Below are positions 1-28,787 of a stretch of DNA of 28,787 nt, piece by piece. Position numbers and translations under genes: made by a program. This DNA is from a virus. Below the pieces are notes generated by a model. That model did no database searches, had not been told where the DNA came from, and saw only the letters and a list, made by a program, of their open reading frames with translations. The stretch covers positions 1-28,787 of the IMG/VR virus record IMGVR_UViG_3300025266_000034; one strand, written 5' to 3'. Every line of letters starts with the position of its first letter. The first letter of the stretch is position 1.

Positions 1-127
1 ATTCGTCGTTTAACTGCATCCACGCCTGCCTGTATGCCTCGAATTTTTCGTCGTGCCAATCATAAGCTAAATAAGATAACGTACCGCTGTTATCCTGTAA
101 ACTCATTAAGTCATACTCTAAATCTTG
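1..127. repeat. Left copy of 127-bp terminal direct repeat (circular-assembly overlap)
   Basis: These 127 bases are identical to 28661..28787. The gene interrupted by the window start continues in frame across the join. A perfect overlap of exactly 127 bases is what a k-mer assembler leaves on a circular contig with k=127. The simplest reading is therefore a circularly permuted or circular genome of about 28,660 bp, not a biological terminal repeat. Confidence 0.93.
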
Positions 128-229
128 TACTAGCCCTAAAGCTACTTTATGAGGCTTAGATAAATTAATATTTGCTTCGTGTTTTTGGTTTTCAAATAAC
201 CTACTAAATACTCTGTCCTTTGTACTCAT
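1..229 (-). CDS. Internal-head-protein candidate IP3, N-terminal part (continues at 28660)
   Basis: This is the N-terminal half of a 146-residue protein whose gene crosses the circle junction; its C-terminal half is 28449..28660. The start is the ATG at 229..227. The protein opens MSTKDRVFSRLF, nearly the same peptide that opens its two upstream neighbours (MQTEKRVFSKLF) and closes the scaffold-like protein just downstream (TTKDRVFNKLFN). Residues 31-41 (LGLVQDLEYDL) match residues 27-37 of the neighbour at 247..666 (LGITQDLETAV), so these are diverged paralogs. The rest is acidic and predicted helical, with no signal peptide or membrane segment. I know no function for the family. Its place between the prohead protease and the scaffold suggests a head-associated or internal head protein. 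Confidence 0.85.
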   Translation of the reverse strand, partial: MSTKDRVFSRLFENQKHEANINLSKPHKVALGLVQDLEYDLMSLQDNSGTLSYLAYDWHDEKFEAYRQAWMQLNDE

Positions 230-246
230 TTGTATTATTTTATTAT

Positions 247-666
247 TTATATATCAAATACCAACGGGTTGTCGTTAATAAGATTTTTTAAGTTTACTGC
301 TTCGTCAATATAATTTAAAGCCTCTTGGTAGTTTCCGTTAAAATCTGTAGGTACTCCTAGCTCGTTTGCTAAATCTTGTGCCTTATCTACTAAACCCTGT
401 ACGAAATCTATGTTTTGGTTTATGGTTTCAAGTGTAGCTGCTTTATAGTCATTATAATATCGCACCTCGTCGGTTACATTTTCTAAAACATTATTTACTC
501 GCAATGCTATTTGTAAAACTTTCTCGCCTGTATTTAAAGTATTTCCAAAACTACCTACTGCCGTCTCTAAATCTTGTGTTATTCCTAATTCTGCCCTATG
601 CTTGGTAAACGTTGTTTTAGGTGTTTCATTAAACAATTTACTAAATACTCTTTTCTCTGTTTGCAT
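247..666 (-). CDS. Internal-head-protein candidate IP2 (RVFSKLF-leader paralog)
   Basis: A 139-residue protein of unknown family, opening MQTEKRVFSKLF, identical over 12 residues to the gene before it (671..1111). After this leader the sequences diverge, but LGVPTDFNGNY (residues 103-113) lines up with LGIDPREVYQGY in IP1 and LGLAANDVYDQW in IP3. Residues 27-37 also match IP3. It is helical and acidic, without cysteines or hydrophobic segments. The ATG at 666 lies 4 bases after the stop of the upstream gene, so the two are translated from one message. The conserved leader followed by a variable body resembles the layout of T4 internal proteins, which carry an N-terminal capsid-targeting peptide; that parallel is inference. 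Confidence 0.85.
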   Translation of the reverse strand: MQTEKRVFSKLFNETPKTTFTKHRAELGITQDLETAVGSFGNTLNTGEKVLQIALRVNNVLENVTDEVRYYNDYKAATLETINQNIDFVQGLVDKAQDLANELGVPTDFNGNYQEALNYIDEAVNLKNLINDNPLVFDI

Positions 667-670
667 ATTA

Positions 671-1111
671 TTACATTAAATCATTAAACCCTACGTAACT
701 AATAACCTCTCTGTACTTCTCTACATAATCTCTCTGCATACTTGCGGCGTTATCTACAAAATACTTAGCGTCGTCGTAACCTTGGTAAACCTCTCTAGGG
801 TCTATTCCTAGTTGCTCCGAAAATTGTTCTACGTCTTCTAGTAATACTCTAATTCTATCGCTAGTCTCTATTAAATTTCTAGCTGCGCCATTTACTACAA
901 AATCGTCTATATTATATTCTCTTTGGAATGACTCCCACGCACTTAAAACTTTATCGCCCATATCATACGCAAAATACGCTGCATCTTGGTACGCATCCTC
1001 TAAAACAGGAAACTCTGTGATTAATTCACTTACTACACTTAATTTTGTACTTTTATCTTTAAGTTCGTCGTCTTTAAATAGTTTACTAAAAACTCTTTTT
1101 TCTGTCTGCAT
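671..1111 (-). CDS. Internal-head-protein candidate IP1 (RVFSKLF-leader paralog)
   Basis: A 146-residue acidic, helical protein that is the first of three tandem paralogs. Its leader MQTEKRVFSKLF is shared with IP2 and, with small changes, with IP3 and the C-terminus of the scaffold-like protein. The family motif LGIDPREVYQGY is at residues 101-112. The middle is rich in aromatic and acidic residues (40s to 60s) and looks like paired helices. The ATG at 1111 lies 13 bases downstream of the two-part late-promoter motif at 1125..1152, so this gene probably begins the head transcript that runs on through scaffold and capsid. No enzymatic motif is visible. A structural minor head protein or a packaged, injected protein are both possible. 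Confidence 0.85.
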   Translation of the reverse strand: MQTEKRVFSKLFKDDELKDKSTKLSVVSELITEFPVLEDAYQDAAYFAYDMGDKVLSAWESFQREYNIDDFVVNGAARNLIETSDRIRVLLEDVEQFSEQLGIDPREVYQGYDDAKYFVDNAASMQRDYVEKYREVISYVGFNDLM

Positions 1112-1124
1112 TTTATGAATTTAT

Positions 1125-1152
1125 TATATAACGTTGTTAATATTTTATTTGC
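1125..1152 (-). promoter_or_regulatory. Late-promoter-like motif GCAAA-N12-AACGTTATATA (head operon)
   Basis: On the minus strand GCAAA (1152..1148) is followed after 12 bases by AACGTTATATA (1135..1125), 13 bases before the ATG at 1111. It is one of five copies in the window, the others being at 1925, 8694, 13004 and 26089. All lie directly upstream of a gene that starts a structural or packaging block. Confidence 0.7.
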
Positions 1153-1164
1153 ATTTTCAATATT

Positions 1165-1323
1165 TTATTTTTCTACTCTTGTTATATTTCCTATACCTTG
1201 CGCCCATAGAGTACCGTCGCAACACTCTATAGAATAAGTATTTTTATCTTTACATAAACACGCTCTATTACCACCTACAGGGGACGCATTAGACGGTACA
1301 CCTTTTTGTCTATTAATTGCCAT
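1165..1323 (-). CDS. Small Cys-containing phage protein (52 aa)
   Basis: A 52-residue protein starting at the ATG at 1323, inside the last codons of the protease gene (11-base overlap). It has four cysteines in the pattern ACLC-N11-CC and a conserved-looking end, DGTLWAQGIGNIT. I recognise this as a common small protein near structural genes of Bacteroidota phages, but its function is unknown to me. The paired cysteines could bind a metal or form disulfides in a virion protein. The overlap with the protease indicates translational coupling. It is followed by 53 non-coding bases that hold the head-operon promoter motif. Confidence 0.75.
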   Translation of the reverse strand: MAINRQKGVPSNASPVGGNRACLCKDKNTYSIECCDGTLWAQGIGNITRVEK

Positions 1324-1921
1324 TTTCTATTTTTTTAAGTCTGTTTAATAATAATCCTAAACTTTCGTTTATTTCTTTATTTAAGTTAGCGTCTTTAGCT
1401 TTTGCTAGTGCCTTTTCTTCAAAAAATCCCTCTATAGAGAACCCTTTTATTGACCCGTCTACTTTCGCCATTTTCCAAAGCTCCTCGTTTTCTACTTTTA
1501 CAGCCCCGACCCACGTACCAATAGGTAGGTCTAAATTATATAATGCGCTCTTGTCATTTATTTTGTCTTCGACTATCCACGATTCTACTAAGCTAACATT
1601 TTGCACCTCTTGTATATGCTCGTATGTCGCATTATTTGCGTGTCCGTTTTTTAAATATAGTTCGCTCGCTTGTTTTACTGTAGACTTTGTAAAGTGTATG
1701 TAGTACTCGTCTTTACCGTCTCGTCTATAAATCATTCTATTAGGTACTAAAAGTGCGCCTATTAAAATCTTTTTATCTTCGTCTATTGCTTTAAACTTAT
1801 ATTCTTTTTCGTTTTTAAGTGCTACCCAATTTTCGCTAATTGCGGGCGACTCTACTAAACTTATAGCGTCTACCCCCGAATACTCGTCCGTTTCGTCTAT
1901 TATTAATTCTACTATTCTCAT
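1313..1921 (-). CDS. Prohead maturation protease, XkdF-like (peptidase S78_2 type)
   Basis: A 202-residue protein matching the XkdF-like serine protease family that processes capsid and scaffold during head maturation. Visible features are the strand region ILIGALLVPNRMIYRRDG (residues 52-69), then YIHFTKSTVKQASELYLKNGH (74-94), the His-containing TYEH with H102, and NVSLVESWIVED with candidate nucleophile S114 or S110. GTWVGAVKV and GFSIEGFF follow. The C-terminal tail is lysine-rich. It starts at the ATG at 1921, only 3 bases after a late-promoter-like motif. It precedes the three RVFSKLF proteins and the scaffold-like protein, which are its likely substrates or co-assembly partners. The family assignment is strong; the exact catalytic triad is inferred. 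Confidence 0.85.
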   Translation of the reverse strand: MRIVELIIDETDEYSGVDAISLVESPAISENWVALKNEKEYKFKAIDEDKKILIGALLVPNRMIYRRDGKDEYYIHFTKSTVKQASELYLKNGHANNATYEHIQEVQNVSLVESWIVEDKINDKSALYNLDLPIGTWVGAVKVENEELWKMAKVDGSIKGFSIEGFFEEKALAKAKDANLNKEINESLGLLLNRLKKIENGN

Positions 1922-1924
1922 AAC

Positions 1925-1951
1925 TATATAACGTTTTTATTTATTATTTGC
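1925..1951 (-). promoter_or_regulatory. Late-promoter-like motif GCAAA-N11-AACGTTATATA (protease)
   Basis: GCAAA (1951..1947), an 11-base AT-only spacer and AACGTTATATA (1935..1925), ending 3 bases before the protease ATG at 1921. If CGTT is the -10 core, the message would begin at or next to the start codon and be nearly leaderless. Confidence 0.7.
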
Positions 1952-1953
1952 TT

Positions 1954-3630
1954 TTATATACTTGCTGCACTTATTGTATTACGCTCTAATTGTTGCGCTG
2001 TAGAAACGTCTCCTGCCACTACATACGAGCGCACGGGTTGGCTAGTTTGGTCTGCTATTACGTCGGCTAATTGATTTGTACCCGAACTACCTACAATATT
2101 AAATGCGGGCGGTTGAAATGCGGGCGCACTACCCCCGCCACTATCGCCACCGCCTTTTACTCCTGCGGGTTTCTTTACAGATTTTATAGATTTTACAGTT
2201 TTTAGTCCCGACGCTAATACAGCTATACTAGCTACACCTTTTTGTATTACGTCAAATGGTGCGGGTAGCGTAGACTTATTACCCCATACCTCACTAATAC
2301 CTTGGTAGGTGTTTATAGTTGCCTGTGCTATAGCCGCTGCCTTTCCTGCTGCACTATTTTTACCTAGTATTCCTGCTATCTGTCCGAATGTATCGCTTAT
2401 AGAGGATAATTTTTGTTTTTTTAATAACTCCTCTCTAGCTAATTCTGCTTGTGCTGCATTGTTTTCAATAGTTGCTAGTGCTTGTGCTTTTGCCTTTTCT
2501 AGTACCGCTGTGTCTTCGCCAAATTTTACTGCTGCCGCTAGAGCAAAGGCGTATTTATCTATTATCTTTTGTCTCTCTTGCTCTATTCTAGTTAGCTCAT
2601 TAAATGCAAACTCTTCTTCAAGTATAGCTATAGCCTCTAGTGCTTTTAGCTTTTCGTCCGCTTCTAGCTTCTCTGCCTTTTCTTTTGCTATTCTTATTAT
2701 TTCTGCCTTTTTTTCCTGTGCGGTTTGCTCGTCTAATAAAATTTTAGCTGCTGCTGCTTCTCTTTTATCTGCTGCGGCTTTATCCTGTGCCTCTGCCTGT
2801 AATGTAAAACCGTCTCTAGTATTTTTGAGTTTAGTTAATTGGTTTTGTACTGCTTTTAAAGTCTCTTCGCCTTTTTTCTCTACGTCTTTAGGGTCAAAAA
2901 CTAAATTAGCTATACCACCGCTAAAACTCTCTTCTAAATTTGTGCCGTCTTCTATAACTCCTAGAGCTGCTAGTGTTGCGCTTATTCCGTCTATAGTTCC
3001 TAGAATTAAACCAATAGGTAAAGTAATTAAACGTATAATACCCTGTAGTATAGATTTGTTTCGCTCTGCTGCTTCTGTTTGTGATTTTTTTATAGCCTCT
3101 TGCGTTATAAGTTGTGCCTCTAAAGCCTTTATAGTTTCTATAGTCTGTAGCTTTTTAGCGTCTAAAATATCTCTTTCACTTTTACCGCTTAGTTTTAAAG
3201 TGTTTGCGGTATCACTTATAGCCTTTGCTGCCGCCTCACTAGCTGCTACACCTTTTTGTTGTGTTGCTAATAAGTTTGTCGTCTCTTTATTTACGCCACT
3301 AACTAAACCTATAATGTCGTCCCAATATGCCACGATTAAACCTAGAGCTACTACTAGCGCACCGATACCCGTAGATATTAAAGCACCTCGTAAACCTTTT
3401 AAGCCTGTAGCAAAACCTTTAACTCCTTTTATAGCACCACCTATAGAACCCGCTAAACCTTTAATTTTGGTAGCGTACCCGTCTGTAACTTGGTCTAATA
3501 CTTTAAAACCCTCTCTATTGTCTCTGCCTGCTTTTGATACGCCCTCTAGTTTTTTCTGTAGTTGGTCTAAACTACTTTCGGCTTTTTTACTTTTTACTTC
3601 TACCTCAATACCAATTTTTTCTATAGCCAT
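1954..3630 (-). CDS. Tail tape measure protein
   Basis: A 558-residue protein with tape-measure architecture. An N-terminal coiled coil (residues 15-35) leads to a glycine-spaced basic stretch (58-82) and a hydrophobic segment (about 82-102, ending VAYWDD). A second hydrophobic segment follows at about 197-226. Then comes a long alanine- and lysine-rich coiled coil (about 285-405) and a Gly/Pro-rich region (about 490-515) before the C-terminus. At about 1.5 angstrom per residue, the usual rule for such proteins, the tail would be near 84 nm, which is short for a siphovirus. The gene follows the distal tail proteins and overlaps the 46-residue gene before it by 10 bases. In many siphophages the tape measure comes before those proteins, so the order here is less usual. 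Confidence 0.85.
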   Translation of the reverse strand: MAIEKIGIEVEVKSKKAESSLDQLQKKLEGVSKAGRDNREGFKVLDQVTDGYATKIKGLAGSIGGAIKGVKGFATGLKGLRGALISTGIGALVVALGLIVAYWDDIIGLVSGVNKETTNLLATQQKGVAASEAAAKAISDTANTLKLSGKSERDILDAKKLQTIETIKALEAQLITQEAIKKSQTEAAERNKSILQGIIRLITLPIGLILGTIDGISATLAALGVIEDGTNLEESFSGGIANLVFDPKDVEKKGEETLKAVQNQLTKLKNTRDGFTLQAEAQDKAAADKREAAAAKILLDEQTAQEKKAEIIRIAKEKAEKLEADEKLKALEAIAILEEEFAFNELTRIEQERQKIIDKYAFALAAAVKFGEDTAVLEKAKAQALATIENNAAQAELAREELLKKQKLSSISDTFGQIAGILGKNSAAGKAAAIAQATINTYQGISEVWGNKSTLPAPFDVIQKGVASIAVLASGLKTVKSIKSVKKPAGVKGGGDSGGGSAPAFQPPAFNIVGSSGTNQLADVIADQTSQPVRSYVVAGDVSTAQQLERNTISAASI

Positions 3631-3761
3631 TTTATTTCGGTTTTAAGTTGGTTGTACCCCTCTTTAATAGATTCGGGTAATTTGTTTTTACCTTGCGCTA
3701 TTTTTATTAATTCGGTTTCGCCGTTTGCGTCCTTTAGCATTTGTAATATTGTATTTAACAT
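3621..3761 (-). CDS. Small unknown tail-region protein (46 aa)
   Basis: A 46-residue helical, lysine-rich protein, starting MLNTILQMLKDANGE and ending EIKWL. It starts 10 bases after the stop of the 727-residue tail protein and ends in a 10-base overlap with the tape-measure start, so it is tightly placed in the tail operon. I do not recognise the family. Position between tail structural protein and tape measure fits a small chaperone or tail-assembly factor, but that is inference only. Confidence 0.6.
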   Translation of the reverse strand: MLNTILQMLKDANGETELIKIAQGKNKLPESIKEGYNQLKTEIKWL

Positions 3762-3771
3762 ATTTTATTTT

Positions 3772-5955
3772 TTAAAAATCTACATTGTTATACAGTTCTA
3801 ACTTACTTTTACCCGTTTGTAAATCTGTATCTATACTATTTATTTTATACCCTTTACCATTTATTATAAACGTATCTTTTAGTGAAAAATTTAAGGTAAC
3901 GTCTAAAGGTAAATATGCTGTAATTTTAACTAGTCTCCTGTTTAAATCAAATACCCCACTTACATATCGTTTGTATTGTTCATTAAAAAGACTCTGTAGT
4001 CCTACCGTTCCTGTAAACTCGTCTATCTCTGCGCCAAAATTAATTGTTTTACCAAAATTTAAACTATTAGACGGTCTATTATAAATTTCTACAATAGAGG
4101 CTTTGCCCGACTGTATACCGTCTATAAAAGATATGTATGCGCTCTGAAAGTAATTTGTAGGGTTATTTATAAAAACTAAAGGCTGTGTTACTATTGGTCT
4201 TTGGTCTTTGTCTACACTCCACCCCCATTGAATATTTGTGTCGGGAAACTTCTCGAAAAGTAATTTTTCAAAACCTGTATTTACTACATACCTATTACCC
4301 CTGTCTGTAGTTTCTACTCCGTCTACATTTGTACTACTAGATAAGTCTCCGTATATAGTACCCTGTAACTCTTGAAAGTTTGTAGCAAAAAAAGTTTTAG
4401 GCGGGCTATTTCTAAAAGCTATATCTTGGTAGGGCGGTGCAAAATCTACCGTTCCTGCTTCTGTATCTATATAATCTGAAATATCAATAGCATTACCACC
4501 GTCATAAAAACTATTCAATGTTTGTACCATTATTTTACCGTCGTCCTGTACAAAGGCTGTAAGGTTAAACATTTTAAACAAAGAGGTTAAAAAATCTATA
4601 ACTAACATTTTAGGCATTTGGTCTCCTGCCACTACTATATCTAAAGCTCCTGCGGGTAACACCGATACAATTTCGCACTCTTCAAAAGTGTATTGTCTAA
4701 TAGGGCTATTTTGTACCTCTTGCCCGAAACGTTTTTTTAGAATTAATTTATTAGTATAAGTAAACGTACCCGACGTAGCGGTTAAAACAAATCTAATATT
4801 TGATACTTGGTTTGCCGTACCTAAAAATCCTGTAGTTACTGTGTATTCTGTTGTACCGTTTGCGGATAAATTTGTAGCTGAACCTACTACTACTGTCTGC
4901 CCTGTAATGTCCTCTACTGCTAAACTAAAAACACCACCACCCGAACCGATTACTTTCCATTCAACTTGAAAATCTATACTAGGTTGATTAAATGCCTGTA
5001 TAAAAACAGGCTTTATACGCCAAAGTCCGTCGGTAATCTTTGAGTTTTCACAGTCTAAAAATTGGTTAAAATTATAGCAAAAAGGATTCCACCCTGCATT
5101 AGGGTTTGTCATATCCGTAATTACAATAGTAGTTAAACTTTCGCCTGTATAATCTTTACCTAAAACTCCTTTAGACCGACTCATCCACAGAAACATTTTA
5201 TCGAATACCTCATTATAATTAACACCGCTTGTAACATTAAAAAAAGAAACTCCTGTACGTTCAAAAACTAAACCATTACCCGCACCAAATTGTGCTTCTG
5301 TAAAGGCTGTAATTCTATCTATTATCGCTGTTAGCTTCATAGCGGGCTTTAGGTCTGTATAATCTACGCCGTGGTTTTTGTCTCCTAAACCGTTTACCTC
5401 ATAGTGCAAGTTTCTAGTTCCTGCTACATTTTGTATCTCGTCATAATAAAATCTTTCGGTGTGTGATATTAAGGGGTAAATAACGTCGGGTATATTTGGT
5501 ACGTTAGATTCTAGCCCTGCTAATACATTTGTTAAATTATAGTCGTGGTTAAATGCGCTTGTACCCTCAAATACATTCTGCAATGTAACCGCCTGTAGTT
5601 TCTTTTTTATGTCTACTGTTTCGCCAAAAAATGTAACTCTGTACGTATGCGGTTTATTATCTTTTAAACTTACACCGTCTAAAGCTATAAAACCTTTTCT
5701 AAATAGAAACGTGTTTAAGTGTATTTCTGCCTGCGCTTTATTGTTTGCATTAAATCCGTTTATAATCTCAAAATCGTAATAATGTTTAAAGAGTTTATTA
5801 TTTGCAGCACTAGCGGGCAAAGAGAACGATTTTGAAAAATCCGTAAATATAGCCCCTATGTCTTTTGCATTCTGTATAGTTTGCGTCAAAGATACCGTTT
5901 CGTCTTTAAATAAATCCGTGCGCTCGCCCTTAATAAATAGTTGTAGCTCTCTCAT
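3772..5955 (-). CDS. Large tail structural protein (727 aa), function not assigned
   Basis: A 727-residue soluble, beta-rich protein with no signal peptide or membrane segment. The N-terminal region (MRELQLFIKGERTDLF, then a segment around residues 38-60 rich in Phe, Ser and Asn) is typical of large tail proteins that I associate with Bacteroidota siphophages. The middle, near residues 320-410, looks like an Ig- or carbohydrate-binding-like beta sandwich (VEDITGQTVVVGSATNLS). The C-terminal part (about 560-727) ends in a compact beta domain, TFIINGKGYKINSIDTDL. Size and position just upstream of the tape measure suggest a distal tail, hub or baseplate-like protein. The ATG at 5955 overlaps the preceding stop by one base. 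Confidence 0.65.
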   Translation of the reverse strand: MRELQLFIKGERTDLFKDETVSLTQTIQNAKDIGAIFTDFSKSFSLPASAANNKLFKHYYDFEIINGFNANNKAQAEIHLNTFLFRKGFIALDGVSLKDNKPHTYRVTFFGETVDIKKKLQAVTLQNVFEGTSAFNHDYNLTNVLAGLESNVPNIPDVIYPLISHTERFYYDEIQNVAGTRNLHYEVNGLGDKNHGVDYTDLKPAMKLTAIIDRITAFTEAQFGAGNGLVFERTGVSFFNVTSGVNYNEVFDKMFLWMSRSKGVLGKDYTGESLTTIVITDMTNPNAGWNPFCYNFNQFLDCENSKITDGLWRIKPVFIQAFNQPSIDFQVEWKVIGSGGGVFSLAVEDITGQTVVVGSATNLSANGTTEYTVTTGFLGTANQVSNIRFVLTATSGTFTYTNKLILKKRFGQEVQNSPIRQYTFEECEIVSVLPAGALDIVVAGDQMPKMLVIDFLTSLFKMFNLTAFVQDDGKIMVQTLNSFYDGGNAIDISDYIDTEAGTVDFAPPYQDIAFRNSPPKTFFATNFQELQGTIYGDLSSSTNVDGVETTDRGNRYVVNTGFEKLLFEKFPDTNIQWGWSVDKDQRPIVTQPLVFINNPTNYFQSAYISFIDGIQSGKASIVEIYNRPSNSLNFGKTINFGAEIDEFTGTVGLQSLFNEQYKRYVSGVFDLNRRLVKITAYLPLDVTLNFSLKDTFIINGKGYKINSIDTDLQTGKSKLELYNNVDF

Positions 5956-6908
5956 TATCTAATACTGTTTATTTTATTGTTAGCGTATTTAAAATCTAAA
6001 GTATATTGTATTAAGTTATCGTTGCCTTGCGTCTTTTTATCTAACGACTTTGTAGATAGTACTACGGGTAAAGTTAAACCGTTTTCTAATACCCATATTT
6101 GCTCGCTCAAAAGTAGCTCCTCTAAAACCTCGTTATACTCTTGCGGTAGAAATGTAGTATTTAATGTAAAGCTGTCGTTACCTACTACGTTAAATGTAGC
6201 TTGGTTATGTTTGTTAATGTCATAGCCCCCTGTAGGGTTTATAATATTTCTTTTAAACGATTCGCTTTTAACTGCTACTTTATCTTTTCGTAATAAACCA
6301 AACCATAAGTCCTGCAATGCCCCAAATTTATTTACAAATGTTATTTTGTAGGCTGTATATTTAGGCTCGCATATTCTATTAATATTATATTGAACCCCGC
6401 CTATTGTACTAGTTTGCTGTGTCGTCGATATATTATTATATGTAAATCCTGTAGCACTAAAAGTGGGTATCTTGCCTGCTGTAGCTTCGGGTAAAAATAT
6501 CTCTCTATTACTTATAGCGGGCGGCGTGCCTGTTACTACCACGTTTGCCCCTTGCTCATAATACGTATAACCGTCTACACCATAAAAATTATAGGTAGTA
6601 GTATTAACTACAGTACCCACAGAATTAAACGAGCTGTACATTCTAAAAGTAAGTCTTGTTTCTAGTGCTTGGCTTGCGGGCGTTCCGTTAAAAGCTATAG
6701 TTAAATAGTCTCTTAAAACTTCGCTAACTTCATAGTAGGCTGCTGTGTTTGTTGGTAGAGGTGTTAGGTTTTTATTAAAAGTATATATAATTTCAAACCC
6801 CGAACCTAAATTTACCTCTACTACTAGACCCGCACTAGCTGTAGGTAATGCCGACGAATGTTGGTAGCCTATTGTTATACTACTTCTTAAAAATCTTTTA
6901 TCTGCCAT
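5955..6908 (-). CDS. Tail structural protein (317 aa), function not assigned
   Basis: A 317-residue protein rich in Thr, Asn, Tyr and beta-forming residues, starting MADKRFLRSSITIGYQ. It has no catalytic motif, membrane segment or coiled coil. It overlaps the gp10-like gene before it by 11 bases and the 727-residue gene after it by one base, so all are made from one operon. Composition and position suggest a virion tail protein, for example a distal tail or tail-tip component. The major tail tube protein is more likely the product at 26178..26714 or remains unidentified. Confidence 0.6.
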   Translation of the reverse strand: MADKRFLRSSITIGYQHSSALPTASAGLVVEVNLGSGFEIIYTFNKNLTPLPTNTAAYYEVSEVLRDYLTIAFNGTPASQALETRLTFRMYSSFNSVGTVVNTTTYNFYGVDGYTYYEQGANVVVTGTPPAISNREIFLPEATAGKIPTFSATGFTYNNISTTQQTSTIGGVQYNINRICEPKYTAYKITFVNKFGALQDLWFGLLRKDKVAVKSESFKRNIINPTGGYDINKHNQATFNVVGNDSFTLNTTFLPQEYNEVLEELLLSEQIWVLENGLTLPVVLSTKSLDKKTQGNDNLIQYTLDFKYANNKINSIR

Positions 6909-7473
6909 TTTTTCTCTTTTTAATACTTTCGCTAAATTTTATTTCTATATCTTTTGCCGCTGCCTTTGCTAACTTCGTGCTTATGCTTTTATCTGCTTTT
7001 GTCTGTGCATCCGTAAAGAAATTAGTAGCACGTAGTCCTGTGTTCCAAATACTTCTAGTGATTAAATAAACCATAGTTTTACGTTTTATAAATCTACCCT
7101 TTGCGTCTCTTACGTTTGGTATTCCTTTTTGTATTACCCACCTATCAATAGCTCCTCGTAAACTACTACCGCCTCTAAAATTTCCGCTACCAAACTTATA
7201 CGGGCTGCTAGGTGCTTTGTTGTATCTGTTTAACGAACCGTTAGGCATTAATGCGGGGTTGAAACCTTGCACCCCTTTATCTACAAACTTAGCATACTCT
7301 TCTGCGTAAAAATCTATACTTGGATTGTCTCCTGTTTTATTCTCTATCTTGTAAGTTATACTTTTTGTTAAAGTTCCGCTACTGTTGCTTTTCTTTTTTT
7401 TAAGGTTTGCTCTTGCTGCGCTTACTACATTTAAACCGTACGCCTCTAGTTCTGCGACTACTCTCTTTAACAT
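6898..7473 (-). CDS. HK97 gp10-like neck/tail-completion protein
   Basis: A 191-residue basic protein with the layout of the HK97 gp10-like family. An N-terminal helix (MLKRVVAELEAYGLNVVSAAR) is followed by a beta segment with the family-typical FYAEEYAKFVDKGVQG (about residues 55-70), then a Gly/Asn/Ser loop and a basic C-terminal helix. In known siphophages these proteins join head and tail or close the tail. It overlaps the preceding gene by 7 bases. The pairing of a gp10-like protein with a small tail-terminator-like protein is the usual neck layout. Confidence 0.7.
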   Translation of the reverse strand: MLKRVVAELEAYGLNVVSAARANLKKKKSNSSGTLTKSITYKIENKTGDNPSIDFYAEEYAKFVDKGVQGFNPALMPNGSLNRYNKAPSSPYKFGSGNFRGGSSLRGAIDRWVIQKGIPNVRDAKGRFIKRKTMVYLITRSIWNTGLRATNFFTDAQTKADKSISTKLAKAAAKDIEIKFSESIKKRKNGR

Positions 7474-7934
7474 ATATTTAGGTCATTGTTAATTTGTACG
7501 TTTACAGTCATTGCTACACCCGCTAGTACATTCTCGAACCTATCAAAGAAAAACTCTATAGCGGCGTCGTCGTCTACTTGAAAACCGTCTAATCTTAATT
7601 GCCCGCTACGTAGTTCTTTATATAATTTATTGCTAACTGCTAGCTGTGTATTTAAAACGGTTTGCTCTGCTGCGTTATTAAACGGGTTTATCTGCTCTGT
7701 CTTTAATTGGTTTACTTTATCCATACATATAACCGTTACGTTAAATGTCATTACTTGGTCGCTGTTAGTTGCGCTGTTTATAATTAAATGAGATAGTGGA
7801 TATATGGTTTGCTTGCTTAGGTCTACGTCGCTTATGTCGCCCGTCGTAACGGTATTTACATTTACATTTTTTAGTAAAGAGTTTTTTAATATTTCTAAAA
7901 TTGTGTAATATGCCCTTGCTCCTGTATTTGCCAT
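7467..7934 (-). CDS. Tail terminator or head-tail joining protein candidate (155 aa)
   Basis: A 155-residue protein starting MANTGARAYYTILEILKNSLL, followed by alternating strands (VMTFNVTVICMDKV) and an ending, ENVLAGVAMTVNVQINNDLNIC. An N-terminal helix, a beta sheet with a central helix and a strand-rich end resemble the tail-terminator fold, but I see no diagnostic motif. It lies between the tail chaperone and the gp10-like gene, where neck and terminator proteins are expected. Its ATG overlaps the stop of the frameshifted chaperone frame as TAATG. Confidence 0.55.
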   Translation of the reverse strand: MANTGARAYYTILEILKNSLLKNVNVNTVTTGDISDVDLSKQTIYPLSHLIINSATNSDQVMTFNVTVICMDKVNQLKTEQINPFNNAAEQTVLNTQLAVSNKLYKELRSGQLRLDGFQVDDDAAIEFFFDRFENVLAGVAMTVNVQINNDLNIC

Positions 7935-8089
7935 TATTTTTTAAATTTACTTTTTAAGTTTATGCTTTGTATTTCGTCCTGCTGCTTCGTGTATGTTAGA
8001 TACGTTAAACAATTATGTATATTCTTTTCAGTAACTACGTCTAGCTGTAGAAAATCTTGGTTAGCTAATTTAATTATACTGTGATACCA
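7934..8089 (-). CDS. -1 frame extension of the tail assembly chaperone (T part of a G-GT pair)
   Basis: This frame has no usable start codon of its own but stays open through the end of the 201-residue gene and on to the stop at 7936..7934. Read after a -1 slip at the GGG-GGT codons (8094..8089), it adds 51 residues beginning WYHSIIKLANQDFLQLDVVT. The result is a 248-residue fusion of the first 197 residues plus 51. The tryptophan-led helical segment resembles the conserved T domain of other Bacteroidota phages as I remember it. Overlapping frames just upstream of tail genes are the classic lambda G/GT arrangement. The slippery run here, T-GGG-GGT, is weaker than the ideal heptamer. Confidence 0.65.
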   Translation of the reverse strand, partial: WYHSIIKLANQDFLQLDVVTEKNIHNCLTYLTYTKQQDEIQSINLKSKFKK

Positions 8090-8679
8090 CCCCCATTGAC
8101 TATTGAAATTTGCGGCTCGTCCTGTTGTGTTTTCGTCTCCGCTGCTAGTGAAGAGGCTAGCGTAACTTTTAGTAAGTCTGCCTCTAAAAGAAAAAAAAAC
8201 TGTAACGCTCCTAGAACTATAGAGGCGGGCATAACTTTCATTGCTTCGTGGTAGTTGTCTCCTGTGTAATCTTGTAAGGTATATTTACCTTTAGCTTTTA
8301 AAGCTACGGGTCTATATAAAACTGCCATAGCCTTATACATTGTGTCCCAATCGCCGACGTTGTTTTCTATGTCTACGAACTCGCCAAATGTTAAATTGTC
8401 TAGCTGCGGTACAAATCCGAACTCTACACCACCCATAGAAAATCTAGTTATTAATTGTGTCTTTTCGTCTAGTGCTTTATTTAATACAGTTGTAATTTTT
8501 TGTATCTCTGAAATTTTAATAGTTAAAGCCTCTGCTGTTTTTACACCGCAAAATATCTCTAGCATTTTTAGTCCTGCGTATTGTTCGTCGTCTTCGTTGT
8601 CAAACGCTTTTACAAATCTACTATATTGGTCTAAGGTTATGTCGTGTAAAGTTGTAGGTACTTCTAGCTTTAGTTTCAT
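8074..8679 (-). CDS. Tail assembly chaperone, short form (G-like)
   Basis: A 201-residue soluble protein starting MKLKLEVPTTLHDITLDQYS. A conserved-looking block FGEFVDIENNVGDWDTMYKAMAVLYRP (about residues 99-125) is followed by Y..Y.GDNY and a hydrophobic helix VLGALQFFFLLEADLL (about 155-170). This is a protein type I associate with tail genes of Bacteroidota siphophages. The protein ends in ISIVNGGGITV, encoded over the run of five Gs where a -1 shift opens the downstream frame. It is the first gene after the strong terminator at 8726..8750 and has its own late-promoter-like motif 14 bases upstream, so it probably starts the tail transcript. Confidence 0.7.
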   Translation of the reverse strand: MKLKLEVPTTLHDITLDQYSRFVKAFDNEDDEQYAGLKMLEIFCGVKTAEALTIKISEIQKITTVLNKALDEKTQLITRFSMGGVEFGFVPQLDNLTFGEFVDIENNVGDWDTMYKAMAVLYRPVALKAKGKYTLQDYTGDNYHEAMKVMPASIVLGALQFFFLLEADLLKVTLASSLAAETKTQQDEPQISIVNGGGITV

Positions 8680-8693
8680 TTTATTACGTTTCT

Positions 8694-8720
8694 AATATAA
8701 CGTTACAATTACAAACTTGC
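8694..8720 (-). promoter_or_regulatory. Late-promoter-like motif GCAAG-N11-AACGTTATATT (tail operon)
   Basis: GCAAG (8720..8716), 11 bases, then AACGTTATATT (8704..8694), 14 bases before the ATG at 8679. It lies between the terminator that ends the accessory region and the first tail gene. It is the least perfect of the five copies (G for A in the upstream box, T for A at the last position). Confidence 0.65.
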
Positions 8721-8725
8721 GTAAA

Positions 8726-8750
8726 CAAAAAAAGCACCCGTTAAGGTGCT
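8726..8750 (-). terminator. Intrinsic terminator ending the accessory gene block
   Basis: Read on the minus strand, AGCACC (8750..8745), a 6-base loop and GGTGCT (8738..8733) form a 6-bp stem, followed at once by seven Ts (8732..8726). There is no T-run on the other side, so it acts leftward. It isolates the small-gene block from the tail operon. Confidence 0.88.
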
Positions 8751-8832
8751 GTGTTAAATACTCTTTTTATAGTGTCTCTTGTGTGTTGCTATTCAAAGCC
8801 TAGAGTGCTATAATTTTGTTTCTAAGCGAGTT

Positions 8833-9132
8833 TTAGTCGGCTAGGGTAGCCTTGGTATGCTCGGTGTCTAAATCATCCGATACGTCCCAATAATTAATAA
8901 CACTACTATAGCCGTGTAAATAAGTATCGCTAAACTCTTGGCATTTCTTACGAGTTCCCTCGAAGACTACATTAGGTATTGTCTCTAGTACGTAATGGTC
9001 TTTTAGTTTTAGGTTATTCTCTACTAGGCTTGCCTGTAGAATTTCTTTTTTTAATTTTCTAAGTTGGTGTTGTAGCCAAACGTTATCGCCGCTTGCTGCA
9101 TAGTCTTGTAATAATTGCATTGTATCTGTCAT
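8833..9132 (-). CDS. Unknown accessory protein (99 aa)
   Basis: A 99-residue protein of unknown family. A helical N-terminal half contains HQLRKLKKEILQ, and a C-terminal half contains FSDTYLHGYSSVINYWDVSDD. It has no membrane segment or catalytic motif. It is the last gene of the small accessory block, 82 bases upstream of the terminator. It has the A-rich leader TTTAAAAACCCACGAT in front of the ATG at 9132, like the other genes of this block. Host-takeover or counter-defence roles are common for such short phage genes, but nothing in the sequence shows one. Confidence 0.7.
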   Translation of the reverse strand: MTDTMQLLQDYAASGDNVWLQHQLRKLKKEILQASLVENNLKLKDHYVLETIPNVVFEGTRKKCQEFSDTYLHGYSSVINYWDVSDDLDTEHTKATLAD

Positions 9133-9150
9133 ATCGTGGGTTTTTAAAGG

Positions 9151-9246
9151 TTAAAATTGCTCTTGGTATTCTACTGTGTGAATATTTCCGTTTACGTCTG
9201 CGTAGGTTATAGTGCCTGCGCTCCACTTCTCTAGCTCGTCTCTCAT
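9151..9246 (-). CDS. Very small accessory ORF (31 aa)
   Basis: A 31-residue reading frame starting MRDELEKWSAGTITYADVNG. Its ATG overlaps the stop of the preceding gene as TAATG, and the next gene starts 18 bases after its stop. The tight packing and ordinary codon use favour a real translationally coupled gene, but its length leaves doubt. I do not recognise it. Confidence 0.45.
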   Translation of the reverse strand: MRDELEKWSAGTITYADVNGNIHTVEYQEQF

Positions 9247-9419
9247 TATTTTTTAAGTGTTAAGCCGTAGAAACTAGCTACGTAGTTAATATGTTTCTGT
9301 GTTGTCATACTCCAATACCCTAGTTGGTATAAAAAGTCATTTTCTATTGTAGCTACGTGTGTGTTATAGCTAAATACTTTATCGCCTAGTACTCTTAAAT
9401 TTTGTTTATATTTCATCAT
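9246..9419 (-). CDS. Small protein (57 aa) resembling the DUF8033-type phage/host family
   Basis: A 57-residue protein starting MMKYKQNLRVLGDKVFSYNT. The centre VATIENDF, then YQLGYWSMTTQKHINYVAS, recalls a small protein family that I know from Bacteroidota phages and hosts, in which a Y-W-S/T-T-KHINYVA block is the hallmark. The function is unknown to me. Either of two adjacent ATGs (9419 or 9416) could be the start. The leader is A-rich (AAAAACAAAACGATATG). It overlaps the 31-residue frame by one base. Confidence 0.6.
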   Translation of the reverse strand: MMKYKQNLRVLGDKVFSYNTHVATIENDFLYQLGYWSMTTQKHINYVASFYGLTLKK

Positions 9420-9431
9420 ATCGTTTTGTTT

Positions 9432-9716
9432 TTAAATTAAGTCGCCCCATTGTCCGCCCGTAAACTCTTCGTTTAACTCTAGGCTACCGTCGGGGTGTAT
9501 TGTCGGTATTGAATAACTAAAGCTACCGTCCGCCCATTCTGCCGCTTCGTCCATAGATTCGTATATCTCGTCTAGGCTTGTAAACTTCAAAACTTTAGAG
9601 GTGCTGCAACCGTCGCAATCTCTAGCGTCATAGTTTATTAAAATGTAAGAGTCTTTAATTAGTCTTTTTAAAATTTCGTTTTCGCTTTTTAAGTCGTAAT
9701 TTATTCTTATACTCAT
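9432..9716 (-). CDS. Unknown acidic accessory protein (94 aa)
   Basis: A 94-residue acidic protein starting MSIRINYDLKSENEILKRLI, with a C-x2-C pair in the middle (DARDCDGCSTSK) and an acidic tail containing AAEWADGSF and EEFTGGQWGD. Net negative charge and small size recall DNA-mimic or host-factor-binding phage proteins, but no motif proves that. Its leader TTTAAAAACCGACACA before the ATG is the typical early-gene leader of this genome. It sits inside a run of similar-sized unknown genes. Confidence 0.7.
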   Translation of the reverse strand: MSIRINYDLKSENEILKRLIKDSYILINYDARDCDGCSTSKVLKFTSLDEIYESMDEAAEWADGSFSYSIPTIHPDGSLELNEEFTGGQWGDLI

Positions 9717-9741
9717 TGTGTCGGTTTTTAAAGGTTAAAAA

Positions 9742-9966
9742 TTATATTGTGTTTGCAAAAAATTGCGGGTACTTTTCGGATATTACCTCTACAGTAAGAC
9801 GAAACCCTGTATAACTGTCTAGGGTCTTTTCTGTTGCTACGTCGTAAACTTCTATATGAGCTACTTCGTCGGGTGTTTCGTAAGTAAAGTAAATTTCTTT
9901 AGTGCCTACTTTATCTGTCTTAACTGCTTGCTGTACTTTCCATAATAAATCGTCAAATTGTCTCAT
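9742..9966 (-). CDS. Unknown accessory protein (74 aa)
   Basis: A 74-residue protein starting MRQFDDLLWKVQQAVKTDKV, with a helix followed by three predicted strands (KEIYFTYETP, VAHIEVYDV, FRLTVEVI) and a short tail. It has no recognised domain, cysteine pair or membrane segment. The leader TTTAAAACAAACACA precedes the ATG at 9966. It is 10 bases from the upstream stop and 25 bases from the next start, in the same operon as its neighbours. Confidence 0.68.
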   Translation of the reverse strand: MRQFDDLLWKVQQAVKTDKVGTKEIYFTYETPDEVAHIEVYDVATEKTLDSYTGFRLTVEVISEKYPQFFANTI

Positions 9967-9976
9967 TGTGTTTGTT

Positions 9977-10177
9977 TTAAAGTTGGTTAATGTCTGTAGT
10001 TTGAATTGGCATAAATACGTTGTATTCGGGGTGTTCGTTTATTAGCTCTATAACGTGGTAGGGGTTGTTATAGTTTACGTCCTGCGTTTCGTCGTCCTCA
10101 AATACTATGGTTACGCCCATTATGTTATTAATTGTAAAATATTTGTGTATTGCTTGTTCCGTATATGGGTCTATCAT
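9977..10177 (-). CDS. Unknown acidic accessory protein (66 aa)
   Basis: A 66-residue, clearly acidic protein starting MIDPYTEQAIHKYFTINNIM, followed by VTIVFEDDETQDV and HVIELINEHPEYNVFMPIQ. The pattern of helix, strand, acidic turn, helix and strand suggests a compact alpha-beta domain. I do not recognise the family. It lies in the middle of the small-gene operon with an A-rich leader. Confidence 0.65.
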   Translation of the reverse strand: MIDPYTEQAIHKYFTINNIMGVTIVFEDDETQDVNYNNPYHVIELINEHPEYNVFMPIQTTDINQL

Positions 10178-10196
10178 TTTTTTAAGTTTTAAAGGT

Positions 10197-10508
10197 TTAT
10201 ACCATTTCCATTTTACCTAGTTTATTTCTAGTCTTTATATAAGTGCATCCGCTGTCTAGGGTCGCTATATCTAAGATAGTAAACTCGTCATACTCTCTGT
10301 CATACATTGCCTCAAAGTTAGCGTAGCCGCTGTAGTATTTAATGTCGTCGCTGTCGTATAGCTCAAAAAAATCATTTAAGCCTAGTAGCCTACGTCTTTT
10401 TACTTCTTTGTCTGTGGCTCTGTAGCCGTCTAAGAAATTATTTAATATACAAAAATACGGTGTGTTGTCTTTTTTACTCGTCCAAAATCTTGCTTTATCG
10501 TTTATCAT
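10197..10508 (-). CDS. Unknown accessory protein (103 aa)
   Basis: A 103-residue protein starting MINDKARFWTSKKDNTPYFC. A basic patch KEVKRRRLLGLNDF (about residues 34-47) precedes a very acidic, tyrosine-rich stretch (YDSDDIKYYSGYANFEAMYDREYDEF, with the run split across about 50-75). The end is basic. No known domain is evident. It follows an 84-base gap that contains only an imperfect hairpin, and has an A-rich leader. Confidence 0.68.
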   Translation of the reverse strand: MINDKARFWTSKKDNTPYFCILNNFLDGYRATDKEVKRRRLLGLNDFFELYDSDDIKYYSGYANFEAMYDREYDEFTILDIATLDSGCTYIKTRNKLGKMEMV

Positions 10509-10592
10509 TTTTTTAGTTTTAAATTTGTTAAAGGGCTAAACTATTTTAACCCCTTATACTATCTTGTCATTCCTTTTCGGTTTGCGATAGTT

Positions 10593-10850
10593 TTATTTAT
10601 TTGTAGCTTCTAATTCCCACTCGTCATAAAATTGATTCATTTCTTTTTGTGAGTCAAAATATACAGGCGCTGCGCCTGCTGCGATACAGTTAGACGTACA
10701 TTCGTAATATGTTTTATACCACATTGGTACTAAATTTTCGCTGTGTACGTGGTATTTTTTTACCTCGCTACATTCTACTTTGTAGCCCTTATATACTTGC
10801 TCGTCTAAATTTACTGTTCTTATTACTTCTCTAGTTTCTGTAGTTTTCAT
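10593..10850 (-). CDS. Unknown accessory protein (85 aa)
   Basis: An 85-residue protein starting MKTTETREVIRTVNLDEQVY. It has single cysteines in VECSEVKKYHVH and in YYECTSNCIAAGAAPVYF (C-x3-C), and an acidic helical end. The hydrophobic IAAGAAPVYF is too short for a membrane span. Just before the leader is a GGGGT-loop-ACCCC hairpin (about 10867..10882) without a T-run, which might tune translation or transcription. No family recognised. Confidence 0.68.
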   Translation of the reverse strand: MKTTETREVIRTVNLDEQVYKGYKVECSEVKKYHVHSENLVPMWYKTYYECTSNCIAAGAAPVYFDSQKEMNQFYDEWELEATNK

Positions 10851-10890
10851 TATATGGTTTTTAAGTGGGGTTTTTACACCCCGATTATTA

Positions 10891-11211
10891 TTACGCTTTA
10901 TCTACTTTAGGTGTATGTCTCTCTAAACTTACTAGTGATAAATCTTTTAATTTAATTCTAACTTTTATAGGATTACTGAATATGTCAAACGTATATAAGT
11001 TTAAAGCTCCTCTTGTAATGCTTTCTATATTGTAAGAGTTTATACCGTTTAAGCCCTCTTTACCAATCATAAAGTTATTTAAGCCCTCGTTGCTGTTGTA
11101 CTTCTCTATAACGTAGTTGTATGTCCTGTCTAAACAGTCGCCTATCGTATATTCTACGGTTAATTTATCGTTTAATTTCATTGTTTCTAATACTTCGTTT
11201 AAATTTTTCAT
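10891..11211 (-). CDS. Unknown accessory protein (106 aa), first gene of the small-gene block
   Basis: A 106-residue protein starting MKNLNEVLETMKLNDKLTVE, mixed alpha-beta, ending in a basic strand-rich part (FSNPIKVRIKLKDLSLVSLE) and a lysine tail. I see no known domain. It is the first gene after the 278-base non-coding stretch that follows the large terminase, so that stretch probably carries the promoter for the whole block down to the terminator at 8726. Confidence 0.68.
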   Translation of the reverse strand: MKNLNEVLETMKLNDKLTVEYTIGDCLDRTYNYVIEKYNSNEGLNNFMIGKEGLNGINSYNIESITRGALNLYTFDIFSNPIKVRIKLKDLSLVSLERHTPKVDKA

Positions 11212-11489
11212 TTTGTTATATGGTTTTTATTGCGGGCTTAATTGCCCTGTTATTGTACTTGCCGAAAACCTACTTTTTTAACCGTACCTAGCTCTGTTAT
11301 TTATATGGTCGTAGCCATAAACTGTGCTTACTTCTAGCGTTTATTAGTAGTCAATATGTCAAAGAATAGAGGGACGTCTTTTAGGGGTAGTGTCGCCCAA
11401 CACCTCAATATACATTATATATAGATATTTACAGCTATGTTTATAACTATATTAACAAAACTTTAACAGTAAGATTTTAGTGGTAGTAA
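11212..11489. other. 278-base non-coding stretch between terminase and accessory block
   Basis: I find no convincing gene here. The longest frames are an 18-codon one on the minus strand and a 22-codon one on the plus strand. The terminase-proximal part is very AT-rich (TATATAATG and similar). The centre (about 11370..11405) is more GC-rich, with a short hairpin of GTGT and ACAC arms and a GACGTC palindrome. A GGGC-loop-GCCC hairpin lies near 11231..11248. The late-promoter motif is absent. A leader or promoter region for the accessory block is the likely role. Confidence 0.5.
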
Positions 11490-12665
11490 TTAGCGTATTG
11501 CGTAGCGTCCTACGTTGGGTTTGGATAGCTTTTTAAAAATAGAATATCTAATACTATCGACGCTGTGGTTGAATTTATCTACGGGTTTATTTAAAAGGTT
11601 TCCGTTTTTGTCTTCGACCCATTTGTAGTTGCGAAATTCCTGTAGAGTATTAGAGCTGCGAGTAGTTACGTATATGTTATAACGTTTCATTAAATCAATA
11701 CCCATTAAGATACTGTCTTTGCCTTTTGTCGCTGCTTTACAGTTCCACCCGAAACGGTGTAGTTCGTCTATACTTTTAGGCTCGCTACTATCTGCAAAAA
11801 TTTCATCTTGCCTAGTAAGTCCTAGGTCTAGTAATTTGTTATGTATGTCTCGGTTTGTCATTCCGTACTCATAGAATAACTCATTAATATATAGAGAATT
11901 ACCTAGTACATAGGTTTCTACCAACACCGACGGGTCATTTACAAAACCCCAATCTAAACCTTTTGAGACTAGCTTTGCTTCGGGCGGTATCTCTTCGCAC
12001 TCGTTTACTTTAAATATTGTAGCCCTGTTGCGTCCGACTTGCCCTAGCCCGTACACTCGCCAATAGTCGGGGTCGGTATCTTCTAGTCTTTCGATTTCGT
12101 CTACTAAAGTTTGCTCTAAAAATTTATTGTCTTTGTAAGTTGTAATAGTAAATTGCGAGTCTTCTCTAGTCTTTACTTTTGTGTATATCCACGAATACTC
12201 GTCCGACGGGTTGTAGTCCATTATTACGCTAGGGTCGCCCTCTACACCTACAGTCCTAAATATAATCTGTGTAAAGGCGTCGTAGGTCATTTCGTTACAT
12301 TCGTTTAAAAATGCTAAATTTCTTTTACGTCCTTTTAATCTGCTAGCTTGGTCTACGCTTACAAACTCAAAAAGATTGCCGTTTAGTTTATACTCGCTAT
12401 TAGATTTGTTGTGGTTTTGGTCTTTGTATAAATCGTGTTCTTTTAGTATGTCGAAAAAATCACGCATAACTGTAGCCCTTAGTGCGGGGTACGTAGAACG
12501 AAATATAGTTATAGTTTTACCCGTGTGTCTTTGGCAATAAGAAAAAATTAGCCATAGCATAGAGTTGTAGGTTTTTCCGCTTCTCGTCCCACCTTGCAAA
12601 ATTACTATTTTTTTGTCTGTGTCCTCTAAATATCGCCAAACTACATTTGTTTGTATCTCGCTCAT
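11490..12665 (-). CDS. terL: Terminase large subunit
   Basis: A 391-residue DNA-packaging motor of the PBSX/terminase_3 type. The ATPase has the Walker A motif GGTRSGKT (residues 25-32) and a Walker B-like LAFLNE (117-122) with the catalytic glutamate E122; Asn replaces the usual Asp before it, which is common in this group. The nuclease half carries acidic residues in GLDWG, FADSSEP and HSVDS, the three places expected for the RuvC-like metal site. The ATG at 12665 overlaps the small-subunit stop as TAATG. The protein cuts concatemers and pumps DNA through the portal. Confidence 0.93.
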   Translation of the reverse strand: MSEIQTNVVWRYLEDTDKKIVILQGGTRSGKTYNSMLWLIFSYCQRHTGKTITIFRSTYPALRATVMRDFFDILKEHDLYKDQNHNKSNSEYKLNGNLFEFVSVDQASRLKGRKRNLAFLNECNEMTYDAFTQIIFRTVGVEGDPSVIMDYNPSDEYSWIYTKVKTREDSQFTITTYKDNKFLEQTLVDEIERLEDTDPDYWRVYGLGQVGRNRATIFKVNECEEIPPEAKLVSKGLDWGFVNDPSVLVETYVLGNSLYINELFYEYGMTNRDIHNKLLDLGLTRQDEIFADSSEPKSIDELHRFGWNCKAATKGKDSILMGIDLMKRYNIYVTTRSSNTLQEFRNYKWVEDKNGNLLNKPVDKFNHSVDSIRYSIFKKLSKPNVGRYAIR

Positions 12666-13000
12666 TACTCAATAACTTTGACGGTAAATTCTTTTAGGTC
12701 TGTTACCTCTACTTGCTGCCTCTCTATATACCCTCTGTGCTTTGCTTTACTCTTTAAATAGAATATAATGCTAGCGGTATCTAATTGTTTTATTTTTTCA
12801 TAAAGTTGCGACTCTACAAAGTCTATAGCAAACTCGTTAATTTCGGAAACTCTTTGCTTATATTCGGGGTCTTCTTTTATCCACCTATAGTGCGTAGCCC
12901 TAGATACTTTTACATTAATACAGCTAGTAGAGACTATGCCTAAATTATATTCTAGTTGTTCTAATAGCCTCTCTTTGCTTTGCTCTTGGTCGTATAACAT
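12665..13000 (-). CDS. terS: Terminase small subunit
   Basis: A 111-residue protein with an N-terminal helix-turn-helix (INVKVSRATHYRWIKEDPEY, about residues 28-47) and a helical oligomerisation region, IDFVESQLYEKIKQL, after it. This is the standard layout of small terminases, which recognise the packaging site and load the large subunit. It directly precedes and overlaps terL. Its ATG lies 3 bases after a late-promoter-like motif, which separates packaging genes from the early block upstream. Confidence 0.85.
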   Translation of the reverse strand: MLYDQEQSKERLLEQLEYNLGIVSTSCINVKVSRATHYRWIKEDPEYKQRVSEINEFAIDFVESQLYEKIKQLDTASIIFYLKSKAKHRGYIERQQVEVTDLKEFTVKVIE

Positions 13001-13003
13001 ACC

Positions 13004-13030
13004 TATATAACGTTATATTTAAAAATTTGC
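13004..13030 (-). promoter_or_regulatory. Late-promoter-like motif GCAAA-N11-AACGTTATATA (terminase)
   Basis: GCAAA (13030..13026), 11 bases and AACGTTATATA (13014..13004), 3 bases before the terS ATG. The downstream box is part of the perfect palindrome TATAACGTTATA. The upstream box lies in the last codons of the DnaA-like gene, so the motif is kept inside coding sequence. Confidence 0.7.
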
Positions 13031-13570
13031 CTGCATACCGTCTGCTGCTTTACTTAATATAACCTCTTGCTTCTCTATAGCTCTAAGCAAGTCTAGTTGA
13101 TTTTCGGGTACTATTTCCATTTCGGGATAGTTTCCCACAAACTTAGAACTATTAACGTCTATGTTGTTTATGATTTTATGCGCTAGGTATTTTATCTGCT
13201 GCAAACCTTTTTGTGTTTTAACTTTCATTATCAAATTAAATATCGTTTCGTACTGTCTTAGCGTTACCTCTGTCTGTAGTATTTCTATTAGGTATTCGTT
13301 TAAATCTTTACGTCTGTATTTTATTTCATTAGAGAAATTTTTTACACTATATAAAATCGTGCAATGCGAGCGTTTGCTAAAACCTTTTCGTTGGTAGAAT
13401 TTAGCTATAGCCTCTAAAGTAAAACCGTACTCGTTTCGCATTATGGTATCAAATAAACCTCTACAGTCTACAAAGTCCTGCTGCTTACGTGGGTTGAATA
13501 TATCCGTACCCGTATAGTTTATTACCAAATCTGCGACTTGCTGAAATTTAGTTGCTTTGTAATTTATCAT
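13019..13570 (-). CDS. DNA-binding protein with DnaA domain IV-like HTH
   Basis: A 183-residue protein whose residues about 28-77 match the C-terminal DNA-binding domain of DnaA. A basic start is followed by FVDCRGLFDTIMRNEYGFTLEAI and the signature-like SHCTILYSVK (68-77), where DnaA has D-H-T/S-T-V/I-L. The AAA ATPase part of DnaA is absent. The rest is helical and basic, ending in a stretch with PENQLDLLRAIEKQE. It could bind a phage origin or DnaA-box-like sites, repress or recruit host DnaA, or act with terminase. Its position as the last early gene before terS allows either. The HTH call is good; the role is inference. Confidence 0.7.
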   Translation of the reverse strand: MINYKATKFQQVADLVINYTGTDIFNPRKQQDFVDCRGLFDTIMRNEYGFTLEAIAKFYQRKGFSKRSHCTILYSVKNFSNEIKYRRKDLNEYLIEILQTEVTLRQYETIFNLIMKVKTQKGLQQIKYLAHKIINNIDVNSSKFVGNYPEMEIVPENQLDLLRAIEKQEVILSKAADGMQANF

Positions 13571-13685
13571 CTTCTGTGATTTTATCTAGTATATTACTAT
13601 TAGTTTGTACCCTTAAATAAAGCTGCGCTATTACCCTCTCTAGGGTTGTTATTCTTTGTTGCTGTGTAAGTTTTTTTTGTCTCAT
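13548..13685 (-). CDS. Small coiled-coil protein (45 aa)
   Basis: A 45-residue frame starting MRQKKLTQQQRITTLERVIA, with a heptad-like helix to about residue 40. Its ATG overlaps the upstream stop as TAATG and its end overlaps the DnaA-like gene start by 23 bases. The double overlap supports a real, coupled gene. Function unknown; the basic N-terminus and coiled coil would suit a small DNA- or protein-binding partner. Confidence 0.55.
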   Translation of the reverse strand: MRQKKLTQQQRITTLERVIAQLYLRVQTNSNILDKITEDDKLQSN

Positions 13686-14083
13686 TATTTACGTTTAAAA
13701 GTTTCGCTTTCGTCTTCTCCAAATACTCCCATACTATACAAACCGCATAGCTTTAAGGTCGCCCTACTCATAGCTCGCTTTTCTGCCATTTCCATTACAT
13801 ACCACGTATTAGTACTACCCTCTCCATAGCTATTGCCTTTTAAAGCACTACCGAATGTTTCTATAGTTTCTGTGTCTTTTACAAAAGCTCGTTTAGCTAC
13901 CGCTTTAATTACTGCGAAATTAGATTCGCACTTTATAACTTCGTATTTTATTTCTATATTCTCTGCTGCTATTATACGCTCAATACCACTCCTAGTAATA
14001 ATAGTGTAGTGTTGGTGCTTGAAAAAATCTTCTGCTGTTAAATTGTATAGCTTATATAATTCTGTAAGTTTATCTCTATTCAT
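13685..14083 (-). CDS. Possible single-strand annealing / recombination protein (132 aa)
   Basis: A 132-residue protein. The C-terminal part, TWYVMEMAEKRAMSRATLKL (about residues 97-116) followed by GVFGEDESETF, recalls the EMAEKRAxxRA block of phage Rad52/ERF-like annealing proteins. The N-terminal half has strands around IEIKYEVIKCESNFAVIKAVAKR. It lies two small genes downstream of an exonuclease VIII-like nuclease, and such pairs are the usual phage recombination unit. The family call is tentative, since the length is short for a full annealing protein. Confidence 0.5.
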   Translation of the reverse strand: MNRDKLTELYKLYNLTAEDFFKHQHYTIITRSGIERIIAAENIEIKYEVIKCESNFAVIKAVAKRAFVKDTETIETFGSALKGNSYGEGSTNTWYVMEMAEKRAMSRATLKLCGLYSMGVFGEDESETFKRK

Positions 14084-14087
14084 TTTT

Positions 14088-14267
14088 TTAAATTTTAGTT
14101 ATTCGATTAATTGCGCTGTCAAGTAAATACTTAAACATTTTACCATTCTTTTTTATTCTAGGGGTAATATAAAAACGTGCTGCCTTTTGCGTTTTGTTAT
14201 TTATTATCCTATAAGAGTTACCCCCGTCTCGTCTATCTCTTACTTCTAAGGTATAACTAACTAGCAT
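14088..14267 (-). CDS. Unknown small basic protein (59 aa)
   Basis: A 59-residue, strongly basic protein starting MLVSYTLEVRDRRDGGNSYR and ending in a helix KMFKYLLDSAINRITKI. Its ATG overlaps the stop of the preceding gene (ATGCTAG), and it ends 4 bases before the next start. High Arg and Lys content suggests nucleic-acid binding, without a motif to confirm it. Confidence 0.65.
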   Translation of the reverse strand: MLVSYTLEVRDRRDGGNSYRIINNKTQKAARFYITPRIKKNGKMFKYLLDSAINRITKI

Positions 14268-14443
14268 TTACCCTCTTCTTTGTCTGCGTCTATTTTCGCT
14301 GTTAAGTCTAGGTAATTTCTAGTACCGTATTTTGGTACTCTAAGTTGGTAATTTATTCTTACGTCTGTAATGTTTTTATCCTTACCCGCGTGTAGCTCTA
14401 TTTGCTTTCGTAATGCTTCCCATACTATGTCTTCAATTATCAT
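14261..14443 (-). CDS. Unknown small protein (60 aa)
   Basis: A 60-residue protein. I chose the ATG at 14443 (MIIEDIVWEALRKQIELHAG) because the A-rich leader TTTAAAACAAAAAACGAT lies directly before it; the frame extends upstream only to a TTG that has no such leader. Helix followed by strands (ITDVRINYQLRVP, LDLTAKID), ending EEGKC. No known domain. It lies between the nuclease and the annealing candidate. Confidence 0.65.
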   Translation of the reverse strand: MIIEDIVWEALRKQIELHAGKDKNITDVRINYQLRVPKYGTRNYLDLTAKIDADKEEGKC

Positions 14444-14456
14444 ATCGTTTTTTGTT

Positions 14457-15260
14457 TTAAAGTGTTCCCTGTATCGTGTAATCGTTAATATCAAAGTCGG
14501 GACGTATATAAGTTTCGTACCTCTCTATACCTCTTTTAAGTTCTAGCTTGCCATACTCTAAAAACTCCTCGCTGCATTTCCAAACCCCAATATCTAGGTT
14601 TGCTTTGTCAATACATAAAAACGTAAAGTCTTCGTGTGTTAATTGCTTTTCGGGTGTGCTAAATAACTCACAATATATAGCCGCCTGTAAAGTGTATTTA
14701 TATCTAAAAGCACTCTTGCTAAAATTTTGTACGTCTACTGTAGTTTTTAAATCTACAATTCCACCCCCTTGGTTTTTTAATATGTCCGCTTTGCCTCTAA
14801 ATGGTTTACCCATTATTGTACCTATTGCAGCTACCTCTGTTTTACAGTCGCCTAGTAATTCTATAGCTTTAGGATTTTTATACATTGCATCTACTAGTCT
14901 TTCGTTTTCTGTACGTTCTTTTGCTGTAAAAACCTCGCTACCGAAATGCTCTTTAGCCTCTTTAAACTTTTTAGTATTCCTACTTTGTACGTCTATAAAT
15001 TTTATTTTCTCGTACTTTTCGGGCTCTAATATAGCTGTATGAAATAAATGCCCTGCCCGTAATGCGGGTGTTGTTTCGTTTTTAGCATACTTCGTAACAT
15101 AGTAATAAGTTTTAGGGCTATCTAACATTAGTTTTAAACTACTACTACTTAGAGCGAGTTTGTTTAGTTCGCCGTAATAAAAGTTGTCGTCTACCATTTT
15201 CTCTAGTAGCTCTGCTTTGTTATAGTTTTTACCGTCTAGTAATTTAATCGTATTGCTCAT
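14457..15260 (-). CDS. PD-(D/E)XK exonuclease, RecE/exonuclease VIII-like
   Basis: A 267-residue nuclease of the type found in phage recombination cassettes (DUF3799/RecE C-terminal family). Motifs in order are SSSSLKLMLDSPKTYYY near the N-terminus, GHLFHTAILEP with the conserved His (residues about 70-80), and RGKADILKNQGGGIVDLKTT (about 154-173), which carries the D and D-x-K of the active site. A core helix, YTLQAAIYCELF, follows. It would degrade one strand of duplex DNA for annealing or break repair. Overlaps the preceding gene by 17 bases. The call is strong. Confidence 0.85.
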   Translation of the reverse strand: MSNTIKLLDGKNYNKAELLEKMVDDNFYYGELNKLALSSSSLKLMLDSPKTYYYVTKYAKNETTPALRAGHLFHTAILEPEKYEKIKFIDVQSRNTKKFKEAKEHFGSEVFTAKERTENERLVDAMYKNPKAIELLGDCKTEVAAIGTIMGKPFRGKADILKNQGGGIVDLKTTVDVQNFSKSAFRYKYTLQAAIYCELFSTPEKQLTHEDFTFLCIDKANLDIGVWKCSEEFLEYGKLELKRGIERYETYIRPDFDINDYTIQGTL

Positions 15261-15429
15261 ATCTTCTATAAATTTTATGTTTAATTCCTTTACTACTATG
15301 CCCTGTAGTCCTAGCTAATTTAATAGCTTGCTCCTCGTCGTAGGCTTCTATGTCTACGTACTCATTATCGTACCCCCACGCCGTATAGTACCAATATTCA
15401 ATTTCGTACCTTTTTTTTATTCCAAACAT
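15244..15429 (-). CDS. Unknown small Tyr-rich protein (61 aa)
   Basis: A 61-residue protein starting MFGIKKRYEIEYWYYTAWGY. It shows a strand-rich N-terminus, an acidic helix EAYDEEQAIKLART and a basic tail, and has 11 tyrosines. The layout looks like a small alpha-beta fold, with no known function. It overlaps the genes on both sides (13 and 17 bases), which supports translation. Confidence 0.65.
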   Translation of the reverse strand: MFGIKKRYEIEYWYYTAWGYDNEYVDIEAYDEEQAIKLARTTGHSSKGIKHKIYRRYEQYD

Positions 15430-15743
15430 ATATCTATATTTTTGTCCGCTATTTCGGTTTTTAGTACTAACAATTTAGCCTCTGCCTCTAGGTGCGCCCT
15501 GCGTAGCTTTGTAGTATAGCTATCTATAGTTCGCTGCCGTTCCTGCATATTAGAAACATAAACGCCTATCCGATATAAGGAGTTGGCTACTGTAGTAAGT
15601 TCGTTGGATAAAGTTTTTTTGTCTTTGGCTCTGTCGCTCCATTCTGCAATGATATTCGTACACGCCTCAAAATGTCCTAGGTAGCTAAACTCTTCGATGT
15701 CTAGTACGCTAGTTTCCGTAGTATTATTTATATGGTTTTTCAT
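15417..15743 (-). CDS. Unknown helical protein (108 aa)
   Basis: A 108-residue, mostly helical protein with a likely coiled coil (about residues 68-100, QRTIDSYTTKLRRAHLEAEA and onward). It starts at the ATG at 15743 after a 51-base gap with no clear promoter. No catalytic motif. Its position between a nuclease and the exonuclease VIII-like gene places it in the DNA-metabolism block, but its role is unknown. Confidence 0.65.
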   Translation of the reverse strand: MKNHINNTTETSVLDIEEFSYLGHFEACTNIIAEWSDRAKDKKTLSNELTTVANSLYRIGVYVSNMQERQRTIDSYTTKLRRAHLEAEAKLLVLKTEIADKNIDICLE

Positions 15744-15794
15744 TTGCGCAAGTTACTACAAATATTGTTAATAACTAGGTAGAAATGTAAAAAA

Positions 15795-15875
15795 TTATTT
15801 ACGCTTTCGCTGTAAATTCCATACGATAAAAAGCACTCCTAGGTTTATAAAAAGTACAAATATTATTAGTCCCAT
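15795..15875 (-). CDS. Tiny single-span membrane peptide (26 aa)
   Basis: A 26-residue frame, MGLIIFVLFINLGVLFIVWN followed by LQRKRK. It is one perfect membrane span with a basic tail, which would sit with the tail in the cytoplasm. The ATG lies 2 bases after the upstream stop, as expected for a coupled gene. Small membrane peptides of this kind can affect membrane potential or block superinfection. Because of its size I hold it tentatively. Confidence 0.5.
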   Translation of the reverse strand: MGLIIFVLFINLGVLFIVWNLQRKRK

Positions 15876-15877
15876 AT

Positions 15878-16345
15878 TTATTTTAGATTTTTTTTGTGGT
15901 ATTCGTCCCAAATGCTTTTGCCTGTACGGCTAGGCTCGTTTTTATTTATAATAGAGGCTTTGCTTTCGGGTAGCATATAAATTTCTTTATTTGTCTTTTG
16001 TGCATCCCATAGCGTAGTTTTTCGTATAGACTTATTTTCTAGTTCGGGCATATTCATTTTGTTTAACCAATATAAATAATTTCCTTTTGGGTCTGCTACG
16101 AAATATAATTTAACTATATCTTTATCAATAGCCATTAATTTATCGTACTTGTATTTTTCTAGTAGTTTAGTGTCGTAGTATTTATTTCTAAACTTCATTT
16201 CTAGTACGCACTTTTCGCCTTTAGGTGTTAAACCCTCTGCGTCGAAATGCGAGCTACCCTCGCCCGTCCAAACTAATTTCCACCCGTCAAAATTCAAAAT
16301 CTGTATTACCGCCTTTTCTAAAGCGTGTACTTTATCTATTGTCAT
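15878..16345 (-). CDS. PD-(D/E)XK-type nuclease candidate (155 aa)
   Basis: A 155-residue protein with the small-nuclease pattern. An N-terminal helix (MTIDKVHALEKAVIQILNF) is followed by SSHFDAEGLTPKGEKCVLEM plus K-F-R-N-K, giving the D ... E-x-K active-site spacing (about residues 34-52), then YYDTKLLEKYKYDKL and a strand VKLYFVADP. Such folds include Holliday-junction resolvases and VRR-type nucleases. The lysine-rich C-terminus would favour DNA contact. It overlaps the preceding small gene by 14 bases. Nuclease fold likely; substrate unknown. Confidence 0.6.
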   Translation of the reverse strand: MTIDKVHALEKAVIQILNFDGWKLVWTGEGSSHFDAEGLTPKGEKCVLEMKFRNKYYDTKLLEKYKYDKLMAIDKDIVKLYFVADPKGNYLYWLNKMNMPELENKSIRKTTLWDAQKTNKEIYMLPESKASIINKNEPSRTGKSIWDEYHKKNLK

Positions 16346-16529
16346 ATACTTTGTTTAAAGCCGTAATAAAACGCTGTATAGCTTTAGGGCTACAGGTGCA
16401 AGGCTCTGTATAATTTTTACTTAAATATACACTATACATAGCGCAAATCCTTTTAAACTCTTCGTTGGTAATTGTAGTTGCATTACTAGCTCTAAAGTCT
16501 TCCCAAAATAATAAGTCGTCGCTATCCAT
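16332..16529 (-). CDS. Small protein with C-x-C motif (65 aa)
   Basis: A 65-residue protein starting MDSDDLLFWEDFRASNATTI, with EPCTCSPKAIQRFITAL near the C-terminus. The P-C-x-C-S-P-K block before a helix is reminiscent of small phage proteins I have seen in flavobacterial phages, function unknown. It overlaps its neighbours by 8 and 14 bases, so it is part of the same message as the sigma-like gene. Confidence 0.65.
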   Translation of the reverse strand: MDSDDLLFWEDFRASNATTITNEEFKRICAMYSVYLSKNYTEPCTCSPKAIQRFITALNKVYDNR

Positions 16530-16677
16530 TTCTTTTGAATTTAAAATTATCTAAAGCATCTCGTCTTTTTTCGCATCCGCAATTCTCATATCCTAGATAA
16601 TCAATTACTATTTTTTTTACTAGCCATTTAATGCCTGTGTATTTAAAAATCTTTTCTAGTAGTGTCCCTAGTTTCAT
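16522..16677 (-). CDS. Small basic protein with CGCE motif (51 aa)
   Basis: A 51-residue protein starting MKLGTLLEKIFKYTGIKWLV and carrying the block YENCGCEKRRDALDNF near the C-terminus. The C-G-C-E/K-R-R-x-x-L-N/D pattern is widespread in small proteins of Bacteroidota phages as I recall, with no established role. It overlaps the sigma-like gene by 35 bases and the next gene by 8. The amphipathic first half could touch membrane or a protein partner. Confidence 0.65.
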   Translation of the reverse strand: MKLGTLLEKIFKYTGIKWLVKKIVIDYLGYENCGCEKRRDALDNFKFKRNG

Positions 16678-17230
16678 ATTCTAAATTTATTTGTTTCTTA
16701 ATTATTTTTAGAGTATTTCTTAAACTCCAATAGGTTATTTTTGATTCCCTGCTAAATTGCATTAATTTCTTTTTATCTATGTAAACCTCTTTAAAAATTC
16801 TACGTAAATAATAGATATGCATTTTTTCAGTTGTAAAGCTGTCTAGGTTTGTTTCATTCTCTAGCATCTTTAGGTATTCGGGGTTTTCGTACCAATCATT
16901 TATAGCTTTAACTTTGCTGTAGGTGTCGGGTGTTTCTACGTATGCCTCTGTCCCTGTGTCTTCTATAAATTCCGTTCCTACGTATGTTACTTTTTTTTCT
17001 TTTCGCTTTAAATCAAACACTAAATTTCTAAGAGTAACGTAGATAAAGTAATAGTTAATTTCGTCCTTTTGGTATATAATGCTAGTATCTTTTTTCTCTA
17101 AATGGTTAGATACATTTATATACATTTCGCTAACTATGTCGGCTGCGGTATCTTTATTGACGTTAAAGCTCCCGACTATCTCTAGCCATTGTTTATGCTT
17201 TTCAAAAACTTTTGATAATACCGACTTCAT
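16643..17230 (-). CDS. ECF-like RNA polymerase sigma factor
   Basis: A 195-residue protein with sigma-70 family features. A region 2-like part contains W-L-E-I-V, DTAADIVSEMYINVSNHL (about residues 27-44) and YFIYVTLRNLVFDLKRKEKK (about 61-80). A linker rich in acid residues leads to a C-terminal helix-turn-helix-like region 4, LMQFSRESKITYWSLRNTLK. The start is the ATG at 17230; a TTG three codons upstream has no leader. A phage sigma factor made early would redirect host RNA polymerase to late promoters. The GCAAA ... AACGTT motif before five late gene blocks has the two-box form expected of an ECF-type target, though its spacer is short. No anti-sigma gene is evident. Confidence 0.72.
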   Translation of the reverse strand: MKSVLSKVFEKHKQWLEIVGSFNVNKDTAADIVSEMYINVSNHLEKKDTSIIYQKDEINYYFIYVTLRNLVFDLKRKEKKVTYVGTEFIEDTGTEAYVETPDTYSKVKAINDWYENPEYLKMLENETNLDSFTTEKMHIYYLRRIFKEVYIDKKKLMQFSRESKITYWSLRNTLKIIKKQINLEYETRDTTRKDF

Positions 17231-17259
17231 TAACAGCAAGTTATAAATAAAAATTAAAT

Positions 17260-18165
17260 TTAAAAAGGTGCGTTAATTAATTTAAGACTTTTTACTATGC
17301 TTTCATTGTTTATAGAGTAGCCTACGTTGTTAATAATTGCACGCATTTTAATTGGGTCGTCTAAAGGGGTACACCTACCACCACTAGAAATACTTTTAAC
17401 TTTTTTAATATGTAGCTGCGAGTCCATAAATTCCGTAGGGTGCTGTATAAACCTATGTACTACTGCGAAAAAATCTGCCCTGTTTACAAATTTACCCCCG
17501 CCCTCGACGCTAGAGCTTTCGGGTACTTTTGGATAACCCGCATACTGTCCCTCTCTATAGATTTGTCTAATTGCTTCGGTGTTTGCGTGCGTACATAACC
17601 AAAGCGAAACTTTATTCTTTTTACAAAATAACCTCATTTCTGTTGTTGCCTCATAATCGTATTCGTGCCCGCCTAAACCTTTTAACATTTCTTTGTCTTT
17701 TATTAAAGAGTTGTAGGGGTCTACTAGAAACCCGTCGTATTTAAAAGCTACTCTATGGTTTTGCGCCTCTTCTAGCAAACCTTTGTAGGTATATAATTTG
17801 CCGTTGTCTATAAACTGAAAATGAGTTTTTATAAAATCAATACCCATATTAAAATCGTTTGGTATAATTCTATTTATAGGCTCCTCTATTAAGAACTCTA
17901 GTAGCTTCTGTATTAACTCGTAAGGCTCATTTTCACTACTGTATATAAGCCATTTTTTATTGTGCCTTATACTGTATAAAAGCATTAAATAAAGAGTTAA
18001 AGAGGTTTTACCTACGTTTGCGTGTCCTAGCCATATACCAAAGTCTTGCGGTTTAAATCTAAAGTATTCGTCAATTTCTGCTATATCTAATTTTAAGCCT
18101 TGCTCTAGCTCTCCTTTTCGTATGCTTGTTAAGGTCTTTATTTGCTCATTGTATTTTACTAACAT
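17260..18165 (-). CDS. RecA-fold replicative helicase/ATPase (DnaB/RepA-like)
   Basis: A 301-residue single-domain ATPase with Walker A GHANVGKT (residues 47-54), the helicase motif SSENEPYELIQKLLEF (76-91) and Walker B DGFLVDP (D149). A conserved LWLCTHANTEAIRQ (motif 3/sensor-type) and a basic KKVKSISSGG follow later. There is no N-terminal primase-binding domain, so it resembles the RepA/gp4-type hexameric helicases. Leader TTTAAAAACCGAGAT precedes the ATG. It follows a terminator that separates it from the SSB-like genes. No phage DNA polymerase or primase is visible, so it probably works with host enzymes. Confidence 0.78.
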   Translation of the reverse strand: MLVKYNEQIKTLTSIRKGELEQGLKLDIAEIDEYFRFKPQDFGIWLGHANVGKTSLTLYLMLLYSIRHNKKWLIYSSENEPYELIQKLLEFLIEEPINRIIPNDFNMGIDFIKTHFQFIDNGKLYTYKGLLEEAQNHRVAFKYDGFLVDPYNSLIKDKEMLKGLGGHEYDYEATTEMRLFCKKNKVSLWLCTHANTEAIRQIYREGQYAGYPKVPESSSVEGGGKFVNRADFFAVVHRFIQHPTEFMDSQLHIKKVKSISSGGRCTPLDDPIKMRAIINNVGYSINNESIVKSLKLINAPF

Positions 18166-18189
18166 ATCTCGGTTTTTAAATTTAGTGGT

Positions 18190-18215
18190 AAAAAAAGGGG
18201 CGTTTTACGACCCCT
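18190..18215 (-). terminator. Intrinsic terminator between SSB-like gene and helicase
   Basis: Minus strand AGGGG (18215..18211) with a bulged T, then CGT-loop-ACG, then CCCCT (18200..18196), followed by about seven Ts. It may reduce helicase expression relative to the DNA-binding proteins upstream. Confidence 0.75.
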
Positions 18216-18240
18216 AATTATTTTTTATAAATGTACACTT

Positions 18241-18561
18241 TTAAAACGGTAAATCGTCTTCGGCTTTTGTAGCTTCTCTGTCGGGCATAAATTCTGCCAT
18301 AGCTACCTTTTTAACTGCCTGCTGTCCTGCCTGTTTATTTATCTTAGTAAACTTAGCATACATTTTGCTAGGGTCTTTCTGCGCTCTTAAAACGTCTATA
18401 CTTAAAAAACCGTTGTTCTCTTCTATATGAGATTCATACTTTTTGATAAAGTCTTTAAACTCGCTAGTTTTAATATGTAGCTTTGCTACTATCCAATCAT
18501 ATTTAGGCTCGTCTTTACAGACAAAACTATTTACAAACTCACTTTCGTACTTACTATTCAT
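18241..18561 (-). CDS. Single-stranded-DNA-binding protein candidate with SSB-type acidic tail
   Basis: A 106-residue protein that ends in EATKAEDDLPF. The last residues match the acidic DDxPF tip by which SSB proteins recruit host replication and repair enzymes. The body has strands (YDWIVAKLHIK, NGFLSIDVLR, MYAKFTKI) and a basic segment (QQAVKKVAMAEF) before the acidic tail. A short OB-like domain is possible but I cannot prove it. It lies directly before the helicase, where SSB genes are usual. The start ATG has the leader ACAATAACGATATG. Confidence 0.62.
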   Translation of the reverse strand: MNSKYESEFVNSFVCKDEPKYDWIVAKLHIKTSEFKDFIKKYESHIEENNGFLSIDVLRAQKDPSKMYAKFTKINKQAGQQAVKKVAMAEFMPDREATKAEDDLPF

Positions 18562-18565
18562 ATCG

Positions 18566-18988
18566 TTATTGTTTTATAAAATTAAAAAATTGTTTAGCCT
18601 CTTCAATTACTGTATCTGCGCCTACGGTTTTCATTTGGTTAAAATTAGCTGCCGCTTTTATACACTCTAGGCGTAGCTGCTCGTCTTCGGGCGAATGCGT
18701 TTTATAACCAAAATAAGTATCAATTAAGCTACTACGCCTTACTTCATTTACTAGAGGTTTTACTAAATTCGACTCGCCCTCTTTTGGGTACTCCTCTAAA
18801 GGTACTCTAGCATTTTTATACTCTTCGTTAGTTACCTCGTATTTTATTTCACTACCTACAGCAAATTTAAAATCGCCTTTAGCAAAAAAAGTATATTGCT
18901 TGCCATTTTCAAAAGTAACTTTGTATTTAGTTAGTCCATTCCATAGACCGCTAGGTACTATATCTTTTATTACTGCTTTACTGCTCAT
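18566..18988 (-). CDS. Unknown early DNA-metabolism protein (140 aa), possibly OB-like N-terminus
   Basis: A 140-residue protein. The N-terminal third (KAVIKDIVPSGLWNGLTKYK, then VTFENGKQYTFFAKG and IKYEV) has the strand pattern of a small OB-type barrel. The rest is helical, with IKAAANFNQMKTVG near the end. Only 4 bases separate it from the SSB-like gene, so the two probably act in the same process, perhaps as partners in ssDNA handling. No catalytic motif seen. Confidence 0.6.
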   Translation of the reverse strand: MSSKAVIKDIVPSGLWNGLTKYKVTFENGKQYTFFAKGDFKFAVGSEIKYEVTNEEYKNARVPLEEYPKEGESNLVKPLVNEVRRSSLIDTYFGYKTHSPEDEQLRLECIKAAANFNQMKTVGADTVIEEAKQFFNFIKQ

Positions 18989-19121
18989 ATCGAATAAGGT
19001 TTATTTCTTGGGTTAATACTTGGTTATTTGCGATTAAAAAATCGTTTTTACTTTGTAGCCTGTCTATCTCTGTAGTCATAGCTTCTACTCTGTAGTGCAA
19101 AAAATGTAATGCGGTTTCCAT
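18978..19121 (-). CDS. Small coiled-coil protein (47 aa)
   Basis: A 47-residue helical protein starting METALHFLHYRVEAMTTEID. Its leader TTTAAAAACCGAGACA before the ATG at 19121 is the best-formed early leader in the genome. The end overlaps the next start by 11 bases. A heptad-like central helix suggests dimerisation. Function unknown. Confidence 0.6.
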   Translation of the reverse strand: METALHFLHYRVEAMTTEIDRLQSKNDFLIANNQVLTQEINLIRYEQ

Positions 19122-19190
19122 TGTCTCGGTTTTTAAATTAGTTCGCAAGATATAAATAAATGTTTATAACTACCAAATAAAAGTAAATAA

Positions 19191-19219
19191 AAAACAAAAA
19201 GCACCCGATTAAGAGTGCC
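19191..19219 (-). terminator. Intrinsic terminator downstream of the NinG-like gene
   Basis: Minus strand GCACTC (19218..19213), a 6-base loop and GGGTGC (19206..19201) with one G-U pair form a 6-bp stem, followed by TTTTTG and further Ts. It resembles the terminator at 8726..8750 in sequence and lies about 55 bases downstream of a TACATTTG box. Confidence 0.72.
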
Positions 19220-19272
19220 GTTTGAACCGATATAAACAAATACCCACTTACGAAAAATGAATACTAGAAATG

Positions 19273-19280
19273 CAAATGTA
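19273..19280 (-). promoter_or_regulatory. Bacteroidota-type -7 box TACATTTG (candidate)
   Basis: Minus strand TACATTTG fits the -7 consensus TAnnTTTG of Bacteroidota primary-sigma promoters, in the context ATTACATTTGC that also occurs at 19699..19706. A clear -33 TTTG box is not seen, so this is only a candidate. Confidence 0.35.
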
Positions 19281-19286
19281 ATAGTA

Positions 19287-19694
19287 TTATTTTAATTCTG
19301 TTAGCTTTTTTGTAAAAATTTCAATTAGTTTTAATAAGTCTACTACGTTGTTTTTCTGTAGCTGCCTACTCTTAGTTAATAGAGCTTCGGACGTACCCTC
19401 GCCGTATTCATTGTTTAAGTTTATACTAAATTCAAATTGACGCCCGTAGTAGTGGCAATTACAAGTATAGCATTGTGGCTTTACATTCTTTTCGTCCCAC
19501 CTAGTTATCGTGTGTTTTCTACTCATAAAATGCCCTGCCTGCATACCGTCCTTTTCCCATTTTTTTACAGTTCCGCAAGTATAGCAAGCTACATTTCCTA
19601 AAGCGTCTGCATCTTTTAATCTTATGTATTTACTAAAAATAATGTCTAGTTTTTTCTTTAGACTAGATACAGTCGGTTTTTTAAGTTTTGCCAT
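19287..19694 (-). CDS. NinG-like recombination protein with HNH/zinc motif
   Basis: A 135-residue protein of the lambda NinG type. A basic N-terminus (KLKKPTVSSLKKKLDIIFSKY) precedes YIRLKDADALGNVACYTCGT with C37 and C40. AGHFMSRKHTITRWDEKN and VKPQCYTCNCHYYG follow, supplying the His and the second C-x2-C of an HNH-like treble-clef site. NinG can act in RecF-pathway recombination; here it may process recombination intermediates with the other nucleases. It is the first gene of the early block, and the candidate -7 box at 19699 lies directly before its start codon, which would give a nearly leaderless message. Confidence 0.8.
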   Translation of the reverse strand: MAKLKKPTVSSLKKKLDIIFSKYIRLKDADALGNVACYTCGTVKKWEKDGMQAGHFMSRKHTITRWDEKNVKPQCYTCNCHYYGRQFEFSINLNNEYGEGTSEALLTKSRQLQKNNVVDLLKLIEIFTKKLTELK

Positions 19695-19698
19695 AGAG

Positions 19699-19706
19699 CA
19701 AATGTA
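19699..19706 (-). promoter_or_regulatory. Bacteroidota-type -7 box TACATTTG before the early block (candidate)
   Basis: TACATTTG in the context ATTACATTTGC, 4 bases before the ATG at 19694. It fits TAnnTTTG. With a start point about 5-8 bases downstream, the message would start at the gene. The -33 box is not clear (TTTACA at 19731..19726 is the nearest AT-rich candidate). Confidence 0.4.
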
Positions 19707-19739
19707 ATATAAAAATATTTTAAAATAGTTGTAAATAAA

Positions 19740-19865
19740 TTAGGCTAGTAGTTTTTAATAGTCGTTTTTTTACTAATATATAGTAGTCTACTGCTATATA
19801 GATATATACTACTGTATATATATACTACTATAACGAAATATGCTATTAAACGTTTTAAGACGTTT
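19740..19865. repeat. AT-rich region with inverted and direct TATAnTAGTA-type repeats
   Basis: Between the holin and the early block, the stretch about 19774..19832 is built from copies of TATAGTAGT, its complement ACTACTATA and close variants (one TATAGCAGT, two ATATACTACT in direct order). One pair forms a near-perfect palindrome around 19780..19799. No gene lies here. Such AT-rich iteron-like repeats next to replication genes could be a replication origin or an operator. A bidirectional hairpin that ends lysis-gene transcription is also possible. Confidence 0.55.
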
Positions 19866-20264
19866 TTATTTTGTTTTGGTGCTAGCGTATGTCTTTATCA
19901 TTTTCTCGCCACTACGACCCACCACATAGCCCCCTATGCCTATTTGTAGTAGATTCCAAAACTCATTTTCTAGTTCGGGTATTGGTAAATTAAATAAAGG
20001 TGCTATAAATTTAACATAAATAACAATAAAACCAAAAGCTAACATAAGTATAGGTCGCCACGAACGTTGCAGCCAATTACCATTTGCTTCTGCTAATATT
20101 ACCTCGGTTTGTAATTTCTGTAGTTCTAGCTGCTGCTCTTTAAGTACTTTAAATATCTCGTTTTTGGCTTTTAAACGCTCCTCTTCGCTAGTAAATAAAT
20201 TATCTATAACCTTACCTACTTGCTCTATTACGTTGCCGCTAAACCACTTTAAAATCTTATTCAT
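19866..20264 (-). CDS. Holin, GTA/3-TM type candidate
   Basis: A 132-residue protein. The N-terminal amphipathic and charged helix (NVIEQVGKVIDNLFTSEEER, then a lysine/glutamate coiled region to about residue 48) is followed by NWLQRSWRPILMLAFGFIVI and a second hydrophobic stretch, with PLFNLP between. The end IGIGGYVVGRSGEKMIK is typical of the holin_3TMs family as I know it. It would make membrane holes that release the amidase encoded two genes upstream. I chose the ATG at 20264, which overlaps the preceding stop by 8 bases; an ATG eight codons upstream is less likely. Confidence 0.75.
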   Translation of the reverse strand: MNKILKWFSGNVIEQVGKVIDNLFTSEEERLKAKNEIFKVLKEQQLELQKLQTEVILAEANGNWLQRSWRPILMLAFGFIVIYVKFIAPLFNLPIPELENEFWNLLQIGIGGYVVGRSGEKMIKTYASTKTK

Positions 20265-20405
20265 TCCATTGTATTTGAAACTGTACAAATAAGAGGTAAA
20301 TATTTAATTCGTTAAAGTTAAATTTCTCTTGCGTTTTGCTAGGCTCAAAATATTGCAACCCTAACATAAAACCCGTAGGTACTAGTAGTATTAAATTTAT
20401 ATTCA
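20257..20405 (-). CDS. Small hydrophobic protein in lysis cassette (48-49 aa)
   Basis: A 48- to 49-residue protein starting MNINLILLVPTGFMLGLQYF, then a polar middle and NELNIYLLFVQFQIQWNE at the end. I recall similar small proteins in many Bacteroidota phages (N-I-N-L ... P-x-G-F-M-x-G-x-Q-Y ... E-I-N-I-Y-L-L-F-x-Q-x-Q-I-x-W), with no known function. It is probably a beta-rich soluble or membrane-associated protein. It starts at the first base after the amidase stop and runs into the holin start, so it is part of the lysis cassette. Confidence 0.68.
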
Positions 20406-20828
20406 TTAGTATCTGTTACTTATGTTTTCGTATTCTTTTTTAGCGTCAAAGCTAGGGCATTCTTTATTACTAAAATCTCTATGTCCGTAAACCGTACCGC
20501 CGTAACTGTCTTTTAACATACATATTAAGTCTATTAAACTCTCTTTTTGACTCTCTGTACGTGTATCTTCTGCTTTGGTGTTTTCTCTATTCATACCGCC
20601 AACATAAGCGATACCTATACTATCCCAATTCTCGCCGTAAGTGTGCGCTCCTGTTTTTTCTATTGGTCTACCCTCTTCTACTTCGCCGTCTAAAGATATT
20701 ATAAAGTGGTAGCCTATATCCTGCCACCCGTTATCCTCTACGTGCCATTTACGTATAGTGGCTACATTAACTTCTCTACCTTTTGGGGTAGCTGTGCAAT
20801 GTATAATTATTTTATTTATTTTTCTCAT
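20406..20828 (-). CDS. N-acetylmuramoyl-L-alanine amidase (endolysin), amidase_2 fold
   Basis: A 140-residue zinc amidase of the T7 lysozyme/PGRP type. Zinc ligands are H10 (KIIIHCTAT), H116 (YGHRDF) and C124 (KECPSF), with catalytic Y40 (IGYHF) and K122. The middle carries TGAHTYGENWDSIGIAYVGG. It is a single catalytic domain without a wall-binding domain or signal peptide, so release needs a holin. I chose the ATG at 20828; a GTG two codons upstream is less likely. It cleaves the amide bond between MurNAc and L-alanine in host peptidoglycan. Confidence 0.9.
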   Translation of the reverse strand: MRKINKIIIHCTATPKGREVNVATIRKWHVEDNGWQDIGYHFIISLDGEVEEGRPIEKTGAHTYGENWDSIGIAYVGGMNRENTKAEDTRTESQKESLIDLICMLKDSYGGTVYGHRDFSNKECPSFDAKKEYENISNRY

Positions 20829-20976
20829 TATCACGTTTTAATAAAACCCATTTATTTATAGTATAACCTATACTTAAAAGTAACAGAACAATTTTTAAAA
20901 CTACGTCTACGTTTGTAATGCTAATTACTAAACTACTAATATTCAAAGAATACATTTTTACGTCTCCCAAACTCAT
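20812..20976 (-). CDS. Small membrane protein upstream of amidase (54 aa), lysis-related candidate
   Basis: A 54-residue protein starting MSLGDVKMYSLNISSLVISI, with a hydrophobic segment about residues 24-39 (VDVVLKIVLLLLSIGY) and a basic tail, NKWVLLKRDNEKNK. The single span and cytoplasmic basic tail suit a small holin, antiholin or membrane-anchored lysis helper. It lies between fibre and amidase, overlapping the amidase start by 17 bases. Confidence 0.62.
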   Translation of the reverse strand: MSLGDVKMYSLNISSLVISITNVDVVLKIVLLLLSIGYTINKWVLLKRDNEKNK

Positions 20977-20986
20977 TTTTTTATTT

Positions 20987-23098
20987 TTAAGATATTGTTA
21001 TAAGTTGCGAGTTGTTTTTTATGTCGTCATTGAAATCTATATTTTTTACTCTCATTCGTATATAAAAATCACATTGTCCACTTCCGTTTGTTGCAAAGCC
21101 ATTAGTAGTACTTATTCTTACAGAAGATTTTGGTACTGCATTAACAGTTCCTATAGCAGCCGCATTAGATTGGTCAAAAGTCATTAGTTTTCTACTAGTT
21201 GAGGCTGAATTAAATTCCGCTGCACCTAATTTATAAGCTGTAGTTGTTCTAGTACCGTTATTTTGGGTTTGATAATTTATTACAATGTTTTCATTAACCG
21301 CCATTGTGGGCGCACCACCACCACTTGTGGGTACTGAATACATATAGGCTTCTTTAACAATATAAGTAAAATTGCTATCTTGTGGTATTAACTCTTTACC
21401 CGCACCGCTTAAACTTGCCATAGTTGTCCTAGATAAAACAAACGTCATAATTCTTTCGTCTTCGCATATTTTACCACCGTTACTAAAAGCTGTTGTATAT
21501 TGAGTGGCTGCCTGTGCGCCACCCGAAACATTATAATCTGTACCCTTACCATAGTAGCCCATTTTTACATATCCTACGGGCGTGTCTCCTGTTGTACTAA
21601 CGAATAAATATTGCTCATTTGTTAAACCTACATTTAACGAACCTCTTACTCTTGCATTTTTTCCTACGTCAAGCGACGCTTCGGGTTGATTTCCTGCTAT
21701 ACTCTCTGTTGCAATTCCTAATCTTGCCGACTGCGATTCAAGGTTTAAAGTACCCCCGTTTGCGTCTCCTCCGTTACCTTTAATTGTCATTCTACCGTAT
21801 ACATTTATGAATTTAGCATTTTGTGTACCTTCAGATTGTGCCATAATAGAGTTCCCTATCTCTAGTGTATCTGTGTATATTGGTATAAAGGTAATAGACT
21901 GTCCCGAACTTTGGGGTGCAATCGTATTGGTAGCTATCTCATTAGTATTAGTAGCTATGTTAGTAGTATTATCTGCAATAGCGTTAACCTGTGCGGTAGT
22001 AATACCGTCTTTTAAAGTGTTTACAGCTATTTCGTCTGCCTGCGCTGTCGTTATACCTACTTTAGCGGTGTTTGCAACAACCGCTGCACTTGCAGCAACC
22101 TTAGCATCTGTATAACCTACCTTAGCTGTGTTAACGGTTATCTCGCTAGCCTGTGCGGTAGTAATACCAACCTTTAAAGTATTGGCTGCAACCGCTGTAT
22201 TATTAGAAACTAATGTAGGTAAATTTGCAAGCGTTGGGTAAAAAGTATCATAATCTGACGAGTTAGCTAAAATATTTCCTACTCTGCCAAAAACTGTCGA
22301 AACGCTTTCGGTATTATCTATTTTACTCCACGCTACACCGTTTGAAATTACCCAATCGCCAACACCATAAATAATACTTTCAAAAGTTCCTGCTACGCTT
22401 ACTATGTAATAGTGTCCGTTTACTGTACTTGCTAGAGGTAAACTAGGGTCGTCTGTAGTTGCGTTCCACGTACCTTGAAATTTTAAGCCACCGATAATAC
22501 TAGCGGGTAAATATGTTTCTAAAATTTTAGAACTTGCATCTAAAGGTACATAACCGCTAGGCTGTCCCTTATTTACTAAAAACTCTGCGGTAGTATTTAT
22601 CGTACTAATATTAGTTGTATTGGTTGTTATGTCTGTAGCGTTTGTATTTATGTTTGTTTCTAAAGTACTACCGTCAATAATTAAAGCATTCGACGACGCT
22701 TCTGTTGTAATGCCGCTTTTACCCTCAACTATAAAAATCTCGCTATCTAGGTCTACGTCCCCTGTCCCTGTATTACCGCTAAAATCTAAATCCTGCGTCG
22801 AAATATTATTGTCTACATATTTTTTAACAGAACCTACAGTAGGTATTTTTGTTTCCGTTGATAAAAACAGCTCACTAGAGACTAGAAAATTGTTTATTTT
22901 TACTGCGTTACTATCTTCTAGGGCTGTAAATTTTAATGTATTAAGCTCTATATCTCCTAAATTATTTATTTTAACATTGCTATCTTGCCCCGTACCGTCT
23001 TGTATTTGTGTAAGTGTACCGTCTAAAGCTAAATTTGTAGAGGTTTTAAGTAAACCCTCGTAAGTGTCCTTTATTTTCTTATTTTTTAGTGTACTCAT
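20987..23098 (-). CDS. Tail fibre / receptor-binding protein
   Basis: A 703-residue fibre. The N-terminus (MSTLKNKKIKDTYEGLLKTS, then beta-repeat-like segments to about 130) is an attachment region. A module containing GLKFQGTWNATTDDPSLP, GHYYIVSVAG and GDWVISNGVAWSKID (about 195-270) resembles a carbohydrate-binding-like fold found in phage fibres. It is followed by heptad-type repeats of the NTAKVGITTAQADEI kind (about 290-400), a common trimeric spacer. The C-terminal 300 residues are unique, Gly/Ser/Thr-rich and end in IDFNDDIKNNSQLITIS. They probably recognise the host surface. There is no chaperone domain at the end. Confidence 0.85.
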   Translation of the reverse strand: MSTLKNKKIKDTYEGLLKTSTNLALDGTLTQIQDGTGQDSNVKINNLGDIELNTLKFTALEDSNAVKINNFLVSSELFLSTETKIPTVGSVKKYVDNNISTQDLDFSGNTGTGDVDLDSEIFIVEGKSGITTEASSNALIIDGSTLETNINTNATDITTNTTNISTINTTAEFLVNKGQPSGYVPLDASSKILETYLPASIIGGLKFQGTWNATTDDPSLPLASTVNGHYYIVSVAGTFESIIYGVGDWVISNGVAWSKIDNTESVSTVFGRVGNILANSSDYDTFYPTLANLPTLVSNNTAVAANTLKVGITTAQASEITVNTAKVGYTDAKVAASAAVVANTAKVGITTAQADEIAVNTLKDGITTAQVNAIADNTTNIATNTNEIATNTIAPQSSGQSITFIPIYTDTLEIGNSIMAQSEGTQNAKFINVYGRMTIKGNGGDANGGTLNLESQSARLGIATESIAGNQPEASLDVGKNARVRGSLNVGLTNEQYLFVSTTGDTPVGYVKMGYYGKGTDYNVSGGAQAATQYTTAFSNGGKICEDERIMTFVLSRTTMASLSGAGKELIPQDSNFTYIVKEAYMYSVPTSGGGAPTMAVNENIVINYQTQNNGTRTTTAYKLGAAEFNSASTSRKLMTFDQSNAAAIGTVNAVPKSSVRISTTNGFATNGSGQCDFYIRMRVKNIDFNDDIKNNSQLITIS

Positions 23099-23198
23099 TT
23101 GTCTTTTTTATTTTAACTTTTTTATTAGTATCTTTTTTTAATACGTAACTTATTAACTTGTTTACGTTTACCGACTTTATGATATATTCTTTTTTCAT
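23079..23198 (-). CDS. Small lysine-rich protein (39 aa)
   Basis: A 39-residue frame starting MKKEYIIKSVNVNKLISYVL and ending in KKDTNKKVKIKKTNEYTKK. It begins one base after the connector stop and overlaps the fibre start by 20 bases. It is very basic (about a third Lys). The tight coupling and A-rich leader support translation, but I do not recognise it; fibre-assembly or DNA-binding roles are only guesses. An upstream in-frame extension over the connector gene looks like a shadow. Confidence 0.5.
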   Translation of the reverse strand: MKKEYIIKSVNVNKLISYVLKKDTNKKVKIKKTNEYTKK

Positions 23199-23199
23199 T

Positions 23200-23703
23200 T
23201 TATAAAACCCACCCCACAAAAGCCGCACTTCTGCTAGGGTACATATCGTCGTTTCTATTCTCAAAATATTTCGGAAACTTTGCGGACGCATTAAAACTCA
23301 TAAAATCTATAAATCGTCTTGTATAAAACTCTGCAAAATTACGGTGCTTTTGAATTAAACTATCTACCTCTTCTCTAGTAGCCTGTTGTGCATTTTCGCT
23401 AGTATGTTTCTGTAAACCGCCCTGTGAAATTGTAAAACTACTAAAAGGTAGGTAATCTACCATTGTAAAATGAATAAGCATTGGCTGTAAAAAATCTTTT
23501 AGCAAAGCGTCCATATCTGCGCTTATATTGTCTGCTAATATAGCCTCGCTTACTTGCTCGTATAAAGCCGTACCCATATATATCTGTAAATGTTGTATTT
23601 GCGATAAATTTACAAATTGTAAAAACGAGTCCGTATCTACATTTCCATTTATAATTGTGTTTTTTACTAGGTCTGTCCTATTTATAAAAAGTGCTGTTGC
23701 CAT
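23200..23703 (-). CDS. Head-tail connector candidate (DUF6712-like), 167 aa
   Basis: A 167-residue helical protein starting MATALFINRTDLVKNTIING, with QLYMG-like core (LQIYMGTALYEQVSEAILAD), LQPMLIHFTMVDYLPF and FAEFYTRRFIDFM helices, ending in FVGWVL. I associate this opening and helical core with DUF6712-type proteins that follow the portal in Bacteroidota phages. The fold type is that of gp6-like adaptors that connect portal and tail. It lies 4 bases after the portal stop. Confidence 0.62.
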   Translation of the reverse strand: MATALFINRTDLVKNTIINGNVDTDSFLQFVNLSQIQHLQIYMGTALYEQVSEAILADNISADMDALLKDFLQPMLIHFTMVDYLPFSSFTISQGGLQKHTSENAQQATREEVDSLIQKHRNFAEFYTRRFIDFMSFNASAKFPKYFENRNDDMYPSRSAAFVGWVL

Positions 23704-23707
23704 AGTT

Positions 23708-25669
23708 TTATCTGTCGTATTTCCAATAATCGTTTTGTGCTTCTGCTATTTGTGCTACTTCTCTAGGATTTGCTACTATTCTAGCCTCGTCTCTCATATT
23801 AGGGTCAATAGCTATAATTAAACGTCGTGCTTCGTTTACTGTTATTCTTTTATTATTTTTTCTTAAATATGTTCGTCTCTCAAAAAAATGTTGGCAATTA
23901 ACACCGCCTTTATAAAGAAAAATATTATAGTTATCTGCGCCTCGTATTCCTAGACCCTCGTTTACATTCTGTGCGTTTCCGTTATAGTTTGGGTTGTCGC
24001 TATCTAGGTCTTCTACTCTGTAAACCCTTGACGCCGAAACCATATCTCTACAAAATTCTCTTTCGGGTGCTTGCGACCCTGCGTAAACATATCGTACTTT
24101 AATAATAGTTGTATCTTGGTCGCTACTTTTATTAGGTGTACTACGTACTGCGCTAGCAAAATTAAAGGTATTATGTAATTGTTTATCGTATTCGTTTGAC
24201 GGTCTAGCGTCTATAAGTTCCCAATTTTCTAAATCTTCGTCTTCGCCTACTTCTGCTAGTCTTTTTAATAAAGCCCCTTTTATCTCTTCTGTTAATTCGG
24301 GTGCTTTTTTATCTAGGTCTGTGTGATTTTGGCAAGGCATAAACCATTTTCTACCGTCTTCGTCTATCATTTCGTGGTAGCCCATACAGCCCAATTCATT
24401 AGCTTTGTCTTCTGCCTGCTGTATAGACTCGTAGGCTTGTTTGCCGTCAATTACTTTTAGCTGTGTTTTAAAGTCTTGCTTTTGTCCTGTTTGCTCCTCT
24501 ATCTCTTCTATAGTATTTGCGTTTTCTAAATCTATAAATTCTAAAGGTTGTAAAGTCTTTATATATAAATTTAAACTAATATCATTATAGGCAAGTATTT
24601 CATCAAAACCTCGTAAGATTAAATCTTGAAATGGTCTAACAATAGAGTTGTCATAAAGTATAGAGGCGTTTTTTAATTCATCTGCATTTGAACCTAGACC
24701 CGATTCTTTATTAATTCCTAGTAATAACGGGCTTGTAATTCTGTGCGAAATTATTATTTTTTGGCTGCTCTCTGTACTTAAAAATTGGTACTGTTGGTGT
24801 GCGTCTGAAAGTTGTATAGTTTCTACGCTTGCCGCCTCTTCTGCTGAATTATTAAAAGCTAAAATAAAACGTCCACTATTTGACGTACCTACATATTTTT
24901 GGTAAATTTTGTTTTCTATTTCCCTCTGTGTATCTTCGTCGGGTACACCACTATTCATATTTAAAAGTAGCGACGGATTCATACCGTTTTTTAACGAGTT
25001 TAAATGAAAATTACTTATTTCCGCTTCCATTTCTATATACTGTGTACCCCCTTGGTAGTCTACAGGGCTGTAGTAGTAATAGCCCGACTTATACGGCTTT
25101 ATAAATAACATTTCCATATCTTCATTAGAAAATCCAAAAGCGGGTATTCTTTTTATGTCGTCCGACGTTCTTACGTCCGTCCAATCTGCGGCGTAGTAAT
25201 ATCCTGTAATATCGCCGTCTTCATTTGCACGCTCTGCCCTTAAAGTTTCTACGGGGTAGTGTTCTACTTGTACTATCTTACTCCTGTCTTCGTTGTAGAT
25301 AACTTGCATAGAGCATCCACCAAATAGTTTTAAATCTATAGCTAAACGGCTTAGTGTTTCGTCTTTAAATAATTTACGCATTACGGCGTAGTCATTAGGT
25401 TTTTTACTACTATCTGTAGCATCTAAACCACGCCCCGCTATAAGTTGTGCTGTACCGTTTATAGCTGCTGAATTTGTAGGGCTACCATTAAATAAATCTA
25501 GCAAGTAACCGTAGTAATCGTTATCTGCCCCGTATTTTACAAACTCTTGGTTTTGCTCCTCGCTTATAAGTGGGCTAGTATATGTACCTAGGTTTACAAA
25601 CTTTAAACTAGATTTGTTTTTAGTAGGTACTGCCGCCTTTTGATTATATTTTTTTAGCTGTTTTTTCAT
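23708..25669 (-). CDS. Portal protein with C-terminal MuF-like minor head domain
   Basis: A 653-residue protein. Residues about 1-390 are a portal of the PBSX/HK97-like type: helical clip and wing segments, DLKLFGGCSMQVIYNED, FISP-like GFSNEDMEMLFIKPYKSGYY, then SHRITSPLLLGINKESGLGS and a stem helix before LNLYIKTLQPLEF. After a linker with HTDLDKKAPELTEEIKG, the C-terminal part (about 527-600) contains YVYAGSQAPEREFCRDMVSA and GGVNCQHFFERRTY. The latter is the C-x-H signature of MuF/SPP1 gp7-type minor head proteins. In most phages these are separate genes, so this looks like a fusion. Portal forms the DNA gate; MuF domains are packaged in few copies. The ATG overlaps the upstream stop as ATGA. 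Confidence 0.8.
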   Translation of the reverse strand: MKKQLKKYNQKAAVPTKNKSSLKFVNLGTYTSPLISEEQNQEFVKYGADNDYYGYLLDLFNGSPTNSAAINGTAQLIAGRGLDATDSSKKPNDYAVMRKLFKDETLSRLAIDLKLFGGCSMQVIYNEDRSKIVQVEHYPVETLRAERANEDGDITGYYYAADWTDVRTSDDIKRIPAFGFSNEDMEMLFIKPYKSGYYYYSPVDYQGGTQYIEMEAEISNFHLNSLKNGMNPSLLLNMNSGVPDEDTQREIENKIYQKYVGTSNSGRFILAFNNSAEEAASVETIQLSDAHQQYQFLSTESSQKIIISHRITSPLLLGINKESGLGSNADELKNASILYDNSIVRPFQDLILRGFDEILAYNDISLNLYIKTLQPLEFIDLENANTIEEIEEQTGQKQDFKTQLKVIDGKQAYESIQQAEDKANELGCMGYHEMIDEDGRKWFMPCQNHTDLDKKAPELTEEIKGALLKRLAEVGEDEDLENWELIDARPSNEYDKQLHNTFNFASAVRSTPNKSSDQDTTIIKVRYVYAGSQAPEREFCRDMVSASRVYRVEDLDSDNPNYNGNAQNVNEGLGIRGADNYNIFLYKGGVNCQHFFERRTYLRKNNKRITVNEARRLIIAIDPNMRDEARIVANPREVAQIAEAQNDYWKYDR

Positions 25670-26085
25670 AATACTACGTAGTCGTTATTTCTTGTATTTT
25701 CTGTTATATAAACACCTTTATTTATATTATACTCTTCGTCCTCATTTTGATTAATTACCTGCGCTGTGCAAAAAATTAAATCTACATAAACTGACTCCTT
25801 AATTGGAAACTCATAGTCCCACGTATTATCGTTTAATTCCCATAAAATAGGGCAACTATTCCAATAGGCGTCGGGTGTGTCCTCTCTAATATCGTAAAAA
25901 TGCCCCTCTACTAAATTAAATACCCCTGTAATTTCTAAATAATCGCCTACCTTTGTTATAGTAGGGTTGTATACAATAGTTTCGTTTGTTGTGTCGTCTC
26001 TAAGTAAAATAGCCGCTACCGTGGTATAATCACGGGGTATATATTTAAACGTCTGCGGGTCTGTCGTTGGTTTTAACACTATCAT
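25666..26085 (-). CDS. Unknown structural-region protein (139 aa)
   Basis: A 139-residue, acidic, beta-rich protein starting MIVLKPTTDPQTFKYIPRDY, with LEITGVFNLVEGHFYDIRED and CPILWELNDNTWDYEF. It ends in a repeat-like NINKGVYITENTRNNDYVVL. I do not recognise a domain, although similar proteins occur near portal genes in Bacteroidota phages as I recall. It begins the portal transcript: the late-promoter-like motif ends 3 bases before its ATG, and a terminator lies just beyond. A head or neck accessory, or a fibre-attachment protein, is possible. Confidence 0.6.
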   Translation of the reverse strand: MIVLKPTTDPQTFKYIPRDYTTVAAILLRDDTTNETIVYNPTITKVGDYLEITGVFNLVEGHFYDIREDTPDAYWNSCPILWELNDNTWDYEFPIKESVYVDLIFCTAQVINQNEDEEYNINKGVYITENTRNNDYVVL

Positions 26086-26088
26086 ATC

Positions 26089-26116
26089 TATATAACGTAA
26101 TTTTTAAATTTTTTGC
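26089..26116 (-). promoter_or_regulatory. Late-promoter-like motif GCAAA-N12-TACGTTATATA (portal operon)
   Basis: GCAAA (26116..26112), 12 AT-rich bases and TACGTTATATA (26099..26089), 3 bases before the ATG at 26085. It differs from the other four at the first base of the downstream box. It starts within a few bases of the T-run of the terminator that ends the preceding transcript. Confidence 0.68.
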
Positions 26117-26118
26117 AT

Positions 26119-26149
26119 AAAAAAAGGGGTAGCCTGTTGACTTACCCCT
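26119..26149 (-). terminator. Intrinsic terminator after the 26178..26714 gene
   Basis: Minus strand AGGGGTA (26149..26143), an 11-base loop and TACCCCT (26131..26125) form a 7-bp stem followed by seven Ts. It ends the capsid transcript before the portal block, which then has its own promoter motif. Confidence 0.88.
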
Positions 26150-26177
26150 AATATAATTAGCTAATATTTAATTTACC

Positions 26178-26714
26178 TTAGCTTGGCTCTATTTGACTAG
26201 CACTAGCATTTGCTGTAACTACACTAGCTGTTACAAAAAATGCGGGTAAAGTCTCTTGTGCTGTAAATGTTAAACCCGAAAATCCGCTTAAATCTCCATA
26301 GGCTTGCCCTGTGGTAATTGAACCGCCCGAACTTTGCACGCCGTTAGTAGCACCCATTAAAAAGTAGTTACCGTTATAGTCCTCTACAAAAATTTGCGTT
26401 CTACTTTTGATTAAATCTATTAGTTCCTGCTGCGAAAGTAAGTCTAATTTTTTTAATGTCATTGTTAAGGTTTGTTCGTAATAAACAGAACCATTTTCTG
26501 CGGACGCCGTTACCGCCTGCTCTAAACCATTACTAGATTCTAGGTCGTATTTATACAAGTCTACGCTACCGTCATTTCCGATTGCTGTTACTTGTCCGCT
26601 TACTATTGTTAAAGCCCCTAGCGAATTAAAAGGTGCTACATAAATTGCTTTTATACCCCCTACTGAAGAGGTACACGGTAAAGCTCGTCCGATACTTAGT
26701 GAATTACACGCCAT
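26178..26714 (-). CDS. Structural protein, possible major tail or head-decoration protein (178 aa)
   Basis: A 178-residue beta-rich protein. I chose the ATG at 26714 (MACNSLSIGRALPCTSSVGG), since the frame upstream reaches only a TTG. Two N-terminal cysteines (C3, C13), then strands AIYVAPFNSLGALTIVSG, YEQTLTMTLKKLDLLSQQEL and FVEDYNGNYFLMGATNGVQS, with a Thr/Ala/Ser tail. This opening is familiar from Bacteroidota phages as a virion protein; the alternating strands and helix resemble a tail-tube or decoration protein. It lies directly after the capsid protein with terminators on both sides, which would suit a protein made in many copies. Confidence 0.62.
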   Translation of the reverse strand: MACNSLSIGRALPCTSSVGGIKAIYVAPFNSLGALTIVSGQVTAIGNDGSVDLYKYDLESSNGLEQAVTASAENGSVYYEQTLTMTLKKLDLLSQQELIDLIKSRTQIFVEDYNGNYFLMGATNGVQSSGGSITTGQAYGDLSGFSGLTFTAQETLPAFFVTASVVTANASASQIEPS

Positions 26715-26739
26715 TGTTATTTTATTTTTTATTTTAACC

Positions 26740-26773
26740 AAAAAAAGGTAGATAGGCTTATAGCTTACCTACC
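26740..26773 (-). terminator. Intrinsic terminator after the major capsid gene
   Basis: Minus strand GGTAG (26773..26769) pairs with CTACC (26751..26747). Inner GTAAGC/GCCTAT pairing has one mismatch, and a T-run (26746..26740) follows. It probably lowers read-through into the next gene relative to capsid. Confidence 0.75.
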
Positions 26774-26798
26774 CTCTTTAGTTATTATTAATAATTGA

Positions 26799-27770
26799 TT
26801 ATGCTAGAGTGTATAAAACTACGTCCTCTGTTACACCGATTTGTACTCCACTTTGGAAACGTAAAACGATTCTTACATTATCGCTACCGTCTACGTCGGA
26901 TAAATCTAAAATTTTCGCAACATTAGAGTCTGCCATTAAAGCTGTACCATAAAAAAGATTACTCTTTTCTGCTGCTAAAATTGACGTTGCGGGCATTCCT
27001 GGGGCTTTAAAGACTTTTACGCCCTCAAATGTTAAACCGCCATTCTCATACCACATAGACCCCTGTTGGTCTACACCGCCACCACCTACAGCACCAAATC
27101 CACCTAAAGCTCTTACGTATGCCTTAAATGCTACCGTTGGTAAATATAAATGTAAATCTTCTTTACCATATACTTCGGGCTTAATTGCGTCTACAATTTT
27201 TCCTAATTCTGCTACGATTGTCGTAGAGTCAAAACTTGTTGCTGTTGTAACTACGTCTACTACTCCTGCCTCTGTTAAAGCTAAAGTAATTAAACCGTTA
27301 AACTCTCCTGCTAAAGCTGCATTACCACTCCAAATATTATTCTCTGTAGACTCTGCTACTTTGGCTACTACGTGCGCCATTAAATAATCTGCAAATGATG
27401 TAGGTAAATTTTTATAAGCACTAGCTCCCATTTCTAAAGCTAAATAATCTGTTAAAAAATCTTTCTTACAAATTTGTAAATTTACTTGGAAAGGCTCTAC
27501 TTCTAAAACTCTTTGTGATAAATTGATTTGGTCTGCTGTTACTGTAAAGTCGCAAGTTGCATCCGTTACCAATCCTGTACTAGATAATTTTTTTACGATT
27601 TCTTTGTACGCCACGTTTGGCTTAATTGTAATACCGCCTTTGTCTAAAGTGTCTCCACTTAATAACGCTGCCGAAATTATTTCGCCTAGGTACTGTCCCT
27701 CATAAGTTGTAGTAATTGTTCCTACCGAACCACTACCCGTAATGTCTCTTAATTGTGTTCTTTTTTTCAT
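26799..27770 (-). CDS. Major capsid protein (HK97-fold type)
   Basis: A 323-residue protein starting MKKRTQLRDITGSGSVGTIT. Typical features are an N-terminal arm and E-loop region, a spine helix area FADYLMAHVVAKVAESTENN (about residues 126-145) with IWSGNAALAGEFNGLITLAL, the P-domain strand DLHLYLPTVAFKAYVRALGG, and the A-domain end DNVRIVLRFQSGVQIGVTED. It follows the scaffold-like gene by 17 bases. There is no long N-terminal delta domain, which fits a separate scaffold protein. It is preceded by no own promoter motif, so it is likely made from the 1125 promoter. Confidence 0.85.
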   Translation of the reverse strand: MKKRTQLRDITGSGSVGTITTTYEGQYLGEIISAALLSGDTLDKGGITIKPNVAYKEIVKKLSSTGLVTDATCDFTVTADQINLSQRVLEVEPFQVNLQICKKDFLTDYLALEMGASAYKNLPTSFADYLMAHVVAKVAESTENNIWSGNAALAGEFNGLITLALTEAGVVDVVTTATSFDSTTIVAELGKIVDAIKPEVYGKEDLHLYLPTVAFKAYVRALGGFGAVGGGGVDQQGSMWYENGGLTFEGVKVFKAPGMPATSILAAEKSNLFYGTALMADSNVAKILDLSDVDGSDNVRIVLRFQSGVQIGVTEDVVLYTLA

Positions 27771-27787
27771 TCTGTTAAATTTTAATA

Positions 27788-28429
27788 CTAATTAAATAAT
27801 TTGTTAAATACTCTGTCTTTTGTTGTGTGTGTTCCTGCGTTTTGACTATAAAGCGTTTGTGCTGCTTTTCTAGTACTTGTTTCGGGGTTGTGCTTCATTG
27901 GTTTACGGGCGGGCTTTTGCTTACTCATTTTTTGCCTCTCGTCTTCCTTTTCGTCGTCGATTCCGTCTCTATATCCCTCCTCTTCGGCTTGGGGTATAGT
28001 TTCCATATATTTTTTTAACTCTTCTTTTACTTCTGTAATCATTGGTGCAATTACCTCTACTACTGCGTCTACTATTGCAGCTATTTCGTCTACCGCTACT
28101 TCGGGTACGTCCTCTACTACTACCTCGTCTAACTCCTCTTCTTTAATCTTTTTACCGTCTTGCGCCATTTTTTCCTCTTCCATATCGTCTCTCATTTCTG
28201 CTATAGTACCCTCTTCGGTAACTATAATCATACCGCCGTTTTCATTTATTCGGTATTCGCCAATAGGTAGTGCGATTCGTTCGTCGTCTGAAACGATAAA
28301 GATAGCTTCGCCCTCTCTAAAGTTATCCGATTCGATAATTGTTTCGCCGTCTTCTAAGGTCATTTGAGCTAGACCCAATCTTGACTTTAGCATAGTTTTA
28401 ATTTGCTTTAACATTTCTGTTGTCTTCAT
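27788..28429 (-). CDS. Scaffold-like head protein with C-terminal RVFNKLF tag
   Basis: A 213-residue protein. The N-terminal part (about 1-75) is a small beta domain (ESDNFREGEAIFIVSDDERI, PIGEYRINENGGMIIVTEEG). An acidic, low-complexity helical part follows (about 78-140, EEEELDEVVVEDVPEVAVDE-type, split). The C-terminal third is very basic (KQKPARKPMKHNPETSTRK). It closes with TTKDRVFNKLFN (residues 202-213). The charge pattern and the position directly before the capsid gene fit a scaffold, whose C-terminal helix usually binds capsid. The same closing peptide opens three neighbouring proteins, so it is probably a docking or targeting signal rather than a chance match. Cleavage by the XkdF-like protease is likely. 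Confidence 0.72.
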   Translation of the reverse strand: MKTTEMLKQIKTMLKSRLGLAQMTLEDGETIIESDNFREGEAIFIVSDDERIALPIGEYRINENGGMIIVTEEGTIAEMRDDMEEEKMAQDGKKIKEEELDEVVVEDVPEVAVDEIAAIVDAVVEVIAPMITEVKEELKKYMETIPQAEEEGYRDGIDDEKEDERQKMSKQKPARKPMKHNPETSTRKAAQTLYSQNAGTHTTKDRVFNKLFN

Positions 28430-28448
28430 TTTTTAAAAGTATTTATTA

Positions 28449-28787
28449 TTAATTCCAATCTCTAAATTCCTGTTCGTTTCGCATATACTGTAAGTCCGCT
28501 TCTCTCATATTTTCAAGCTCCGAATAGTGTTCGTCCCATTGGTCGTAAACGTCGTTTGCTGCTAAACCTAGTTCGTCTGCTTTTACTCTAATCTCTTCTA
28601 AAATACCTAAATCTCTCTCTACGTCCTCGTATCTTAAAACTGCGCTACCGTTGTGTGTGTATTCGTCGTTTAACTGCATCCACGCCTGCCTGTATGCCTC
28701 GAATTTTTCGTCGTGCCAATCATAAGCTAAATAAGATAACGTACCGCTGTTATCCTGTAAACTCATTAAGTCATACTCTAAATCTTG
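28449..28787 (-). CDS. Internal-head-protein candidate IP3, C-terminal part (continues at 1)
   Basis: This is the C-terminal part of the 146-residue protein whose ATG is at 229 in the left copy; bases 28661..28787 repeat 1..127. The family motif LGLAANDVYDQWDEHY lies about residues 107-122, matching LG...Y blocks of IP1 and IP2. The end, RNEQEFRDWN, is acidic. An internal ATG at 28766 (MSLQDNSG) could be mistaken for the start, but joining the ends shows the true N-terminus with the RVFSRLF leader. The scaffold-like gene starts 19 bases after the stop. Confidence 0.85.
   Translation of the reverse strand, partial: QDLEYDLMSLQDNSGTLSYLAYDWHDEKFEAYRQAWMQLNDEYTHNGSAVLRYEDVERDLGILEEIRVKADELGLAANDVYDQWDEHYSELENMREADLQYMRNEQEFRDWN
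28661..28787. repeat. Right copy of 127-bp terminal direct repeat (circular-assembly overlap)
   Basis: Identical to 1..127. Joining 28660 to 1 restores one uninterrupted 146-residue gene, supporting a circular contig of 28,660 unique bases. Confidence 0.93.

Follow-up and report, generated by a model that had tools for sequence, protein, structure and literature searches.

The closest precedents for what we describe here come from phages 80alpha and T4. In 80alpha the scaffold and CpmB, a small helical protein of SaPI1, have the same RIIK helix-and-hook end and use the same capsid site, as established by structure and mutants (PMC5644958). In T4, variable small proteins are packed via a constant N-terminal targeting sequence and injected, and block GmrSD restriction enzymes (PMC12373910, PMC3012670). 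The scaffold of P22, gp8, docks on the capsid protein through a C-terminal helix-turn-helix, and in a laboratory design cargo fused to truncated scaffold loads into the procapsid (PMC12005531, PMC9962691). The major capsid protein of herpesviruses likewise binds its scaffold by the C-terminal 25 residues of the latter. Encapsulins have no scaffold, and their cargo-loading peptides are usually C-terminal. A capsid-binding peptide shared by a scaffold and a second protein, and head proteins with a constant tag and variable bodies, are therefore each known singly.

The window, that is the whole stretch of 28,787 nucleotides analysed here (IMG/VR record IMGVR_UViG_3300025266_000034), is a complete circular phage genome of 28.7 kb with an exact 127-bp end repeat (28661-28787 = 1-127). 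The phage belongs to a group of uncultured marine phages, apparently of Flavobacteriia, from which related phages come. On its minus strand the genes run from an S78_2 protease through a 52-aa Cys-rich protein, the small proteins IP1, IP2 and IP3 and the scaffold to the capsid protein; 3' of the capsid gene lie two small head genes and then the portal gene. The features concerned are as follows.

1313..1921, minus strand: prohead protease (Peptidase_S78_2, XkdF-like), 202 aa; Pfam PF14550 at E 5.4e-14, N-half of phrog_24921 at E 3.6e-46
1165..1323, minus strand: Cys-rich conserved protein, 52 aa, between protease and IP1; homologues in most related loci
671..1111, minus strand: IP1, 146 aa, predicted all-helical
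1111..1076, minus strand: N-terminal tag of IP1, MQTEKRVFSKLF, from the motif scan
247..666, minus strand: IP2, 139 aa; phage L005, near-identical to this one, has another body
666..631, minus strand: N-terminal tag of IP2, MQTEKRVFSKLF, from the motif scan
1..229, minus strand: 5' part of IP3; the gene continues from 28787 downwards
28449..28787, minus strand: 3' part of IP3; 28661-28787 repeats 1-127
229..194, minus strand: N-terminal tag of IP3, MSTKDRVFSRLF, from the motif scan
27788..28429, minus strand: scaffold, 213 aa, encoded immediately before the capsid protein; scaffolds of relatives match the C-half of phrog_24921
27826..27791, minus strand: C-terminal tag of the scaffold, TTKDRVFNKLFN, followed by the stop; from the motif scan and end scoring
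26799..27770, minus strand: major capsid protein, 323 aa, HK97-fold by AlphaFold2 model; phrog_11320
23708..25669, minus strand: portal protein, phrog_33693 at E 3.6e-116

Since the genome is circular with a 127-bp end repeat, IP3 spans the ends of the window and has a full length of 146 aa. The product of 1313-1921 passes the Pfam gathering score for Peptidase_S78_2 (52.7 bits against a cut-off of 24), and the PF14550 match bears out an earlier sequence-only reading of this DNA, in which the adjacent protease had been called XkdF-like. Homologues of the Cys-rich protein (1165-1323, minus strand; GGNRACLCKD..YS..CCDGTLWAQGIGNIT) stand in the same place in loci with or without IPs. The AlphaFold2 model of the capsid protein, of modest confidence (pLDDT 67), matched HK97-fold capsids and encapsulins in the PDB (best E 1e-9, probability 1.00); the capsid profile gave nothing useful against PDB sequences. 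The match recalls encapsulin cargo loading, in which a short peptide on the cargo docks inside an HK97-fold shell. At its C-terminal end the portal protein is extended by a long stretch that matches DUF3721 (E 1.3e-9).

The scaffold consists of an N-terminal helix, a small beta domain, an acidic helical middle and a basic C-terminal end; its net charge is -20, and the 52 residues at the C-terminus carry +7. Scaffolds of related phages match positions 205-338 of phrog_24921, the N-half of which is an S78_2 protease, and a full-length member of that family, P12024L_01 of Nonlabens phage P12024L, is a single protein with an S78_2 protease followed by scaffold, comparable with lambda C/Nu3 and herpes UL26/UL26.5. 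In the record of that phage the fusion (179-1228) is annotated merely as hypothetical. Protease and scaffold are fused in P12024L and separate here, and the P12024L head region is without IP genes; the C-terminal end of P12024L_01, LTLAERLENLNK, resembles the same kind of helix. Homology to the C-half of this fusion and the position directly upstream of an HK97-fold capsid gene uphold the earlier description of the protein as scaffold-like: flanked by protease and IP genes and by the capsid gene, the product of 27788-28429 would be an internal scaffold. Another scaffold (L106:3171-3851), though in other respects only distantly similar, contains the acidic segment IPQAEEEGYRDGIDDEKEDER in nearly identical form, which suggests an exchanged module. 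Some 110 loci keep the end of the scaffold in the form (S/T)Tx(D/N)RV(F/M)xx(L/I); these include genomes without IPs, so that the primary role of this end lies with the scaffold itself.

The genome has four copies of the motif RVFx[K/R]LF, at the C-terminal end of the scaffold and at the N-terminal ends of IP1, IP2 and IP3, and a six-frame scan of the circular genome found the wider pattern R[VIL]Fx[KR][LIVM]F at those four places only. All four peptides lie exactly where they had previously been reported. When the N- and C-terminal ends of all ORFs of at least 50 aa were scored against the scaffold end, the four tags scored 52, 44, 36 and 36 and the next ORF 16. The 41 distinct RVF-tagged IPs of related loci all have V2, F3 and F7, and the tag codons show more synonymous than non-synonymous change (pS 0.47, pN 0.145), indicating that the peptide and not the DNA is conserved. 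A tag that stays constant while bodies are exchanged is what would be expected of a targeting signal.

The bodies themselves had been taken to differ widely. A search with IP1 recovers both IP3 (E 2.9e-6) and IP2 (E 1.7e-4), and IP1-3 are instead diverged paralogues in one acidic, helical, hypervariable family of 115-170 aa. Iterated profile searches yielded 164 distinct members. Their median pI is 4.5; the first 20 residues are basic, with a charge of +3, and the body behind them is acidic, at -16. An acidic body with a basic tag end is thus a design common to scaffold and IPs. Behind the tag follows a K-x-V-x-L junction (115 of the 164 members) and further along an LG(I/V/L) motif (155 of 164). 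The model of IP1 is all-helical (mean pLDDT 85.9), its tag helix being the least certain part (pLDDT 56-61). IP1-3 had no match in PHROGs, and Pfam and PADLOC gave only scattered weak matches to the family and no known defence or anti-defence family. The family profile found only generic helical proteins and coiled coils in the PDB, and when the IP1 model was compared by fold with viral models, nothing reached E<=0.001. Searches of cultured phage records returned no relative of the IPs or the scaffold, and three IPs had no match in cultured phages, T-evens included, leaving us without a cultured IP carrier. Sequence homology to the T4 internal proteins was accordingly not found in PHROGs, Pfam or these phages. 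A pattern search built on one IP alignment (A1) was dropped, as the alignment was too variable. In three loci (L182:214-792, L186:1285-1857, L195:2738-3247) IP-family bodies are fused to a Cys-rich N-terminal end (MPCKKCKDGNYKYGNTGECKYA) with no helical tag.

Searching IMG/VR with the capsid protein, the scaffold and one IP returned several hundred loci. Lineages defined by single linkage of scaffold ends merged nearly all of these and left no power, and the analysis was redone with capsid-protein clusters. The clade of the source phage (clade A) spans capsid identities of 68-100% and falls into two clusters at the 75% level. Here the C-terminus of the scaffold reads RVFxK(L/I/M)F, and just upstream are genes for two or three small proteins with the start MxTxxRVFx(K/R)(L/M)F; every clade A locus with both ends readable has the tag in both contexts. 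Across 11 capsid clusters at 75%, scaffold ends and IP starts are more alike in own-lineage than in cross-lineage pairs (P 0.0005), a signal driven by clade A (P = 0.054 without it). Looser matches of their own occur in lineage D (scaffold ...LDRVLNKLNK; IPs ...LEKVLDKMPNK and ...IEKVYGKLPK; combined shuffle p 3e-5) and lineage C (scaffold ...LDRVMAKI; IPs ...RRVFEKLS and ...NRVFAKLS; combined shuffle p 7e-4), both p values being optimistic because tags within a lineage are not independent. Lineage E retains RVF-type IP tags, yet its scaffolds end in DRVLRQLNK. By shuffling, the own-lineage match was not significant in about seven lineages (E, L142, F, L206, L022, L187 and L182). Exact sharing of the tag is confined to two neighbouring capsid lineages, with looser sharing in two more and none detectable elsewhere. 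The expectation that the peptide is kept in both contexts among relatives thus holds exactly in two capsid lineages and loosely in C and D, and fails in E and others. The sequence-only reading had counted homologous phages without such conservation as evidence against itself, and, sharing being limited to some lineages, that evidence is partly present.

Some starts differ from the scaffold end altogether. In most clade A2 phages the slot-3 gene begins MNTNKTVLSI..., a start that has no likeness to the end of the scaffold (shuffle p 0.50). These same bodies are found behind RVF tags as well, which suggests, without proof, that the two kinds of start are interchangeable. As copies of the scaffold end, neither this start nor the lineage C starts MSWRKIEKVW... 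and MKKGVQKLW... were significant by shuffling. Lineage C (L099-L120) also has two more IP-family genes between the scaffold and capsid genes, with constant starts of their own (MSWRKIEKVWDEVR... and MKKGVQKLWAEL...) and variable bodies.

Comparison of close relatives places the tag as a unit that is exchanged separately from the body. Phage L005 is 97-98% identical to the source phage over 7.2 kb, and the one replaced segment in that stretch is the body of IP2, beginning directly after the tag. A chimaeric gene in another phage (L079_2768) combines a tag that is 98.7% identical to that of the L095 slot-2 gene with a body that shares 90.5% identity with that of the L095 slot-3 gene, the N-terminal end of which is different; L086_675 is a second tag/body chimaera. 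Adjacent genes of L139 (lineage D) have an identical 25-aa start and different bodies. Replacement of bodies behind a constant tag and recombination between tag and body show the tag to be a real module, and a constant N-terminal tag on variable bodies is what characterizes the T4 internal proteins. The IP genes are present in 67 of 147 loci having enough upstream sequence. Within a single capsid lineage (capsid at least 75% identical), 17 of 41 loci have one to three IPs and 24 have none, so the genes are accessory; this presence and absence speaks for optional cargo and against a part that assembly cannot do without. Many IP-less phages (L026-L058, clade B) have in the IP position a protein of ~157 aa starting MADKKISQLT, which coexists with IPs in L132/L133 and is possibly another head accessory.

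The sequence-only reading knew of no described system with the same tag at the C-terminal end of a scaffold and the N-terminal end of cargo. A peptide shared between a scaffold and a second protein is nevertheless known from 80alpha and CpmB, where both copies are C-terminal (PMC5644958). In both systems two different proteins, one of them small and helical, have the same short amphipathic basic peptide, and by sequence and prediction the IPs resemble CpmB in being small, helical and tagged with the peptide of the scaffold end. The IP peptide is N-terminal, however, and sits on up to three swappable proteins encoded by the phage, whereas CpmB is a satellite protein that redirects capsid size. 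With the T-even internal proteins the locus has in common several small accessory genes, a constant N-terminal tag, highly variable bodies and a prohead protease (PMC12373910, PMC3012670, PMC5694885). The T4 proteins share only their tag, whereas the bodies here form one acidic helical family; the tag here is also the C-terminal end of the scaffold, and the T4 targeting sequence is not so described (PMC12373910, PMC3012670, PMC5694885). The T4 proteins are packaged and injected; for the IPs here both steps would be predictions. The P22 cargo fusion is laboratory-made; its equivalent here would be natural and at the N-terminal end of the cargo. We found no description of this combination, of the N-terminal placement or of natural shuffling in the open-access full-text literature.

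We propose that the scaffold attaches to the inner face of the HK97-fold capsid protein through its basic, amphipathic C-terminal helix, that the near-identical N-terminal peptide of IP1-3 would bind the same site, and that the IPs would thereby co-assemble into the prohead beside the scaffold. In the 80alpha structure one end peptide serves two different helical proteins for docking on the capsid protein, and by this analogy the tag is probably a procapsid-docking address that copies the capsid-binding helix of the scaffold and by which variable accessory proteins enter the procapsid. Gene neighbourhood, peptide identity, conservation at the protein level, body exchange, chimaeras and presence/absence make the IPs most likely accessory head cargo. 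The earlier proposal of a capsid-docking or cargo-loading signal is accordingly favoured by the neighbouring genes, the constant tag on exchanged bodies and the dispensability of the IPs, and weakened by exact sharing in only two capsid lineages. Against cargo also stands the acidity of the IP bodies; packaged internal proteins that contact DNA are often basic. As likewise proposed earlier, the S78_2 protease may cut the tag; our evidence favours neither outcome.

The acidic, all-helical IPs with a basic, predicted capsid-binding end have the design of the scaffold itself, and the small helical CpmB too has the capsid-binding end of a scaffold. The IPs might thus be auxiliary or competing scaffolds, the tag binding the capsid protein and acting in assembly only (on curvature, size or fidelity), after which they would leave or be degraded, with no injection, like SaPI1 CpmB or P4 Sid. 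We consider this rather unlikely, given that 24 of the 41 loci with capsids at least 75% identical are without IPs and that wholesale body replacement between near-identical phages would be odd for parts fitting a fixed shell. Docking on another partner of scaffold and IPs, such as the prohead protease or the portal, with the tag marking proteins for cleavage, would make sense of the S78_2 protease encoded two genes upstream of IP1 and of the K-x-V-x-L junction after the tag (115/164). The scaffold tag is nevertheless at the extreme C-terminal end, with nothing behind it to release, and the protease is split from or fused to the scaffold among these phages while the logic of the C-terminal end is unchanged, which leaves this explanation improbable.

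Exact matching in clade A only, a lineage E in which IPs have RVF-type tags but the scaffold does not end in RVF, and swap breakpoints at the edge of the tag could also reflect an accident of local DNA exchange, by which one of two neighbouring ends, IP start or scaffold end, was copied onto the other. The tag would then have no common binding partner and serve mainly as a homology block for cassette swaps. Within a single genome, however, the tags show synonymous differences from each other, and selection acts on the protein; the peptide is moreover kept at both places down to about 68% capsid identity, and lineages C and D have looser matches of their own, all of which makes such an accident very improbable.

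The likeliest use of the IPs, in the way of the T4 internal proteins, would be co-injection to counter host defences, a tentative extension by analogy that we hold to be possible and short of an even chance. The full picture, a natural cargo system in which a copy of the scaffold helix sits on exchangeable acidic proteins that are injected as a changing anti-host repertoire and reshuffled at the edge of the tag, is somewhat more doubtful. If the tag docks cargo on the site of the scaffold, this would allow a small phage to change its packaged proteins with the capsid unchanged, and would be a natural counterpart to the scaffold-fusion loading of P22 particles. It would also provide a short sequence motif by which head cargo could be recognized in viruses that have not been cultured. 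The injected proteins of marine phages are little known, and the cassette arrays would then amount to a catalogue of candidate counter-defence proteins in these phages.
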